Shown here in pieces: positions 1-64,000 of a stretch of 64,000 nucleotides of DNA (position 1 is its first letter; each line of letters starts with the position of its first letter). Source of the DNA: Rhodobacterales bacterium LSUCC0031 (GTDB taxonomy: Bacteria; Pseudomonadota; Alphaproteobacteria; Rhodobacterales; Rhodobacteraceae); the NCBI GenBank assembly GCA_015689735.1, contig WVSP01000001.1, positions 856,001-920,000 of the forward strand, in the 5' to 3' direction. The notes under the pieces were generated by a model. That model saw only the letters and a list, made by a program, of their open reading frames with translations, searched no databases and was not told where the DNA came from. A program made the translations under genes and the position numbers.

Positions 1-63
1 CCAACATGGGCGCGATATAGCGATGCCGTGTGCCTTGGGCAATCGGGCTGGATCAGTCGTCAT
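1..63 (-). CDS. possible start of an unidentified gene, cut by the window edge
   Basis: An ATG at position 63 opens a frame that stays open to the left edge (21 codons, beginning MTTDPARLPK). It overlaps the last codons and the stop of the Hint-protein gene, the usual geometry of translationally coupled genes in this genome. No domain can be recognised in so short a piece and there is no strong ribosome binding site, so it could be chance. Confidence 0.25.
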   Translation of the reverse strand, partial: MTTDPARLPKAHGIAISRPCW

Positions 64-1057
64 GCCCACGGCTGGCCCGAGTCAGGCGTTGGGCCGCGTC
101 GCGCGGGTCGCCCAAGACACGCGCATCCACTTCGAGGGCGGCAACAGCGCGGCGGTCGGCTGCGAAATCATCCGGTGATATCCCGTCAGGCAAGGGGCCA
201 TCGATTTCAGAGGTCACCAACATGCTTTCGACCGCGATGCCTTCGGCAAAGATCACTTCGCGACGGTCAAACAGGATTTGATAGCTGTCGATATGGCCGC
301 CCTCATCGCGCTTGACGTCGATGTCATTGACCAACAGGGCCGCCTTGACCAAGACCTCGGCGCGGCCGGTGCCAAGCTTGTCTCGGCGCTGCCAGATAAA
401 TAGTCGGTGTTCCGGGCTCAGCAGCAGGTCACGCGCGGCATGCAATGTCCCGGCTGCAATGCGGATCGGTGCGGCCGCCCCCGTTGCGCGGCGGGTCTGA
501 TGCCCGATCCAGCGAATCGGGCGGGGTCCATGATCGAGTGTCAGGACCATATCCCCGACCTTGAGCGTATCGACGGGCATTTGCGCGCCATCGGCCATGG
601 TAATCTGGGTGCCGGCGAAAAAGCTGACCGAAACGATGTCGGCGAAACGGCGTGGGGCAAGCGCAGCAGAGGAGCCGATCAGTTCATACTCAACCTTGGG
701 CCGGATGGGCGACAAGGGCAAAAGGTGGATCGTCGTCGCATCGCGTTGATTGGTGCGGCGCAGCACCAAAACCTCGATCGTCTCGCCTGAGGGCGCCATG
801 AAGCTGTGGCAATCGACAATGCTGAGCGTATCGCCCGGCTGACCAACCTGCGAGCCGGCGGCCACGATCTGCCGCTGCGTGTCACTTTCGCCGATATATA
901 GTTGTGCCGCTCTTGCGCCATTGCTCAGGCGATACGTATCGCCCGCAACCGCCGCCGGCCCGAGGCCAATCGGATCGCCCGAATTCGCACCGCTTTGCGC
1001 CCGTAGCGCAGTCGCCGGATAGGTGGCAAAACGGTAAAGTGGCGGGCAATCGCGCAT
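53..1057 (-). CDS. Hint (Hedgehog/intein-type) domain protein
   Basis: A 334-residue protein with a Hint_2-like module in its middle. The sequence FFAGTQITMADG, followed by VDTLKVGDMVLTLDHGPRPI and RWIGHQ, is the typical start of these domains in Rhodobacteraceae. LLSPEHRLFIW follows, with the conserved histidine. The N-terminal 140 residues look like a beta-rich domain. Many such proteins are thought to be surface or secreted self-processing proteins, but the usual catalytic Cys at the start of the Hint fold is not evident here (Phe-Phe-Ala-Gly-Thr). No signal peptide is clear. ATG at 1057 was chosen over the TTG one codon upstream. The function is unknown. Confidence 0.8.
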   Translation of the reverse strand: MRDCPPLYRFATYPATALRAQSGANSGDPIGLGPAAVAGDTYRLSNGARAAQLYIGESDTQRQIVAAGSQVGQPGDTLSIVDCHSFMAPSGETIEVLVLRRTNQRDATTIHLLPLSPIRPKVEYELIGSSAALAPRRFADIVSVSFFAGTQITMADGAQMPVDTLKVGDMVLTLDHGPRPIRWIGHQTRRATGAAAPIRIAAGTLHAARDLLLSPEHRLFIWQRRDKLGTGRAEVLVKAALLVNDIDVKRDEGGHIDSYQILFDRREVIFAEGIAVESMLVTSEIDGPLPDGISPDDFAADRRAVAALEVDARVLGDPRDAAQRLTRASRGHDD

Positions 1058-1179
1058 CAATTATCTTTCGTGAGTTTTCTGCTCTTTCGGTAGGGCGTGG
1101 CGTGGTTTTGGTCAAGTCTGGCCGTTGGCTGCGGTCGCTGCTAGACCAGCGCTGATAATTGCGAACAGGAGGCAAGATC

Positions 1180-1959
1180 ATGGATCTGGGGATAGCAGGA
1201 AAGCGCGCATTGGTCTGTGCATCGTCCAAGGGCTTGGGCCGCGGTTGCGCGGAAGCCTTGGCCGAGGCCGGCGTCGATCTGGTTCTAAACGCGCGCGGAG
1301 CCGAGGCGCTAGAAAAGACCGCACAAGAGATCCGCGATCGTTTCGGTGTCGAGGTCACGGCGATTGCCGCCGATATCACCGATGCCGATGATCGCGCCCG
1401 GGTGCTGGATGCGGCGGGTTCGGTCGATATCCTCGTGACGAATGCGGGTGGTCCGCCCCCCGGTATCTGGTCGGATTGGAGCCGCGACGACTTTATCCGC
1501 GCGCTCGATGCCAACATGCTGACGCCCATCGCGCTGATGACGGCGCTATTGCCCGGGATGATCGACCGCGGCTGGGGTCGGGTGGTGAATATTACCTCGC
1601 AATCGGTCAAGGCCCCGATCCCCGCGCTGGGCCTGTCGAATGCGGCGCGCACCGGCTTGACGGGGTATGTCGCAGGCACCGCGCGGCAGGTGGCGCAATA
1701 TGGCGTCACCATTAACAATATGCTGCCCGGCATCCATGCCACTGACCGCGCTGATGCATTGGATGCAGGTGTGGCGCGTCAGCAGAATATTTCGATCGAT
1801 CAGGCCCGCGAACAGCGCAAAGCCAGCTTGCCGACGCGCCGCTACGGCACCTCCGAGGAATTTGGTCAGACCTGTGCCTTCCTGTGCTCGCAGCATGCGG
1901 GATTCATCGTGGCGCAAAACATCTTGCTCGATGGCGGCGGCACCAACGCCACGATCTGA
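1180..1959 (+). CDS. SDR-family oxidoreductase
   Basis: A 259-residue short-chain dehydrogenase/reductase. The N-terminal dinucleotide-binding motif is a variant (CASSKGLGRG in place of TGxxxGIG), followed by the NAGG motif near residue 88 and an active-site Ser region (NITSQSVK). The expected catalytic Tyr position reads LSNAARTGL, so the usual YxxxK is not obvious. This is seen in the 3-oxoacyl-ACP reductase-like subgroup that begins MDLGIxGKRAL. The start at 1180 is fixed by an AGGAGG seven bases upstream (1167-1172). The substrate cannot be predicted. Confidence 0.85.
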   Translation: MDLGIAGKRALVCASSKGLGRGCAEALAEAGVDLVLNARGAEALEKTAQEIRDRFGVEVTAIAADITDADDRARVLDAAGSVDILVTNAGGPPPGIWSDWSRDDFIRALDANMLTPIALMTALLPGMIDRGWGRVVNITSQSVKAPIPALGLSNAARTGLTGYVAGTARQVAQYGVTINNMLPGIHATDRADALDAGVARQQNISIDQAREQRKASLPTRRYGTSEEFGQTCAFLCSQHAGFIVAQNILLDGGGTNATI

Positions 1960-2046
1960 ACTCAGCGGGGCGCGGGTCTGCTTGCCAGTCCGCGCCTTGG
2001 CTGCTAGCTCGTTTTTCCGAGGGAATTAATCGGATTTTCAGCGCCT

Positions 2047-3129
2047 ATGGCAGACGCCCCCCGCCTTGAAGTGGATCACCTCACCTGTCGATTCGACGGT
2101 CGCGATGTCGTGCGCGATGTGAGTTTCACCGTCCGTGCGGGCGAGGTGATGTGCCTGCTCGGCCCGTCGGGTTGCGGGAAATCCACCACCTTGCGGGTGA
2201 TTGCGGGTATCGAGCGTGAGATCGCTGGCGCAGTGCGTGCCAATGGGCGCATCTTGTCCGATGAGCGTGTGCATCTGCCACCCGAAGCGCGTGGCGTTGG
2301 GCTGATCTTTCAAGATTTCGCACTGTTTCCCCATCTCAGCGTTGCGCAAAATGTGGGTTTTGGCCTCAAGGGCGACAGGGCCGAGATTGCGGCCCGTGTT
2401 CATGAATTACTCAGCCGGGTCGATTTGGCGGGCTACGGCGACAAGGCGCCGCATATGCTGTCAGGCGGCGAGCAGCAACGCGTGGCCTTGGCCCGTGCTC
2501 TCGCGCCTCGCCCGCGCATCATGCTGATGGATGAACCCTTCTCCGGGCTCGACAACCGCTTGCGCGATGGGATCCGTGACGAGACGCTCCAGCTTTTGAA
2601 GGAGGAGGGGACAGCCGTTGTGCTTGTGACGCACGAACCCGAAGAAGCGATGCGCATGGCCGACCAGATCGCGCTGATGCGCGACGGGGTGATCGTGCAA
2701 AAGGGTGCGCCCTACAATGTATATAACGCCCCTGCCGACAAGGCCGCGGCCGCATTCTTCAGTGATATCAACGTGATCCGTGGAACGGTGCAAGGCGCGC
2801 TGGTCGATACCGCTTTTGGCCAATTCCTTGCACCCGGTCACCCTGATGGCACCGAGGTCGAAATCGTCTTTCGCCCCCAACATGTGAAGATCGACTTTGA
2901 CCGTGGCGGGCGGGGGCCAAACCCCACGCCGCAGGATGGTACTCCTGCCCGTGGCGTGGTCGCGCGCGCCCGCTTCATGGGGCATGAAAGCCTTGTGGAA
3001 TTCCGCATGGATTTCGACGGTGGCATCCTCAAGGCGACGGTGCCGGCGGTGTTCTTGCCCAAGCCCGATACGCCACTTTGGCTGACCGTGCGGCGCGATC
3101 GCTGCTTTGTCTTCGCGAAAAAGCGCTGA
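2047..3129 (+). CDS. ABC transporter ATP-binding protein, FbpC/PotA type
   Basis: A 360-residue ATPase of the iron(III)/spermidine-putrescine importer class. Visible parts are the Walker A motif GPSGCGKST (near residue 39), the Q-loop IFQDFALFPH, the signature LSGGEQQRVALARAL, Walker B IMLMDEPF and the H-loop THEP. They are followed by a C-terminal TOBE-like regulatory domain (VFRPQHVKI onward). No permease or binding-protein gene is adjacent, so the partner subunits must be encoded elsewhere. It stands between an SDR gene and tatA. No clear ribosome binding site precedes the ATG. Confidence 0.85.
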   Translation: MADAPRLEVDHLTCRFDGRDVVRDVSFTVRAGEVMCLLGPSGCGKSTTLRVIAGIEREIAGAVRANGRILSDERVHLPPEARGVGLIFQDFALFPHLSVAQNVGFGLKGDRAEIAARVHELLSRVDLAGYGDKAPHMLSGGEQQRVALARALAPRPRIMLMDEPFSGLDNRLRDGIRDETLQLLKEEGTAVVLVTHEPEEAMRMADQIALMRDGVIVQKGAPYNVYNAPADKAAAAFFSDINVIRGTVQGALVDTAFGQFLAPGHPDGTEVEIVFRPQHVKIDFDRGGRGPNPTPQDGTPARGVVARARFMGHESLVEFRMDFDGGILKATVPAVFLPKPDTPLWLTVRRDRCFVFAKKR

Positions 3130-3256
3130 TCATCATGCCCCGATAAGCGATTTGGGGCTTTGATCTGCCGCGTGGAACACATACCTATAGGTTCTGAAAA
3201 CCGAAAGCGAACCGCGCATCGGGGTGGTTTGCGCGGGTGGGGTTAGGGAGAAAGAC

Positions 3257-3478
3257 ATGCTCAACAATATCGGACCGGCGGGCCTTTTGCTGATCGCCAT
3301 CGTGGTGCTGGTGCTTTTCGGGCGCGGCAAGATCGCGGGCCTTATGGGTGAGGTCGGCAAGGGCATCACCGCCTTCAAGCGCGGCGTGAAGGACTCGACC
3401 GCAGAGATCGAGAATGCGGCTGATGATGGCACCCGGGCGCGCGATGTGACGCCGCAGGGCGAAAAAGACAAAGCCTGA
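3257..3478 (+). CDS. tatA: Sec-independent protein translocase subunit TatA
   Basis: A 73-residue protein with one N-terminal membrane helix (GPAGLLLIAIVVLVLFGRGK), the FGRGK hinge and an amphipathic helix (GEVGKGITAFKRGVKDS), then a charged tail. TatA oligomers form the passage for folded proteins with twin-arginine signals across the inner membrane. ATG at 3257 follows AGGGAG by six bases; an upstream in-frame start would add residues not seen in TatA. It is first in the tatABC operon, 57 bp ahead of tatB. Confidence 0.95.
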   Translation: MLNNIGPAGLLLIAIVVLVLFGRGKIAGLMGEVGKGITAFKRGVKDSTAEIENAADDGTRARDVTPQGEKDKA

Positions 3479-3535
3479 TCGCGCCGCCCCGTTGCGTGCC
3501 GCGCGGGGTTTGGCCTTTATTGAACAGGGACATGC

Positions 3536-4021
3536 ATGCCTGATATCGGCTGGATGGAGCTTCTGGTGATCGGTGTTGTTGCGCTGATCGTCGTGGGGCC
3601 TAAGGATCTTCCGGTGATGTTCCGGAAGTTCGGTCAATTCACCGGCAAGCTTCGGGCAATGGCGCGTGATTTCCAGCGCGCCATGAACGACGCCGCCGAC
3701 GAGGCCGGGGTCAGCGACATCAACCGTGATCTGCGCAAGGCGACCCAATATGCGCGCAACCCCGCCAAAGCGGGCATGAGCGCACTCAAGGACTCGCTGG
3801 GCGAGGATTTTGAACTCGACCCAAGCAAATATGCCGAAGGGAGCGAGACCCGTCGCATCGCCGAAGAGAAACTCGCCAATGCCAAGAAGCTGCGCGATGA
3901 AATCGACGCGCGCAACAAGGCGAAAGCAGCAAGCAATGCGGCCGCCGAGGTAACAGCGGCCCCTGCCGCCAATATCGGCCCCGCCGCTGATGCAGCTTCC
4001 ACGGACACCTCTAAATCATGA
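3536..4021 (+). CDS. tatB: Sec-independent protein translocase subunit TatB
   Basis: A 161-residue protein that begins MPDIGWMELLVIG, with the single membrane helix and the conserved VGPKDLP hinge of TatB. An amphipathic helix follows, then a long charged and Ala-rich tail. TatB works with TatC to recognise twin-arginine signal peptides. AGGGA sits six bases before the ATG. Its stop overlaps the tatC start (ATGA at 4018-4021), so translation is coupled. Confidence 0.95.
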   Translation: MPDIGWMELLVIGVVALIVVGPKDLPVMFRKFGQFTGKLRAMARDFQRAMNDAADEAGVSDINRDLRKATQYARNPAKAGMSALKDSLGEDFELDPSKYAEGSETRRIAEEKLANAKKLRDEIDARNKAKAASNAAAEVTAAPAANIGPAADAASTDTSKS

Positions 4022-4887
4022 GTGCAGAAGACAAGATCGAAGACAGCTCGGCGCCGCTGATCGAGCATCTGGCAGAGCTGCGCACACGGCTGATCCGATC
4101 CGTCATGGCCTTCGTCATCGGCATGGTCGCAATGTTCACCGTGGCGGAACCGATCCTTGAATTCATCTCGCAACCCTTGGCCGAAGTGTTGCGCGCCCGC
4201 GGAGAAGATGCGCGGCTCATCTTTACGGCGCCGCAGGAAAAATTCTTTGTCTTGATCCGTATCTCGATCGTGATGGGGTTTGCGGTCAGCTTTCCGGTGA
4301 TCGCCCATCAGCTTTGGCGCTTTGTCGCGCCGGGGCTCTATAAATCCGAGCAAGGTGCGATCCTGCCCTTCCTGATCGCCTCGCCCATGTTGTTCATGAT
4401 CGGTGCGTCCTTTGCGCATTATGTGGTCACGCCCCTCGCCATGAATTTCTTCATTGGCTTTTCTGATGCAATCCCGGCCCTCGCGAATTTGATCGCGGGC
4501 GATGGTACCTTCCAAAACCCTAATGCGACGCCCGATACGGGTATTCAGACCGTGTTTCTTGGGTCGGTGCGCGAAAGCCTTGATCTGGCGCTCAAGTTCA
4601 TCTTTGCCTTTGGGCTATGCTTCCAGCTGCCCGTTCTCTTGACGTTGATGGGCAAGGCCGGTCTGGTGACGGCCGCGGGCCTTGGGGCGGTGCGCAAATG
4701 GGCTGTCGTGGGCATCTTGACGCTGGCCGCGCTTGTCACGCCCCCCGATGTCGTGACCCAGTTGATCCTGTTCACCGCCGTTTACGGGCTTTACGAGATT
4801 TCGATCCTCTTGGTGCGCTTGGTCGAACGCAGCCGCATCCGTCGCATGCGCGCCGAGGGTCTTCTCGACGAAGACGAAGAGCTTTGA
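4018..4887 (+). CDS. tatC: Sec-independent protein translocase subunit TatC
   Basis: A 289-residue polytopic membrane protein with the TatC N-terminal signature (PLIEHLAELRTRLI), six predicted membrane helices, the conserved FxxP-type periplasmic loop and APQEKFF, and the C-terminal TPPDVVTQ motif. It is the main receptor for twin-arginine signal peptides. There is an insertion of roughly 30 residues around NLIAGDGTFQNPNATPD in the second periplasmic loop, as in other Rhodobacterales TatC. It overlaps tatB by four bases. Confidence 0.96.
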   Translation: MSAEDKIEDSSAPLIEHLAELRTRLIRSVMAFVIGMVAMFTVAEPILEFISQPLAEVLRARGEDARLIFTAPQEKFFVLIRISIVMGFAVSFPVIAHQLWRFVAPGLYKSEQGAILPFLIASPMLFMIGASFAHYVVTPLAMNFFIGFSDAIPALANLIAGDGTFQNPNATPDTGIQTVFLGSVRESLDLALKFIFAFGLCFQLPVLLTLMGKAGLVTAAGLGAVRKWAVVGILTLAALVTPPDVVTQLILFTAVYGLYEISILLVRLVERSRIRRMRAEGLLDEDEEL

Positions 4888-4891
4888 TCCC

Positions 4892-5731
4892 ATGACTGAT
4901 GCAACGCTTGCCCGCATCGCCGATGCGCTGGAACGCATGGCGCCGCCGCCCGCACCGACGCCTGATTGGCAGGCTGCGACCGCCTTTGTCTGGCATGCGA
5001 ACCCCGATCATCTGGCCCCCGTGCCGCGGGTCAACCGCGTGGCGCTCGACCTGCTGCGCGGCATCGATCGGTCGCGTGACACACTTTTGGCCAATACCGC
5101 GCAATTTGCCGCCGGTCTGCCCGCCAATAATGCGCTGTTGTGGGGGGCGCGGGGGATGGGAAAATCCTCGCTCGTTAAGGCGGTGCATGCCGCCTGTTTG
5201 ACGGACGCCCCCGATCTGAAATTGGTCGAGGTGCAGCGCGAAGACCTGCCTTCCATCGGCCGTCTGCTCACGCTGCTGCGCGCGGCCCCCGTGCGCGTTA
5301 TCCTGTTTTGCGACGACCTTTCATTCTCGCATGACGATCAGCATTACAAATCGCTGAAAGCGGTACTCGATGGCGGGGTCGAAGGGCGCCCGGACAATGT
5401 GATTTTCTACGCCACGTCGAACCGGCGCCACCTGATGCCCCGCGACATGATCGAGAATGAGCGCTCGAGCGCGATCAACCCCTCAGAGGCGGTGGAGGAA
5501 AAGGTCTCGCTCTCCGACCGCTTCGGGCTGTGGCTGGGTTTTCACGCCTGCACGCAGGATGAATACCTCGCCATGATCCGCGGTTATTGCGCTGCCTATG
5601 GGCTGGTGATTGCGGATGCGCGGCTGATTGCCGAGGCGATCGAATGGCAGGCCACGCGCGGCTCACGCTCGGGCCGGGTAGCATGGCAGTTTTTCTGCGA
5701 TTTGGCAGGGCGGTCGGGCGTCGCAATCTAG
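4892..5731 (+). CDS. DUF815-family ATP-binding protein
   Basis: A 279-residue P-loop AAA+ protein. The Walker A motif is LLWGARGMGKSSLVKA (about residues 84-99), followed by a Walker B-like LFCDDLSF and the ATSNRRHL sensor region. This family is regularly found just after tatC in Rhodobacterales. It follows tatC by four bases, so it belongs to the tat operon. Its role is not established; linkage to Tat is by position only. Its stop codon shares the bases CTAG (5728-5731) with the stop of the convergent AlkB-like gene. Confidence 0.85.
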   Translation: MTDATLARIADALERMAPPPAPTPDWQAATAFVWHANPDHLAPVPRVNRVALDLLRGIDRSRDTLLANTAQFAAGLPANNALLWGARGMGKSSLVKAVHAACLTDAPDLKLVEVQREDLPSIGRLLTLLRAAPVRVILFCDDLSFSHDDQHYKSLKAVLDGGVEGRPDNVIFYATSNRRHLMPRDMIENERSSAINPSEAVEEKVSLSDRFGLWLGFHACTQDEYLAMIRGYCAAYGLVIADARLIAEAIEWQATRGSRSGRVAWQFFCDLAGRSGVAI

Positions 5732-6783
5732 TGTAAAGGTGGCGCGCTGCGCGCTTGCGCCCACTCCATCACCCGTTGCGCGCGGCGGTCCATGATGCGC
5801 CGCCACAGGCGCGGCATGGTGGCAATCACGGCCATGATCGGCAAAGGATGGGGCAAGGTCGGCGCATCAGCCTGGGGGTTGAGCCGGTCATAGGGCCTGT
5901 CGGGATGCATATGATGCTCGGAATGGGCAGGCGCGTTCATCATCAAGTAGCTTGAAAAGCCGCTTGGCGCGTTCCAGCTATGGTGGGGGGCGACAGGTTC
6001 GCGCCGTCCATTGGGCAGAAGGCGGCGCGTCAGCCCATAATGCTGGATATAGTCCGACATCAAGATCTGCGCGCCGAACAGCCCCCACAGGAACGCCAGT
6101 GCGGCCGCGCCCCGCGCCCCCCCGATCCAAATCGCGCACAGCATCGCAAACGCGGCAAGCCCGATCCAAGCCGCGTAAGGGGTGGCCACCAGATGGGCCT
6201 TGCCCCCTTGCCGCTGGTTGCGGGCAAATTCGCTCGCCAAACCTGCGCGGAAAGACCCACGCCATGCCCGCGGCAAATAGGCCCAAAAGCTTTCGCCGGG
6301 AAGGGGCGTATTGGGGTCATCCACGGTGCCGACATGTCGGTGATGGACCAGCCGATGGGCCGAGACGTGATGCCCGAACCCCGTCACCCCATAGACCAGC
6401 GCACCCAACCCATATGCAACCCGATCCTTGCGATGGATCAACTCATGCGCGTTGGGATGGCTGACTTGCCCCATGAAACTGGCCAAGGCGAGGATCAATA
6501 CGAAGCTATGTGTCGTCGAAAGCCGCCCATCACCCAGCGCATCGATCACCAGAACCATCAACACCAGATGCATGATCCCCAGCCCAAGCGCGAGCCGCTC
6601 CGACCATGGGGCGTGGTCCGCATCGGCGTGACGGGGCGGGGCAAGCAGATGGTCAAGCCCGGCTGTGACCAGCGTGAGCCAAAAGAGGCAAAGCACCCCC
6701 GCGAACCCCCAGATGGTCGCGCCGAGCGCGATCAAGAGGGCGGGGGTCAAGGTGACAAGCGCGTAACATGCGATCACTGGCAC
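5728..6783 (-). CDS. AlkB-like membrane di-iron hydroxylase (fatty acid desaturase superfamily)
   Basis: A 351-residue integral membrane protein with the histidine clusters of non-haem di-iron alkane 1-monooxygenases: HELIHRK, HRLVHHRH, a QHYGL variant of the NYxEHYG(L/M) box, and HSEHHMHPDRPYDRL. Several hydrophobic helices precede and separate them. The family hydroxylates alkanes or related hydrocarbons with rubredoxin-delivered electrons. The second and third boxes differ from classical AlkB, and no rubredoxin gene is adjacent, so the substrate is uncertain. Confidence 0.8.
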   Translation of the reverse strand: MPVIACYALVTLTPALLIALGATIWGFAGVLCLFWLTLVTAGLDHLLAPPRHADADHAPWSERLALGLGIMHLVLMVLVIDALGDGRLSTTHSFVLILALASFMGQVSHPNAHELIHRKDRVAYGLGALVYGVTGFGHHVSAHRLVHHRHVGTVDDPNTPLPGESFWAYLPRAWRGSFRAGLASEFARNQRQGGKAHLVATPYAAWIGLAAFAMLCAIWIGGARGAAALAFLWGLFGAQILMSDYIQHYGLTRRLLPNGRREPVAPHHSWNAPSGFSSYLMMNAPAHSEHHMHPDRPYDRLNPQADAPTLPHPLPIMAVIATMPRLWRRIMDRRAQRVMEWAQARSAPPLH

Positions 6784-6929
6784 GGTGGAACCCTCAGATA
6801 TTCACGATCACGATCAAAACCCGCCAAAGATATTTGCCCAAGATTCCAGGCGAAACCATGGCCTTTCTTTCCCGTCGGCGGCGTATTAGGTGAAGAATGA
6901 CCAAAAAACGATGAAAGACGCCAGCGCCC

Positions 6930-8042
6930 ATGTCCTTTTTCAAGAAGCTCAAGGACCGGATGTTCAAATCCGCCTCGAAACTCGATGAGGGGTTGGATGC
7001 GATCATCGAGGAAGGGGCAGATCGCCCCAGGAGCCCCGACGCCGCCATAACACCCGAGGCATATCGTCAGTCGGACGCGCCTGCGCCGACGCCGACGCTG
7101 GAGCCGTCCCCCGAACCGCCTGCCCTGCCGACCCCCGCACCCGCGCCGGAGGCCCTCGCCGTGCCAAGGCCCGGCCTGATTGGCCGTCTGATGGGTCGCA
7201 GCGCCGCGCCACGGCGTGCGCTCGATGACGAGATGCTGGAAAGCCTCGAGGAACTGTTGATCGCCGCCGATATGGGCGTGGACACCGCACTCCGCGTGAC
7301 CGCTAACATGGCCGAAGGGCGCTTGGGCAAGATGATGTCATCGGGCGATATCAAGGCATTGCTCGCCGCCGAGATCACCCGCGTGATGGAACCTGTGGCC
7401 CGGCCCTTACCGATCTATCCAAAGAAGCCGCAAGTCGTGCTGGTCGTGGGTGTCAACGGCTCGGGCAAGACGACGACGATTGGCAAGCTTGCCAGCCAGT
7501 TCAAGGCTGCGGGAAAATCCGTGGTGATTGCGGCGGGTGACACGTTCCGCGCAGCGGCGGTCGAACAGTTGCAAATCTGGGGTGACCGGGCAGGTGTGCC
7601 AGTCTTGACTGCGCCCGAGGGGGGCGATCCGGCGGCACTTGCCTTTGATGCCATGGTTCGCGCCGAGGCTGACGGGGCCGATCTGTTGATGATCGACACC
7701 GCTGGGCGATTGCAAAATCGTGCCGACCTGATGGAGGAACTGGCCAAGATCGTGCGTGTTATTCGCAAACGTGACGCGGACGCGCCGCACAACACGCTGT
7801 TGGTGCTTGATGCGACCACGGGTCAGAACGCACTTAGCCAAGTCGAGATCTTCTCCAAGATCGCCGATGTCTCGGGGCTGGTGATGACCAAGCTTGATGG
7901 CACCGCCAAGGGTGGTGTTCTCGTTGCCTTGGCCGACAAGTTCGGCCTGCCGATCCATGCCATAGGTGTGGGCGAGCAGATTGACGATTTACAACCTTTT
8001 GACCCCGAAGAATTCGCCAAAGCGCTGGTTGGTATTGAATGA
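6930..8042 (+). CDS. ftsY: signal recognition particle receptor FtsY
   Basis: A 370-residue SRP-type GTPase. It has a short basic N-terminal membrane-contact helix (MSFFKKLKDRMFK) and a Pro/Ala-rich linker, then the N domain and G domain. The G motifs are VGVNGSGKTTTIGKLA, DTFRAAAVEQL, IDTAGRLQ and TKLDGTAKGG, ending with GVGEQIDDLQPFDPEEF. It receives ribosome-SRP complexes at the inner membrane. It is followed by EamA and yciB genes, an arrangement common in Rhodobacteraceae. Confidence 0.97.
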   Translation: MSFFKKLKDRMFKSASKLDEGLDAIIEEGADRPRSPDAAITPEAYRQSDAPAPTPTLEPSPEPPALPTPAPAPEALAVPRPGLIGRLMGRSAAPRRALDDEMLESLEELLIAADMGVDTALRVTANMAEGRLGKMMSSGDIKALLAAEITRVMEPVARPLPIYPKKPQVVLVVGVNGSGKTTTIGKLASQFKAAGKSVVIAAGDTFRAAAVEQLQIWGDRAGVPVLTAPEGGDPAALAFDAMVRAEADGADLLMIDTAGRLQNRADLMEELAKIVRVIRKRDADAPHNTLLVLDATTGQNALSQVEIFSKIADVSGLVMTKLDGTAKGGVLVALADKFGLPIHAIGVGEQIDDLQPFDPEEFAKALVGIE

Positions 8043-8110
8043 AAGCGACATTCGTTCACATGGGGTGTGTATAAGTTGACGCTCTTGTCAGCCGCCCTTG
8101 AGGCACCGCG

Positions 8111-9013
8111 ATGAGCGCTTGGATCACCGGAGTCGAAGGCACCGAGGCCGCCGCCCGCCTTGCGCTCATCCTCGCCTTGGTCGCGGCCATTCTGCACGCC
8201 GTTTTTGGTGCCTTGCAAAAGGGACGGCATGACCCGCTCTTGGCGCGTGGCGCGATCGACGCCTTTTATGCGCTGATCGCCTTGCCCTTTGCCCTTTTCG
8301 TCGTGCCATGGCCCGAGCCGCATATGTGGCCGATCTTTGCCGGCGCTTTCGTGATCCATGTGCTGTATAAATGGGCCACACTCGCGGCCTATCGCCGGGG
8401 GGCCTATACGGTCGTCTATCCGGTGATGCGCGGCACCGGGCCGCTTTTCGCGATCATCGGGGCCTATCTGTTGTTCGGCGAGACCTTTGCGCCGATGCAA
8501 TGGATAGGGGTCGCGGTGCTGCTTGCGGGGCTTTACGGGCTGGCGGCCTATAACCTTGCCCATGTGACGGTCGATCGCGACCGCTTGGTGCCTGCGCTGG
8601 CCTTCGCGGTGTTAACGGGCCTTTTTGTGGCGCTTTACACCACCTATGACGCCTATGGCATCCGGGCCACGGCCGATCCCTTCACCTTTCTGGCGTGGTT
8701 CTTTTTCATCGATGGGCTGCTTTTTCCCTTCATCGCGCTGCGCTTTTATCGCCGCATGCCCGACCCGCCGCCCATTGGCCCACTTCTGGCGCGCGGGCTT
8801 TTTGGCGCATTCGTGGCTTTCGCCAGTTTCGGGTCGATCATGCTGGCCACTCGCCTCGACAGCGTGGGTGAGGCCGCCGTCTTGCGCGAGACATCGACCG
8901 TTTTCGCCGCACTCATCGGCTGGCTGTTCCTGGGCGAGCGCGTCGGCCCGCGCCGATTGGCGTTGATGGGGTTGATCGCGGCGGGCGCGGTGATAGTTGA
9001 GTTTGGTGGATAG
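8111..9013 (+). CDS. EamA/DMT-superfamily transporter
   Basis: A 300-residue protein with about ten hydrophobic helices arranged as two EamA repeats. The motif MRGTGPLFAIIGAYLLFGE ends the first repeat and LRETSTVFAALIGWLFLGE ends the second. Members export small metabolites; the substrate cannot be told from sequence. GAGG sits seven bases upstream of the ATG. It lies 11 bp before yciB and is likely co-transcribed with it. Confidence 0.87.
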   Translation: MSAWITGVEGTEAAARLALILALVAAILHAVFGALQKGRHDPLLARGAIDAFYALIALPFALFVVPWPEPHMWPIFAGAFVIHVLYKWATLAAYRRGAYTVVYPVMRGTGPLFAIIGAYLLFGETFAPMQWIGVAVLLAGLYGLAAYNLAHVTVDRDRLVPALAFAVLTGLFVALYTTYDAYGIRATADPFTFLAWFFFIDGLLFPFIALRFYRRMPDPPPIGPLLARGLFGAFVAFASFGSIMLATRLDSVGEAAVLRETSTVFAALIGWLFLGERVGPRRLALMGLIAAGAVIVEFGG

Positions 9014-9024
9014 CAGGAGCGCGC

Positions 9025-9666
9025 ATGCCAGATAAACCGATCAACCCATGGCTGCGCCAAGCTCTTGAACTCGGCCCGCCGCTTTTGTTCTTCGTGGCCT
9101 ACATGCGGTTTCAGGATACCAGCCTGACCATTGGCGGGCGTGATTATGACGGGTTTATCCTTGTCACAGCCGGCTTCGTGCCGCTGCTTTTGGCCACGAT
9201 CGCGATCTTGTGGAAGCTCACGGGCCGGATCAGCCGGATACAGGTCTTCACCGCCGTGATGGTCGTCGTGTTCGGCGGGCTGACGATCTGGCTGAATGAT
9301 GAGCGTTTCTTCAAGATGAAGACGACGCTGGTTTACGGTTTTTTCGCCGTGACGCTGGGCGTCGGGCTTTTGCGCGGGCAGGGCTGGCTCAAGGTCTTGA
9401 TGGGCGAAATGCTGCCCATGTCCGATCACGGCTGGTTGGTCCTGTCGCGCCGGATCGCGGCCGTCTTCGCGGTGATGGCGGTCGCCAACGAAGTGGTGTG
9501 GCGCACCCAATCGACCGAACTCTGGGTGACCTTCGAGACCTTCGTACTGCCCGCCTTCCTGTTTCTCGCCTTTATGGCGCAGTCCAAGCTCTTGGAGCGG
9601 GAAAGCCTTAGCGCGGACGGCGCGGACCGCTCGGACGCGCCTGACCATCGGGGCGGGGACCGCTAG
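9025..9666 (+). CDS. yciB: inner membrane-spanning protein YciB
   Basis: A 213-residue polytopic protein of the YciB/septation protein A family. It begins with the conserved LELGPPLLFFVAY helix and carries the WLNDERFFKMKTTLVYGFF and NEVVWRTQSTELWVTFE motifs. The family influences cell envelope integrity and division in enterobacteria. AGGAG precedes the ATG. The C-terminal 20 or so codons overlap the 3' end of the convergent pseudouridine synthase gene by 59 bp, giving the unusual acidic, Asp/Arg-rich tail. Confidence 0.9.
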   Translation: MPDKPINPWLRQALELGPPLLFFVAYMRFQDTSLTIGGRDYDGFILVTAGFVPLLLATIAILWKLTGRISRIQVFTAVMVVVFGGLTIWLNDERFFKMKTTLVYGFFAVTLGVGLLRGQGWLKVLMGEMLPMSDHGWLVLSRRIAAVFAVMAVANEVVWRTQSTELWVTFETFVLPAFLFLAFMAQSKLLERESLSADGADRSDAPDHRGGDR

Positions 9667-10444
9667 GCTTTTTGCGCAAGGGGCGCTTGGGCTTGTCCTT
9701 GGCGACCGCATGCCCCTCGACCGCGGCCTCGATCCCGAGTTGGTCGCGCAACACGCGCGGCTTGATTTCTTCCACCTCGCCGGGCTTGAGCGTGCCAAGG
9801 CGAAACGGCCCATATGACACCCGGATCAGCCGGTTCACCTCGAGCCCGATCTCGGCCATGGCGCGGCGGATCTCGCGGTTCTTGCCTTCGCGCAGACCCA
9901 CGGTTAGCCAGGCATTCGCGCCTTGCTGGCGGTCGAGCGTGACCTCCATCGCCTGAAAACGCTCACCCTCGATCTCGATGCCCTTGCGCAAGGGGGCAAG
10001 GTCGGTGTCGGCGGGCTTGCCCTTGACCCGCACACGGTATTTGCGCAGCCAGCCGGTGCTTGGCAGCTCCAGCTTGCGCTTAAGCTCACCATCATTGGTC
10101 AGGAGCAATAGCCCCTCGGATGTCAGGTCGAGGCGGCCGACGCTCATCACCCGCGGCATATCCTCGGGCAGCTTGTCAAAGACCGTCTCGCGGCCTTTTT
10201 CGTCCTTGGCCGTGGTCACCAGCCCTGCGGGTTTGTGATAAAGCCACAGGCGTGGGCGTTCCGCCTCGGCTAGCGCTTTGCCATCGACAGTGATCTTGTC
10301 GCCGGGACCGACATTCAGCGCGGGGCTGTCGATGATCTTGCCGTTCACGCTGACGCGCTTTGCCTCGATCATGCGCTCCGCCTCGCGGCGAGAGGCGATC
10401 CCGGCACGGCTGAGGCGTTTTGCGATGCGCTCCATCTCACTCAT
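9608..10444 (-). CDS. pseudouridine synthase, RluB/RsuA family
   Basis: A 278-residue enzyme with an N-terminal S4 RNA-binding domain (RLSRAGIASRREAERMI) and the catalytic region with the aspartate in GRLDLTSEGLLLLTNDGEL, then GKNREIRR. The family isomerises specific uridines in rRNA. A strongly basic, Pro-rich tail follows (about 35 residues), partly encoded by DNA that overlaps yciB. The gene is divergent from tadA, with 53 bp between them for both promoters. RluB is more likely than RsuA from the length, but the rRNA site cannot be assigned. Confidence 0.9.
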   Translation of the reverse strand: MSEMERIAKRLSRAGIASRREAERMIEAKRVSVNGKIIDSPALNVGPGDKITVDGKALAEAERPRLWLYHKPAGLVTTAKDEKGRETVFDKLPEDMPRVMSVGRLDLTSEGLLLLTNDGELKRKLELPSTGWLRKYRVRVKGKPADTDLAPLRKGIEIEGERFQAMEVTLDRQQGANAWLTVGLREGKNREIRRAMAEIGLEVNRLIRVSYGPFRLGTLKPGEVEEIKPRVLRDQLGIEAAVEGHAVAKDKPKRPLRKKPSGPRPDGQARPSGPRRPR

Positions 10445-10497
10445 GCGTGTCGCATAGCGGTTTGACAGCGCGAGCGAAAGGCAGGATCACATGGGGC

Positions 10498-10947
10498 ATG
10501 ACGGGTTTCACATCATTCATGGAGGCAGCACTTGATCAGGCGCGCGCGGCCGCCGCTGCGGGCGAGGTGCCGGTGGGCGCCGTGATCGTGCGCGAAGGCC
10601 GCATCATTGCGGCGGCCCGCAACCGCATGCGCGAATTGACTGACCCCACGGCGCATGCCGAGATGCTGGCCATCCGCGCGGCCTGTCAGAACTTGGGCAG
10701 CGAGCGGCTGACAGGCTGCGATTTGTGGGTGACGCTCGAGCCATGTCCTGCTTGCGCAGGCGCGATTGCCGCGGCGCGCATCGCGCGGCTTTACTATGCC
10801 GCCGCCGACCCGAAATCGGGCGGCGTGGCGCAAGGCCCGCGCGTTTTCGACCATCCGCAAGCCCATCACAGCCCCGAGATCTATGGCGGTCTTGGGGAGG
10901 CGGAGGCCGCAGCGCTGCTCAAGGATTTCTTCGCCGCGCGGCGCTAG
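10498..10947 (+). CDS. tadA: tRNA(adenine34) deaminase TadA
   Basis: A 149-residue zinc deaminase that makes inosine at the wobble base of tRNA-Arg(ACG). It has the HAE motif (TAHAEMLAIRAA), which holds the zinc ligand and proton shuttle, and PCPACAGAI with the two zinc cysteines. The start at 10498 (MTGFTSFMEAAL) fits the family. An in-frame upstream start would add 26 residues not seen in TadA. The stop codon shares the bases CTAG (10944-10947) with the stop of the convergent hydrolase. Confidence 0.94.
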   Translation: MTGFTSFMEAALDQARAAAAAGEVPVGAVIVREGRIIAAARNRMRELTDPTAHAEMLAIRAACQNLGSERLTGCDLWVTLEPCPACAGAIAAARIARLYYAAADPKSGGVAQGPRVFDHPQAHHSPEIYGGLGEAEAAALLKDFFAARR

Positions 10948-11864
10948 CGGCAAAGATGCCGTTGCAGGAAATTCAGCACTGCCGCGCGCATTGCGGGGGT
11001 TTCCACATGACCGCTGTCTTGGGCCAGTTGCACCTCCAGCGCCTTCGGTGCGTTGCGATAGGCCGCCATCAGACGGGCCAAGGCCGGATCGCGCGCACAG
11101 CCGGGTGTCAGCGGGTCATCGGCACCCAGCCCCACGAATTGCAGGCGCGGCGCCACAAGAGCCGCGACATCGCCCATATCCCCATGCTCGAGCAAACCCG
11201 GCACGGTCATGTAGGGACCATGCAGATCATGCGCGCCTGTCGCGATGAGCGGGGCGATATCGGCCAGAACGCAAAGCTGCGCGCAGGCGGCGATGCGGGG
11301 TTCGAGCGCGGCCAGCCAATAGGCATGGGTGCCGCCCATCGATAGGCCCACGGTGGCGATGCGCGCGGGGTCGATCACAGGCTGCGCGGCCAGCCAGCCA
11401 AAGGCCCCGGCCAATTCCCCAAGCATTTGGCCCATCATTGGCTGGCCGCGCCATAGCGCGGCCTTGGCGAGCGCCGCTTCGCCCCCTGCATCTTGGCGCG
11501 CGCCGAAAGGGGCGAGATCGATGGCAAGGCTGGCGATCCCCAGATCGGCCAGCGCTGGGCCATAGGGGCCTTGCAGGGCAGGGCGGCCCGCGATCAACTC
11601 ATCGGCGCCGATGGTGTAGCGGTTGCCATGGGCATGGCAGTAAAGCACCGCCGGAAAAGGACCTGCCCCCGCAGGGACGAGGAACATGCCGGGGATCGTC
11701 ACGCCCTTGATCGTCAAGGCGATGTTGTCCAACCGATGCTGGCCGAGCGCGCGGCTGGCGACGACCGCGCCTTGGGGCAGCGGCGGATCGCTCACCCATC
11801 GCAAGAGCGCCTTGAGCTTTTCGGTGGTCAGGTTCCTGCCCATGGCCCTAGGCGCGTTTTGCAT
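10944..11864 (-). CDS. alpha/beta hydrolase, dienelactone-hydrolase-like
   Basis: A 306-residue hydrolase. It has the oxyanion/turn segment VLYCHAHGNRY, the nucleophile elbow GLSMGGTHAYW (Ser near residue 175) and a C-terminal His (DSGHVETPAMRAAVLNFL). The fold class is clear, the substrate is not. It lies 18 bp downstream of the MTA phosphorylase gene on the same strand and is probably co-transcribed. The alternative start MGRNLTTEK seven residues in is equally possible; neither start has a strong ribosome binding site. Confidence 0.78.
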   Translation of the reverse strand: MQNAPRAMGRNLTTEKLKALLRWVSDPPLPQGAVVASRALGQHRLDNIALTIKGVTIPGMFLVPAGAGPFPAVLYCHAHGNRYTIGADELIAGRPALQGPYGPALADLGIASLAIDLAPFGARQDAGGEAALAKAALWRGQPMMGQMLGELAGAFGWLAAQPVIDPARIATVGLSMGGTHAYWLAALEPRIAACAQLCVLADIAPLIATGAHDLHGPYMTVPGLLEHGDMGDVAALVAPRLQFVGLGADDPLTPGCARDPALARLMAAYRNAPKALEVQLAQDSGHVETPAMRAAVLNFLQRHLCR

Positions 11865-11882
11865 GGCACAGCGAGCCGGTCA

Positions 11883-12755
11883 TCATCCCAAAACCCGGCC
11901 TGCCACGGCGGCCAGTTTGGCCACCATCCTCGGATCGCGGGCATCGGGTGCGGTCATGATCGCATGCTCAAGCGCACGGTCGCAGCCATGCGCGCAGGGC
12001 GCATGCACCGCGCCCAGATCGGCGGCCAGCCGCGTGATCATGCCGCGCGCTTTGTCGGCGTTTCCACCCAGTGTGCGGATGATGTCAGAAATATCGACGC
12101 TGCCATGCTCGGGGTGCCAGCTGTCGTAATCGGTGATCATCGCCACGCTGGCATAGCAAAGCTCGGCTTCGCGGGCGAGTTTCGCCTCGGGCATGTTGGT
12201 CATGCCGATCACGTCACAGCCCCAAACCTCGCGGTAGAGCCGCGATTCGGCCAAGGTTGAGAATTGCGGCCCCTCCATCGCGAGATAGGTGCCACCCTCA
12301 TGCACCCGCACCCCTTGGGCGTGCGCGGCCGCCGCACAGACAGCACCCAGCGCGCCACAGGTCGGATGCGCGACCGAGACGTGGGCGACAAGACCCGGGC
12401 CGAAGAATGACTTCTCGCGCGCGAAGGTCCGATCGATAAACTGATCCACGATCACGAAATCACCCGGTGCCATATCCTCGCGGAACGATCCGCAGGCCGA
12501 CACACTGATCACATCGGTCACGCCCAAGCGCTTGAGCGCGTCGATATTGGCCCGGTAAGGCACCGATGTGGGGCTATGGACATGCCCCCGCCCGTGACGG
12601 GGCAAAAAGGCCATCGCCACGCCCGAAAGCCGCCCGGTCAGGATTTGGTCGGAGGGCGCGCCAAAATCGCTTGCGACCGTGACCCATTGCGCATCGACGA
12701 GCCCATCGATCTGGTAAAGCCCCGAGCCGCCGATCACCCCGATCACCCTGTCCAT
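11883..12755 (-). CDS. mtnP: S-methyl-5'-thioadenosine phosphorylase
   Basis: A 290-residue purine nucleoside phosphorylase-family enzyme. It starts VIGVIGGSGLY and continues with the phosphate-binding FLPRHGRGH, SVSACGSFRED, the EGPQFSTLAES region and NMPEAKLAREAELCY. It releases adenine and methylthioribose-1-phosphate from methylthioadenosine, the by-product of polyamine synthesis. The start MDRVIGVIGG at 12755 is chosen because the 15 residues upstream are not part of the family. Confidence 0.93.
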   Translation of the reverse strand: MDRVIGVIGGSGLYQIDGLVDAQWVTVASDFGAPSDQILTGRLSGVAMAFLPRHGRGHVHSPTSVPYRANIDALKRLGVTDVISVSACGSFREDMAPGDFVIVDQFIDRTFAREKSFFGPGLVAHVSVAHPTCGALGAVCAAAAHAQGVRVHEGGTYLAMEGPQFSTLAESRLYREVWGCDVIGMTNMPEAKLAREAELCYASVAMITDYDSWHPEHGSVDISDIIRTLGGNADKARGMITRLAADLGAVHAPCAHGCDRALEHAIMTAPDARDPRMVAKLAAVAGRVLG

Positions 12756-12887
12756 GGCTCTTGCCCCTATCGATGCATCATCTTGGCCAAACCCAATCAT
12801 CCCACCGCTGACCTTGCAAGGGGCGCGCGGGATCAGCCTTCAGCTTTCCTCAAATACGCCTGTCTCGGAGTTGATGACCGGGCGCAT

Positions 12888-13493
12888 TCATTCATCGGGT
12901 CGGCGCAGGCTAAAGGTCTCCCGGATGACGGCATAGTCGCGATAGCCCATGCGCGCCAAAAGCCCCGCAGACGCGACATCAAACATCCCATCCACCATGC
13001 AATCGTCACGCAGATGAATGCCCACAACCTCGCCGAAGACGGCGATATTCGCGCCTCCCTCGAGCTTGACGATCTGGGTCACGCGACATTCGAGGCTCGC
13101 GGGCGCCCCGGCCACGCGCGAACAGGCGATCGTCTCACAGGGCAACCGATCAATGCCGGCATCGGTGAATTCATCGACCTCGCGCGGCCAAGCCCCAGAG
13201 CTGCGGTTCATCGCGTCACGCATCGCGTATTCCACGACATTGACGCAGAACACGCCAGTGTCGCGGATATTGGCGACTGTATCCTTGGTATCGCCGCGAT
13301 CGGGCTTGGCGCTGGTCGAGGCGAACATCACCTGCGGCGGCACATAGGCGACGGCGTTGAAGAAGGAATAGGGCGCAAGGTTCTCCGACCCATCCGCGCC
13401 ACGTGTGGAAATCCAGCCGATGGGGCGGGGCGTAACAATGGCATTGAACGGGTTATGGGGCAATCCATGCCCATCCTCGGGTCGATAAAACAT
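12888..13493 (-). CDS. flavin reductase family protein
   Basis: A 201-residue protein of the FMN-binding split-barrel flavin reductase group. It shows VTPRPIGWISTRG near the N terminus, followed by NLAPYSFFNAV, then VMFAS and DTGVFCVNVV. Enzymes of this type reduce FMN/FAD for partner monooxygenases or act on other substrates. No partner is adjacent. GGAAGGAA lies just upstream of the ATG at 13493. Confidence 0.85.
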   Translation of the reverse strand: MFYRPEDGHGLPHNPFNAIVTPRPIGWISTRGADGSENLAPYSFFNAVAYVPPQVMFASTSAKPDRGDTKDTVANIRDTGVFCVNVVEYAMRDAMNRSSGAWPREVDEFTDAGIDRLPCETIACSRVAGAPASLECRVTQIVKLEGGANIAVFGEVVGIHLRDDCMVDGMFDVASAGLLARMGYRDYAVIRETFSLRRPDE

Positions 13494-13576
13494 CGCGTGG
13501 TTCCTTCCGTCTATTTGTGTGGGACCTAGCGCCGTGATAGGTGCGATGCCAGAGGCAAGGGGCAGAATCCGCGCGC

Positions 13577-14053
13577 ATGTACCGGCTGATCCAAGAGACA
13601 CCCGATGACCGCTGGGAGGTCGAGGCGCTCTATGACTTGTGCTTTGCACCTGGGCGCACGGCGTTGTCGTCTTACCGCTTGCGCGATGGTGTGCCGCCCG
13701 TGGCGCGGCTTTGCCTCGTGGCGCGCGACGTTGATGACGTCCTTGCCGGTGCGATCCGCTTTTGGCCGGTCCGCGTGGGTCGGGCCGAGGCGCTGCTTCT
13801 CGGCCCTGTCGCCGTCCACCCCACGCGGCAGGGCGAGGGGTTGGGCGGCCTACTGATGCATGAGGGGGTGGCCCGCGCGACCGAGGATCGCTGGCCGCGG
13901 ATCCTGCTGGTGGGCGATGAACCCTACTACCGCCGCTTCGGTTTTACCCGGCTCGACGGAGTCGAGATGCCGCCGCCCACCAATCCCGCCCGCGTCTTGG
14001 GGATCGGGGATTGGGCGGGGATCACGGGCAAGGTCAGGCCTTGGGCGCATTAA
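13577..14053 (+). CDS. GNAT-family N-acetyltransferase
   Basis: A 158-residue protein with the acetyl-CoA-binding region LGPVAVHPTRQGEGLGGLLMHEGV (motif A, R/QxxGxG/A), then VGDEPYYRRFGF typical of the YhbS-like subgroup. The substrate is unknown. The start at 13577 (MYRLIQETPDDR) is preferred to an upstream GTG at 13541. Confidence 0.88.
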   Translation: MYRLIQETPDDRWEVEALYDLCFAPGRTALSSYRLRDGVPPVARLCLVARDVDDVLAGAIRFWPVRVGRAEALLLGPVAVHPTRQGEGLGGLLMHEGVARATEDRWPRILLVGDEPYYRRFGFTRLDGVEMPPPTNPARVLGIGDWAGITGKVRPWAH

Positions 14054-14086
14054 GGTCAGGGCGGGGAAACCTCGGGTTTTGCTCCT

Positions 14087-15700
14087 TTAGCCGCGCAATC
14101 GCGCCGTGATCATCTCGGCGGCTTTCTCGGCGATCATCGTGACAGGGGCATGTGTATTGCCCGAGGTGATCGTCGGCATGACCGAAGCATCGGCGATCGA
14201 CAGCCCGCCGATGCCCTTTACCGTCAAATCCGGGCTGACCACCGCGCCATCATCGACCCCCATCCGCGCGGTCGAGACCGGGTGAAAGATCGTCGTCGCG
14301 ATATCGCCCGCCGCCGCGAGAAGCGCCGCTTCGCCATCGACCTGCGGGCCGGGCTTGATCTCGGTGGGGGTGAATTCGGCCATGCGCCGCGTCGCCATCA
14401 AGGCGCGCGCATGCCGGATGGAGGCGACCGCAACCCGCTGATCGGCGGCTGCGGACAGGTAGTTTGGCCGGATCGCAGGCGGGGCGCCCGGGTCGGCGGT
14501 CGTGACATGCACGCTGCCACGGCTTTCGGGGCGCAGGTTGCAAACCGACACGGTCAGCGCCGGGAAATCATGCAGGGGCTGGCCAAAAGCATCGAGTGAC
14601 AGGGGCTGGACGTGATACTCGATATTGGCGCTGTCATGTTCCGGGCCAGAGCGCGTGAAAATCCCCAACTGCGAAGGGGCCATGGCCAAGGGGCCGGAAC
14701 GCTTGAACGCGTAGTCCAAGCCGATCTTCAGCTTGCCCAAGGGGCTCGCATACCAATCATTCAGCGTCCGCGCGCCCTTGATTTTGAAGATCGTGCGAAT
14801 CTGCAAATGATCGGCAAGGTTTTCGCCGACGCCCGCGCTTTCATGAACCATCGCAATCCCCAAGGGGCGCAGGATGTCTGCCCGTCCGATGCCGGAATGC
14901 TCAAGGATCTTTGGCGTGCCGATGGCACCTGCGGCAAGCACCACCTCGCCATTCGCCCGTGCGTGATATGCAGCGCCGTCTTGGCGAAAGATCACGCCGG
15001 TTACGCGCTTGCCCGCAAATGTCAGGCGCGCAACCTCGGCCCCGGTCACGATGCGCAGGTTCGCGCGCTTGCGGGCCGGATCGAGAAAGGCTTTGCGCGC
15101 GTTCCAGCGCCAACCACCGCGCTGGTTCACCTCGAAATAACCCGCGCCCTCATTATCGCCGCGGTTAAAGTCATCAATGCGGGGAATGCCCATTTCCGCG
15201 GCCGCTTCGGCCACGGCATCAAGGATCGGCCAACTGAGCCTTTGGCGCTCGACCCGTAACTCGCCCGCCGCACCATGAAGGTCATCCCCACCGCCATGAT
15301 AACCCTCGGAGCGTTTGAAGTAGGGCAGCACATCATCCCAGCCCCAGCCGGTATTGCCCATCTGCCGCCATTGATCATAGTCGCGCGCTTGCCCGCGCAT
15401 ATAGATCATGCCGTTGATCGAGGAACATCCGCCCAAGACACGCCCGCGCGGATAGTTGAGCGCGCGCCCGTTCAGCCCTGGTTCCGCCTCGGTCTTGAGG
15501 CACCAATCGAGCGAAGGATCGCCCATCGCGTAAAGATAGCCCACCGGCACATGCACCCAAAGCCGATTATCACTTCCGCCTGCCTCCAGCAGCAGCACAC
15601 GACGATTCGGATTGGCCGACAGCCTGTTGGCCAGCACGCAGCCCGCCGATCCGGCACCGACGATGACCACATCCCAATCGCCAAATTCCTGCGTCAGCAT
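14087..15700 (-). CDS. GMC-family FAD-dependent oxidoreductase (choline dehydrogenase-like)
   Basis: A 537-residue flavoprotein. The FAD-binding motif DVVIVGAGSAGCVLANRL is near residue 10, the GMC signature 1 is GRVLGGCSSINGMIYMRGQ, signature 2 is AAGAIGTPKILEHSGIG, and the C-terminal HPVSTARMG and NTHAPVTMIAEKAA carry the active-site His and Asn. Members oxidise alcohols, choline or sugars. No betaine-aldehyde dehydrogenase gene is adjacent, so the alcohol cannot be named. GGGAGC precedes the ATG. Confidence 0.92.
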   Translation of the reverse strand: MLTQEFGDWDVVIVGAGSAGCVLANRLSANPNRRVLLLEAGGSDNRLWVHVPVGYLYAMGDPSLDWCLKTEAEPGLNGRALNYPRGRVLGGCSSINGMIYMRGQARDYDQWRQMGNTGWGWDDVLPYFKRSEGYHGGGDDLHGAAGELRVERQRLSWPILDAVAEAAAEMGIPRIDDFNRGDNEGAGYFEVNQRGGWRWNARKAFLDPARKRANLRIVTGAEVARLTFAGKRVTGVIFRQDGAAYHARANGEVVLAAGAIGTPKILEHSGIGRADILRPLGIAMVHESAGVGENLADHLQIRTIFKIKGARTLNDWYASPLGKLKIGLDYAFKRSGPLAMAPSQLGIFTRSGPEHDSANIEYHVQPLSLDAFGQPLHDFPALTVSVCNLRPESRGSVHVTTADPGAPPAIRPNYLSAAADQRVAVASIRHARALMATRRMAEFTPTEIKPGPQVDGEAALLAAAGDIATTIFHPVSTARMGVDDGAVVSPDLTVKGIGGLSIADASVMPTITSGNTHAPVTMIAEKAAEMITARLRG

Positions 15701-15756
15701 GCTTGCTCCCTTGCACTATGCGCCCTTGGGCGCACTGCCCCCGCAACGGTCTAACG

Positions 15757-17028
15757 CTAGCGGTCGGGTGGCGTCCAGTCGGCAGGTGGTACATCCCGGC
15801 GGCTGAGCCGCAGCGCAAGCCCAAGCGCCACGCCAACCGCGATGGCGACCGTCAGATCGGTCAATACGGTCAACACCATGGTGAGCACCAACAGCAGCCG
15901 GTCTGCGACACGCCCGGTGGTCAGATAGGCGCGCCAATGCTGAGGTTCAGACATGTTCCATGCGGTCACCAGCAATAGCCCGGCGAGTGCCGGCATCGCC
16001 AGATAACCAGCAAGGGGCGCGGCCAGCATCATGACCGCAAGGATGATCAGCGCATGAAAAACCCCTGCAAGGGGCGTGCGCCCGCCTGCGCGTACATTGG
16101 TCGCGGTGCGCGCAATGGCCCCTGTGGCGGGCAGCCCGCCCATCAGCGCCGCGCCCAGATTGGCGACCCCTTGTGCCAAGATCTCGGCGTTGGGGCGGTG
16201 ATTTCCAGCCACCATCCGGTCGGCGACCATCGCCGAGAGCAACGACTCGATCCCGGCCAGAAAGGCGATAATGAGCGCCGAAGGCAAAAGCGCGACAAGT
16301 CGCGCCAGCGTGACCTCGGGCAGGTGGGGCAGAGGCAGGCGGTCAGGCAGCGCGCCAAAGCGCGCGCCAAGTGTATCGACAGGCAGCTGCCACAGCGCGA
16401 CGACAGCCGAGACTGCGGCCACCGCAACGATCAGGCCCGGAAATCGCGGGAAAAGCCGTCGCAGGGCCACGATACCAAGGATTGCACCCACGCCGATGGT
16501 GAAACTCGGCCAATCGAAGCTGCCTCGCGCTGCCCAGATCGCGGGGATGCGTTCGCGCGCATCAGCGGGGATGCCAGCGGGCAGCGTGATGCCCAGCGCG
16601 TCGGGCAATTGGCTAAGGGCGATGATCGCAGCGATGCCGATGGTGAAGCCGTTGATGACGGGTTCGGGTATCAACCGCATCAGGCTGCCCGCCTGAAGTA
16701 GCCCGGCCACAACAAGCATCACCCCCGCCATCAGCGTCGCCAGCACCAGCCCGTCGAAACCATGGGTGGCGATGACACCATGCACAACCACGATAAAGGC
16801 ACCTGTCGGCCCACCGATCTGGACCCGGCTGCCGCCAAGGGCCGAGATCAGGAAGCCCGCAACAATCGCTGTGACCAGCCCCGTTTCCGGCGCCGCACCC
16901 GAGGCAATGGCGATAGCAAGGCTAAGTGGCAGCGCCACCATCGCCACGGTGAGCCCTGCCATGAAATCTGCAAGCACGCTTTTGGGCGTGCTCTGGGGCA
17001 GCGTCGTCAGGATCTTTGGTGTGAGCAT
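15757..17028 (-). CDS. SulP-family anion transporter without a STAS domain
   Basis: A 423-residue polytopic membrane protein of the SLC26/SulP family. It has the conserved AIASGAAPETGLVTAIVAGFL and the segment SRVQIGGPTGAFIVVV early on. The later segment GIESLLSAMVADRM, with GNHRPNAEILAQGVANLGAALMGGLPATGAIARTATN after it, is also typical. The transport core is complete with 12-14 helices, but the chain ends after the last helix (RLSRRDVPPADW) without the cytoplasmic STAS domain most bacterial SulP proteins carry. The substrate is unknown (sulfate, bicarbonate or another anion). Confidence 0.9.
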   Translation of the reverse strand: MLTPKILTTLPQSTPKSVLADFMAGLTVAMVALPLSLAIAIASGAAPETGLVTAIVAGFLISALGGSRVQIGGPTGAFIVVVHGVIATHGFDGLVLATLMAGVMLVVAGLLQAGSLMRLIPEPVINGFTIGIAAIIALSQLPDALGITLPAGIPADARERIPAIWAARGSFDWPSFTIGVGAILGIVALRRLFPRFPGLIVAVAAVSAVVALWQLPVDTLGARFGALPDRLPLPHLPEVTLARLVALLPSALIIAFLAGIESLLSAMVADRMVAGNHRPNAEILAQGVANLGAALMGGLPATGAIARTATNVRAGGRTPLAGVFHALIILAVMMLAAPLAGYLAMPALAGLLLVTAWNMSEPQHWRAYLTTGRVADRLLLVLTMVLTVLTDLTVAIAVGVALGLALRLSRRDVPPADWTPPDR

Positions 17029-17125
17029 ATGGCACGTCTTTTGGCGCTGTCACCGGGGCCGTCCCGAGGCCTCACAGCGCCGCTCGTCACCCTGCACCTC
17101 GGCGCAGTCGGGTGCAAGGGGGGCC

Positions 17126-19369
17126 TCAACCCTGCCTTTTGAGCCAGTCCATCACGGCTGGACGTACCGATTGATCGCCGCTCGCGCGGGCCTCGTTGAT
17201 CACGGCGCGAGCCTCGCGGAGATCGACACGGCGCAACAGCGACTTGACCGGCCCGATCGAGGCAGGCCGCATCGACAGCGCACGCAGGCCCATGGCGGCA
17301 AAGCACAACGCCTCGACCGGGCGGCCCGCATCTTCGCCACAAAAGCTGAGCGCAGTATCGGTGTCGCGGCAGCGATGCACAATCTGTTCAAGGAACGTCA
17401 GGAAGCTCACGTTCAGCGTGTCATAGCGCTTGCGCACCAATTCATTCTCGCGATCGGCTGCGAAGAAGAACTGTTTCAAGTCATTTCCACCGATCGAGAT
17501 AAAATCGCACTCCTCGAAGAAACGGCGCGGCGCAAATGCCAGCGACGGTGTCTCGAGCATGGCCCCGATTTCGAGCTTTTCAGGCAGCACGTGGCCCAAG
17601 GCGGCCTCGCGATCCATTTCGCGCAACAAGTGGTCGCGCGCCTGCATGTATTCTTCGAGCTGCGCGATGAACGGGAACATGACCGCCAAGGGCCGACCCG
17701 CCGCCGCGCGGATCAATGCTTGAAGCTGCATTCGCATCACACCCGGCTTGTCAAGGCCCACGCGGATCGCGCGCCAGCCAAGGGCGGGGTTGGGTTCCTC
17801 GGTCTTTTTCATATACGGCAAGACTTTGTCCGAGCCGATATCAAGCGTGCGAAACACAACCCGTTTGCCGCCTGCCGCGTCCATGACACGGGCGTAAAGT
17901 GCCGCAAGTTCCCCCCGGCGCGGCACGCTGTTGCGTGTCAGGAATTGCAGCTCGGTGCGGAACAAGCCCACCCCTTCGGCCCCTGAGGACGGCAGGGATG
18001 GCAGATCGGCCATCAGCCCTGCATTCATCTGCAAAGAGATGACCGTGCCGCAAAGCGCCTCGGCGGGTTTGTCGCGGATCGAGGCATAGCGTTGTTGCGC
18101 CTCTGCCTGCATGGCCATCTTGTCACGAAAGGCCGACGCGACGTTGTCCTCAGGGCGCAGATGCACGACGCCTTGATCGCCATCGACCAAGATCAGGTCA
18201 CCATTGAGCGCCTCGGTCGTAATCGGCCGGGCATGGATGACAAGCGGAATGGCCAGCGCGCGGGCGACGATGGTGGCGTGGCTACCCACTGATCCTTCCT
18301 CGAGGACCACACCCTTGAGGCGGCGACCATAATCGAGCAATTCCGCCGGTCCGATATTGCGTGCCACCAAGACCGGGTCGGGTGGAAGCTCGGCGCCGGT
18401 ATCGCGGCCTTGTCCTGTCAGGCGACGCAACAAGCGGTTGGACAGATCATCCAGATCATGCAGCCGGTCGCGCAGATAGGCATCCGGCACCGTCTCCATC
18501 CGTGCGCGGGCGTTGGATTGCTCCTTTTCGACCGCCGCCTCGGCCGAGAGGCCACGGCCGATATCCTCCTCGATTCGGCGCATCCAGCCCCGCGAATGGG
18601 CGAACATGCGGTAAGCTTCCAATACCTCGCGCTGTTCGCCATCGGCCATTGGTGCGCGTGTCATCAATTCATCGATATCGATCCGCAGCTGTTCAACGGC
18701 ATGCCGTAAGCGCGCAAGTTCCGCCTCGGGGTCGTCGGCGACAGGGCGCGAGACGACGACGCGCGGCTCATGCAGCCAGACATGGCCCATCGCCGCCCCT
18801 TCCTGTGCGCAGGCACCGCGGAACATGACCTGCTGCTTATGGCGTTCGGCCAAGGCGGCGCCTTCGCCGATAAAGGCACCCAGCTCGGCCATCTCGGCCA
18901 GAACCATGGCGACGACCTCAAGACCATAGACTGCGTCATCCGAAAACTCGCGCGCATCGCGCGATTGCACGACCAACACGCCCAAGCGTTCGCCCAAGCG
19001 CTGGATCGGAACGCCAAGAAAGCTTGAATAGCGTTCCTCGCCGGTTTCCGGCATGTAGCGAAAGCCGCGCGCTGCCGGTGCATTGGCGGTGTTGATCGGT
19101 TGGGCCGAACGCGCGACACGGCCCACAAGCCCCTCGCCCAGACGCATGCGCGTGACATGCACGGATTCGGGGGCAAGGCCTTGGGTGGCGCAAAGTTCCA
19201 GCGTATCCTTGTCGCGCAGGAGATAGATCGAGCAGACCTCGGTTCGCATCGAATCCGCGATCAGATGCGTGATGCGATCCAGCCGCTCTTGTCCAGCGGA
19301 GGCGTCAGCCATCACGCTTTGCAGCCGGCTCAGGAGCTTGCGGCTCTCTGTTTCGATACGCTGTGCCAT
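17126..19369 (-). CDS. ptsP: phosphoenolpyruvate-protein phosphotransferase PtsP (EI-Ntr)
   Basis: A 747-residue protein, first enzyme of the nitrogen-related PTS. It has an N-terminal GAF domain (about residues 20-150), a PEP-utilising N domain, the phospho-His segment GSVGSHATIVARALAIP, and the TIM barrel with GVGLFRTELQFL, SIGGNDLKQFFFAADREN and SFCGEDAGRP. It passes phosphate from PEP to NPr and regulates nitrogen, potassium or polymer metabolism. The start MAQRIETES at 19369 is preferred to one 25 codons upstream. It is a near neighbour of lysC, as in other Rhodobacteraceae. Confidence 0.94.
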   Translation of the reverse strand: MAQRIETESRKLLSRLQSVMADASAGQERLDRITHLIADSMRTEVCSIYLLRDKDTLELCATQGLAPESVHVTRMRLGEGLVGRVARSAQPINTANAPAARGFRYMPETGEERYSSFLGVPIQRLGERLGVLVVQSRDAREFSDDAVYGLEVVAMVLAEMAELGAFIGEGAALAERHKQQVMFRGACAQEGAAMGHVWLHEPRVVVSRPVADDPEAELARLRHAVEQLRIDIDELMTRAPMADGEQREVLEAYRMFAHSRGWMRRIEEDIGRGLSAEAAVEKEQSNARARMETVPDAYLRDRLHDLDDLSNRLLRRLTGQGRDTGAELPPDPVLVARNIGPAELLDYGRRLKGVVLEEGSVGSHATIVARALAIPLVIHARPITTEALNGDLILVDGDQGVVHLRPEDNVASAFRDKMAMQAEAQQRYASIRDKPAEALCGTVISLQMNAGLMADLPSLPSSGAEGVGLFRTELQFLTRNSVPRRGELAALYARVMDAAGGKRVVFRTLDIGSDKVLPYMKKTEEPNPALGWRAIRVGLDKPGVMRMQLQALIRAAAGRPLAVMFPFIAQLEEYMQARDHLLREMDREAALGHVLPEKLEIGAMLETPSLAFAPRRFFEECDFISIGGNDLKQFFFAADRENELVRKRYDTLNVSFLTFLEQIVHRCRDTDTALSFCGEDAGRPVEALCFAAMGLRALSMRPASIGPVKSLLRRVDLREARAVINEARASGDQSVRPAVMDWLKRQG

Positions 19370-19486
19370 CACCCTTGTCCCTCGGGTCGGCGGAACATGC
19401 TGCCCGCCATTCCGAGGATCAGGGATAGCCCGGTCAGGGGGCAAGGCGCAACGACAATGGCACGGGCTGCGGCGTTGTCAGCAGGC

Positions 19487-19714
19487 TTACTGCCGGAAGA
19501 GATCCGCATAGACATGGCGCGCGATATCGTCGCGCGACAGGCCGCGCTTGGCCAATGCCTCATCGCTGAGCGCCTGAAGGCGCTGGATCTCGTCAAATCG
19601 GGCCTGCGCGCCGCTGGCCATCGCACATGCATGGGCCAAATTGGCGAAGAACGCCGTGACGGACCCGGCGAGACGGGGTGCGAAAATCGGGTTGCTGATT
19701 GTTTGGGTGGTCAT
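19487..19714 (-). CDS. DUF1127 (YjiS-like) small protein
   Basis: A 75-residue protein whose C-terminal half matches the DUF1127 pattern (RFDEIQRLQALSDEALAKRG followed by LSRDDIARHVYADLF). Small DUF1127 proteins in alphaproteobacteria are linked to RNA turnover, phosphate and carbon adaptation; this copy is not characterised. The start at 19714 (MTTQTISNP) is chosen because the upstream in-frame extension is non-family sequence. Confidence 0.88.
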   Translation of the reverse strand: MTTQTISNPIFAPRLAGSVTAFFANLAHACAMASGAQARFDEIQRLQALSDEALAKRGLSRDDIARHVYADLFRQ

Positions 19715-19852
19715 GGGACACTCCATTTCGCGCAACTGCGCTGTCCCATCCAAAATACGATTTCGGACGACAAAAACCACAATCAATGCTGCATTGCGGC
19801 ATTGCGCTCGGCGCATGAATAGAACGCGCCCAGTGCAGGTGTCGCAATCAGG

Positions 19853-21091
19853 TCAGGCCACGCGCTCCAGCCCGAAGGCGTCGTGCAAGGCCTGCACCGC
19901 CAATTCGAGGTATTTTCGGTCAACCAACACCGACACCTTGATTTCCGAGGTGGTGATGACTTTGATGTTGATCCCCTCGTCGCGCAGGGTCTGGAACATC
20001 TTGGCGGCGACGCCTGCATGGCTGCGCATGCCGATCCCGACGATCGAGACCTTGCAGACATTGGTATCGGCCACGAGTTCGGTAAAGGCGATCAGCCCGG
20101 CTGCCTTTGCGTCATTTAGGGCTTTCTCGGCGCGCTTGACTTCGTTCACCGGGCAAGAAAACGTCATGTCCGTCGTGCCGCCATCCGAGATATTCTGCAC
20201 GATCATATCAACGTTGACGCTGGCCTCCGCCAAGGGGCCAAAGATCGCCGCGGCGATGCCAGGGCGATCGGCAACTTGCGTCAGGGTCAGCTTCGCTTCA
20301 TCGCGTGAATAGGCCACGCCAGCCACGACATTGCTTTCCACGATATCCTCCTCAGGCACGACGAGCGTGCCGGCATCATCCGACATTTCTTCAAAGCTCG
20401 AGAGCACGCGCAGCTTCACATTGTAGCGCATCGCCAATTCGACCGAGCGCGTCTGCAAGACCTTGGCCCCAAGCGAGGCCAGTTCCAGCATTTCCTCAAA
20501 GGCGATCCGATCAAGCTTGCGCGCCTTGGAGGTGATCCGCGGGTCCGTCGTATAGACCCCGTCCACATCGGTGTAGATATCACAGCGCACTGCGTCAAAG
20601 GCCGCGGCAAAGGCCACGGCCGTGGTGTCCGACCCGCCACGCCCCAAGGTCGTGATCCGCCCCTCGGGGCTGATCCCTTGAAAGCCCGCTACCACGGCGA
20701 CTTTCATGCCTTCGGCGAATTTGCGCATGATGTTCTCGGGCGGAATTTCTTCGATCCGCGCCGCAGCATGGGCCGATGTGGTCTTCAGCGGTACCTGCCA
20801 GCCTTGCCAGCTGCGCGCTGGGATATCCATTTCCTGCAAGGTCAAGGCCATCAGGCCCGCGGTCACATTCTCGCCCGAGCTGACCACGGCGTCATATTCG
20901 CGTGCATCATAAAGCGGCGAAGTTTCCTCGACGAACCCCACGAGCTTGTTGGTCTCCCCCGACATGGCCGAGACGATGACGATCACATCATAACCATTTG
21001 CCACTTCACGACCGACGCGCTTGGCGGCACGGCGGATGCGGTCGAGCGTGGCAACCGAGGTGCCACCGAATTTCATCACCAGAATGGGCAT
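19853..21091 (-). CDS. lysC: aspartate kinase
   Basis: A 412-residue enzyme for the first step of lysine, threonine and methionine synthesis. It has the N-terminal KFGGTSVA motif, TTLGRGGSDTTAVA, the DVDGVYTTDPR segment, and two C-terminal ACT domains (about residues 265-405) that bind feedback amino acids. GGGGA precedes the ATG. It is transcribed toward the DUF1127 gene and ptsP. Confidence 0.96.
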   Translation of the reverse strand: MPILVMKFGGTSVATLDRIRRAAKRVGREVANGYDVIVIVSAMSGETNKLVGFVEETSPLYDAREYDAVVSSGENVTAGLMALTLQEMDIPARSWQGWQVPLKTTSAHAAARIEEIPPENIMRKFAEGMKVAVVAGFQGISPEGRITTLGRGGSDTTAVAFAAAFDAVRCDIYTDVDGVYTTDPRITSKARKLDRIAFEEMLELASLGAKVLQTRSVELAMRYNVKLRVLSSFEEMSDDAGTLVVPEEDIVESNVVAGVAYSRDEAKLTLTQVADRPGIAAAIFGPLAEASVNVDMIVQNISDGGTTDMTFSCPVNEVKRAEKALNDAKAAGLIAFTELVADTNVCKVSIVGIGMRSHAGVAAKMFQTLRDEGINIKVITTSEIKVSVLVDRKYLELAVQALHDAFGLERVA

Positions 21092-21200
21092 GGCCCGTCC
21101 CCTTGCTTAACGCCGCGCGTCTTAAGGTGCCGGGCGCGCCGCCGCAAGGGCTGCTCACATGCTGCCCGCTGCATCTTTGCTTTGAAAATACTCCGGGGGT

Positions 21201-21219
21201 CCGGGGGTGGAACCCCCGG
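21201..21219 (-). terminator. GC-rich hairpin between lysC and the SDR gene
   Basis: A seven-base-pair stem, CCGGGGG with CCCCCGG, and a TGGAA loop, flanked on the left by TTTGAAAATACTCC. It lies about 30 bp beyond the stop of the minus-strand SDR gene, and on that strand it is followed by GGAGTATTTTCAAAG. The AAATACTCCGGGGG string resembles a small repeat often seen between Rhodobacteraceae genes. It is probably a terminator; the T run is weak. Confidence 0.5.
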
Positions 21220-21249
21220 CGGATCGTGGCCGCAAGGCCGCGAAACCCG

Positions 21250-21894
21250 TCAATAGGCGTGTGTGCGCCCATCCCATGTGTCGAAACAACCGCTTGATGC
21301 AAGATCGAGGGCGGCAAAGCGCGCAACCAATCCGTTGACCGCCTCATCGGTCGTGATCTCGGCCGCTGCCCCGCCCATATCCGTCTGCACCCAGCCTGGA
21401 TGGTAAACGCCGACCGCGATGCCGCGCGGGCTCAGGTCTGTGGCGAGGTTGCGCCCCAGATTGATCGCCGCGGCCTTCGAGGCGCGATAGATATAGCTTC
21501 CCCCTGGCGCGCGGGTGCTTGATCCCATCTGGCTCGCGATAATGGCGATCTTAGGCGCTTGCGCGCGCGCCAGATGCGGCAGGAAGGCTTGCACGCTGAG
21601 AAACACGCCCGTCACGTTCACCGTGAAACTCTCGGCCCAAAGCGTGGGCGGGTAGCCGCTCTCGAGGTCTTGCCCCTTATCGAGAAAAACACCGGCATTG
21701 CAGATCAGCAGGTCCAGCGCACGTGCCTCGAGCCCTGCCGCGACTTGGGCAAGCGATGCGGGATCGGTGACATCGAGCTGGGTCATGCCCGGCACATTGC
21801 GTGCGGTCGCCGTCACCGCATGGCCCTGCGCCGCATAGGCCGCCGCTAGCCCCGCGCCGATGCCGCGATTGGCCCCCGTGATCAGAACATGCAT
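21250..21894 (-). CDS. SDR-family oxidoreductase
   Basis: A 214-residue short-chain dehydrogenase/reductase with the nucleotide motif ITGANRGIGAGLA, the NAGVF motif, an active-site Ser (IIASQMGS) and YIYRASKAAAINLGR containing the catalytic YxxxK. It is short and of the C-factor/sniffer type. The start MHVLITGANRG at 21894 is favoured over one six codons upstream. Substrate unknown. The preceding gene on this strand is rnpB. Confidence 0.85.
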   Translation of the reverse strand: MHVLITGANRGIGAGLAAAYAAQGHAVTATARNVPGMTQLDVTDPASLAQVAAGLEARALDLLICNAGVFLDKGQDLESGYPPTLWAESFTVNVTGVFLSVQAFLPHLARAQAPKIAIIASQMGSSTRAPGGSYIYRASKAAAINLGRNLATDLSPRGIAVGVYHPGWVQTDMGGAAAEITTDEAVNGLVARFAALDLASSGCFDTWDGRTHAY

Positions 21895-21973
21895 CGGCGG
21901 TCCTCCTGTCATGCCATGCCAAGCCTAGCCGATGGGCCCTGCGCCGCAAGCGGTGACAGGGCCGGGAAACAGG

Positions 21974-22359
21974 ATGCGCGGAGGGCCTGTAAGCCGGATT
22001 CTGTCCAAGGGGTCGCCCCCTCTGGATGGCCATTCCTCTGGACGCGGGGTTGCCCCTGCGCCTCAAGCTGCCAACCCGGATGTCTGGGGCCGAAGCCAAG
22101 CCCCGGGGTTGCCCCCGCGACATCCCTATTCGGCATTGCTCCCGGTGGGGCTTGCCGTGCCGCTCCTGTTGCCAGTCGCGCGGTGGGCTCTTACCCCACC
22201 GTTTCACCCTTACCGCGCCCCTAAGGCCGCGGCGGTTTCATTTCTGTGGCGCTTTCCGTCGGATCGCTCCGCCCGGGCGTTACCCGGCACCGTGGCTTTG
22301 TGGAGTCCGGACTTTCCTCGAACGGTTGCCCGCCCGCGGCCATCCGGCCCTCCGCGCAC
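21974..22359 (-). ncRNA. rnpB: RNase P RNA
   Basis: Read on the minus strand, the 5' part contains GAGGAAAGTCCGGACTCC (P4 and adjoining region) and the 3' end contains ACAGAATCCGGCTTACAGG, both hallmarks of bacterial type A RNase P RNA. The two ends pair perfectly over 12 bp to form helix P1 (22346-22357 with 21976-21987, GCGCGGAGGGCC against GGCCCTCCGCGC). The length of about 385 nt fits. It trims the 5' leader of tRNA precursors. It starts about 30 bp after the amidase stop on the same strand. Confidence 0.97.
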
Positions 22360-22388
22360 CTCTCAGCTACGCTTGCACGGCCCCGGGT

Positions 22389-23042
22389 TCAAGCCCTGAC
22401 GGATGTGGCCATCTCGGCCATGATCGCGCAATCGCGCCCGTCAAGCGGCCCTTTTGCGCCGTTGCGGAAGCGCAGGCGCACTGCCTTGAGCAGCAGGTCG
22501 TCGTGCAGATCGGGGAAACCATAGGCCAAGGCATCGCGGCGAAAGCCGTCAGGGTCCAGCGCCGATGGGGTCCGCAGAGCGGGCCAAAGCGCCAGCCCTT
22601 GGCGCGCCAGCCTGTGCCAGTCAAAGCGCGGGCCGGGATCGATCTTGCGCCCAGGTGCCATGCAGGAATGCCCGATCACGCCATGGGGCGCGATGTTCCA
22701 GCGCGCCATGATGCCCGGCAAGAGCCCCTCGAGCGCATCCATCAAGGGCGCCGCAAATGGCGAAGCCCCGTCATTGTCGAGCTCGATCCCGATCGCGCGG
22801 GAATTCACATCGTCCCGGCCCGCCCATTCCCCCGCGCCCGCATGCCATGCGCGCTGATCCTCATCGACCAGCGCGACAACCTCGCCGGTGCGGCGGATCA
22901 GGTAATGGGCCGATACCTCGCGTATCGGATCGCACAGCGCGCGCAATGCAGCATCACAATCGGCCATGGCGGTGTAGTGGATCACGACCAATTCCGGCCT
23001 TTGCCCATCGCGGCGGGGGCCGAAATTGGGCGAAAGGCTCAA
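22389..23042 (-). CDS. N-acetylmuramoyl-L-alanine amidase, AmpD type
   Basis: A 217-residue amidase_2 domain protein of the cell wall recycling class. It shows PELVVIHYTAM with the first zinc His, SAHYLIRRTGEVVALVDEDQ, AWHAGAGEW, NSRAIGIELDN and the C-terminal HSCMAPGRKIDPGPRFDW with His and Lys. No ATG fits the family N terminus. A TTG at 23042 overlaps the upstream stop (TTGA), giving a protein of AmpD length, so coupled translation from TTG is inferred. No signal peptide, so it is likely cytoplasmic. Confidence 0.85.
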   Translation of the reverse strand: MSLSPNFGPRRDGQRPELVVIHYTAMADCDAALRALCDPIREVSAHYLIRRTGEVVALVDEDQRAWHAGAGEWAGRDDVNSRAIGIELDNDGASPFAAPLMDALEGLLPGIMARWNIAPHGVIGHSCMAPGRKIDPGPRFDWHRLARQGLALWPALRTPSALDPDGFRRDALAYGFPDLHDDLLLKAVRLRFRNGAKGPLDGRDCAIMAEMATSVRA

Positions 23043-23836
23043 TCCCGCGCCGCCGCTGCCGCTGAACGATAAACCGCCGGGTTCCAATCGCAGGCAAATC
23101 CGTCGCCGTCTGGATCGAGCCCTTGGCGATCGCGCCCCGGCCCACCATTTTGCAAGAACCACTCCTGCGCGAGATCGGCCGACCGAAAGGCGAGGCAACT
23201 GCGCTGGTGACGCGCTGCTGTGATGGGGCGGCGGGTATGACGCCGCTCACCGACATTATGGGTGGTGGCCAGCGCATAATCGATGATGTTTGGCCCGATA
23301 TCGGCAGGGCGGTCAGGGATCGCGGTGGGCGCAATCACCACGCGGGCGGCCTGCATCCGGGCCAAACGCTCGGCATCGCTTTCGATGCTTTCGCGCGCCG
23401 CCACGGCGTCAAAATCCTGCTCATCGGAGATGGCGGGATTGGCCGGCGCGGCATGCGCTGCGGCGATTGGCGCGGGGCCAGCGGGCGGTGTCGGCACGGC
23501 TGCCTCGGCCGCGGCAATGGCGGCTGCGGCAATCTGGGTCACATCTCCGATCGGCGGCGACGCTTGCGCGGTGGTGACAGTGGGTGCAAGCGTCGCTGTG
23601 GCAACCGGTTCGCCACGCAGCGGCGGCACGGCGGCTGTTGCAAGCGGAATGGGCGGACGAATGGTTGGGGATGACATGATCGCTTGGCCCCTTAGTGCTG
23701 CACGGCGCGCCTGCCACGCCGCATAATCCTGAAATCCGACACCTTGCGCGACATCATTGGGAACCGTGGTGGTGCAGCCCGCCATCGTGACCACGCCAAG
23801 AAAAAGGGCAAACGCGCCCTGCCTGATACTCGTCAT
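23039..23836 (-). CDS. Excalibur-like calcium-binding lipoprotein
   Basis: A 265-residue protein. It begins with a signal peptide ending in a lipobox-like TMAGC (Cys near residue 20), so it should be a lipoprotein. A long Ala/Pro-rich linker follows, and the C-terminal 60 residues hold an Excalibur-type motif (RSCLAFRSADLAQEWF, DPDGDGFACDWNP). That motif binds calcium in secreted proteins and nucleases. GAGGCAGGC precedes the ATG at 23836. It is translationally linked to the amidase downstream, which hints at an envelope role. Confidence 0.75.
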   Translation of the reverse strand: MTSIRQGAFALFLGVVTMAGCTTTVPNDVAQGVGFQDYAAWQARRAALRGQAIMSSPTIRPPIPLATAAVPPLRGEPVATATLAPTVTTAQASPPIGDVTQIAAAAIAAAEAAVPTPPAGPAPIAAAHAAPANPAISDEQDFDAVAARESIESDAERLARMQAARVVIAPTAIPDRPADIGPNIIDYALATTHNVGERRHTRRPITAARHQRSCLAFRSADLAQEWFLQNGGPGRDRQGLDPDGDGFACDWNPAVYRSAAAAARD

Positions 23837-23870
23837 GTGCCTGCCTCGGAAGTTTATCGTTTCCGCGACA

Positions 23871-25355
23871 TTACCACCATTTTGCGGGTTTCGCCACAAA
23901 ACCGGCGGCCTGTTCCAGCGCATAGCCGATATTGAGCAATTCGCCCTCTTCCCAAGGCTTGCCGATCAGTTGCAGCCCCAAAGGAAGCCCTTGTGCGTCA
24001 AGCCCTGCGGGAACGGCCAGACCGGGCAAGCCGGCAAGGTTCACAGTCACGGTGAAGACGTCGTTGAGATACATCTCGACCGGATCGGCGTGTTTCTTGC
24101 CAAGTTCGAAGGCGGCCGAGGGGGTGGCCGGTGTCAGGATCGCATCGACACCGGCGGCAAAGACCTCTTCGAAGTCGCGCTTGATCAGCGTGCGCACCTT
24201 GCGGGCGCGGTTGTAATAGGCGTCGTAATAGCCCGCTGAGAGCACATAGGTGCCGACCATGACACGGCGGCGGACCTCGGCCCCGAAGCCTTCGGCACGG
24301 GTTTTTTCATACATCTCGGTAATGCCGTCACCCGGCGACATCTTGGCGCGATAACCAAAGCGTACCCCGTCATAGCGGGCAAGATTCGACGACGCCTCGG
24401 CTGGCGCGATGACGTAATAGGTGGGCAGCGCGTATTTCGTATGCGGCAGGCTGATGTCGCGGATGACCGCGCCCGCATCGGCCAGCATCTCGCGGCCTTG
24501 CGCCCAAAGCGCCTCGATCTCGGCGGGCATGCCCTCCATGCGGTATTCGCGAGGGATCCCGATGACGCGGCCACGGATGTCGCCGGTCAGCATCGCCTCG
24601 AAATCAGGAACGGGCAGATCGGCGCTGGTCGAATCCTTGGGGTCATGGCCCATCATCGCCGCGCCCATGATCGCGGCATCACGCACGGTTTTCGTCATCG
24701 GCCCCGCCTGATCCAGCGACGAGGCGAAGGCCACGATCCCCCAACGCGAGCAGCGCCCATAGGTCGGCTTCAGCCCGACCGTGCCGGTAAAGGCAGCAGG
24801 CTGGCGGATCGAGCCGCCGGTATCGGTGCCGGTGGCGGCTAGGCACAGATCGGCGGCGACGGCGGCGGCAGAGCCGCCCGAGGAGCCGCCGGGCGTCAGC
24901 GCGGTATCCGCATTGCCCGCGCGCCAAGGGTTGATCGCATTGCCATAGACGCTTGTTTCGTTGGACGAGCCCATGGCGAATTCGTCCATGTTCAGCTTGC
25001 CGAGCATTACCGCGCCCTGATCGCGCAGTTGTGCGGACACGGTCGATTCGTATTCGGGGCGGAAGCCTTCGAGGATTTTTGAGGCGGCCTGTGACGCCAC
25101 GCCCTCGGTGCAAAACAGGTCCTTGATTCCCACGGGGATGCCGCACATGGCGGGCGCATCACCGGCCTTGATCCGCTGATCGGCGGCGGCGGCGCGCGCC
25201 AACGCGATTTCGGGCGTCTTGTGGACAAAGGCGCCCAGCGCATCAGCGGCATCGATCGCGGCAAGGCAAGCTTGCGTCAGTTCGGCGGATGTTGCCTCAC
25301 CCTTGCGCAGCGCGTCACGGGCCTCGCTGATGGTGAGTTTGTTCAGGTCCGACAT
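23871..25355 (-). CDS. gatA: Asp-tRNA(Asn)/Glu-tRNA(Gln) amidotransferase subunit A
   Basis: A 494-residue amidase-signature enzyme. The catalytic Lys is in [14 protein letters not shown], and the Ser-cis-Ser pair is in [15 protein letters not shown], continuing into [17 protein letters not shown]. It releases ammonia from glutamine for transamidation of mischarged Asp-tRNA(Asn) or Glu-tRNA(Gln). It follows gatC by two bases. gatB is not in the window. Confidence 0.96.
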
Positions 25356-25357
25356 GA

Positions 25358-25645
25358 TTACTCCACCACCTTGGGAACGGCGAAAAAGCCCTCGCGCGCA
25401 TCGGGCGCATTGGCCAACACGCGGGCCTGTTGGTTGCCGTCATTGACGATATCTGCGCGGCGGGGCAGGCGCATGGGCGTCACGCTGACCATCGGTTCGA
25501 CATCGCTCACGTCAAGTTCTTGCAACTGTTCGATAAAGCCAAGAATAGCGTTGAATTCATCGGCAAGCGCAGGAAGATCGGCCTCGTCCACGCGGATACG
25601 GGCGAGTTTGGCGACCTTGGCGGCTGTGGCGCGGTCGATGGACAT
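25358..25645 (-). CDS. gatC: Asp-tRNA(Asn)/Glu-tRNA(Gln) amidotransferase subunit C
   Basis: A 95-residue protein that starts [19 protein letters not shown], as GatC does, and ends with the conserved LRxDxx-like loop and the extended tail [18 protein letters not shown]. It holds GatA and GatB together. GAGGAGG sits just before the ATG at 25645. It is first in a gatC-gatA operon. Confidence 0.95.
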
Positions 25646-25780
25646 GTTCGGGGCCTCCTCGACGGGAACAAGGCGCGGTTTAGCCCCGTGCTGCGCGTCC
25701 CGCAAGCCGATCTGGTCTTTCCCCTGTCATGGGTGGTGATTATCCTTGTCCGCATACGGGATCAGAACGGAGTGCATGCG

Positions 25781-26479
25781 ATGAAATACACATGGTTGGG
25801 CCATGCCAGCCTGCGGCTGGAGATCGGTGATCAGGTGCTTTTGGTCGATCCTTGGGAGACGGGGAACCCGATGTTTCCCCATGAAAGCCGCGCCGCCGTT
25901 TTCGCAGGTGTGACGGCGATCCTCATCACCCATGGGCATTTTGATCATATTGCAGGGCTCGGCGATCTGGCGCGCGAACTGGGCGTGCCGGTCTATGGCA
26001 TGGTCGAATTGATGAGCTGGCTCGCCGCCAACGAGGCGGAGATTGCGACCACGGGGTTCAATAAGGGCGGCACGGTGCGCTTGGGCGATGTGGCGGTCAC
26101 CATGGTGCATGCAGTGCATTCTTCGTCGGTGGGGCGTGACGGGCCGCCGATTTATGCCGGCGAGCCTGCGGGCTACATCATCGCGGGCGAGGGGCGGGCG
26201 GTTTATGTCTCGGGCGATACCGATGTCATGGCCGACATGAAGATCTGGGACGATCTACATAGCCCCGATGTCGGCATCCTGTGCGCCGGTGGCCATTACA
26301 CGATGGATATGAAGCGCGCGGGGTATGCGGCGACGAAGCTGTTCAGCTTCAAGACAGTGATCCCCTATCACTACAAGACATTCCCCCTGCTCGAACAATC
26401 GGCCGATGCATTGAAGAACGCTGTGCTGCCGGGTGTGCGGGTGCTCGATCCCGATCCGGGTGTCACGATCGAGATTTAA
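25781..26479 (+). CDS. UPF0173 metal-dependent hydrolase
   Basis: A 232-residue metallo-beta-lactamase-fold protein that starts MKYTWLGHASLRLEIG, with the metal-binding HGHFDHIAGL motif and the later YVSGDTDVMADM and CAGGHYTMDM segments. This is the YtkL/UPF0173 family, whose substrate is not known. ACGGAG lies nine bases before the ATG; the in-frame region upstream is not family sequence. Two abutting palindromes follow the stop. Confidence 0.9.
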   Translation: MKYTWLGHASLRLEIGDQVLLVDPWETGNPMFPHESRAAVFAGVTAILITHGHFDHIAGLGDLARELGVPVYGMVELMSWLAANEAEIATTGFNKGGTVRLGDVAVTMVHAVHSSSVGRDGPPIYAGEPAGYIIAGEGRAVYVSGDTDVMADMKIWDDLHSPDVGILCAGGHYTMDMKRAGYAATKLFSFKTVIPYHYKTFPLLEQSADALKNAVLPGVRVLDPDPGVTIEI

Positions 26480-26481
26480 CG

Positions 26482-26529
26482 CGTGCGAAAAACCCGGGTT
26501 TTTCGCACGGGAAAACCCGGGTTTTCCCG
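26482..26529. repeat. twin abutting palindromes after the UPF0173 gene
   Basis: Two perfect palindromes side by side. The first (26482-26509, 28 bases) and the second (26508-26529, 22 bases) share the core AAAACCCGGGTTTT. They begin three bases after the stop codon. They probably fold as terminators or RNA stabilisers, but the module recurs in the same place relative to two other genes (36023-36070 and 51287-51328). Confidence 0.8.
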
Positions 26530-26558
26530 CCCCCCAACAAAGGCTTCGGTACAACGAA

Positions 26559-26592
26559 AAAGGCCGCGCAGGTTGCCCTGTGCGGCCTTTGG
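26559..26592 (-). terminator. Rho-independent terminator of rpmG
   Basis: A 14-bp stem (AAAGGCCGCGCAGG with CCTGTGCGGCCTTT, one G-U pair on the RNA) with a short loop and, on the minus strand, a run of five T after the stem. It starts about 20 bases after the rpmG stop. Confidence 0.85.
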
Positions 26593-26610
26593 TCCGTCGT
26601 AAAGGGCAGA

Positions 26611-26778
26611 TTACTTAATCTTGCCTTCCTTGTATTCGACATGCTTGCGCACGACCGGGTCATATTTGCGCACGGTCATCTTCTCGGTCATCGTACGCGC
26701 ATTCTTCTTGGTGACGTAGAAGTGGCCGGTCCCCGCGGACGAGTTCAGGCGGATCTTGATTGTTGTCGGCTTCGCCAT
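26611..26778 (-). CDS. rpmG: 50S ribosomal protein L33
   Basis: A 55-residue protein reading [20 protein letters not shown], then YVTKKNAR and ending in EYKEGKIK. This is the cysteine-free form of L33 found in proteobacteria. AGGAG lies about eight bases before the ATG. It is monocistronic, with a strong terminator downstream. Confidence 0.97.
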
Positions 26779-26919
26779 GGTCGGGCTCCTGCGGTCAATA
26801 CGGGGCGCAGGGGACCTGCGCGGAAATTGTGTTCGAGACTGCGCCTTTTACTTGGCCGTAGGCCCGAGTCAACACCCCAATTCCCGGAAGGTGTGTTCGC
26901 GCAATGCTCGGTACAAATG

Positions 26920-26951
26920 AAAAGGGCCATGGGTTTGCCCCAGGCCCTTTG
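26920..26951 (-). terminator. Rho-independent terminator of the BI-1/YccA gene
   Basis: A stem of AAAGGGCC with GGCCCTTT, extended by TGGG with CCCA around a short loop, followed on the minus strand by TTTTCATTTG. It lies some 25 bases after the stop of the gene at 26973. Confidence 0.8.
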
Positions 26952-26972
26952 GTGTTCACGACGCTGTGTCGG

Positions 26973-27758
26973 TTATTCTTGTTGCTGGCCCATGAACATG
27001 AGCAAGAACTGGAACATGTTCAGGAAGGAAATATAGAGGCTCAGCGCGCCATCGATGGCGGCCTTGTCCAGCCATTCCTGATCGCCATGCACGGCATGCG
27101 CGATGTAAGTCGTCTTGATTTCCTGAGTGTAAAAGGCTGTCAGCCCGGCAAAGATCAGGACGCCGAGCGCCGAGATCGCGAACATCATCGCAGGCGACTG
27201 CAAGAAGATGTTGATGATCATCGCCACGACAAGGCCGATCACGCCCATGATCAGGAAGCTGCCCATGCCCGTCAGGTTGCGCTTGGTGGTGTAACCCCAA
27301 AGGCTGAGACCGGCAAAGGCGATGGCCGTCACAAGGAAGGTCTGCACGATCGAGAAGGACGTGAAGACAAGAAAGATCGAGCTCATCGACACGCCCATCA
27401 GCGCGGCGAAGGCGAAAAAGCCCAAGCTGACGGCGGCGGCCGAACCACGGCGCATCAGCGCGCCCCAGCCGAACAGGATGAAGGCCAAGGGCGCGAACAT
27501 CACCACCCAGCGCAGTGGGGTTGCATAAAGCGCCTCACCCAAACCGGTCAGGTATTGGCCATCGCGCAGCGCCATGGTGGCGCCGGTCGGGTCGTTGGTC
27601 ACGGCCAGATCGGCGATCGCCCAAGCGGCGGCCGCGGTAATCAACATGCCACCCGACATGGTGGCATAGACCTTGTTCATATGGGCGCGCAGGCCCGTGT
27701 CGATCTCGGCCGCGCGGGTGGCGGAAACGCCGGCCCGGATCGTCTGATAGTCAGCCAT
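26973..27758 (-). CDS. Bax inhibitor-1/YccA family membrane protein
   Basis: A 261-residue protein with seven predicted membrane helices and the family's C-terminal segment (FLQSPAMMFAISALGVLIFAG, AFYTQEIKTTY, and ALSLYISFLNMFQFLL). Bacterial members interact with FtsH or act as pH-dependent calcium leak channels; the role here is inferred. AGGAGG sits a few bases before the ATG at 27758, which fixes the start. Confidence 0.93.
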   Translation of the reverse strand: MADYQTIRAGVSATRAAEIDTGLRAHMNKVYATMSGGMLITAAAAWAIADLAVTNDPTGATMALRDGQYLTGLGEALYATPLRWVVMFAPLAFILFGWGALMRRGSAAAVSLGFFAFAALMGVSMSSIFLVFTSFSIVQTFLVTAIAFAGLSLWGYTTKRNLTGMGSFLIMGVIGLVVAMIINIFLQSPAMMFAISALGVLIFAGLTAFYTQEIKTTYIAHAVHGDQEWLDKAAIDGALSLYISFLNMFQFLLMFMGQQQE

Positions 27759-27971
27759 GTATTCCTCCTTCAAATGCTCAAGCGGCAGGGCCACTGCGCA
27801 GCGCGCAGGCAGGCCCAATCCTTAGTGTCACATATTGGCGAGTTGATGGCGTATTTCAAGCAAGGGCTGTAACGGTGAGGGTCACTGTGTCGATAGTTTT
27901 TTCCTATCAAAATTCCAACATATGGATTGCCGCCACGAGCAATGCCGCGGATGCGCAGATGACCAGCAAGT

Positions 27972-28940
27972 TCAACGCGGTTCAATCATGACCACGACCT
28001 TGCCGGTGCTTTTTCGATTTTGCAGCAGAGCAAGCGCCTCGGCTGCTTGCAACAAGGGAAATGTCGCACTGATATGAGGGGTAATCCGACCAGAGGCATA
28101 GAGCGCCATCAAATCGGTGAAACTTTGGTCCAACACCTCGGGTTTAAAGCGCAGGTAGCCACCCCAGTAGAAACCCATGACGCTGATATTCTTGACTAAA
28201 AGGAGGTTGGCGGGGATCTGCGGGATTACGCCGCTTGCAAAGCCTATGGTCAAGATCCGCCCCTCGGGGCGTGTCGCGCGGAGGGCTGCGTCGAAATCGG
28301 CACCACCGACGGCGTCATAGACGACATCGACACCGCCAAAGGCCTTGAGCCGCGCAGCCAGATCGCCGTCGCCACTGTCGATCAGATGATGAGCCCCGGC
28401 CGCTTTTGCCACTGCCAGCCGTTCAGCGCCACGTGCCACGGCAATAACCTCGGCCCCCATTGTTGCGCCCAAAGCCACTGCGCTCAGCCCAACGCCGCCG
28501 GCGGCCCCGAGGACCACCAGCTTTTCACCCAGTATCAACTGCGCCCTGCGTGTGAGCGCCAGGTGCGAGGTGCCGTAGGCGACCAAGAATCCCGCCGCCT
28601 GTTCAAACGGCATGGCATCGGGGATCGCGACCGCGCGGGCGGCATCAAAGACACCGTATTCCGCAAGCCCACCTTGGCCCGCAAAGATCGCGACGCGTGT
28701 GCCAAGTGCTGGCTTGCGCACCCCCGGCCCATGCCCGATGACGGTTCCGGCCAGTTCCATACCCATGGTAAACGGAAGCGGAGGGGCCTCTTGATACGTG
28801 CCTTTGCACATCAACAGATCGGCAAAATTCAAGCCGCACGCCGCGATCTTGACCAAGATCTGGCCCGGTCCCGGCTGCGGCTGTGCGATCTGCGCCAAAC
28901 GTGGCGGGGTGGCGTAATCCTCCAACACGAATGCGCGCAT
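27972..28940 (-). CDS. NADPH:quinone oxidoreductase-like zinc-independent alcohol dehydrogenase family protein
   Basis: A 322-residue medium-chain reductase/dehydrogenase. It has CGLNFADLLMCKGTYQ near the N terminus, the cofactor motif VLGAAGGVGLSAVALGATMGA (Rossmann), and DVVYDAVGG. No structural zinc cysteines are present, as in the QOR subgroup. Its natural substrate is unknown. AGG precedes the ATG. Confidence 0.88.
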   Translation of the reverse strand: MRAFVLEDYATPPRLAQIAQPQPGPGQILVKIAACGLNFADLLMCKGTYQEAPPLPFTMGMELAGTVIGHGPGVRKPALGTRVAIFAGQGGLAEYGVFDAARAVAIPDAMPFEQAAGFLVAYGTSHLALTRRAQLILGEKLVVLGAAGGVGLSAVALGATMGAEVIAVARGAERLAVAKAAGAHHLIDSGDGDLAARLKAFGGVDVVYDAVGGADFDAALRATRPEGRILTIGFASGVIPQIPANLLLVKNISVMGFYWGGYLRFKPEVLDQSFTDLMALYASGRITPHISATFPLLQAAEALALLQNRKSTGKVVVMIEPR

Positions 28941-29206
28941 GACCTGTCTTTCTCATCGTGGTTTCGACCCAGTTTAAGGGCCTGTTCTGTGTCCGGCCAG
29001 CCCAGGAAAACAGCCCCCATCCAAAATATTGCCAAGGTCAACTTCTTTCCCTGAGGGTGAATAGTTGCGCGCCAACTCTCCAAAGGATTGATCTGACGCA
29101 ACGTCGCCCTAGGTCAGGTATGTCGTCGTGACACGACGATGCCCGTTGCAACGGAAGTTTTGGATCGGTGCCGCGGGTTATGGTTTGGCAAAAAAAGGAG
29201 TGGGGC

Positions 29207-29590
29207 GTGAAACACCCGGTTGATGTCCATGTCGGCAAGAGGGTCCGACACCGCCGCTGGATGGTTGGTATGACCCAGCAGCAACTTGCCGAAAAAGTCG
29301 GCATCAAATTCCAACAGATCCAGAAATACGAGACCGGCATGAACCGCGTCAGCGCCTCGCGGCTTTATGACATCGCGCAGTCGTTGGCTGTGCCGGTCGC
29401 CTATTTCTTCGAAGGTGTAGATGGGGCCGATGCCGCGCATATGACCGATGCGCCGGCTGAGGGGCTTCCCGGCGATATCTTGGCAGACAAGGAAGCGCTG
29501 GAGTTGATCCGCTCCTATTATGCGATCCCTGAAAATCAGCGGCGGCGGCTGTTCGAGCTGGCCCGCGTTCTGTCTGACGCAGCCGCCTGA
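29207..29590 (+). CDS. XRE-family helix-turn-helix regulator
   Basis: A 127-residue DNA-binding protein. The HTH is GKRVRHRRWMVGMTQQQLA followed by IKFQQIQKYETGMNRVSASR (about residues 8-55), as in a widespread alphaproteobacterial regulator. The C-terminal half, rich in Leu and Arg (LIRSYYAIPENQRRRLFELA), likely dimerises. GTG at 29207 is chosen because family members start HPVDVHVGKR and AGGAG lies about six bases upstream. The targets are unknown. Confidence 0.9.
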   Translation: MKHPVDVHVGKRVRHRRWMVGMTQQQLAEKVGIKFQQIQKYETGMNRVSASRLYDIAQSLAVPVAYFFEGVDGADAAHMTDAPAEGLPGDILADKEALELIRSYYAIPENQRRRLFELARVLSDAAA

Positions 29591-29670
29591 GGGCGACTGT
29601 GGCTTGACCCCGTGCAGGGGATCGTGTCCTTTCCGGCGCGCGTCCAGACCCGCAGCCGCCGGAGGCCAAA

Positions 29671-30516
29671 ATGACCGATCCCCTGACAGGGCAACTTGGT
29701 GCGACCGCGCCCTTCGTACGAGAGGTGCATGACGCAGCGTCCTTGATCGCGACAGCCCATGCCATGGCCGATGCAGCGCGCGCGGCGATCTTGCCTTATT
29801 TTCGGAGCGCGGCACTACGCACCCACGATAAAGGGATCGGCCGATTTGATCCCGTGACCGAAGCCGACCGCGCCGCCGAGGCCGCGATGCGCGCAGTGCT
29901 CGCCCAACGCCGCCCCGATGACGCGATCTTGGGCGAGGAAGAGGCCGCGCAACCGGGCTCGACCGGGCTGACTTGGGTGATTGACCCCATCGATGGAACG
30001 CGGGCCTTTATCTCTGGTACGGCCAGCTGGGGTGTGCTGATCGCATTATGCGATGCCGCAGGCCCACTCTATGGGCTGATCGATCAGCCCTATATCGGTG
30101 AGCGGTTCGAGGGGGGCTTTGGCCGCGCCTTGGTCACCGGGCCGATGGGTGTGGCCAACTTGGCGGCCCGTGCGACCGGCGATCTGGCCGAAGCCACGCT
30201 GTTTACCACATTCCCCGAGGTTGGCACATCAGCCGAACGTGCGGGCTTCGAAGCCGTGCGCGACCGTGTCAGGCTGACCCGCTATGGGATGGATTGCTAC
30301 GCCTATGCGCTGGTCGCTGCGGGACAGGTCGATCTGGTGATCGAGGCGGGATTGGCCAGCTACGATATCGCGGCACCCATCGCCGTGATTTCCGCGGCCG
30401 GGGGTATCGTCACCGATTGGCAGGGCGGCCCGGTGCATCACGGCGGCCGCGCCTTGGCTGCTGCTAACCCCGTGATCCACGCCGCCGCCTTGGCTATTTT
30501 GCGCGAAATTCCCTGA
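29671..30516 (+). CDS. inositol monophosphatase family protein, HisN-like histidinol-phosphatase
   Basis: A 281-residue Mg-dependent phosphatase. The metal-binding Glu is in the GEEEAAQ segment and the Asp residues are in WVIDPIDGTRAFISG; the C-terminal motif AAPIAVISAAGGIVTDW completes the family. TRAFISG and SYDIAAPI resemble histidinol-phosphatase HisN more than SuhB. GGAGG lies just upstream of the ATG. It could alternatively act on inositol phosphate or fructose-1,6-bisphosphate. Confidence 0.87.
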   Translation: MTDPLTGQLGATAPFVREVHDAASLIATAHAMADAARAAILPYFRSAALRTHDKGIGRFDPVTEADRAAEAAMRAVLAQRRPDDAILGEEEAAQPGSTGLTWVIDPIDGTRAFISGTASWGVLIALCDAAGPLYGLIDQPYIGERFEGGFGRALVTGPMGVANLAARATGDLAEATLFTTFPEVGTSAERAGFEAVRDRVRLTRYGMDCYAYALVAAGQVDLVIEAGLASYDIAAPIAVISAAGGIVTDWQGGPVHHGGRALAAANPVIHAAALAILREIP

Positions 30517-30587
30517 TCCAGCCACCAGCTTGTGCCACAGGGTGCAATTCGCGCCATTTCGGCAAGGGATCGCCGCCAAAGACGTGT

Positions 30588-30676
30588 TTCCTATTTTCAA
30601 TATATTTTGCAAAAAAAATCATCTCATATCCCAATTTAGTTTACGAATTACGACATATCCCCTCATCTATCCACAG
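30588..30676. other. AT-rich island with a DnaA-box-like sequence
   Basis: About 75 bases of markedly A+T-rich sequence (with runs such as TATTTTGCAAAAAAAATC) in a GC-rich genome, ending at CTATCCACA (30667-30675), one mismatch from the DnaA box TTATCCACA. It most likely holds the promoter for the CAP lipoprotein gene. No repeated boxes or origin genes are nearby, so it is not called an origin. Confidence 0.4.
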
Positions 30677-30687
30677 ATTGCGCCGCG

Positions 30688-30765
30688 ATGCTGCGGCTGA
30701 TCGTGGGCGCCGGGCTTGCGGTCTGGCCCTACCATGCGCATCTTGATGGCAAGACCACCGCGTAG
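30688..30765 (+). CDS. possible 25-residue small membrane peptide
   Basis: ATG at 30688 opens MLRLIVGAGLAVWPYHAHLD and ends five residues later at TAG. It has one short hydrophobic segment followed by a polar tail. It lies 15 bp before the CAP lipoprotein gene and after an AT-rich promoter-like stretch, so it could be its leader cistron. There is no strong ribosome binding site and no known family is recognised. Confidence 0.3.
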   Translation: MLRLIVGAGLAVWPYHAHLDGKTTA

Positions 30766-30780
30766 CCCCTGAGGCCCATC

Positions 30781-31245
30781 ATGATGATCCGTATCCTTGG
30801 TATTGTAACGATTGCGGCGCTTAGCGCCTGCACGCCTGCCCCTGGAACCGAGCGTTTGTCGGCTGGGGGGAGTGTCGATATCGCCTCGGCCGGCACGCAA
30901 TTGTCGCTTCAGCGCGCACAGGGCGGTATCATTCGCCCACTCAGCCATTCGCCCGCCTTGCAGGCCGCGGCCCAATTGCATGCCGATGATCTGAACCGCA
31001 GCGGCGCTTTGGGCCATCAAGGCAGCGATGGGGCATTACTTAATGATAGGTTGCGCCGCGCAGGCTATGCCGCGTGTGCGGCTGTAGAAAATGTCGCCGC
31101 TGGCACAAGCGATATCCGTGCCACCATCGCGCAATGGATGGCCAGCGCCGATCACCGCGCCAATATCCTCAACCCACAGGTCACCCAGTTCGGATTTGCC
31201 GAAAGCGGCACGGTGCGGGTCTTGGTCATGGCGCGACCCTGTTGA
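30781..31245 (+). CDS. CAP-domain (SCP/PR1) lipoprotein
   Basis: A 154-residue protein with a signal peptide and lipobox ALSAC (Cys near residue 18). It is followed by a CAP domain: the segment LQAAAQLHADDLNRSGALGH, with the conserved His, then ENVAAG and QWMASADHRANILNPQVTQFGFAE. These secreted domains are of uncertain biochemical role in bacteria. The lipobox implies attachment to the envelope. No operon partner is evident. Confidence 0.9.
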   Translation: MMIRILGIVTIAALSACTPAPGTERLSAGGSVDIASAGTQLSLQRAQGGIIRPLSHSPALQAAAQLHADDLNRSGALGHQGSDGALLNDRLRRAGYAACAAVENVAAGTSDIRATIAQWMASADHRANILNPQVTQFGFAESGTVRVLVMARPC

Positions 31246-31255
31246 CGCCGCCATG

Positions 31256-31284
31256 AAAAAGGCCCCGGCGTTGCCACCGGGGCC
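31256..31284 (-). terminator. Rho-independent terminator of ilvC
   Basis: An eight-bp GC stem (GGCCCCGG with CCGGGGCC) and, on the minus strand, TTTTT immediately after it. It lies 25 bases beyond the ilvC stop. Confidence 0.88.
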
Positions 31285-31308
31285 ATTTCTTCTCGCGCGG
31301 CGCAGCGC

Positions 31309-32382
<1,074 letters not shown>

Positions 32383-32400
32383 TCATGGCGCGGCTGCCGC

Positions 32401-32470
32401 AAGAAAATTTGCATTTCTTCCCCATTATGGTAGAAATTCATTCTTCCAATAAGTATTTCTGGATATTTCA
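32401..32470. promoter_or_regulatory. AT-rich dyads between ilvC and the Lrp pair
   Basis: Two short dyads, AAGAAA-N7-TTTCTT (32401-32419) and AGAA-N5-TTCT (32432-32444), lie in the A+T-rich half of the divergent spacer next to the first Lrp start. Their A/T composition and partial symmetry fit Lrp-type operators. This would be autoregulation and/or control of ilvC; the assignment is inference. Confidence 0.4.
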
Positions 32471-32926
32471 ATGCTCGACGACACAGATCGACGCATCTTG
32501 CGCCACCTTCAGGCTGACCCGTCCCAGCCAATGGCCCATCTGGCCGAGGCGGCCGGCGTGCCGCTGGCGACCTGTTATAAGCGTCTTGATCGGATGCAGG
32601 CGCAAGGTGTGTTGCGGGGACAACATCTGACCATCGATTGGGCGGCACTGGGCTATGCGGTCGAGGTCAGCTTGCGCATCACGCTCGACAAGACCGATCC
32701 GCGCGCCTTCGACGCATTTCTCGCCGCCGCCCGCGAGGTGCCAGAGGTGACCGAGATCCAGACATTTCTGGGGCGTGTCGATCTGCGCCTTGCCGTGATT
32801 GCCAAGACGATGGCCCATTACCAGCGTATCTACCGCGAGAAGATCCTTGCCCTGCCGCATATCGCCGATATCGAGGCGCTGATGCATGTGGCCACGATCA
32901 AGAACCAGCAGACCGTGCCGCTATGA
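32471..32926 (+). CDS. Lrp/AsnC-family transcriptional regulator (first of a pair)
   Basis: A 151-residue protein with an N-terminal winged HTH (LDDTDRRILRHLQADPSQPM, then LAEAAGVPLATCYKRLDRMQ) and a C-terminal RAM ligand-binding domain (VEVSLRITLDK, VTEIQTFLGRVDLRLAVIA). It is transcribed away from ilvC and its stop overlaps the next start (ATGA at 32923-32926). It may control ilvC in response to an amino acid. No clear ribosome binding site precedes its ATG. Confidence 0.9.
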   Translation: MLDDTDRRILRHLQADPSQPMAHLAEAAGVPLATCYKRLDRMQAQGVLRGQHLTIDWAALGYAVEVSLRITLDKTDPRAFDAFLAAAREVPEVTEIQTFLGRVDLRLAVIAKTMAHYQRIYREKILALPHIADIEALMHVATIKNQQTVPL

Positions 32927-33381
32927 TTGATCTCGATGCCACCGACCGCGCGATCCTGCGCGCATTGCAGGCCGATGCCACGCTCAAGGCCAGTACACTG
33001 GGCCGCCGCTTGGGGCTGAGCCAGCCCGCGACATGGCGGCGGATCAAGCGTTTGGCTGATGCAGGCATCATCGGCGCGCGCAAACTGGACCTCGATCTCG
33101 AAGCGCTGGGTTTTGGCGTGACCGTGTTCTTGGGTGTGAAACTGGGCCTCAAGGGGCGTGTCAGCCTCGATGATTTCGAGCGCGCCGTAACCGCTATCCC
33201 CGAAGTGCAGACGGTCGAACATGTGCTGGGGCTTTACGATTACCGCCTGCGCGTCGTCGCCCGCGACCTGCCCGATTTCGAGCGGGTGCTGCGCCGCCGG
33301 ATCATGACCCTGCCCGGCGTCGGCGGGGTCGAGGCCAATGTGCTCTTGTCCGAGGAACGCCGCCCCGGCCCGCTTGGCTGA
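32923..33381 (+). CDS. Lrp/AsnC-family transcriptional regulator (second of a pair)
   Basis: A 152-residue paralogue of the gene before it, with HTH (LDATDRAILRALQADATLKA, LGRRLGLSQPATWRRIKRL) and RAM domain (FGVTVFLGVKLGLKG, VQTVEHVLGLYDYRLRVVA). It starts inside the stop of the first gene, so the two are translated together and may form hetero-oligomers. Confidence 0.9.
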   Translation: MIDLDATDRAILRALQADATLKASTLGRRLGLSQPATWRRIKRLADAGIIGARKLDLDLEALGFGVTVFLGVKLGLKGRVSLDDFERAVTAIPEVQTVEHVLGLYDYRLRVVARDLPDFERVLRRRIMTLPGVGGVEANVLLSEERRPGPLG

Positions 33382-33509
33382 CGCATATCGGAAACATCGC
33401 GCCCTGATCCGCACCTTCGCCGCCCGGTGAAAGCCGTTTCGCGCCGATTTCGCGCTTGGTTCGCCCCCGCCTAGGGGCTAACCGACATCTGCAATCAGAG
33501 GATGCGCAA

Positions 33510-34640
33510 ATGAACGCCTTGCTCGATACCGTCGATCCAGATGGGCTTTTGGAATATTCCGTGGTTTTCACCGACCGCTCGCTCAACCACATGTCGGGCG
33601 TCTTCCAAGGCGTGATGCGCGATATCTCGGCCATGCTCAAGGAGGTCTATGGCGCCTCGCATGTCGCTGTCGTCCCCGGCGGCGGCACCTTCGCGATGGA
33701 GGCTGTCGCGCGCCAATTCGCGGGTGACCAAGATGTAATGGTCGTGCGCAACGGTTGGTTTTCCTTCCGCTGGTCGCAAATCCTCGATGCCGCCAAGATC
33801 GCGCGCTCGGTCACGGTGATCAAAGCACGCCCCACGGGCAACAGCGCGCAATCGCCCTATGCGCCGCCGCCCATCGACGCGGTCACCGCCCAGATCCGCG
33901 CCACCCGGCCCGGCATCGTCTTCGCCCCCCATGTCGAGACATCCGCGGGCATCATCCTGCCCGATGATTATATTACCGCTATGGCACAAGCCGCCCATGA
34001 TGTCGGCGCGCTTATGGTGCTTGATTGTATCGCCTCTGGCACGATCTGGGTCGATATGCAGGCAACCGGCGTCGATGTGCTGATCTCAGCCCCGCAAAAG
34101 GGCTGGTCAGCCCAGCCTTGCGCGGGCCTCGTGATGCTGTCGGATCTTGCCAAGGCGCGGATGGACGACACCCAATCCTCAAGCTTCTCTGCTGACCTCA
34201 AGGCTTGGGCCAATATCATGGCCACATACGAGGCAGGTGGGCATGCCTATCACGCGACCATGCCCACCGATGCGCTGCGCGCCTTTCGCGACACGATGCG
34301 CGAGACACGCGCCTATGGCTTCGACAAGTTAAAGGCCGCGCAATGGGAACTAGGCAATGGCGTGCGCGCGATGCTGGCCGGAAAGGGCATCCGCTCGGTC
34401 GCAGCCGAGGGCTTCGGTGCGCCGGGCGTCGTGGTCAGCTATACCAATGATCCGGCGATCAAATCGGGCGCGAGATTCATGGAGTTGGGCATCCAGATCG
34501 CGGCAGGCGTCCCCCTGCGCGTGGATGAGCCTGACAGTTTCATGACGTTCCGCATCGGGCTGTTCGGGCTGGACAAGCTCTATGATGTCTCCGCCGCCCT
34601 TGCCCGCCTGAAAGACGGGATCGACCGCGTCTTTCCCTGA
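33510..34640 (+). CDS. class V aminotransferase (PLP-dependent)
   Basis: A 376-residue enzyme related to alanine-glyoxylate and serine-type aminotransferases. It has VVPGGGTFAMEAVARQFA near residue 55, LDCIASG for the PLP-contact Asp, and the Schiff-base lysine in LISAPQKGWSAQP near residue 198. The donor and acceptor are not predictable. The start MNALLDTVDP at 33510 has AGAGG eight bases upstream. It stands alone between the Lrp pair and the Ubi hydroxylase. Confidence 0.87.
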   Translation: MNALLDTVDPDGLLEYSVVFTDRSLNHMSGVFQGVMRDISAMLKEVYGASHVAVVPGGGTFAMEAVARQFAGDQDVMVVRNGWFSFRWSQILDAAKIARSVTVIKARPTGNSAQSPYAPPPIDAVTAQIRATRPGIVFAPHVETSAGIILPDDYITAMAQAAHDVGALMVLDCIASGTIWVDMQATGVDVLISAPQKGWSAQPCAGLVMLSDLAKARMDDTQSSSFSADLKAWANIMATYEAGGHAYHATMPTDALRAFRDTMRETRAYGFDKLKAAQWELGNGVRAMLAGKGIRSVAAEGFGAPGVVVSYTNDPAIKSGARFMELGIQIAAGVPLRVDEPDSFMTFRIGLFGLDKLYDVSAALARLKDGIDRVFP

Positions 34641-34747
34641 CGCGCCATCGGTCGCGTCTTCGTTTCGTAAATATCCCGGGGGGTTGCCATTGGCACGCCA
34701 TTGGTTCGCCTGCTAATGGCGACGGGCCGCGCCCCCAGACATTTCAG

Positions 34748-35953
34748 CTACCCCTTTGCGCCGAGGCCCGCGCGCATCATGACGCGGCGCACGGGTGCCA
34801 CCTTATAGATCGCGTTCAGCGCTTTGAGCCGCAGGTCGCGCAAACCCTGCGCCTCGGCCATCGAGGCGCGGTTGAGTGCATCCACCCCGGTTACGCGGGC
34901 CAAGATCTCGGCATGGCGGGCGCGCTGGTAGCGCGCCAGAAGATCAGGCGCACCGGGATCGGCGCGCTGCCCAGTGGCCAGATCCAACAGCACGCGCAGA
35001 TCGGCCAAGCTCATGTTCAGCCCTTGCGCCCCGATGGGCGGCACGACATGGGCGGCTTCGGCCACCAGTGCCACGCGTTCGCCCACCATCCGGTCAGCGA
35101 TCTGGCTGATGATCGGCCAAAGCGTGCGGCGTGAGGCGAGTTTGAGCGGCCCGAACAGGTGGGCCGAGCGCTCAGTCATCGCGGCTTCGAATTCCGCATC
35201 GCCCAGAGCGGCAAGTCGGGTCGCTTCCGGCCCACGTTCCATCCAGACGATGGCCGAACAGGGGCGGCCGTCGCGATCAGGCAGAGGGACGAGCGTAAAG
35301 GGTCCGCCTGAGCGGTGGATCTCGGTCGAGACATTGCCATGCGGCTGATCGTGGGTCACGGCAAAGGCGAGCGCCTTTTGTCCATAGCGCAAAGTGCGTG
35401 CGCCGATGCCAGCGGCTTTGCGCACGATGCTGTCGCGGCCATCGGCACCGATCACCAGCTTGGCACTGATGCGGCTGCCATCGCTCAAGGTGACGCGCGC
35501 CTCGGTTGCGCGGGTCAAAAGTTGGGCCGTGCCGATCCCGGGACGAAAATCCACATGCGGCAGCGTGGCCAGATGCGCCACGATTTCGCGCCGTAAAAGC
35601 CAATTCGGCAGGTTCCAGCCAAAGGGCAGGTCCGAGATGTCGGCTGCATTAAAATCATGCGCGACCCTGGCCTCGGCCTGCGGCCCGCCCGCATCCACGA
35701 TGCGCATGATGTGCAGCGCTGTTGCATGGGGGGCGAGGGGCGCCCAAAGCCCGATACGCTCAAGAAAATCGCGCGCAGGCTGCAAAAAGGCAGTGGTCCG
35801 CAGATCGGCACCTGCGCGGGCAGCATCCGTAATGGGCGGCGCGGGATCGGCGCAGACCACGGAAAACCCCGCCGCGCCAAAGGCCGCGGCGGCGGTCAAC
35901 CCCGCCACGCCGCCGCCGGAAATGAAGACATCTGTTTGGATCAGGGTGTTCAT
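34748..35953 (-). CDS. UbiH/UbiF/COQ6-family FAD-dependent hydroxylase
   Basis: A 401-residue flavoprotein monooxygenase. It has the FAD motif VFISGGGVAGLTAAAAFGAAG, the GADGRDSIVRKAAGI motif, and LVAEAAHVVPPIGAQGLNMSLAD, which carries the second FAD-binding GD-like motif (here EAAHVVPP rather than GDAAH). Members hydroxylate the ubiquinone ring. Which position is not clear. No strong ribosome binding site. Confidence 0.87.
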   Translation of the reverse strand: MNTLIQTDVFISGGGVAGLTAAAAFGAAGFSVVCADPAPPITDAARAGADLRTTAFLQPARDFLERIGLWAPLAPHATALHIMRIVDAGGPQAEARVAHDFNAADISDLPFGWNLPNWLLRREIVAHLATLPHVDFRPGIGTAQLLTRATEARVTLSDGSRISAKLVIGADGRDSIVRKAAGIGARTLRYGQKALAFAVTHDQPHGNVSTEIHRSGGPFTLVPLPDRDGRPCSAIVWMERGPEATRLAALGDAEFEAAMTERSAHLFGPLKLASRRTLWPIISQIADRMVGERVALVAEAAHVVPPIGAQGLNMSLADLRVLLDLATGQRADPGAPDLLARYQRARHAEILARVTGVDALNRASMAEAQGLRDLRLKALNAIYKVAPVRRVMMRAGLGAKG

Positions 35954-36022
35954 GCGCGAAAGCTAGAGCGCGACAAGGCCAGGGGCGACGCGACAGGCTG
36001 TCCCAACCAATGATGAGGCTGA

Positions 36023-36070
36023 TTTCTCGCGAGAAAAATCCAACATCCGAAAATTTGTACGAATTTTCGG
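36023..36070. repeat. twin palindrome module after the nucleotidase gene
   Basis: A stem of CCGAAAATT with AATTTTCGG around a six-base loop (36047-36070) sits five bases after the stop of the minus-strand HAD gene. Ten bases further on is the palindrome TTTCTCGCGAGAAA (36023-36036). The arrangement is the same as at 26482-26529 and 51287-51328. Confidence 0.75.
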
Positions 36071-36074
36071 ATCC

Positions 36075-36719
36075 TCACGCCAGTTGCGCCAGAAACCCGG
36101 CAAGATCGTCGGTGTGATATGCGATGTGATCGGCTGGTTCCGCTTTGGGGGCGACATGCACGGTACGCATGCCCATCTCGTATGGAACGCGCAGGTTGCG
36201 GGGATCATCTTCGAACATGGCCGCCCGCGCAGGCACCAGCCCATCGATGGCGAAAACTGTCTCAAAGGCCGTGCGGTTGGGCTTGGGAACGAGATCGACA
36301 TCCTCGATGCCATAAACCGCGTCAAAGATACCCGACATGCCGCGATGGGCCAGCACGCGCTCTGCATAAGGTTTGGTGCCGTTGGTAAAGACAATACGCC
36401 GACCGGGCAGGGCCGCGATTGCCCCCGCAAGTGTCGGATCCTCACCGATGACCGAGAAATCGATCGCATGGACATCTTCGAGATAGGCGGCGGTGTCGAT
36501 GGCGTGATGGCGCATCAGCCCGGCAAGGGTCGTGCCATGCTCGCGCCAATACCGATGACGCAGCGCCTCGGCGGCTGCACGCTCGACACCTGCGACCTGC
36601 ATCACCCAATCTGTCATTCGGATGTTGATCTGATCGAAAAGGGCTGTCTCTGGCGGGTAAAGCGTATTGTCGAGGTCAAAGACCCAAGTTGCGACATGTG
36701 CGAAGCTGTGCTTGACCAT
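36075..36719 (-). CDS. HAD-family pyrimidine 5'-nucleotidase
   Basis: A 214-residue phosphatase. Motif I is WVFDLDNTLYPPE, motif II is IVFTNGTKPYAERVL, motif III is PKPNRTAFE, and motif IV is AAMFEDDPRNLRVP. This combination matches the pyrimidine 5'-nucleotidase (SDT1-like) group widespread in Rhodobacterales. The start at 36719 (MVKHSFAHVATW) is favoured over one 12 codons upstream. Its substrate could be a nucleotide or pyridoxal phosphate. Confidence 0.87.
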   Translation of the reverse strand: MVKHSFAHVATWVFDLDNTLYPPETALFDQINIRMTDWVMQVAGVERAAAEALRHRYWREHGTTLAGLMRHHAIDTAAYLEDVHAIDFSVIGEDPTLAGAIAALPGRRIVFTNGTKPYAERVLAHRGMSGIFDAVYGIEDVDLVPKPNRTAFETVFAIDGLVPARAAMFEDDPRNLRVPYEMGMRTVHVAPKAEPADHIAYHTDDLAGFLAQLA

Positions 36720-36790
36720 GGCATAAGCCCTAGGGCCACGCGCTGCGCTGCGCAAGTCTGGACAGGCGCGCTTCTGCCGCCTAGCTTGGC

Positions 36791-37471
36791 ATGACTTTTC
36801 AGAGGATCACCCTGCCGATGGCCGCGAAGATAATCCCCGATCCGCATAAGGATGCCCATGCGCTGATCCTCGACGCCATTGATCAGGGGATTTATCGGCC
36901 AGGTGATCGGTTGGTGGAATCCGAGCTGGCTGACCGTTTCGGGGTCAGCCGTACGCCGATCCGCGAGGCGCTTCAACGACTCGAGACGCAACGGCTGTTG
37001 ACCCGCGATGGGCGGTCGCTGATTGTCGCCTCGCTTGATCACGCGCAAATGGCCGAGCTTTATGCCGTGCGCCAAGAGCTTGAGGCGCTGGCCGCACGGC
37101 TTGCCGCCCAGCATGCGGCACTGGAAGAAATCCAAGTTCTACGCGAGATGGTCGAGGCGGACAGGGCGCTCTTGTCCGATCCGCAGGCCTTGGCACGCGC
37201 CAATCGGCGCTTTCACTACCAGATCCATCTGGCCAGTCATAACCGCTACCTCGTCCAGCAGCTCGACCTTGTCTATCGCTCCATGGCCTTGATGGCGCGC
37301 ACCTCGCTTGCGGCCAAGGGGCGAGGCGAAAAGGCCTTGGCCGAACATTCCGAGATCGTGGAGGCGATCGCCGCGCGCGATGGTGAACGTGCCGCGCGCG
37401 CCTTGCGCGATCATTTGTCCATCGCCTTTGTCGTCCGCCTCAAGGAAGAGGCGCAGAAGACGACCGTTTAG
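36791..37471 (+). CDS. GntR-family (FCD subgroup) transcriptional regulator
   Basis: A 226-residue repressor-type protein. It has a winged HTH (ALILDAIDQGIYRPGDRLVE, FGVSRTPIREALQRLE) followed by an all-helical FCD ligand domain with the metal-binding histidines (RFHYQIHLASHN and EHSEIVEAI). GntR/FCD regulators sense organic acids. A start at 36818 (MAAKIIPDP) has a better-placed AGAGGA and is an alternative. The end overlaps the convergent glycosyltransferase by 32 bases. Confidence 0.87.
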   Translation: MTFQRITLPMAAKIIPDPHKDAHALILDAIDQGIYRPGDRLVESELADRFGVSRTPIREALQRLETQRLLTRDGRSLIVASLDHAQMAELYAVRQELEALAARLAAQHAALEEIQVLREMVEADRALLSDPQALARANRRFHYQIHLASHNRYLVQQLDLVYRSMALMARTSLAAKGRGEKALAEHSEIVEAIAARDGERAARALRDHLSIAFVVRLKEEAQKTTV

Positions 37472-39467
37472 GTTGCTGTGGCATGGTCGCTGGTATGGCG
37501 CCGAACTGCCCATGATGCGTTTTGGCCCAATCGAAGGGCCGATAGAAAATGTCCAGAACTGCGCGCCATGCCGACACGGTGCCGAGAAGAAAATAGACCT
37601 CCGAGAGGAGGATGTAGGGTCGTAACTGCCGCAAATGCGGTGCGCGGGTCGCATAGACGGCCAAGGTCAGCGACAAGACCACGCTGGCGACGAAAATGGT
37701 TGCCAAAACGCCATAACCAAAGGGGCTGACCACAGCATCCAGCGGATGGGGGACACCAAGGGGTTTGACCATCAGCGACCAAAGCAGCGGTGCGACCAAG
37801 AACCCGGCCACGGCACACAATATCTGAACTTGCAGCGCTAAAAAGCGCCAAAACCCCAATGCGCGCAAAAGCGCCAAAGGTGCGCGCATCGCGACCGCCC
37901 ATGTCAGCAGGTAGCCCTTTTGCCAGCGCGCTCTTTGGCGCACCCAAGGCATGATGGCGGCATTCGCCTCCTCGAAGGTGACGCTCTCGATGATTTGGAC
38001 GCGGTAGCCATGACGCGCAAGCCGGATGCCCAACTCTGCATCCTCGGTGACGTTATGGGCATCCCACCCGCCCACGGCTGTAAGTGCGGCGCGGCGGATG
38101 AACTGCGTTGTCCCCCCCAAAGGCACGACGAGGCCCAAACGCTGAACGCCGGGCAAAAGCACGCGAAACCAGACCGCATATTCGATCGCAAAAAGCCGCG
38201 ATACGAGGTTATAGCCTGCGTTGAAGTAATCGAGCTGCCCTTGCAGGCAGGCCGTATCCGGCCCCAAACTGGCAAATCGCTGCGCTACGCGCAAAAGCTG
38301 ATCACTTTCCGGTCGATCCTCGGCGTCATAAACACCGATAATCTCGCCGCGAGCAAAGTTCAGACCGAAATTCAAAGCGCGCGGCTTGGTACGTAGGTCG
38401 CCCTTCGGAACGGTGATTACCCGCGCCCATCCCGGAAGCGTGAGGCGTGACAGCGCGGTGCGGGTCAGATCATCTTCCACTTCGGTGATCAAGAGCACAT
38501 CCAGCCGTTCCGGCGGATAGTCGAGATCCGCAAGTGCGCGTATCAACGTTGTGGCAATCTCGCGCTCTTGATAGAGCGGCACGAGGATCGTGATGATCGG
38601 CAATACGCAAGGCGCAGTGACGGCCTTGTCTTGCGCCAAGGGCGCGCGTCGGTCCTGACGATCACGGCGCAAGATTGCGGCAAATGTGATTATTTTGAGC
38701 ACCATATTCGCCAAGAATACCGCAAGCGCAGCCAGAAACGCCGCCACGACCATGGCCATCGGGGCAAGCGCTGTCAGCGTTGTCATCGCTGCAAGGATCA
38801 AGAGTGCAGTCCGGCTTGCGATCTGGGTTTGCCAGTTGCGGCAACTATCGCCCTGCGGCGCTTGCCCTTCGGCAATGCGGGCGAGCCGTTCGCCGTAAAG
38901 CGCAATCTGGGCTGTGATGATCTGCGCGCGCGGGGCCAGCACGAAAGCGGCTTGCAGACCCGTCGGCAGGCGCAGTGCTGCACGCAGGTCATCACAGCGA
39001 TCCGGGCGGCCAGTCGCAATGATTACCGTTGCCCCCATGCGTCCCAGTGGCGCGGCCTCAAGCGGCAAGGCCGCATCAGCGGGCAGGTAGTGCGCAAGCT
39101 CGGGATCGGGAGGGGCATGTATACGATCATTCAGTCCAAGCCCGTGAAATTCGGCCAAGGCCGGGAGCATTTCAGCCTCGGACACGGCACCGCGGGCTAA
39201 GAGGACTTGGCCAAGCCAGCTATCGGTCAGCCCGGCCGCTTCGCGCGCTTCCAGAATATCGCCCAGCCGCGCGGCACCACGCGCCAAAAGCAGACGATCC
39301 AGCGCTGGCTGGGCCGGGCGCATCGCGGCGGTGCGGGCAAGTTTTGTATCGGCATTGCGGGCGACCATCTCGGCCGCGCTTGGCCCTGGTGCGAATGATG
39401 ATGTTACGGTGGCGCTGGCTGTTGGCCGCGCCGCTGGATTGTCGATGACATCAAGTCTGGTTTGCAC
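37440..39467 (-). CDS. glycosyltransferase family 2 with an N-terminal MshEN (GspE-N-like) domain
   Basis: A 675-residue membrane protein. Residues about 45-185 form an MshEN/GspII_E_N-like module (LGDILEAREAAG, VLLARGAVSE, AEFHGLG, LPLEAAPLGR), a family that binds c-di-GMP in related proteins. Two membrane helices follow (about 215-265), then a GT2 catalytic domain with GVYDAEDRPE, the TEDAELGIRL motif and the QRARWQKGY motif of processive polysaccharide synthases. Several C-terminal helices complete it. It probably makes an exopolysaccharide, possibly under c-di-GMP control. Three TTAA half-sites lie about 80 bases upstream of its ATG. Confidence 0.86.
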   Translation of the reverse strand: MQTRLDVIDNPAARPTASATVTSSFAPGPSAAEMVARNADTKLARTAAMRPAQPALDRLLLARGAARLGDILEAREAAGLTDSWLGQVLLARGAVSEAEMLPALAEFHGLGLNDRIHAPPDPELAHYLPADAALPLEAAPLGRMGATVIIATGRPDRCDDLRAALRLPTGLQAAFVLAPRAQIITAQIALYGERLARIAEGQAPQGDSCRNWQTQIASRTALLILAAMTTLTALAPMAMVVAAFLAALAVFLANMVLKIITFAAILRRDRQDRRAPLAQDKAVTAPCVLPIITILVPLYQEREIATTLIRALADLDYPPERLDVLLITEVEDDLTRTALSRLTLPGWARVITVPKGDLRTKPRALNFGLNFARGEIIGVYDAEDRPESDQLLRVAQRFASLGPDTACLQGQLDYFNAGYNLVSRLFAIEYAVWFRVLLPGVQRLGLVVPLGGTTQFIRRAALTAVGGWDAHNVTEDAELGIRLARHGYRVQIIESVTFEEANAAIMPWVRQRARWQKGYLLTWAVAMRAPLALLRALGFWRFLALQVQILCAVAGFLVAPLLWSLMVKPLGVPHPLDAVVSPFGYGVLATIFVASVVLSLTLAVYATRAPHLRQLRPYILLSEVYFLLGTVSAWRAVLDIFYRPFDWAKTHHGQFGAIPATMPQQPKRSSSAPLP

Positions 39468-39547
39468 GACGCCCCCACCCGATCAGCCGGTGGCGACGCA
39501 TTTGCGCGAACGCCTCGCCAGCCGATACAGACAGGTTGCGCCATGCG

Positions 39548-39576
39548 GGTTAACGCGAGGTTAACGCCAGGTTAAC
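39548..39576. promoter_or_regulatory. three tandem CtrA-type half-sites
   Basis: GGTTAAC occurs three times at exact 11-bp intervals (39548, 39559, 39570). The TTAA cores are thus separated by exactly seven bases, the CtrA consensus TTAA-N7-TTAA, twice in tandem. The array lies about 80-110 bp upstream of the glycosyltransferase ATG and just beyond the carA stop. That CtrA binds here is inferred from spacing and sequence. Confidence 0.6.
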
Positions 39577-39589
39577 CATGACGGCGAAA

Positions 39590-40738
39590 TTATCCGGCGG
39601 CGCGGGTCTGCACAGCTTGGGCGAAACGCTCGAAGAGGTAAAAGCTGTCTTGCGGGCCGGGGCTTGCCTCGGGGTGGTATTGCACCGAAAAGACCGGGCG
39701 GTCGGCCATGCGGATGCCACAGTTCGAGCCATCGAAGAGGCTGACATGGGTCTCGATCACGCCCTTGGGCAAGGTCTGGCTGTCAACAGTAAAGCCGTGA
39801 TTCATCGAGGTAATCTCGACCCTGCCGCTTTCGAGGTCTTTGACCGGGTGGTTCGCGCCATGATGGCCGTGGTTCATCTTGACGGTTTTTGCGCCAAGCG
39901 CCAGCGCAAGCATCTGATGGCCAAGGCAGATACCAAAGACCGGTAGGTCGGCGGCCAGCACGCCTTGGATCATCGGCACCGCATAGGCGCCGGTCGCCGC
40001 CGGGTCGCCCGGGCCATTGGACAGAAACACACCATCGGGGTTTTGCGCCAACACCTCTTCGGCGGTGGTGGTGGCGGGCATGACGGTTACATCGCAGCCC
40101 ACACTTGCCAAGCAGCGCAGGATGTTGCGCTTGGCGCCGTAGTCGATCGCCACGACCTTTGGGGCAACGCCCTCGCGCTTGGTATAGCCCTCGGGCCAAG
40201 CCCAGCGCTTTTCGTCCCAGCGATAGGATTGGGCGCAGCTGACCCCTTTGGCGAGATCGAGACCGACAAGCCCCGGAAATCCGCGTGCAGCCGCGACCAG
40301 CGCCTCGATATCGAAATCGCCATCCGGGGCATGAGCAAGCGCCACATGAGGTGCGCCTTGTTGGCGGATGGCCCGGGTCAAGCGGCGGGTATCGACGCCA
40401 CCCATGCCGATGCGGCCCGTTTTTTCGAGCCAGGATACCAGGTCGCCCGTGGAACGCCAATTCGACGGCACGGTCGGATCCCACTTCACGATCATCGCTT
40501 CGGCCACGGGATCGGCTGTTTCGTCATCCTCGGGGGTGATGCCCGTATTGCCGATATGAGGAAAGGTGAAGGTCACGATCTGCCCCGCATAAGACGGGTC
40601 GGTCATGATTTCCTGATATCCCGTCATGGCCGTGTTAAAGCAAAGCTCGGCAACGCGCATGCCTGTGGCGCCGAAACCCTTTCCGTAGAAAAGCGTTCCA
40701 TCGGCAAGGGCGAGGCAAGCAGTCGGTTTGGCAGGCAT
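39590..40738 (-). CDS. carA: carbamoyl-phosphate synthase small subunit
   Basis: A 382-residue glutaminase. The N-terminal domain is CarA-specific (GTLFYGKGFGATG, ELCFNTAMTGYQEIMTDPSY) and the class I amidotransferase half carries the nucleophilic Cys in VFGICLGHQMLALALG and His/Glu in VQYHPEASPGPQDS. It feeds ammonia to CarB for arginine and pyrimidine synthesis; carB is not in the window. GGGAGC precedes the ATG. Confidence 0.97.
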   Translation of the reverse strand: MPAKPTACLALADGTLFYGKGFGATGMRVAELCFNTAMTGYQEIMTDPSYAGQIVTFTFPHIGNTGITPEDDETADPVAEAMIVKWDPTVPSNWRSTGDLVSWLEKTGRIGMGGVDTRRLTRAIRQQGAPHVALAHAPDGDFDIEALVAAARGFPGLVGLDLAKGVSCAQSYRWDEKRWAWPEGYTKREGVAPKVVAIDYGAKRNILRCLASVGCDVTVMPATTTAEEVLAQNPDGVFLSNGPGDPAATGAYAVPMIQGVLAADLPVFGICLGHQMLALALGAKTVKMNHGHHGANHPVKDLESGRVEITSMNHGFTVDSQTLPKGVIETHVSLFDGSNCGIRMADRPVFSVQYHPEASPGPQDSFYLFERFAQAVQTRAAG

Positions 40739-40881
40739 GGGTCAGCTCCCGTGTTGCGGGTCGGCAAATTGGCGTCGGAATACGGGGCGGGCGTGGTATG
40801 GTCAAGCCGTGGACAGGGGTGTTGTTGCCGCGGCCCGTCTGGCATATCTAGGCGGCTTGACACTGTGTATGGGGATTGACG

Positions 40882-41346
40882 ATGCCAATGGATCTCAGGG
40901 GGCGGATCGGTGCAGGCCTGAAAGAGGCGATGCGCGAAAAAGACGCGACGCGGTTGAGCACGCTCCGACTGATCAACGCGGCAATCAAGGATCAAGATAT
41001 CGCCGCGCGCGGTGCTGGTCAGTCCGATGGTGTTGATGATGCGGCTGTGCTTGCGATCTTGGGCAAAATGGTCAGGCAGCGCCATGAAAGCGCGCGCGCC
41101 TACGAGGAAGGCGGGCGTCTGGAGCTGGCCGAAAAGGAACGCGCGGAAATCACCATCATCGAGGATTACCTGCCGCGCCAACTGGATGATGGTGAAGTCG
41201 CCGCGGCAATCGATGCGGCCATCACGGAAACAGGTGCCGCAGGTCTGCGCGACATGGGCCGTGTCATGGCGGCCCTCAAGAGCAAGTACACGGGCCAGAT
41301 GGATTTTGGCGCGGTTGGGCCGATGGTCAAAGCCCGCCTTGCCTAG
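40882..41346 (+). CDS. GatB/YqeY domain protein
   Basis: A 154-residue YqeY-like protein (MDLRGRIGAGLKEAMREKDA, LSTLRLINAAIKDQDI, MVRQRHESARAYEEGGR, then EDYLPRQLDDGE and GRVMAALKSKYTGQMD). This family resembles the tail domain of GatB and may contact tRNA. It is divergent from carA and converges on the DUF2244 gene. Confidence 0.93.
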   Translation: MPMDLRGRIGAGLKEAMREKDATRLSTLRLINAAIKDQDIAARGAGQSDGVDDAAVLAILGKMVRQRHESARAYEEGGRLELAEKERAEITIIEDYLPRQLDDGEVAAAIDAAITETGAAGLRDMGRVMAALKSKYTGQMDFGAVGPMVKARLA

Positions 41347-41356
41347 GGCCTTTGCC

Positions 41357-41890
41357 TCAGCGGTCGTGATCTGAAAGCGCGCGCTCGAGCGTCTCTTTCA
41401 GGCCGATCCGTTCGGGCGGCGTCAAAAAGGCACCCAATTCGACTTCGCGCGGACCACCTTGCAAAGTCAGGTATTGTGGCACCGGGCCGCCGGTTTGGTG
41501 CAATGCGACGCGCACCCAATAGGGGTTGGCCTCCCAATCGCGCGGTGCGCGGCGCGGCTCGTGGCGTTCCAGGCGGATCAAATCATCCCAGAGCAAGATT
41601 TCCTCGTAGATGTCGCGGTCGCGCCAGCTCCGCTTGAGGGCTGTCCAGACACCCCAGATCGCGGCCAGCACGAAGGGCAAAAGCGCCCAGAACACCGCTG
41701 TGCCGAGAATCGCGAAAAGCGGCACAGTGATCAGAGCGGCGGTCGCGCCGATGAACCACACGAACCCCTCAGGCGTAAGCGACTTATGCGGCGTCAGGCG
41801 CAGCCGCAGCCGGGGCATGCCATGCCCTTCACGGAAAAAGGCCCCGGTTGTCTCCGGGGCCCCGCTCAGGTTTTCGATCAGAACCGGCAT
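41357..41890 (-). CDS. DUF2244 membrane protein
   Basis: A 177-residue protein with two adjacent membrane helices (GFVWFIGATAALITVPLFAI, FWALLPFVLAAIWGVWTAL), flanked by the conserved LRLTPHKSL and a C-terminal region with RDWEANPYWVRVAL. DUF2244 genes commonly sit beside the haem-copper oxidase genes. If translated from 41890, the first 24 codons run through the ctaD terminator hairpin. An in-frame ATG at 41818 (MPRLRLRLTPHK), with GAAGGG five bases upstream, would avoid this and give 153 residues. Confidence 0.85.
   Translation of the reverse strand: MPVLIENLSGAPETTGAFFREGHGMPRLRLRLTPHKSLTPEGFVWFIGATAALITVPLFAILGTAVFWALLPFVLAAIWGVWTALKRSWRDRDIYEEILLWDDLIRLERHEPRRAPRDWEANPYWVRVALHQTGGPVPQYLTLQGGPREVELGAFLTPPERIGLKETLERALSDHDR
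41835..41861 (-). terminator. Rho-independent terminator of ctaD, inside the next reading frame
   Basis: An eight-bp stem (GGCCCCGG with CCGGGGCC, six-base loop), followed on the minus strand by TTTTT. It begins 38 bases after the ctaD stop and lies within the first 24 codons of the DUF2244 frame if that gene starts at 41890. Confidence 0.85.
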
Positions 41891-41898
41891 GAGCCCTG

Positions 41899-43560
41899 TC
41901 AGTGATGCGGCTGACGGTCCCACATCTCGCGCGTCGGAAGCTCTTCGAATGTGTGCTCCGGCGGCGGGTTGGGAAGCGTCCATTCCAGCGTATCGGCATG
42001 CTCGCCCCAGTAGGCATTCTCGGTCACCTTGCGGCCTGCGAGGATCGTGTAGAACACGATGCCGATGAAGAGCAGGAACGAGGCGAAGGAGATGAACGCA
42101 CCGATTGAGCTGACATAGTTCCAGAGCGCGAAGGCGTCGGGATAGTCGATGTAGCGGCGCGGCATGCCCTGACGGCCAAGGAAGTGCTGGGGGAAGAAGG
42201 TGATGTTGGTGCCGATGAAGAACATCCAGAAATGCACCTTGCCCAGGAACTCGGGGTATTGGCGGCCCGACATCTTGCCGATCCAGTAGTAGATGCCCGC
42301 GAAGATCCCGAAGACGGCGCCAAGGCTCATCACGTAGTGGAAATGCGCCACGACGTAGTAGGTGTCGTGATAGGCGCGGTCCACTGCCGCCTGGCTCAGG
42401 ATGATCCCCGTCACACCACCCAGCGTGAACAGGAAGATGAAGCCGATGGCGAACAGCATCGGGGTCTCAAAAGTGATCGAGCCCTGCCACATGGTGGCGA
42501 TCCACGAGAAGATCTTGATGCCGGTCGGCACCGCGATCACCATCGTGGCGACCATGAAATAGGCCTGCTGGTTCAGCGTCATGCCCACGGTGTACATGTG
42601 GTGCGCCCAGACGACGAAGCCCAAGCCGCCGATCGCCACCAGCGCATAGACCATCGGCAGGTAGCCGAACACCGGCTTGCGCGAGAAGGTCGAGATCACA
42701 TGGCTGATCACGCCAAAGGCGGGCAGGATCACGATATAGACCTCGGGGTGGCCAAAGAACCAGAAGATGTGCTGGAACAGAACCGGGTCACCGCCGCCCG
42801 ACACGTCGAAAAAGGTGGTGCCGAAGTTGCGGTCGGTCAGCAGCATGGTGATCGCGCCCGCAAGCACTGGCAGCGACAGAAGCAGCAGCCATGCGGTGAC
42901 AAAGATCGACCAGGCAAACAGCGGCACCTTGTGCAGCGTCATGCCCGGCGCGCGCATGTTGAGGAAGGTCGTGATGATGTTGATCGAGCCGAGGATCGAG
43001 GATGCCCCCGAGACGTGCACGGCGAAGATCGCGAAATCGACCGCGCGGCTTGTGGGCGCGTCTTGCCAGCTCAGCGGCGGATAGAAAGTCCAGCCGGGGC
43101 CAGCACCGCCATCGATGAACACCGCACAGAAGGCAAGGCAGGTACCCGCCACGTAAAGCCAGTAGGACAGGTTGTTCAAACGCGGAAACGCCATGTCTGG
43201 CGCGCCGATCATCAGCGGCATGAAGAAGTTGCCAAAACCGCCGAACAGCGCGGGAATCACCACGAAGAACATCATCAAGACACCGTGGCCCGTGATCATC
43301 ACGTTCCACAGATGCCCGTCAGGTGTACAATCCTCGACCGCAGCAGCGGTCAGGCGCGCGCCTTCGGCGCACATGTACTGCACGCCGGGCTCCATCAGCT
43401 CCATGCGCATGTAGACGGTAAAGATGACGGAAACGAGACCCACGATACCTGCTGTGAACAGGTACAAAATCCCGATATCCTTGTGGTTGGTGGACATGAA
43501 CCACCGGGTAAAGAAACCCGGGCGTTCGTGGTCATGCCCCGAAATGGCGGCGTCTGCCAT
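41899..43560 (-). CDS. ctaD: cytochrome c oxidase subunit I (aa3 type)
   Basis: A 553-residue haem-copper oxidase core subunit with 12 helices. It has the haem-binding His motifs, the [17 protein letters not shown] helix with the cross-linked His-Tyr of the binuclear centre, and the proton-path segments typical of aa3 type A oxidases. It reduces oxygen to water and pumps protons. The neighbours are not other cox genes, an arrangement known in Rhodobacter, where subunit I is encoded apart. A CRP/FNR-type box lies upstream at 43704-43717. Confidence 0.97.
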
Positions 43561-43703
43561 GTGCTACTCCTGTCTGTCGCTCGTCCGCGGTCGCACACCG
43601 AAAGGCGCGCAATCTCCGCGTGGTCATGATGCCCTTCTAGGGCGGTCCTGTCAGTGCTGCAATGTTGTTGGCGTCAATCAGTCGCGCTTGGGGGTGAGGA
43701 AAA

Positions 43704-43717
43704 TTGTCTCAGATCAA
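43704..43717. promoter_or_regulatory. CRP/FNR-type box upstream of ctaD
   Basis: TTGTC-TCAG-ATCAA matches nine of ten consensus bases of the FNR/FnrL box TTGAT-N4-ATCAA. It lies about 145 bp upstream of the ctaD ATG. Oxygen-responsive FnrL control of the aa3 oxidase is a plausible reading; the family member that binds is inferred. Confidence 0.5.
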
Positions 43718-43761
43718 GGCAGGCGGGGAATTGTGTCTTGCCGCTCTAGGCCATGGACAGG

Positions 43762-44421
43762 TCAAGGCGTCTGTTGCGCGAATACCTTGTGAAAACTGTG
43801 TTCTAGCGCAAGATCGAGGTCATCCATCGTGATGGGTAGCCCAAGATCGACCAAGCTGGTGACCCCATGGTCCGTGATGCCGCAAGGCACGATGCCTGCG
43901 AAATGCGTCAGGTCGGGGTCATGATTGATGGCGATCCCATGGGTACTGACCCATTTGCTGAGTCGCACCCCGATAGCCGCGATCTTGTCCTCGCGGGGGG
44001 TGCCGTCGGGCAGGGGGGGCTTTTCGGGGCGCGCGACCCAAACGCCGACGCGGCCCGGCCGGATTTCCCCCTTGATGTTGAATTCGCCCAAGGCCGCGAT
44101 CACCCATGCCTCGAGCGCTTGGACAAAGGCGCGCACATCGCGCCCTCGCCGGTTGAGGTCGAGCATGACGTAAACCACGCGCTGGCCCGGCCCATGATAG
44201 GTGTATTGCCCGCCCCGGCGTGTCGCGAATACCGGAAAACGGTCGGGGTCTTTCAGATCCGCGGGCTTGGCCGATGTGCCGGCGGTATAAAGCGACGGGT
44301 GCTCTAACAGCCAGATCGCCTCATCGGCAGCCCCCGAAGCGATGGCGTCCGCGCGCGCTTGCATCCAGTCGAGGGCCTCTTGATAGGCGACAGGGCTGTC
44401 GCTGGTGATCCATTCGACCAT
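43762..44421 (-). CDS. lipB: octanoyl-[acyl-carrier-protein]-protein N-octanoyltransferase LipB
   Basis: A 219-residue enzyme that transfers octanoate from ACP to lipoate-dependent enzymes. It has the [20 protein letters not shown] region, the [20 protein letters not shown] segment with the catalytic Lys, and the active-site Cys in [10 protein letters not shown]. The start MVEWITSDS at 44421 fits the family; the 46 upstream in-frame codons do not. Confidence 0.95.
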
Positions 44422-44527
44422 GTGGTTTGCCTGACTTGTCCCGCTTTGTGCCTGATTTGCCGTATCACGACCTGCGCAGCATGGAAACGTCACGGCCCGC
44501 TCGGGTTCATGCACCGCTTTGGTCTTT

Positions 44528-44547
44528 GGCATGAAAAAAATCATGCC
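44528..44547. repeat. short inverted repeat upstream of lipB
   Basis: GGCATGA, then six A, then TCATGCC: a seven-bp perfect dyad in the spacer between lipB and tRNA-Leu. It could be a hairpin or an operator for lipB; no further support. Confidence 0.4.
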
Positions 44548-44601
44548 CCCCCTTTTCAAGGCAGAATGGCTCGGCTAAACGACGCCGACTACCAGTCATG
44601 T

Positions 44602-44688
44602 GCGGTCGTGGCGGAATTGGTAGACGCGCAGCGTTGAGGTCGCTGTTCCTTAACCGGAGTGGAAGTTCGAGTCTTCTCGACCGCACCA
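44602..44688 (+). tRNA. tRNA-Leu(GAG)
   Basis: An 87-base tRNA with a long variable arm. The acceptor arm pairs GCGGTCG with CGACCGC; the anticodon stem CAGCG/CGCTG holds loop TTGAGGT with anticodon GAG, which reads CUC and CUU leucine codons. The T arm has GTTCGAGTC. The CCA end is encoded. Read by eye from the cloverleaf. Confidence 0.95.
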
Positions 44689-44825
44689 ATCTTCTCTGCC
44701 GTCGCGGCCAGCATGCCGCGCGGCAGGCAAGACCCAAAACCCCCCTCAGTGCAAAAGATTTCGCCCCGTGACATGAAGCACAACGGTGTTTAACCATCAC
44801 GGGAGAATTCAGGCAGGGGGATATC

Positions 44826-45668
44826 ATGCGGTTCATGCGGATCGGAGAGGTCGGGGCGGAACGCCCGGTTGTTCATGCACAAGATGCAAGCTGGCGCGAC
44901 CTTTCGGGTATTGTGGGCGACATTGGACCGGACAGCCTAGCTGATCTTGCGGCGCGTCTGCACGGCGTCGATCTTGCTACATTGCCGGTCGTCGAAACGG
45001 CAGGTCAGCGCATCGGCGCACCCATCGCGCGGCCGCGCAACATCTGGTGCATAGGGCTGAATTATTCCGACCATGCCGCCGAGGCAGGCATGCCCGTGCC
45101 GGCCGAGCCAATCCTGTTCACCAAGCCCGGCAGCACACTGTGCGGCCCCAATGACCCGATCTTGCGCCCGGCGCACGCCAACAAGTTGGATTGGGAGGTG
45201 GAGTTAGGGGTGGTCATCGGCAAGCCCGCCCTTGGCATCGCGCAAGAGGCGGCGATGGACCATGTCTTTGGCTATGTCGCGGCCAATGACATCTCGGAAC
45301 GGGAATGGCAGATTGAGCGTGGCGGCCAGTGGTCCAAGGGGAAAAGCTACCCGTCTTTCTGCCCATGTGGCCCTATCCTCGTCAGCCGCGACGCGATACC
45401 CGATCCGCAAGCGCTTGAGATGGAACTCAGCATCGATGGTGCGGTGATGCAAAAGGGTTCGACTGCGACAATGGTCTTTGGTGTTGCCCATATCGTTGCC
45501 TATCTCAGCCGTTTCGTGTTGCTCGAGCCGGGCGATCTGATCGTCACCGGCACGCCGCCGGGCGTCGGCATGGGCATGAAGCCGCCGCGTTACCTGAAAG
45601 GCGGCGAGCGGGTGACGCTGTCGATCGCAGGCTTGGGTGCGCAGTCAAATCTTGTGCAAGATGTCTGA
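44826..45668 (+). CDS. fumarylacetoacetate hydrolase (FAH) family protein
   Basis: A 280-residue FAH-fold enzyme. It has NIWCIGLNYSDHAAEAGM, PAEPILFTKP, LDWEVELGVVIGK (metal-binding Glu pair), NDISEREWQ and GDLIVTGTPPGVGMGMKPP. Such enzymes hydrolyse or decarboxylate diketo acids in aromatic or sugar degradation; the substrate cannot be named. AGGGGGA sits close before the ATG. Confidence 0.9.
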   Translation: MRFMRIGEVGAERPVVHAQDASWRDLSGIVGDIGPDSLADLAARLHGVDLATLPVVETAGQRIGAPIARPRNIWCIGLNYSDHAAEAGMPVPAEPILFTKPGSTLCGPNDPILRPAHANKLDWEVELGVVIGKPALGIAQEAAMDHVFGYVAANDISEREWQIERGGQWSKGKSYPSFCPCGPILVSRDAIPDPQALEMELSIDGAVMQKGSTATMVFGVAHIVAYLSRFVLLEPGDLIVTGTPPGVGMGMKPPRYLKGGERVTLSIAGLGAQSNLVQDV

Positions 45669-45680
45669 TGGCGCGCGGCG

Positions 45681-47468
45681 CTAGAGAAGCGGCATAAGCC
45701 CCGCTGATTGCAGCGCCTCGAGCCTTGCATAGGCACCGTTCATCGCCATCAACTCGGCATGTGTACCTTGTTCGATCACGCGGCCCCGGTCGATCACCAC
45801 GATGAGGTCGGCGTCACGGATCGTCGAAAGCCGATGGGCGATTACCAGCGTCGTGCGCCCCGCACTCAGCCGCGTCAGCGCTTCCTGCACCAGCTGCTCG
45901 GAGCGCGCGTCAAGCGCCGATGTCGGCTCGTCCAAGAGCAAGATCGGGGCCGCCTTGAGCATGGCGCGCGCGATGGTTACGCGCTGGCGTTGCCCCCCCG
46001 ACAGCGCACTGCCGCGCGGTCCCACCGGGGTGTCGAGGCCCAAGGGCATGGCATCCGCGAATTCCGTGACCGAGGCCGCATCTGCGGCCGCACGCACCGC
46101 ATCGGGTGTCGCATCGAGCCGCCCCAAGCGGATATTCTCCGCGATCGTGGCATCAAACAGCGCCGTTTCCTGCCCGACCATGGCCACCCCATCGCGCAGC
46201 CCATCAAGCTCTAGCCCATCGACGGGTTGACCGCCGATGGTGATGCGGCCCTGATCGGCATCGACGAGGCGGGTCAATAGGCCAAAGATTGTTGTCTTGC
46301 CTGCGCCCGATGGGCCGACAATGGCAGTGGTCTTGCCAAGGGCGGCTGTAAAGCTCAGACCGTTGAGCACGGCCGTATCGCCATAGCTGAAATGCACATC
46401 TTCGAAGCGGATGTCGCCTGTTTGCAGCTTTTGCGGGGTTGTAGGCGGCAAGATGGTGGCGCGGGCTTCGAGCACCTCGTAGAGGCGCGCAAGCGAGGCG
46501 ACGCCGGCCTGCACCTGTCCCGCGATATTCGACAAGCGGCGCAGCGGGTCAAAGATCAGGGCCAGCGCGGTGAAAAAAGACATGAATTGCCCCACCGACT
46601 TTTCGCCCGCGATGATTTGCGCGCCACCATAGTAGAGCACGGCCACGAAGCCCGCCGCCGCGATCAGGTCAATCAAGGCAGGGTTGGCGGCCAGCCCGCG
46701 CTGGGCGCGCAAGGCTTCGCGCAGGAAATGGCGCACTTCGCCGTCGAAGCGGCCTGTCTCGTGGCGTTCAAGCCGATTGAGCTTGATTGACTGGATGCCG
46801 TGAAAGATCTCGTCAAGCTGGGTGGAGAGGCGCGCTGCCGCCTCGCGACTGGCGGCGGTGGTGGCGCGGATATAGCGCTGCAAGCCCAACATCGGCAAAA
46901 CCAGCAAGGGCAGGCCGATCAAGGCAAGCAATGTCCAGCGCCAGTCATTGATCAGCATGACCGTCAAAAGCGAGGCGAAGGTGATCGTATCCCGCCCAAG
47001 CGACATGACGGTTGTTGCGGCCAGCCCTTGCAAGGCCAATGTGTCGCCGCGCACCCGCTCGATCAGCGCACCCGGCGGCGTGCTGCGAAAATAAGCCAGA
47101 TCAAGTGACAACAAATGCTGCAAGAGCCGCGATTGCAGCGATGTGGTGACCTTGAGGCCGATGGACACGACGATCAGCCGTTGCCCAAACCCCGCCACGG
47201 CGCGCAAGCCGAACACACCCGCAATCGCCAAGGCGACCCACCCCACACCCACCATGTTGCTGGCCGAGAAAAGATCGTCGAAAAGCGGTTGGATCAAATA
47301 GGCAAGCGCACCGAGGGCCGCCCCCTCGATCGTCATCAAGATGGCCGCGATGATCAGGCGCGGCCAAAAGACGGCCACATGCTCACGCCACAGCCGTCCT
47401 AACAGATGGCCGGCGGATGCGACAGGTCGCGTGATCTGTGCGGTGTCAATGTCGGATGGATGGGGCAG
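45681..47468 (-). CDS. MsbA-like ABC exporter, fused membrane and ATPase domains, CTG start
   Basis: A 595-residue half-exporter. The N-terminal membrane domain has six helices (about residues 1-320 of the 595), and the ATPase has IVGPSGAGKTTIFGLLTRL, LSGGQRQRVTIARAML and ILLLDEPTSALD. It likely flips lipids or exports a hydrophobic compound. The first standard start, GTG at 47378, begins within the first membrane region and misses the GHLLGRLWREHV segment that family members have. A CTG at 47468 with GGAG nine bases upstream restores it. There is no ATG, GTG or TTG between that frame's upstream stop and 47378. Confidence 0.85.
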   Translation of the reverse strand: MPHPSDIDTAQITRPVASAGHLLGRLWREHVAVFWPRLIIAAILMTIEGAALGALAYLIQPLFDDLFSASNMVGVGWVALAIAGVFGLRAVAGFGQRLIVVSIGLKVTTSLQSRLLQHLLSLDLAYFRSTPPGALIERVRGDTLALQGLAATTVMSLGRDTITFASLLTVMLINDWRWTLLALIGLPLLVLPMLGLQRYIRATTAASREAAARLSTQLDEIFHGIQSIKLNRLERHETGRFDGEVRHFLREALRAQRGLAANPALIDLIAAAGFVAVLYYGGAQIIAGEKSVGQFMSFFTALALIFDPLRRLSNIAGQVQAGVASLARLYEVLEARATILPPTTPQKLQTGDIRFEDVHFSYGDTAVLNGLSFTAALGKTTAIVGPSGAGKTTIFGLLTRLVDADQGRITIGGQPVDGLELDGLRDGVAMVGQETALFDATIAENIRLGRLDATPDAVRAAADAASVTEFADAMPLGLDTPVGPRGSALSGGQRQRVTIARAMLKAAPILLLDEPTSALDARSEQLVQEALTRLSAGRTTLVIAHRLSTIRDADLIVVIDRGRVIEQGTHAELMAMNGAYARLEALQSAGLMPLL

Positions 47469-47562
47469 GGCGGACCGCTCCGGCGTTAGGCGTCTTGTCG
47501 CAACAACAAGTGACCCTTACGCCAAGCGGGCCGTGGCGGCAAGCGACGCTGCGCGCCTGCGC

Positions 47563-48492
47563 CTATCCCACCAGCCAAATCCATACCGAGCCGGTAAGGA
47601 CGGTCAGAACCGTTGCGATCAAGATCGACGAAGCGACAACCCGGCGTGCGGCCCCATACATATCGGCGAAAATGTAGGTGTTGACGCCCGGCGCCATGGC
47701 GGCGGTCACGACGGCGGCGCGCAACTGCTCTTGGTTCAAGCCACCGATGGTCTTGCCCAAGCTCCACGCGATGGTGGGGTGCAAGATCAGCGAAATGCCA
47801 CAAATCATCGCGATCACGCCTGCATCGCCCTCGGGCTTGTAGCGGTATAGGACCCCACCCAAGCCGAAGAGCGCGGCAGGCAAGGCTGCGCGCATCAATA
47901 GCGCCACCGCCTCGTCGATGATGGCGGGTACGGGCAGGCCGCTGAGATTGACCGCAAAGCCAAGCCCGATCCCGATCATCAGCGCATTGCGAAAGATTGC
48001 CCGCGTCACGGTGCGGATGAGCGCGACGCCACCGGTCTCGGCGCGCACGATCTCCATCGAGACGATACCGAGGATGTAGCAGATCGGCGCATGCAGCGCG
48101 ATGATCGCGTAATTCGGCCCAAGGCTGTCGATGCCATAGGCGCGCTCGCCCACCGCGAGGCCCAAGAGCACCGAATTGGCGAAGAGCGCGCAAAAGCCGA
48201 TGGCGACACTGTCAGGCCATGGACGGCCAAAGAACAGCCTTGCGCCGAAAAGCCCCGCGAAGAAACAGATGACCGAGCCACTATAATAGCTCAGCATCAG
48301 GCCAAGATCGAAATCCCGCCCCAGGTCGAGCGTCGAGATTGCGGCAAACAACAAGCACGGTATGGCGAATTTCTGGGTGAAGGCCATCAGCCCATCGACG
48401 GCCGGATCCGAAAAGACCTTGCGCCACACCGCGACATAACCCGCCGCGATCACGAGGAAGACGGGCATCACGATGGTCAGGATATCGCCCAA
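47563..48492 (-). CDS. AEC (auxin efflux carrier) family transporter
   Basis: A 309-residue membrane protein with about ten helices. The AEC pattern shows in GYVAVWRKVFSDPAVDGLMA, FTQKFAIPCLLF and GVNTYIFADMYGAARRVVAS. Bacterial members carry small organic anions. It starts at TTG (48492), four bases after the MBL stop; GAGG of the ribosome binding site lies in the last codons of that gene, so the two are translated together. Confidence 0.88.
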   Translation of the reverse strand: MGDILTIVMPVFLVIAAGYVAVWRKVFSDPAVDGLMAFTQKFAIPCLLFAAISTLDLGRDFDLGLMLSYYSGSVICFFAGLFGARLFFGRPWPDSVAIGFCALFANSVLLGLAVGERAYGIDSLGPNYAIIALHAPICYILGIVSMEIVRAETGGVALIRTVTRAIFRNALMIGIGLGFAVNLSGLPVPAIIDEAVALLMRAALPAALFGLGGVLYRYKPEGDAGVIAMICGISLILHPTIAWSLGKTIGGLNQEQLRAAVVTAAMAPGVNTYIFADMYGAARRVVASSILIATVLTVLTGSVWIWLVG

Positions 48493-48496
48493 TCTG

Positions 48497-49294
48497 TCAG
48501 ACCTCGTAAGTGATGGTCATGCCGTCATGGGCAGGCATGATGTGATCGGGTGTCTCGGCGGCGACCGTCGCATGGTCAAGGTCGATATGCATGTTTGTCA
48601 GCACTGCCCTGCGCGGTTTTACGCGCGCGATCCATTCCAATGTGCGCGCTAGATGGACGTGGCTTGGATGCGGCGTGCGGCGCAGCGCGTCGATGATCCA
48701 GCAATCGAGATGATCGAGAAGCGGCCATGCCGCCTCGGGGATATCCGAGACATCGGGCAGATAGGCCAGATCGCCGATACGAAAGCCCAAGGAATGGATA
48801 TTGCCATGCGTCACCTCGAAGGGTGTCAGCCGGATCGGCCCGCCTGGCCCGTCGATCACGACATCCCCCTCGATCGCATTCAGATCGAGGATCGGCGGAT
48901 AGGCCGATCCCGGCGGTTGCACGAAGGCATAGCCAAACCGGCTGAGCAGGTCGTTTTGCGTTGCCCCATCGGCCCAGACGCCCAAGCGTTTTCGCATGTT
49001 GAACACGATCATCCGCAGATCGTCGAGCCCATGCACATGATCGGCATGGGCATGGGTATAGACCACCCCATCAAGCCGCCCAATCCCAGCATCAAGCAGT
49101 TGCGCGCGCAGATCGGGCGATGTGTCGATCAGCACGGCGGTCTCTGCCCCGTTATCGCGGCGCTGGATCAGAAGCGAACAGCGGCGGCGGTTGTTTTTGG
49201 GATTTGTCGGGTCGCAATCGCCCCATTCGCCTCCAAGGCGCGGCACGCCTCCCGATGATCCACAGCCCAAGATCGTGAAGATCAATTCTGCCAT
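48497..49294 (-). CDS. MBL-fold metallo-hydrolase, PhnP-like
   Basis: A 265-residue metallo-beta-lactamase-fold enzyme starting MAELIFTILGCGSSGGVPRL. It has VYTHAHADHVHGLDDLR (metal motif), and C-terminal HIDLDH. The N-terminal GCGSSGG...C...CDP...NRRRCS pattern is that of PhnP-like cyclic phosphodiesterases. It follows tatD by four bases and precedes the AEC gene. No phn genes are nearby. Confidence 0.88.
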   Translation of the reverse strand: MAELIFTILGCGSSGGVPRLGGEWGDCDPTNPKNNRRRCSLLIQRRDNGAETAVLIDTSPDLRAQLLDAGIGRLDGVVYTHAHADHVHGLDDLRMIVFNMRKRLGVWADGATQNDLLSRFGYAFVQPPGSAYPPILDLNAIEGDVVIDGPGGPIRLTPFEVTHGNIHSLGFRIGDLAYLPDVSDIPEAAWPLLDHLDCWIIDALRRTPHPSHVHLARTLEWIARVKPRRAVLTNMHIDLDHATVAAETPDHIMPAHDGMTITYEV

Positions 49295-49298
49295 CTGC

Positions 49299-50108
49299 TC
49301 ACGCGGCCTTTGCCCAAGCGGCCGCTTTCCAGAACAGCCGATCGAAATTGGCCGAGGTCTGGGCCGCGAAATCGGCGTAACGCATACCGAAGACCTCTGC
49401 ACCGACCTTGGCGGTTAGCGCGGTATAGGCGGGTTCATTACGCTTGCCGCGATAGGGCGGCGGCGCAAGATAGGGGCTATCGGTTTCCAGCAAGATCCGA
49501 TCGACCGGCGCAGCGGCGAATATCTCGCGCAATTCGAGCGATTTGGGGAAGGCCGCGATACCAGACATCGACAGGTAGAAGCCAAGTTCGAGCGCAGCCT
49601 GTGCCAGGGTCGCGCTGGAGCTGAAGCAATGCATGACGCAAGAATAGGCACCCGCGCGATACTCCTCGGTCAGGATGCGGGCCATGTCGTCATCGGCGTC
49701 GCGGGCATGGATGATCAAGGGCAGGCCGGTTTTGCGTGCGGCTGCGATATGGATGCGCAGGCTGTCTTGCTGCACCATGCGGCTTTCGGCGGTGTAGTGG
49801 TAATCAAGCCCGCTTTCGCCGATGCCCACGAATTTCGGATGCCGCGCGAGCGCCTCGAGCTCTGCCAGCGTAGCCATCGGTTCTTCGGCGGCGCTCATCG
49901 GATGGGTGCCAGCGGCCCAGAAAACGGGGTCATGGGTTTCGGCGATGGCGCGCACATGGGGCGCGTGGCGCAGCCTTGTGCAGATCGTGACCATGCGCGT
50001 GACACCCGCAGCGGTTGCACGCGCGACGACCTCGGGCAGTTCCCCCGCAAGGCTGTCAAAGTCGAGATGGCAATGGCTATCGACGATCTGTGGCGGGGTG
50101 TCGGACAT
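49299..50108 (-). CDS. TatD-family metal-dependent hydrolase
   Basis: A 269-residue TIM-barrel nuclease-type protein. It has VDSHCHLDFD at the start, FVGIGESGLDYHY, PLIIHARDADDD, MHCFSSS and LLETDSPYLAPPPYRGKRNEP. Despite the name it is not part of Tat export; related enzymes cut DNA or RNA. It sits between holB and the MBL gene, as in many bacteria. Confidence 0.93.
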   Translation of the reverse strand: MSDTPPQIVDSHCHLDFDSLAGELPEVVARATAAGVTRMVTICTRLRHAPHVRAIAETHDPVFWAAGTHPMSAAEEPMATLAELEALARHPKFVGIGESGLDYHYTAESRMVQQDSLRIHIAAARKTGLPLIIHARDADDDMARILTEEYRAGAYSCVMHCFSSSATLAQAALELGFYLSMSGIAAFPKSLELREIFAAAPVDRILLETDSPYLAPPPYRGKRNEPAYTALTAKVGAEVFGMRYADFAAQTSANFDRLFWKAAAWAKAA

Positions 50109-50127
50109 GAGGCAATCTTGTCGGAGG

Positions 50128-51258
50128 TCAGGCAGTGGGGAGCGTTGCAGCCTGCCGGTCGAGTTCGAGAAACATATCGAATGTGAGCGCGGCCGGGTCA
50201 AGGTTAACTGCGCGCCCCCGTCTGGCCCGTTGGGTCAGCGAAGCGGCGAAATCGGCCCAGCCACGTGCCGCCAAAGGGCTTGGCGACAGCCGCGCCAAAA
50301 GCGCGTCCTCCTCGGGTAGGATCGGCGTCAGCGGCGCGCCCGATGCCCCGCGTCGTGCCAATCGGGCAAGGGCGGTATCGAGCAAGGCCAGCGTCAGGTC
50401 AAAACGCCCCTCCCCTTGTTTGCCCGCGCAGGCATCGGCCAAGTGTAGCGCAAGCGTGCGGTCAAGCCGTGGCACGCCCTGTAGCAGGCGCAACAATTCG
50501 GCATAAAGGCTGAGCCCGTCTTGCGCCAATAGCGCGATAGCCGTGCCGACCGAACCGCCCGCCAATTCGGTCAGGCCCGACATTTCGGCTGGTGGTGCAA
50601 GTCCGGCTTGCTCTAGTGCCTGGCGGAGATCCTCGGGGGCTAGAGGTTGAAAACGCAACACTCGGCAGCGCGAGCGGATGGTGGGCAATAGGCCCGAAGG
50701 GCGATGCGCGATCAAGAACAACACGGCATCGGGCGGCGGTTCCTCGAGTTCTTTCAAGAGTGCGTTTGCGGCGTTGGGGTTCATTTCGTCAGCGCAATCC
50801 ACGATCACGACACGCCGCCCATTGCCATCGGCGGTCATCTGGAAAAAGCTCTTGAGCCGACGCACATCTTCGACGCGGATCACATCGGATAACGCCTTGC
50901 CATCGGTACGGGGGCCGCGCCTTATCAAGCATAGCCCCGGTTCCGAAAGCGCTTTGAGTCGCGAAACGACGGGATGATCGTGATCAATCTCAAGATCGCG
51001 TGGCGGGGGCGGTGCGCCGAAAAGCCCGTCAACTTGGACGATGGGGGTGGCCAGCAAAAACCGGGCGGCGCGCCATGCAAAGCTGGCCTTGCCGATACCC
51101 TTGGGGCCGGTCAAAAGCCAGCCATGCGGCATGCGTCCTGTCGTGAAACTTGCCAAGAATTGCGTTTCGGCATCGGCCTGCCCGAAGAGGCGCACCGTCT
51201 CGCGCGGGTGGGGCGCACCGTCAAGGCGGTCTGGTTCTGGCAAGACGTCATCGCTCAT
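50128..51258 (-). CDS. holB: DNA polymerase III subunit delta'
   Basis: A 376-residue clamp-loader ATPase fold. It has the P-loop-like LLTGPKGIGKASFAWRAARF, IVDCADEMNPNAANALLKEL with the Walker-B position, and a sensor region LFLIAHRPSGLLPTIRSRC (SRC motif). In delta' these sites are degenerate, and here the P-loop ends GKAS. It lies between tmk and tatD, the standard order. Confidence 0.93.
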   Translation of the reverse strand: MSDDVLPEPDRLDGAPHPRETVRLFGQADAETQFLASFTTGRMPHGWLLTGPKGIGKASFAWRAARFLLATPIVQVDGLFGAPPPPRDLEIDHDHPVVSRLKALSEPGLCLIRRGPRTDGKALSDVIRVEDVRRLKSFFQMTADGNGRRVVIVDCADEMNPNAANALLKELEEPPPDAVLFLIAHRPSGLLPTIRSRCRVLRFQPLAPEDLRQALEQAGLAPPAEMSGLTELAGGSVGTAIALLAQDGLSLYAELLRLLQGVPRLDRTLALHLADACAGKQGEGRFDLTLALLDTALARLARRGASGAPLTPILPEEDALLARLSPSPLAARGWADFAASLTQRARRGRAVNLDPAALTFDMFLELDRQAATLPTA

Positions 51259-51286
51259 GGCTGTGCCATAGCATGAGTTGGGGGGG

Positions 51287-51328
51287 CGGAAAACGCGCGT
51301 TTTCCGTATCGGAAAATTTACGATTTCC
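51287..51328. repeat. twin palindrome module after tmk
   Basis: A perfect 20-base palindrome with core AAAACGCGCGTTTT (51287-51306) and a second dyad, GGAAA-N8-TTTCC (51311-51328). They lie in the 96-base gap between the tmk stop and the holB start. Same arrangement as at 26482-26529 and 36023-36070. Confidence 0.75.
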
Positions 51329-51354
51329 AAGAGGAAGCACTGGTAATTTTTGGC

Positions 51355-51984
51355 CTAGCCCAAGCGGTTGGTCACAGAGGCGATGATATCGGCGGTGATC
51401 TCGTCGGGTGCGCGGCTTGCGTCGATCAACACGCAACGCCCCGGCGCTTCGCTGGCCAAGGCCCGAAATCCTTGATGGAGCTTTTTTTGGAAAGCGAGGC
51501 CGAAATCCTCGAAACGATCCTCGCCCGAGCGGCGGGCAAGTCCACGGGCCAAGGCAATCTCGGGGTCGATATCAAGGATCAATGTTAGATCTGGCTCGAT
51601 TGCGATGGCGCGGGCATGGATATCATCGACCATTCCGCGCAGGTCGCCACGCGTGGCCCCTTGGTAGATACGGGTCGAATCCGCGAAACGATCGGTGATC
51701 ACATCCCGCCCCGCGGCGAGGGCCGGGCGGATTGTCCGTTCCAGATGATCGCGACGTGCTGCGGTAAAGAGCAAGATCTCGGTCTCGGGTGACCAGCGTT
51801 CCGGGTCACCTTCGACCAACAGGCGGCGGATCTCTTCGGCGCCGGGCGCGCCGCCGGGTTCGCGCGTCAAGACTGGGTCGCGCCCTTGCGTGCGCAACCA
51901 AGCGGCGAGCGCCTTTGCTTGCGTCGATTTCCCCGAGCCGTCGATCCCCTCAAGGCTGATGAAATGGCCTTTTGTCTGCACCAT
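51355..51984 (-). CDS. tmk: thymidylate kinase
   Basis: A 209-residue kinase making dTDP. It has the P-loop FISLEGIDGSGKSTQAKALA, the DR(Y/F/A) motif DVITDRFADST, and a LID segment ARRSGEDRFED. It is read from an ATG overlapping the carboxypeptidase stop (TGATG at 51982-51986). Confidence 0.96.
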   Translation of the reverse strand: MVQTKGHFISLEGIDGSGKSTQAKALAAWLRTQGRDPVLTREPGGAPGAEEIRRLLVEGDPERWSPETEILLFTAARRDHLERTIRPALAAGRDVITDRFADSTRIYQGATRGDLRGMVDDIHARAIAIEPDLTLILDIDPEIALARGLARRSGEDRFEDFGLAFQKKLHQGFRALASEAPGRCVLIDASRAPDEITADIIASVTNRLG

Positions 51985-53186
51985 CAGCCGTCCATCGGCG
52001 TGGGTGTTGGGCCAAGGACCTCGTCCAAGATTGCGCGCAATGCGGTGCGCAGCCGGACCGCGATGCCACCCTCGGCCACATCGCCCGTTGCCAAAAGGGG
52101 GATGCGATGTTCAATCACATCATCCCCTTCGCCCAGACGCACGACCATCTCGCCCAGCGTGTCGCCGACGGCGATCGGGGCGATCACAGGGCTGACATAG
52201 CTGATCTCGGCGCTAAGGGGAGGCTCGCCCAAGACGGGCAAGAGCAAGGAAAGATCATGCGCAGGGGCGATCGCGACATCCGGACCACTCCCCATGAAGA
52301 CGGGTAGGCGCGCCATTTCCCGTCCTTGGTCTACCACTTGGCGTTCCACGAATTGCCGAAAGGCCCAGTTGAGGATGCGTTCGCTTTCCCTTGCGCGGGC
52401 CTCGGCCGATGGCAGGCCGGTGATCACGAAGGTCACGCGGCGCGACCCCTGCACCGCGGACCCGACTAGGCCGAAACCTGCCTCTTGCGTATGGCCGGTC
52501 TTGAGGCCGTCAGCGCCAATCCCCAATCCCAAAAGCGGGTTGCGGTTGAAGCGGTTGGCTGGTGCGCGGTTCTCGTAATCGAATTCCGTTTCAACAAAGT
52601 ATCGGTAGTACTGCGGATGTGCGGTGATGATCTCTTCGGCTAGAATGCCAAGATCGCGCATGCTCATCACATGGCCCGGCATCGGCCAGCCAGAGGCGTT
52701 CAAGATCGTGGTGGAGGTCATGCCCAGTGCGCGCGCCCGTTCAGTGGCGATGCGGGCAAATCCAGCCTCGGTTCCGTCGGGGCTAAGCGCTTCGGCTAAG
52801 GCCACCGAGGCGTCGTTGCCTGACACGATGATGATACCGCGGATCAAATCCTCGACCGTGGGGCGGTCAGTGGTGTTGAGAAACATGGTTGAGCCGCCAA
52901 AGCTCATCGCATGTGCGCTGACCCCTACCCGCGTCTCGAGGTTTAGTCGCCCATCGCGCAGCGCCTCGAACGCCATCAATAGCGTCATCAGCTTCGACAT
53001 CGAGGCGGGCGGCAGAGGCACATCGGCGTTTTTTGCAAGCAAAACTTGGCCCGAGCCATGGTCAATCACATAGGCAGCAGTGGCTTCGGTGTCATAGCCC
53101 TGTGCAACTGCAGTGCTTGCAATCCAGCCGATAAGCGTCACCAAAATGGCGGTGTTCCGGGTCCAGGTGAACAAGGCAAACCCCAT
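51984..53186 (-). CDS. D-alanyl-D-alanine carboxypeptidase (penicillin-binding protein 5/6 family)
   Basis: A 400-residue cell-wall enzyme with a cleavable signal peptide (about residues 1-28, TAVAQGYDT). The catalytic motifs are SMSK (SxxK), SGN (SxN) and KTGH (KTG), followed by a C-terminal PBP5-type beta domain. It trims the terminal D-alanine of peptidoglycan stems in the periplasm. The start at 53186 precedes the signal; an upstream in-frame start is unlikely. It overlaps tmk by one base. Confidence 0.93.
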   Translation of the reverse strand: MGFALFTWTRNTAILVTLIGWIASTAVAQGYDTEATAAYVIDHGSGQVLLAKNADVPLPPASMSKLMTLLMAFEALRDGRLNLETRVGVSAHAMSFGGSTMFLNTTDRPTVEDLIRGIIIVSGNDASVALAEALSPDGTEAGFARIATERARALGMTSTTILNASGWPMPGHVMSMRDLGILAEEIITAHPQYYRYFVETEFDYENRAPANRFNRNPLLGLGIGADGLKTGHTQEAGFGLVGSAVQGSRRVTFVITGLPSAEARARESERILNWAFRQFVERQVVDQGREMARLPVFMGSGPDVAIAPAHDLSLLLPVLGEPPLSAEISYVSPVIAPIAVGDTLGEMVVRLGEGDDVIEHRIPLLATGDVAEGGIAVRLRTALRAILDEVLGPTPTPMDG

Positions 53187-53208
53187 TGCGACGTCTCGTT
53201 TCTGCGCG

Positions 53209-54081
53209 TCAGCGTGTGACGAAATAGGCATCCGTAAAGCCAAGCCCACGAACAGAAGTAAGAATGGCATCACGCTCCGCCACTGTCGAGGCCGGACCGA
53301 CAACAACCCGCCAGAAGCGGCGCCCGTTGGAAGTTTGATCGTAGATGGTTGGGATCAGCCCGACCCTGCGCAGTGCTTGGCCGGTATTGTTGGCATTCTC
53401 CTCGACCGAAAAGATGCCGATCTGCACAAAGGGTCGCTGCAAGGGTGATCCCACGCTTGTGGTGGCCGGGGGGGCGTTGGCGGTGCTCGTCTCGCTTTCG
53501 GCGATGGCGGCATCGGCAATCGCCGTGATCGGATCACTGAGCGGTGTTGCTGTCACGGCGGGTGCCGAGACCACGGCATCGGCTTGCGGTGGCAAGGCAG
53601 GGGTAGATGGGATGGCCTGGTCGGCAACCTCCTCGCGGCGGAGTGCCGTGACCTGAAGTTGCGTTGGGTCGCCCGCCAACATGTTGAGCGCCGCCGCCGC
53701 ATCCGAAGAGACCATCAATTCCGGGCCTGGGTTGTCACGTTCGCGCCGGAAAAGCGCACCAATCACGAAACGACCGTTTTCGTCATTACGGATGATCACA
53801 CGTTCGGGGTCGGTCGCGGTTGGATGTGCAACCCAGACGCCGCCAAGCGATGGACGTCCGTCCCAAAGACCCTCTTCGGTGAGTTCGAAGATTTCAGGGG
53901 CCTCGACATCGCGTTCGATCAGCCGCGTCGCTCCGATCGATGCCGCTCCGTCGCTGCTTGCACCGCTTGTTCTCAAGCCTGCGAAAGGTTGGAACGTCCC
54001 GTTGCAAGCCGCAAGCGAGAGAAGCGCACAAAAGGCGATGGCCCAACGGGCGCGCAACGCAATCATGGGTGTACTGGTCAT
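53209..54081 (-). CDS. SPOR-domain lipoprotein
   Basis: A 290-residue protein. The signal peptide ends with a lipobox (LSLAACNG, Cys near residue 26). A middle domain (about residues 65-150, SLGGVWVAHPTATDPERVII, VSSDAAAALNML) resembles a double-psi barrel, as in RlpA. A Pro/Ala linker leads to a C-terminal SPOR domain (FVQIGIFSVEENANNTGQAL, RVVVGPASTVAERDAILTSV) that binds denuded septal glycan. It is first in the operon before the D,D-carboxypeptidase, pointing to cell-wall work at division. AGGA sits near the ATG. Confidence 0.85.
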   Translation of the reverse strand: MTSTPMIALRARWAIAFCALLSLAACNGTFQPFAGLRTSGASSDGAASIGATRLIERDVEAPEIFELTEEGLWDGRPSLGGVWVAHPTATDPERVIIRNDENGRFVIGALFRRERDNPGPELMVSSDAAAALNMLAGDPTQLQVTALRREEVADQAIPSTPALPPQADAVVSAPAVTATPLSDPITAIADAAIAESETSTANAPPATTSVGSPLQRPFVQIGIFSVEENANNTGQALRRVGLIPTIYDQTSNGRRFWRVVVGPASTVAERDAILTSVRGLGFTDAYFVTR

Positions 54082-54315
54082 TATCCTGCTCTGTCCGCAC
54101 GCGGCGGGCGCGGTTTGGTGCCTCGGTTATCTGTGTCTTATGTCATCGGTCGCCATCTGGCGCATGAGCTGGCCGACATCTTTGTGTCGAAAGATAGCGT
54201 GTTTGATCACGCCTGAAAACCCGTTTGCAAGACAAGTCATCACCTCTGCGCCGATGCTTGCCTGATCAGCGTGTCTTTTAGAATCAATCGGGTCCCTCTA
54301 GTGGACATTCCACGC

Positions 54316-54405
54316 GGAGGAGTGGCCGAGCGGTTTAAGGCACCGGTCTTGAAAACCGGCGTGCGTGAAAGCGTACCGTGGGTTCGAATCCCACCTCCTC
54401 CGCCA
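54316..54405 (+). tRNA. tRNA-Ser(UGA)
   Basis: A 90-base tRNA. Acceptor arm GGAGGAG with CTCCTCC; anticodon stem CCGGT/ACCGG and loop CTTGAAA with anticodon TGA; a long variable arm; T arm GGTTCGAATCC; CCA encoded. It marks the boundary with the lower-GC island that follows. Confidence 0.96.
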
Positions 54406-54671
54406 CTTTGACCACCCTCCTTGTGATGGCAGACGCTCGCTCCCTTGTTTCGCTCGTGTTGCCGCGGGGTGGGCCAGGGTCATCAGCGATAGAAACGACC
54501 ATCGAACCCGACATCACCCCGGTTTTCGGTGCGCTGCCACTCGCGGCGTTCGATAGACATTTTGGACGCCGAATTCCCCTTTGAATACCGAGTGAAAGGC
54601 TTCGTCGCCTGGCCAGCATCATCGTGCAAACTCGACAACATCCCGACCAAACCTGTCCTCGGGAAAGTTGC
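54406..54671. other. gene-free stretch between tRNA-Ser and the recombinase
   Basis: This 266-bp stretch contains no gene I can support. Frames here that read through the tRNA give the EEVGFEPTVRF-type artefact known from antisense tRNA-Ser. No copy of the tRNA 3' end was seen elsewhere in the window that would mark an attachment site. Confidence 0.5.
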
Positions 54672-55412
54672 TTAAGCAGACCTGTCATCGATCCGAGGCG
54701 GTTGCGTATTCATGCCCCATCGTTCAAGCGCATCGAATGCGGCGGCTATATTCTTATTGATGCGCGATACCAGAAATTTGCTTAACCCTAGGCGTCGCGC
54801 AATCTCGTTGATGCCAACACCATTTGCGGCCATCAGTTGGATCTGTTCAACATTGTGATAGGAATAAGACGGTTTCCGCCCCTTATAAGCTGCGGGATTG
54901 CGCGCCTTAGCGCGAGCAATACCTGATGCTTGTGCTTCTTTTAGTGTGTATGCCTGCGCCTCGGCCATGGCCGACATAAATGCAAGAAGCGCTTCTTGTA
55001 CGGTCAGTTCGGCTTGACCTTGCGATCGTGCCTCAAAAGTTACTTTGCCGATGATGGTCTTCACCGTTACTCCGCGTTGCAGCAAAAGGCGTAAATGCTG
55101 CGCGATCTCGTCGTAATTTCGGCCGAGGCGATCCAGCCAACGCACTACCAAAACATCACCGTCGCGTAGGACACCTAACAGGTGGCGCGCGGCATCATTC
55201 GCATCCAGTGCCGATGTGGGCGACCCAAACTCAGAACTTTCCACTATCTGATCAATCGCAAAGCCTGCGTCTTTTGCAAAAGCGCACTGCACGTCAACTG
55301 GCTGCTCGGTTGACGAGGCACGAATATACAAGACCGTTTTAGGCTTGGCGCTGGATTTGTAGTGATAGGATAGGTTCATTTTCATATCGTGTTGCGTTAC
55401 GGTCTGACGCAT
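54672..55412 (-). CDS. serine recombinase (resolvase/invertase family)
   Basis: A 246-residue recombinase. The catalytic Ser is in TVLYIRASSTEQPVDVQ, and the DRLGR motif (VRWLDRLGRNYDEIAQHL) is present. An E helix region and the C-terminal HTH (GVGINEIARRLGLSKFLVSRI) follow, about the Hin/resolvase pattern. Start choices are 55412, 55385 or 55379; none has a strong ribosome binding site. It is the only gene in a low-GC stretch after tRNA-Ser, so it looks acquired. A perfect inverted repeat lies upstream. Confidence 0.9.
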   Translation of the reverse strand: MRQTVTQHDMKMNLSYHYKSSAKPKTVLYIRASSTEQPVDVQCAFAKDAGFAIDQIVESSEFGSPTSALDANDAARHLLGVLRDGDVLVVRWLDRLGRNYDEIAQHLRLLLQRGVTVKTIIGKVTFEARSQGQAELTVQEALLAFMSAMAEAQAYTLKEAQASGIARAKARNPAAYKGRKPSYSYHNVEQIQLMAANGVGINEIARRLGLSKFLVSRINKNIAAAFDALERWGMNTQPPRIDDRSA

Positions 55413-55900
55413 TTACATCGGATCGAGTAAATAGATGGATGCTAATGCTACAAAACTTTGACCATGTAAGTGTAGCATTAGGGTATAATGGAGAGCTTGG
55501 AAAGACCTATCGAGATGGTCGAAAGCCCAAAGAACTCAGCTGATCATTCAAACTATTTATGAATCTGGGTGCGTCCGCCGATGCATAAGGCACTATAATG
55601 CAGGCTCGCAAAGCATGATTGGAAATACACAGCTCACTCATTTGCAACAATCTTGTTGAAACGGCGCGGGGGCAGCCACCATGCGCGCGGTTAAACCTGT
55701 TAGTACCTGATGCCCTTCATGCGAGGCGAGAATACAGTTGCTGCGCAAATGGCGCCTTACGCTGGGGTATGGCCAGCATCGCTTTCAGAATGACCCCTGT
55801 CATCAACGATGCTTGACACATAGACTGCGAGGTATTTCAGTCTGTCGCGTCATCCAAAATATGTGAGACGCACGAATTGCAGACGGCTAGACCCTTGTTG
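55413..55900. other. gene-poor 490-bp stretch after the recombinase
   Basis: No convincing gene on either strand. It holds the inverted repeat at 55442-55481, a TATAAT at 55484-55489 and a TTGACA at 55813-55818 ahead of the channel gene with a poorly spaced -10. Short frames of up to about 65 codons look like chance. The base composition is lower in GC than the flanks. Confidence 0.55.
55442..55481. repeat. inverted repeat upstream of the recombinase
   Basis: Perfect 10-bp arms, CTAATGCTAC (55442-55451) and GTAGCATTAG (55472-55481), separated by 20 bases, about 30 bases before the first recombinase start. A TATAAT follows at 55484. It could be the recombinase binding or crossover site, or an operator. 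Confidence 0.6.
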
Positions 55901-56827
55901 ATGCTGCGCAGTCACATCCATCAAATTCTGGATGGTGATCCCCTTACGGCACCGCCCTACGCAAGAATGATCAATGCGGTGATTATCGGTGCGATCGCTT
56001 TGAGCGTCGCGGTTGTCATTATCGAGTCGCACAATGCAACTTTCGAGGCGAATCGACCTCTTTTTTTAATTGCGGAGCGTCTGAGCGTTGCCTTCTTCAC
56101 CGTCGAATTCATCATTCGGCTTTGGGCGCATGGCGCAGCATTTGACGCCAAGGACGGTGGTGCGCGACGCGGAAGGCTTGCTTATCTTACAAGCTTTCAC
56201 GGCATGATCGATTGGATTTCAATCGCGCCGTTCTACTTGCAGATCATTTTCCCCGGTCTAGACCTGCTGATCCTGCGCGTTCTGCGATTGCTTCGGCTGC
56301 TCAAGATCTCGCGCTACAATACCGCGCTCGATGATCTCTTGCTTGCGGTCAAATCAGAGCGACATTCGTTTTTTGCGACGCTTTACATCATTTTTATCGT
56401 GACGATCCTGAGCTCCGCGATGATGTACTATGCTGAGGGAACGGCACAGCCAGAAAAACTGGCCTCTATTCCTCATGCGCTCTACTGGTCGTTGATCACA
56501 TTGACGACCGTGGGTTACGGGGACATTTCGCCTGTTACCCCGCTCGGCAAGGTTATCTCGGCTTTTACCGCCTTGCTTGGCGTTGCCACAGTGGCGATGT
56601 TTACAGGCATTATTGCTTCGTCGTTCTCTCGACAGGTGGCAAGACGCCGAGAGATTTTCGAGCAAGAGGTTGAAAAAGCATATCAAGATGGCATCGTGAC
56701 GAAGGAAGAAGATGCGTTTCTTGAAGAGTTGCAAAAGCGTTTTGACCTGTCTGATGACGAGGTCAACGAGATGAAGAAGCGTGCGGCAAAAGCTAAACCC
56801 GTGAAAGGTCACATACCGAGCATGTGA
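55901..56827 (+). CDS. voltage-gated-type potassium channel
   Basis: A 308-residue protein with an S1-S6 layout. A voltage-sensor-like S4 is rich in arginines (ILRVLRLLRLLKISR), the pore loop carries the selectivity filter TLTTVGYGD, and S6 follows (LLGVATVAMFTGIIASSF). A charged cytoplasmic tail of about 60 residues ends the chain. It should carry K+ across the inner membrane. ATG at 55901 is preferred to a TTG eight codons upstream. Confidence 0.9.
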   Translation: MLRSHIHQILDGDPLTAPPYARMINAVIIGAIALSVAVVIIESHNATFEANRPLFLIAERLSVAFFTVEFIIRLWAHGAAFDAKDGGARRGRLAYLTSFHGMIDWISIAPFYLQIIFPGLDLLILRVLRLLRLLKISRYNTALDDLLLAVKSERHSFFATLYIIFIVTILSSAMMYYAEGTAQPEKLASIPHALYWSLITLTTVGYGDISPVTPLGKVISAFTALLGVATVAMFTGIIASSFSRQVARRREIFEQEVEKAYQDGIVTKEEDAFLEELQKRFDLSDDEVNEMKKRAAKAKPVKGHIPSM

Positions 56828-56880
56828 ATTTTCAATGCGGTGAGCGCCAAATGGCCGAGGCACATCGCAATGACGCGACC

Positions 56881-57153
56881 TTACTCTTTCTCCGCCGAAG
56901 CGATGTTGTTCTTCCGCTCTTGGGCTTCATCCCGACGCCAGGCAATGAACCTGATGATAAAGGCCAAAAGACCCAGCCCCGTAATCGCTAATGCGATATC
57001 CATCGGCGTTAATTGGGCCAGCGGTGCAGCCTTTTCACCCAGCAATGGCATGGCAATGATCAAAACAGCGGCAACTGCCAAGAACGCGCGCATGCGCGCA
57101 CAGGCTTGGCAAGGCGCAGTTGATCTGGTGCGGGCGGAGCGGCGAAACATCAT
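56881..57153 (-). CDS. small membrane protein, unknown, in the flagellar block
   Basis: A 90-residue protein with two predicted membrane helices (AFLAVAAVLIIAMPLLG and MDIALAITGLGLLAFIIRFI) and a charged C-terminal tail (AWRRDEAQERKNN). The possible start MRAFLAVAA at 57093 gives 70 residues. It follows the FliT-like gene by 17 bases, probably in one transcript. No family recognised. Confidence 0.6.
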   Translation of the reverse strand: MMFRRSARTRSTAPCQACARMRAFLAVAAVLIIAMPLLGEKAAPLAQLTPMDIALAITGLGLLAFIIRFIAWRRDEAQERKNNIASAEKE

Positions 57154-57170
57154 GGGGAAAGGCGCGTCAT

Positions 57171-57467
57171 TCAGGGATTTGTTTGTGTCTTGTTATAGTT
57201 TCTGCGGGCAAGTGCTGTTAACTTACCGCGCTTCCGGGCAGTTTGCATCACTTTCTCAAGCTCGGTGACAAGGACGGCATTATCGCTAGCGGCTTCGTGC
57301 AAAGCGGCAATCAGCGCGGGTGAGCGCCCCGCTTTGGCAGATGGGATTGCGTCAAGAAACCGACGCCGTTCCTCGATCAAACGCATCATGCTTTCAACTG
57401 CGCCAACGGAAACGGTTTCGCGAATCTGCGCATTCAGCCTGATGAGGTGTTTCGCATCCTCTGACAT
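57171..57467 (-). CDS. FliT/FlgN-like small helical protein, unknown
   Basis: A 98-residue, highly helical, charged protein (beginning MSEDAKHLIRLNAQIRETV, with MMRLIEERRRFLDAI). Its size and helical make-up recall flagellar export chaperones FliT and FlgN, but no sequence motif proves it. It lies in the flagellar block, on the same strand as fliS. AGG precedes the ATG. Confidence 0.6.
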   Translation of the reverse strand: MSEDAKHLIRLNAQIRETVSVGAVESMMRLIEERRRFLDAIPSAKAGRSPALIAALHEAASDNAVLVTELEKVMQTARKRGKLTALARRNYNKTQTNP

Positions 57468-57632
57468 GTGACCTGTATAGACTTTCGTGTGAATTTATCG
57501 TCTTTCAAGACTATCCAGCTTGGATCATCCGAGTTCGATTGGTATCTTTGATCTTATTTCCTGCGGTTTTGGGCGCCGTTCAAGTTGGAAAAGCGGGGCA
57601 AGCGGTCATCTATAATTGGCCTCTTGGAGACT

Positions 57633-57648
57633 TGGGACCTCTGATGCT
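57633..57648 (+). promoter_or_regulatory. possible sigma-54 promoter
   Basis: TGGGACCTCTGATGCT has GG and GC exactly ten bases apart and matches the -24/-12 pattern TGGCACG-N4-TTGCW at most positions (not CGT at C4, G7 and T12). It lies about 40 bases upstream of the gene at 57690. Confidence 0.4.
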
Positions 57649-57689
57649 ATCATCGGCGCAGATCCAATACCCTCTCAAGGCCCGCGATC

Positions 57690-58061
57690 TTGCTCGATCC
57701 GAACCTGTCATTGCCACTTCCGACGCTTCGTCCCAACCCGCCAGTTCCGGGGGCGGCGCAAAGCCTTGCGCATGCAGGGGTTGCAAGAGTCATGCCAGAC
57801 ATGCGGCAAACGCTTGAGGGCGTTTCGCCCGCATTGGCACTAGAGCGCAATAAAAGATATGAATCGTACCGCGCCGAAGTGACGATTTACCATCCCGCGC
57901 TTGGCCCATCGGCAATTGATACAGAGAATGCAATCATGGCTCGCGCGCTTTTGTCGCCAACCTTTGTGCATGATAGTGCGGCGACGCGCATGGCGCGGGT
58001 ATCAACGATGCCCAACACGGCCTTACCGCGTTTTGGTCGTACGGTCGATCTCTGGGCTTAG
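57690..58061 (+). CDS. unknown protein in the flagellar block
   Basis: A 123-residue protein, Pro-rich at the start (LPLPTLRPNPPVPG), then a mixed region and a Met/Arg-rich end (TRMARVSTMPN, PRFGRTVDLWA). No ATG is in frame between the upstream stop and TTG 57690; AAGG lies ten bases before the TTG. It is the only plus-strand gene among minus-strand flagellar genes. A sigma-54-like sequence lies upstream. No family recognised, and it could be shorter (ATG at 57792). Confidence 0.45.
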   Translation: MLDPNLSLPLPTLRPNPPVPGAAQSLAHAGVARVMPDMRQTLEGVSPALALERNKRYESYRAEVTIYHPALGPSAIDTENAIMARALLSPTFVHDSAATRMARVSTMPNTALPRFGRTVDLWA

Positions 58062-58075
58062 TGCAATGAGCGCGA

Positions 58076-58576
58076 TCAGGTCAGATCGTTCAAGCTGTCA
58101 AGCAAGCTGACTTCGACATCAGGCAGATCGGTGATCCAATCGCCATTTTCGATCTGCTTCCACGTCCAGGTCGATGGTGCGGCCAAGCTGGGCTTTGATC
58201 GCAACAGGAAGAAAAAGGGCCGGAAGCTCTTGATCAATTGCTCGACGTGGTAATCTTCTGAGCGCGTTCCATCGAGGGCTGAGGAGAATAGCCCTTTGAT
58301 GCGACGCGGCTCACCATTCTCAAGGCGGGTGATACGACCAAACGCATACGAGCGCAAAACGGAGTCTGCATCATCGGCCTCGGCTTCGGACAGGACGCGT
58401 AGAAATCCTTCTGCGCTCTGTTCGATCAGATCCGAGCCAATCTCGGCATAGCGTTCCGACAAAATCTGCGCGTATTTCCGCGCGAAAAGATCAAGCCCAA
58501 GGGGCGATGCCAAATATCGTTGTGCGACAAGGGCCACTGTCGCAGACACAAGCCATTCTGGGCAGAACTTTGACAT
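58076..58576 (-). CDS. unknown protein next to fliS
   Basis: A 166-residue protein without membrane helices or a signal peptide. It has a helical middle (FARKYAQILSERYAEIGSDL) and a C-terminal part with FFFLLRSKPS and WTWKQIENGDWITDLP. I do not recognise the family. A good GGGAG precedes the ATG, which lies 24 bases after the fliS stop, so it is co-transcribed with fliS and a flagellar role is likely. Confidence 0.75.
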   Translation of the reverse strand: MSKFCPEWLVSATVALVAQRYLASPLGLDLFARKYAQILSERYAEIGSDLIEQSAEGFLRVLSEAEADDADSVLRSYAFGRITRLENGEPRRIKGLFSSALDGTRSEDYHVEQLIKSFRPFFFLLRSKPSLAAPSTWTWKQIENGDWITDLPDVEVSLLDSLNDLT

Positions 58577-58600
58577 CTAATCTCCCTGGTCAGACCGGGG

Positions 58601-58996
58601 TTAGGCGCCTGCCCCCCCCGCTTTGTTTCCAATCCCCTCCCATGCTTGAATGATTTCGTCAAGCAAGACGACGCAAGTGGCAAGGTTGTGATCGGTCTTG
58701 CGCGAGAATGCCTTCAGCAGTTGTTGGCGGCAGTATTCATAAAGGCGGTACAGATTCTCGGCGATTTCCCCACCGCGCGTGAAATCGAGGCTGCTTTGCA
58801 GGATGTAGATCGCCGTGAATGCATTGCTAAACGCGGTGCGCAGCTTTGACGCCGTATTCGCTGGATCGGCGATCTTGCGCATGTTCTTGTTGAGTTCCTG
58901 CATCACGATCAAGATCGTCGTATGCGGATCAGAGACATCGTTCATCTGCACCTTCTGGTCTTGGATATACATGGAGCGCGCGAGAACGAGGTTCAT
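58601..58996 (-). CDS. fliS: flagellar export chaperone FliS
   Basis: A 131-residue helical protein with the FliS pattern: YILQSSLDFTRGGEIAENL followed by YRLYEYCRQQLLKAF. FliS binds flagellin in the cytoplasm and keeps it from polymerising before export. Start options are 58996 and 58945 (MNDVSDPHTT). Neighbours on the same strand are an unknown gene on each side. Confidence 0.85.
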   Translation of the reverse strand: MNLVLARSMYIQDQKVQMNDVSDPHTTILIVMQELNKNMRKIADPANTASKLRTAFSNAFTAIYILQSSLDFTRGGEIAENLYRLYEYCRQQLLKAFSRKTDHNLATCVVLLDEIIQAWEGIGNKAGGAGA

Positions 58997-59056
58997 TTTT
59001 TGACACCGTAGTTTGTTGTGGCTTCAGTATCTTAAACGGTGAAATGCCATTTTTGT

Positions 59057-59452
59057 TTAGTTGCCAAACTGCTGTCGCAGCGTCCGTGTGATCATGTTCT
59101 GACGCTCGCTCGACATGCAATCAGCGACCAGCGCCACCTCGCGGGATGCTTTCTCGTCGTAGCCTGCATATTGGATCGCCGGATAGGCCGGATCGATCGC
59201 AAGGCGCAGGATTTCGCCGCGCTTCAGCCGCATGTTTGCAACGCCATTGCTAAAGCGCGCTGTGCGTCCACTTTCAGGCGCATAGGCGATGAAATAGGTG
59301 TCTTCCACCGGGCATGAATTGCTTAAGGTCACGCGCACATCGATCAGGCCATCGCGACCACCACGATCGAACAACCCAAGCCATGCCATGGTAAGGCCGG
59401 CCACGCTCAGGATTACCGCCAAAAGCAAGGCACCGATCAAGTATGGGTTCAT
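59057..59452 (-). CDS. membrane-anchored protein of unknown function, sigma-54 promoter
   Basis: A 131-residue protein with one N-terminal membrane helix (YLIGALLLAVILSVAGLTMAW) and a periplasmic part with two cysteines (NSCPVED, VADCMSS) and a RTARFSNGVANMRLKRGEIL segment. AGGAGAG lies just before the ATG at 59452. A near-perfect sigma-54 promoter sits at 59484-59499, 30 bases upstream. It heads the fliS transcript. No family recognised; a flagellar or motility accessory role is inferred. Confidence 0.75.
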   Translation of the reverse strand: MNPYLIGALLLAVILSVAGLTMAWLGLFDRGGRDGLIDVRVTLSNSCPVEDTYFIAYAPESGRTARFSNGVANMRLKRGEILRLAIDPAYPAIQYAGYDEKASREVALVADCMSSERQNMITRTLRQQFGN

Positions 59453-59483
59453 AGAGCTCTCCTGCGGCTGGGACGACACGTTT

Positions 59484-59499
59484 TGCAAGAGCCGTGCCG
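59484..59499 (-). promoter_or_regulatory. sigma-54 promoter of the unknown gene-fliS transcript
   Basis: On the minus strand the sequence reads CGGCACGGCTCTTGCA, which matches TGGCACG-N4-TTGCW at every consensus base but the first. The -24 GG and -12 GC are ten bases apart. The transcript would begin near 59474, about 22 bases before the ATG. Confidence 0.8.
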
Positions 59500-59595
59500 A
59501 AACTGCGGCGATGCGTACTCAAATCTCGCCACGCCCTGTCAAGTTTACGGCAAAGCTTACGTCAAGCTGCGCGACGACGGGCGCCAATTTTCCGA

Positions 59596-59623
59596 CAGTG
59601 GGTATTTCAGCGGATACCCACTG
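59596..59623. promoter_or_regulatory. putative enhancer: perfect 10-bp inverted repeat between divergent sigma-54 promoters
   Basis: CAGTGGGTAT (59596-59605) and ATACCCACTG (59614-59623) are perfect reverse complements around an eight-base spacer. The site lies about 95 bp from each sigma-54 promoter, the usual distance for an upstream activator site. It could bind a FleQ-type partner of the adjacent FleT-like protein. Confidence 0.65.
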
Positions 59624-59714
59624 CCTTTGCAGCGTCAGCCGTTAGAAAAAATAGTGTTTAAAAACAGTAATTTGAACGATTTCCTCACGAATTGAGAGAG
59701 ATGGGCCACCGCCT

Positions 59715-59729
59715 TGGCCTGGTTCTTGC
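59715..59729 (+). promoter_or_regulatory. sigma-54 promoter of the fleT-fliE-fliF-fliG transcript
   Basis: TGGCCTGGTTCTTGC has TGGC and TTGC with GG and GC ten bases apart, matching the -24/-12 consensus at its invariant positions. Transcription would start near 59741, about 36 bases before the GTG at 59777. Confidence 0.7.
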
Positions 59730-59776
59730 CTTTCTTGATGGCGTGCGTGTCTGTGCAAGATCGCAAGGGGGCAGGG

Positions 59777-60955
59777 GTGAGCAAAATTTTCATAGATCGG
59801 ACGGTTTTCGCGACTGCGGAGAACCTGACGGACATGATCGGCAAGCGGGGCCTTGCGGTGCAGACGGTTGACGGCTGGCCGTCCGAACTCGCAGAGAAGT
59901 CTCCCGTCCTCGTGATGTGTGCGAAAGCCGAGGCTGCCTTGGGTGGCAGCCAGAAAATGCTCGAACGCGCGCGCGGTTTGCGACCGTCCCGCGTCGTTGT
60001 GATTGACGAAGCCGCCGACAGGTTTGCGATCCGCAAAGAGTTGGAGGGCAAGCTTTTGCGCCTCGATGTCCCCGCAGCACACGCGCAGGGCGGCTATGCG
60101 CGAGCAATCGCGGTCGAAACTGTGTGTGCAGGCTTGTCTTCGATGATTGCGGCTGATCCGGCGAGCGCGCGCTTGATGGGCGTGGCCGATCGTGTCGCGC
60201 GCGCCGATGTCACGGTGCTGATCAATGGGCCGACAGGCACCGGTAAAGAGGTCTTGGCGCGTTTCATCCACACGCGCTCTGCGCGCGCCGATAAACCCTT
60301 TGTCGCGATCAACTGTGCCGCCATCCCCGAGAATATGCTTGAGGCCATGATGTTCGGTCATGAGAAGGGCGCCTTCACCGGGGCATCGGTTGCCAACAAA
60401 GGGCTCTTTCGCGCCGCTGACGGTGGCACGCTTTTGCTAGACGAAATCTCGGAAATGCCTATTGGCCTGCAATCCAAGTTGCTGCGGGTCTTGCAAGAGC
60501 GCTGCGTGACGCCGCTCGGTGTTCAAACCGAGATCCCTGTCGATGTGCGCGTAATTGCGACCACCAACCGTGACATGCCCGAGGAGGTGCGTCGCAACAG
60601 TTTCCGCGAGGATCTGTTCTATCGATTGAACGTATTTCCGTTGGAAACCTTGCCACTGCGCGACCGGCCGCACGATATCCTACCCTTGGCTGTTGGTTTG
60701 CTTCATCGCCATGCCGATACACCGATGGCTCTGCCATGGATAACACCTGAAGCCGTCGAAGTGCTGGAGCGGCACGATTGGCCGGGCAATGTGCGCGAGC
60801 TTGAGAATGTCATTCAGCGTGCCTTGGTGTTGCACATCGACGGATGCATCACACCCGCCGATATCGTGCTCGATACAGGGCGTTCCTTGCAAATGCGTCC
60901 AGCGTGGCTTGATCACCACGCCGCGCCGATCACTGGTAAGGAGCGTGTCGCATGA
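59777..60955 (+). CDS. fleT: FleT-like sigma-54 activator lacking a DNA-binding domain
   Basis: A 392-residue AAA+ enhancer-binding-type protein. The N-terminal 120 residues look like a degenerate receiver fold. Walker A is GPTGTGKEV (about residues 151-158), GAFTGA is near 198-203, and the Arg-containing FREDLFYRLNVFP follows. It ends soon after the ATPase domain with no Fis-type HTH. In R. sphaeroides, FleT also lacks an HTH and works with FleQ, and fleT lies before fliE. GTG at 59777 has AGGGGGCAGGG upstream; the longer frame would start inside the promoter. It overlaps fliE by four bases. Confidence 0.85.
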   Translation: MSKIFIDRTVFATAENLTDMIGKRGLAVQTVDGWPSELAEKSPVLVMCAKAEAALGGSQKMLERARGLRPSRVVVIDEAADRFAIRKELEGKLLRLDVPAAHAQGGYARAIAVETVCAGLSSMIAADPASARLMGVADRVARADVTVLINGPTGTGKEVLARFIHTRSARADKPFVAINCAAIPENMLEAMMFGHEKGAFTGASVANKGLFRAADGGTLLLDEISEMPIGLQSKLLRVLQERCVTPLGVQTEIPVDVRVIATTNRDMPEEVRRNSFREDLFYRLNVFPLETLPLRDRPHDILPLAVGLLHRHADTPMALPWITPEAVEVLERHDWPGNVRELENVIQRALVLHIDGCITPADIVLDTGRSLQMRPAWLDHHAAPITGKERVA

Positions 60956-61266
60956 CAACCATCGGCGGGCTCAAATATCAGGTTGATCAGACCCATCTGA
61001 AATCGCTCACTCGCGCGCAAGAAACGCTCGATGCAAAGCCAAGTGGTCCGGCATTCTCGGAACGATTGGCTGACGGGCTAAAGTCGGTCGCATCGGCGCA
61101 GAACGAAGCTTCGGCATTGCGGACTGCATTCGAGGCGGGCACCGAGCAAAACCTTGCAAAAGTCATGGTCGCCCAGCAGGTCTCCTCGCTTGGGTTCCAG
61201 TTGACACTGAACGTCCGAAACAAGGCGCTGAGCGCCTACAAAGACATCATGAACATGCCTGTGTGA
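60952..61266 (+). CDS. fliE: flagellar hook-basal body protein FliE
   Basis: A 104-residue protein with the FliE C-terminal motif (FEAGTEQNLAKVMVAQQVSS, LTLNVRNKALSAYKDIMNMPV). It joins the MS ring to the rod and is exported by the flagellar system. The start overlaps the fleT stop (ATGA at 60952-60955). Confidence 0.95.
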   Translation: MTTIGGLKYQVDQTHLKSLTRAQETLDAKPSGPAFSERLADGLKSVASAQNEASALRTAFEAGTEQNLAKVMVAQQVSSLGFQLTLNVRNKALSAYKDIMNMPV

Positions 61267-61320
61267 CCCATCTGGGCTCAGGCGGTGACACGGTTGACGC
61301 GAAAAGAACGGTATTGAGGC

Positions 61321-63057
61321 ATGGCACAGACCACTCAAAGCACGCAGATGAATCAAGGCGCGGCCTCGCGCGGGTCAGCACTTGTCCCTTCGGGTGGCAA
61401 CATGCTGGCGAGTTTGCGCAATGTCACCGCGCAGCCGGGATTTCAGCGCGCGATGCCGACGATCATCGCGGTGCTGGCGGTTGTCCTGGGGCTGGCGGCT
61501 TATCTTTACATGCGTGAACCCGCACGCACGACGCTTTATGCGTCGCTTTCCGAGGCCGACAAGGCCAATGTCGTTGATGCCCTTACAAATGCCGGTATCG
61601 CGGTCACTTTGGACCCTGCGACCGGCGATGTATTGGTGCCGGTGGGTGATTATCACCGCTCGCGGATGAGCCTTGCCGCACAAGGGCTGCCCAGTTCCGC
61701 ACCCGAGGGCTACGCAGCGCTTGGCGATATCCCGATGGGCACCTCGCGCTCGGTTGAGACGGTCCGCCTCAAGCAAGCCCAAGAAATCGAGCTGGCCCGT
61801 TCGATCAACGAAATTTCCGCCGTGCAAGCGGCGCGGGTGCATTTGGCTTTGCCCGAGCGATCGGCCTTTGTTCGTCACCAAGAGCCGCCAACAGCGTCGG
61901 TGTTCTTGCAACTTGCCTCGGGGCGGCGGCTTGATGAGGGGCAGGTCGAGGCGATCGTCAATCTCGTTTCGACCTCTGTGCCGGGAATGGCGCGCGAGAA
62001 TGTCACCGTCATCGACCAAACCGGGCGGTTGTTGTCGAAATCCCTCGACGATCCTGCCTCGATCTTGTCGGATACGCAGTTGCAGCATCGGATGCGGCTG
62101 GAAGGTATCTATCGCTCGCGGATCGAAAGCCTCGTGACCCCGATTGTCGGGCCGGGCAATGTCAACGCGCAGGTCAATATCGAGATCGACTTTACCCGCA
62201 GTGAGATTACCGAAGAGCGGGTCGATCCAGAAGGAACCGCGCTGCGCAGCGAGCAAAATACACTTGACGTTGCGGCCAATGCCGAAGCACGCGGTGTCCC
62301 CGGCGCCACCTCGAACACGGCCCCGACAGAGGCCGAGCTCGCCAACGACTTGGCGTCAACCGCCGGTGGTGGCGCCGCGACCGAGAACCGTTCAAGCAGC
62401 GAGTTGCGCAACTACGAGGTCAGCCGCCGGGTCTCGACCACGATGGCGCCCTCGAACCGTATCATCAAGATTGATGCCGCTTTGCTGTTGCGCACCCAGA
62501 TGGTGATCGACCCCGAGACAGGGCTTGAGCGCCCGCAAGACATGACGCCCGAGGCGATCGCCGATATCGAGCGGCTGGTCTCAAGCGCAATTGGCCTGAA
62601 CCCTGCGCGCGGTGATACGCTGACCGTGACCGCCAAGCCGTTTGTCTCGACCCTGGAAGGCGTATCTGTCGCCTGGTTCCAAACCGATTGGATCGAGGAA
62701 CTTGCCAAGCAGATCGTGACAGTGCTGTTGTTGGGGGTGATCACCCTTGGCGTGATCAGACCGCTTCTGAACCGTGTCCTCGTGCCTTCGGGCGGATCGG
62801 GAATGGGCCATGGTGGCTTGACCGAGGAAGAAGCCGAAGCGCTGGAGTCTGTGGAAGTGGCCGATGGCGAAACGTTGGAAGATATCAAGGCCAAGCTCAA
62901 GCCCAAGAAATCCAACATCTCTTTGGAAATGCTTGATACCGCGAACACCTATGACGACAAAGTCGCTGTTATCCGCATGATTGTGAGTGATGAGGCGGGC
63001 CGTGTGTCCAACGTGTTCAAGCAAATGATGAAAAAAGAACTCGATCAGAAAGCCTGA
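61321..63057 (+). CDS. fliF: flagellar MS-ring protein FliF
   Basis: A 578-residue protein with two membrane helices (about 45-65 and 455-480) and a large periplasmic region between. Ring-building motifs are visible, such as MTREPART-like MREPARTTLYASLSEADKA, ALPERSAFVRHQEPPTASVF and RQ-rich segments. The C-terminal tail (about residues 530-578) binds FliG. It forms the base of the flagellar basal body. The ribosome binding site is weak. Confidence 0.95.
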   Translation: MAQTTQSTQMNQGAASRGSALVPSGGNMLASLRNVTAQPGFQRAMPTIIAVLAVVLGLAAYLYMREPARTTLYASLSEADKANVVDALTNAGIAVTLDPATGDVLVPVGDYHRSRMSLAAQGLPSSAPEGYAALGDIPMGTSRSVETVRLKQAQEIELARSINEISAVQAARVHLALPERSAFVRHQEPPTASVFLQLASGRRLDEGQVEAIVNLVSTSVPGMARENVTVIDQTGRLLSKSLDDPASILSDTQLQHRMRLEGIYRSRIESLVTPIVGPGNVNAQVNIEIDFTRSEITEERVDPEGTALRSEQNTLDVAANAEARGVPGATSNTAPTEAELANDLASTAGGGAATENRSSSELRNYEVSRRVSTTMAPSNRIIKIDAALLLRTQMVIDPETGLERPQDMTPEAIADIERLVSSAIGLNPARGDTLTVTAKPFVSTLEGVSVAWFQTDWIEELAKQIVTVLLLGVITLGVIRPLLNRVLVPSGGSGMGHGGLTEEEAEALESVEVADGETLEDIKAKLKPKKSNISLEMLDTANTYDDKVAVIRMIVSDEAGRVSNVFKQMMKKELDQKA

Positions 63058-63111
63058 CAGCGCAGGCCGGCGCAATGACGCCGGCGTGCTGAACTCGGAG
63101 GAGTTGTCGCA

Positions 63112-64000
63112 ATGCCCGAAGCCGCCACGACCACCGTCGAAGAAGAGGTTCGTCTTTTTGACACCCTCACGGGGACACAAAAATCGGCTATCTTGATGAT
63201 GCTCTTGGGCGAAGACGAAGCCGCCGAGATCCTAAAGAACCTGACCCCGCGCGAGGTGCAGCACCTTGGGGCGGCGATGTATTCGGTCCAAGGCGTCGAT
63301 CAGGCCACGGTCAATTTCGTGCTCGATGAATTCTTGGCCATCATCAAGCAGCAGACCAGCATCGGGCTTGGGGCTGGTAACTATATTCGCAACGTGCTGA
63401 CCAAGGCGCTGGGCGGCGACAAGGCCCAATCTGTGCTAAGTCGGATCACGCCTGCCTCTTCCGAGCGGCCGATCGATATTCTCGACTGGATGGATGCGCG
63501 CGCGATTGCCGAGTTGATCATCGACGAACATCCCCAGATTGTTGCGCTGATCATCTCGTATCTCGACTACGGCCTCGCCGCCGATGTGCTCGGGCTTTTG
63601 CCACACGAGCTGCAACCCGAGGTCGTGGCCCGTATTGCGACCCTCGAAACCGTTCAGCCCGACGCCGTTCGCGAGCTTGAGCGCGTAATGCAGCTCAAGT
63701 TCAAGGCCAATACGACGCTGCGCGCCTCGCAGATTGGCGGTGTTAAGGCCGCGGCCAAGATCATGAATTTCACGAAGACCGCGATGGAACAGCGGATCAT
63801 GAAGGACATCAAGAAGGTCGATAAGGATCTGATGACCGCGATCCAAGACAATATGTTCGTCTTCGACAACCTCGTGATGTCGGATGATCGGTCGCTTCAG
63901 ACCTTGCTGCGTTCGATCGATACCGATGTGCTGGTTCTGGCCCTCAAGGGCGCGGACGAGGTTCTGCGCGAAAAGCTCTTTGGGTGTATGTCCACCCGTG
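63112..64000 (+). CDS. fliG: flagellar motor switch protein FliG, cut by the window edge
   Basis: The first 296 residues of FliG are present. The N-terminal FliF-binding domain (TGTQKSAILMMLLGEDEAAE), the middle armadillo-like domain (EHPQIVALIISYL, IATLETVQPDAV), and the start of the C-terminal motor domain (VFDNLVMSDDRSLQTLLRSI, VLALKGADE) can be seen. It forms the rotor ring and makes torque with MotA. GGAGGAG lies eight bases upstream of the ATG. The 3' end lies beyond the window. Confidence 0.96.
   Translation, partial: MPEAATTTVEEEVRLFDTLTGTQKSAILMMLLGEDEAAEILKNLTPREVQHLGAAMYSVQGVDQATVNFVLDEFLAIIKQQTSIGLGAGNYIRNVLTKALGGDKAQSVLSRITPASSERPIDILDWMDARAIAELIIDEHPQIVALIISYLDYGLAADVLGLLPHELQPEVVARIATLETVQPDAVRELERVMQLKFKANTTLRASQIGGVKAAAKIMNFTKTAMEQRIMKDIKKVDKDLMTAIQDNMFVFDNLVMSDDRSLQTLLRSIDTDVLVLALKGADEVLREKLFGCMSTR

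Follow-up and report, generated by a model that had tools for sequence, protein, structure and literature searches.

The window, a stretch of 64,000 nucleotides from the genome of Rhodobacterales bacterium LSUCC0031 (2.98 Mb in 7 contigs, about 96% complete), opens a flagellar cluster that extends about 55 kb further and includes both rpoN and a gene for a FleQ-like activator. Apart from rpoN, fleQ, fliE, and fliS, the names of the cluster members, such as flagellin, flhA, motA, and fliD, are our assumption, made from position. On the basis of FleT, the nearest named relatives are Roseicyclus, Marinibacterium, Rhodobacteraceae metagenome assemblies, and one unplaced Proteobacteria assembly. 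The region studied here is an intergenic control region of 324 bp (59453-59776), bounded by the ATG at 59452 on the minus strand, taken as the start of the divergent gene, and by the GTG at 59777 on the plus strand, taken as the start of fleT (it follows AAGGGGG; in its longest form the frame would start at TTG 59714). The features of the locus are the following:

58076..58576, minus strand: 166-aa protein after fliS, conserved beside fliS
58601..58996, minus strand: fliS, flagellin export chaperone (PF02561, E 4.3e-17)
59057..59452, minus strand: 131-aa protein, first gene of the predicted divergent transcript, kept at this place in L005, L007, L009, and L008
59484..59500, minus strand: predicted sigma-54 promoter TCGGCACGGCTCTTGCA for the 131-aa gene-fliS-166 aa transcript (score, counterparts in relatives)
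59583..59596, no strand assigned: FleQ-type box GCCAATTTTCCGAC, probable shared activator site (conservation, sequence likeness)
59596..59623, no strand assigned: perfect 10-bp inverted repeat with an 8-bp spacer, exact CAGTGGGTAT-N8-ATACCCACTG
59637..59696, no strand assigned: stretch rich in A+T (68%), separating the box from the fleT promoter (composition)
59714..59730, plus strand: predicted sigma-54 promoter TTGGCCTGGTTCTTGCC for fleT-fliE-fliF-fliG (conservation, position)
59777..60955, plus strand: fleT, sigma-54 activator with an AAA+ domain and no HTH match (open frame, domain search)
60952..61266, plus strand: fliE (PF02049)
61321..63057, plus strand: open frame that we take to be fliF, from position
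63112..64000, plus strand, continuing beyond the window end: open frame that we take to be fliG, from position

Searched against Pfam and NCBIfam, the 131-aa protein gave zero matches at E 0.01 and the 166-aa protein gave no family match; FliS also matches TIGR00208, under the cut-off of that model. Among the 26 loci compared (duplicates included), the 131-aa gene, fliS, and the 166-aa gene are divergent to fleT in L005/L115, L007/L157, L009, and L008, and the whole arrangement is kept by these four relatives only. L115 is the same region as L005 and L116 the same as L007, while L006 and L007 are near kin. At other loci fliS is divergent to fleT without the 131-aa gene (L138 and L139, both at about 1.2 kb, L144, and L153), or a fleQ-like gene is found there instead (L145, L147, L148, L154, and L155). 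The 131-aa gene was found in 5/390 genomes of the order, host included. A search of 389 genomes for further close relatives gave seven with a match at 1e-125, none of them new.

Other elements were observed around these genes. Homologues of the 131-aa protein lie away from fleT in L165 and L167, and in L167 the adjacent frame resembles, by eye, an ion channel; the window itself also encodes an ion channel (55877-56827). A conserved open frame of 123 aa with no family match (57690-58061, plus strand) is convergent with the 166-aa gene in 11/26 loci and stands beside fliS in SAR116-type loci. Downstream of fliS, a 98-aa protein (57171-57467, minus strand), also with no family match, is possibly a FliT- or FlgN-like chaperone, judging by eye. 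Upstream of its gene, inside the 123-aa frame, there is a sigma-54-like site with one mismatch (TGGCATGACTCTTGC, 57783-57797, minus strand). Finally, positions 26482-26529 are densely packed with perfect inverted repeats that overlap one another and are based on AAAACCCGGGTTTT-like sequence.

A first-pass annotation, made from the letters of this DNA, had proposed an outward-facing sigma-54 promoter on each strand, and this part of it agrees with our predictions: both -24/-12 sites carry GG-N10-GC, face outward upstream of both genes, and appear conserved. The sigma-54 score by itself was discarded as evidence because chance matches are too frequent. Indeed, TGGCAC-N5-TTGC at ≤1 mismatch has 9 sites in the window versus 7.65 expected, and at a score of at least 0.86 the number of sigma-54-like sites in the 60-kb flagellar stretch is 35, versus 16, 35, and 21 in three shuffles. 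Each promoter being unremarkable by score, the support comes from position and conservation. For the plus promoter, 12/17 columns are invariant in the alignment of the window, L115, L007, L009, and L006, and 37 of the 38 listed upstreams, duplicates counted, have a plus-strand site that precedes fleT by 21-63 bp (the lone exception is L119, whose fleT start falls outside the fetched stretch). In local alignment, the shuffles (out of 300) as good as or better than the plus promoter were 1 for L005, 0 for L007, 2 for L009, 0 for L006, and 3 for L008. The corresponding values for the minus promoter were 0, 45, 6, 241, and 127, with the L006 sequence ending short of the site. The minus-strand counterparts score 0.87 in L005, 0.82 in L007, 0.95 in L009, and 0.92 in L008, and their alignment support is good in L005 and L009 and weak in L007 and L008. 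Both promoters have counterparts in the four relatives with this order of genes, although those of the minus-strand promoter are less secure.

Minus-strand sigma-54-like sites are not confined to loci with the divergent 131-aa gene: one is present, for example, in the SAR116-type locus L010 (0.95 at -261), whose divergent gene is another sigma-54 activator gene. At two loci with a divergent fliS, the 450 bp scanned held no minus-strand site of at least 0.78 (L153, scanned as L102) or none suitably placed (L144, scanned as L093). The idea that each promoter uses a different sigma factor, suggested by the base at -11 (C vs A), was dropped because a single rpoN was found.

The inverted repeat between the promoters is exactly as first described, a perfect 10-bp palindrome (59596-59623) with an eight-base spacer, and its distance from each promoter site, given as about 95 bp, was measured as about 97 bp (minus strand) and 92 bp (plus strand). 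As a DNA hairpin it reaches -9.6 kcal/mol (z -4.06), a value equaled by 1/200 shuffles. Such a repeat is not exceptional: a perfect 10-bp repeat with a spacer of ≤20 occurred in 42/5000 simulated intergenic regions of the same length and composition; the whole window contains 21 raw repeat matches, grouped into 7 places, and 10 simulated windows contained 0-7 raw matches each. Since neither the sigma-54 sites nor the 10-bp repeat is strong evidence alone, comparison with relatives was needed.

The palindrome occupies a single place in the genome, and the three next best places have 3 mismatches in 16 bases, like a control pattern. Its recurrence near flagellar promoters of related genomes, for which the first-pass annotation had suggested a search, was not observed: at ≤3 mismatches in 20 it is absent from the 12 other genomes of the genus, 5 of which carry fleT, and its best fits in 32 other fleT upstreams have 8-10 mismatches in 20, compared with 7-10 in 20 shuffles of one of these upstreams. 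In the alignment of the window with L115, L007, L009, and L006, only 3/20 columns of the arms are invariant, one of them common to the box. The shuffles as good, out of 300, were 185 for L005, 80 for L007, 272 for L009, 0 for L006, and 282 for L008. L006 retains GGTATTTC..GGATAC, a partial likeness with short arms and a different spacer, and its near kin L007 is without the right half. Half sites at ≤1 mismatch are missing from 12 of the 13 other flagellar control regions, the sole exception being one half site upstream of fleQ. On the grounds of uniqueness and non-conservation, we rejected the palindrome as the FleQ/FleT operator that it had been proposed to be; it is unconserved in the relatives, yet FleQ, where found in near relatives (two of them), has identities of 79% and 77%. 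A terminator or attenuator was ruled out from coordinates alone, because the palindrome lies upstream of both predicted starts and neither transcript should contain it. The palindrome is probably a chance or lineage-specific sequence, and possibly the site of a local regulator.

The FleQ-type box adjoins the palindrome, with an overlap of one base. Its other strand reads GTCGGAAAATTGGC, near the Pseudomonas FleQ consensus GTCaNTAAAtTGAC, as given in PMC6120874, and near the core GTCAAT-N2-ATTGAC, as published in PMC10723142. In the alignment of the window, L115, L007, L009, and L006 (L006 and L007 being near-identical kin), 12/14 columns of the box are invariant. The degenerate pattern GYCRRWWWWYYGRC has exactly one exact match in each of L005, L006, L007, L008, and L009, and out of 300 shuffles, none was as good as the box for L005, L007, L009, and L006, with 59 for L008. 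One of two control stretches also aligned well, with L007 (2/300) and L006 (3/300) at a different place, so the local-alignment test alone is imperfect.

The pattern was fixed after viewing the near relatives and L117 and L118, before scoring the other upstreams. It is present at ≤1 mismatch in 22/25 more distant fleT upstreams (shuffle mean 1.15, maximum 5), which are not independent because L010, L011, L013, L014, and L016 resemble one another, and L018 resembles L019. Exact matches occur in 4/25 (shuffle mean 0.06), and the reversed pattern gave 0 exact matches and 2 at ≤1 mismatch in the same upstreams. This count leaves out the window, L005-L009, the duplicates L087, L115, L116, and L120, the pattern sources L117 and L118, and L119 (start outside the fetched stretch). 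A stricter pattern (19/24 at ≤1 mismatch) was fixed after the first results, and 22/25 is the fairer count. The best-box positions vary widely among fleT upstreams, for example -115 in L094 and -355 in L104.

Over the whole flagellar cluster the box pattern is barely enriched, with 12 matches at ≤1 mismatch in the 60-kb stretch, several of them intragenic, versus 3-10 in five shuffles. At ≤2 mismatches it was found in 5/14 flagellar control regions (fleT, fliP, rpoN-fliC, flhA-flgA, and fliD) and not found in the other nine, e.g., fliK, motA, and flgF. At the fliO/P promoter, a box with 1-2 mismatches (genome position 926754) lies about 99 bp above the sigma-54 site and is also seen in L169 and L173, with no box at the L172 fliO/P promoter. 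Another with 1-2 mismatches (genome position 960885) lies between flhA and the flhA/flgA promoter, and also in L170. Given 5/14 regions and a bare enrichment over 60 kb, it is mainly the fleT upstreams that speak for the box. In Pseudomonas fluorescens F113, according to PMC6120874, the FleQ motif has hundreds of occurrences outside bound regions and is called unreliable.

The distances from the box to the minus- and plus-strand promoters are 91.5/126.5 bp in the window, 90.5/125.5 in L005, 91.5/126.5 in L007, 76.5/130.5 in L009, and 58.5/104.5 in L008. A conserved box, FleQ-type by sequence likeness, is thus found within looping distance of both promoters. The earlier proposal of one site for both transcripts is consistent with this conserved sequence, as is FleQ control of the region, with the candidate site moved from the palindrome to the adjacent FleQ-like box. 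On the fleT side, the A+T fraction of 59637-59696 is 0.68 here and 0.72-0.90 at equal distance from fleT in five relatives.

The genome contains fleQ together with rpoN, the latter as one Sigma54_DBD gene. In the FleQ-like protein (C1:969970-971109), an AAA+ domain that begins at residue 25, with no Pfam match before it, is accompanied by an HTH_8 domain (E 7.9e-10). FleT gave an AAA+ but no HTH match in the domain search; an AAA+ domain, no DNA-binding domain match, and a gene placed ahead of fliE are the traits of a FleT-type co-activator. The searches for FleT (1e-100) and FleQ (1e-80) match the same 6/13 genomes of the genus, and FleT identity is 78-80% in L005, L006, L007, and L009. As described in PMC7277832, FleQ with a second sigma-54 (RpoN2) drives the fleT-fliEFGHIJ operon in Rhodobacter sphaeroides, and PMC11999139 describes Cereibacter sphaeroides FleT as without a DNA-binding domain and joining FleQ. 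Separately, a FleQ-type box with 1-2 mismatches stands before rpoN (C1:934614, locus L121; also in L169, L172, and L173). In these three relatives the scoring gave no forward sigma-54 site at that place, a hint that FleQ may control its own sigma factor in a different way.

The reading that we favor, with a probability of about 0.7, is a divergent pair of sigma-54 promoters belonging to the Rhodobacteraceae Fla1 type, in which FleQ, and later FleQ/FleT, at one box activates both promoters. FleQ would bind the pseudopalindromic box at 59583-59596, which has a -24 element at a distance of about 91 bp on the minus strand and about 126 bp on the plus strand. DNA looping, which the A+T-rich stretch toward fleT may facilitate, would then bring FleQ into contact with the sigma-54 RNA polymerase of one or the other promoter. 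In this way FleQ would switch on fleT-fliEFG and, in the opposite direction, the transcript of the 131-aa gene, fliS, and the 166-aa gene, and FleT, once made, would join FleQ as in C. sphaeroides.

That the palindrome itself could be the FleQ or FleQ/FleT enhancer is very improbable: it is a 10-bp dyad without mismatch, lies halfway from one promoter to the other, and has a strong hairpin and one base in common with the conserved box, but its single genomic place, next best matches no nearer than a control pattern, 0/12 result in the genus, shuffle-level fits in 32 fleT upstreams, and half sites missing from 12/13 other control regions argue against this role. We consider it unlikely that it is a lineage-specific site of another regulator, modulating FleQ at the adjoining box, e.g., by competition. 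The 1-bp overlap between a perfect dyad and the box and the partial likeness in L006 (0/300 shuffles as good) fit such a site, which is opposed by the short arms and different spacer of L006, the right half lost in L007 (80/300 shuffles as good), a genome in which no second copy was found, and the frequency of such repeats in simulated regions, about 0.8%, which is not small over many regions.

Rather unlikely, too, is that FleQ acts on the fleT promoter alone, with a fortuitous sigma-54 site on the minus strand and a fliS transcript that uses another promoter. Coherently with it, sigma-54-like matches are common by chance (16-35 per 60-kb shuffle), similar scores are reached at loci such as L010, whose divergent gene is a different one, and no good minus-strand site was found at the divergent fliS of L153 or L144. 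On the contrary, minus-strand sites occur at the equivalent place in L005, L007, L009, and L008, with 0 (L005) and 6 (L009) shuffles as good out of 300, although 45 in L007 and 127 in L008. Starting from the shared box of the favored reading, a quite doubtful extension is that one FleQ box makes FliS appear together with the early basal-body operon, well before flagellin, and that a palindrome newly arisen in this lineage, at the edge of the box, lets a second regulator veto FleQ at both promoters simultaneously.

In the Fla1 system of C. (Rhodobacter) sphaeroides, as covered by PMC7277832 and PMC11999139, fleT precedes fliE and the following genes behind a sigma-54 promoter, and FleQ has an HTH domain that FleT is without, as here. 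In contrast, there are four rpoN genes there and one was found here. The divergent 131-aa gene-fliS transcript would share the region here. The Pseudomonas aeruginosa FleQ boxes, in PMC10723142 and PMC6120874, are 14-bp pseudopalindromes with an A+T center, like the present one. Half of our box, however, reads TCCGAC and departs from the Pseudomonas core ATTGAC, and FleQ here, in contrast to that of P. aeruginosa, is without a Pfam match ahead of AAA+. The fliL2p-fliF2p promoters of R. sphaeroides presumably do not use sigma-54. They share with the arrangement proposed here the use of one activator site for two outward promoters but, according to PMC6180460, the protein bound there, close to the -35 region, is CtrA. 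Among the papers that the literature search listed, none has fleT and fliS together (a paper naming only those two would be missed), and the upstream activation passage that was looked for was not found in those of a second search.

The divergent arrangement is tidy and largely ordinary. It shows how a perfect palindrome, however striking, can act as a decoy when the conserved site next to it looks weaker. With the box, the fleT operons of Rhodobacteraceae and SAR116-type bacteria gain a concrete and conserved candidate FleQ site. Here two sigma-54 promoters may depend on a single enhancer, tying the early operon to the flagellin chaperone fliS.
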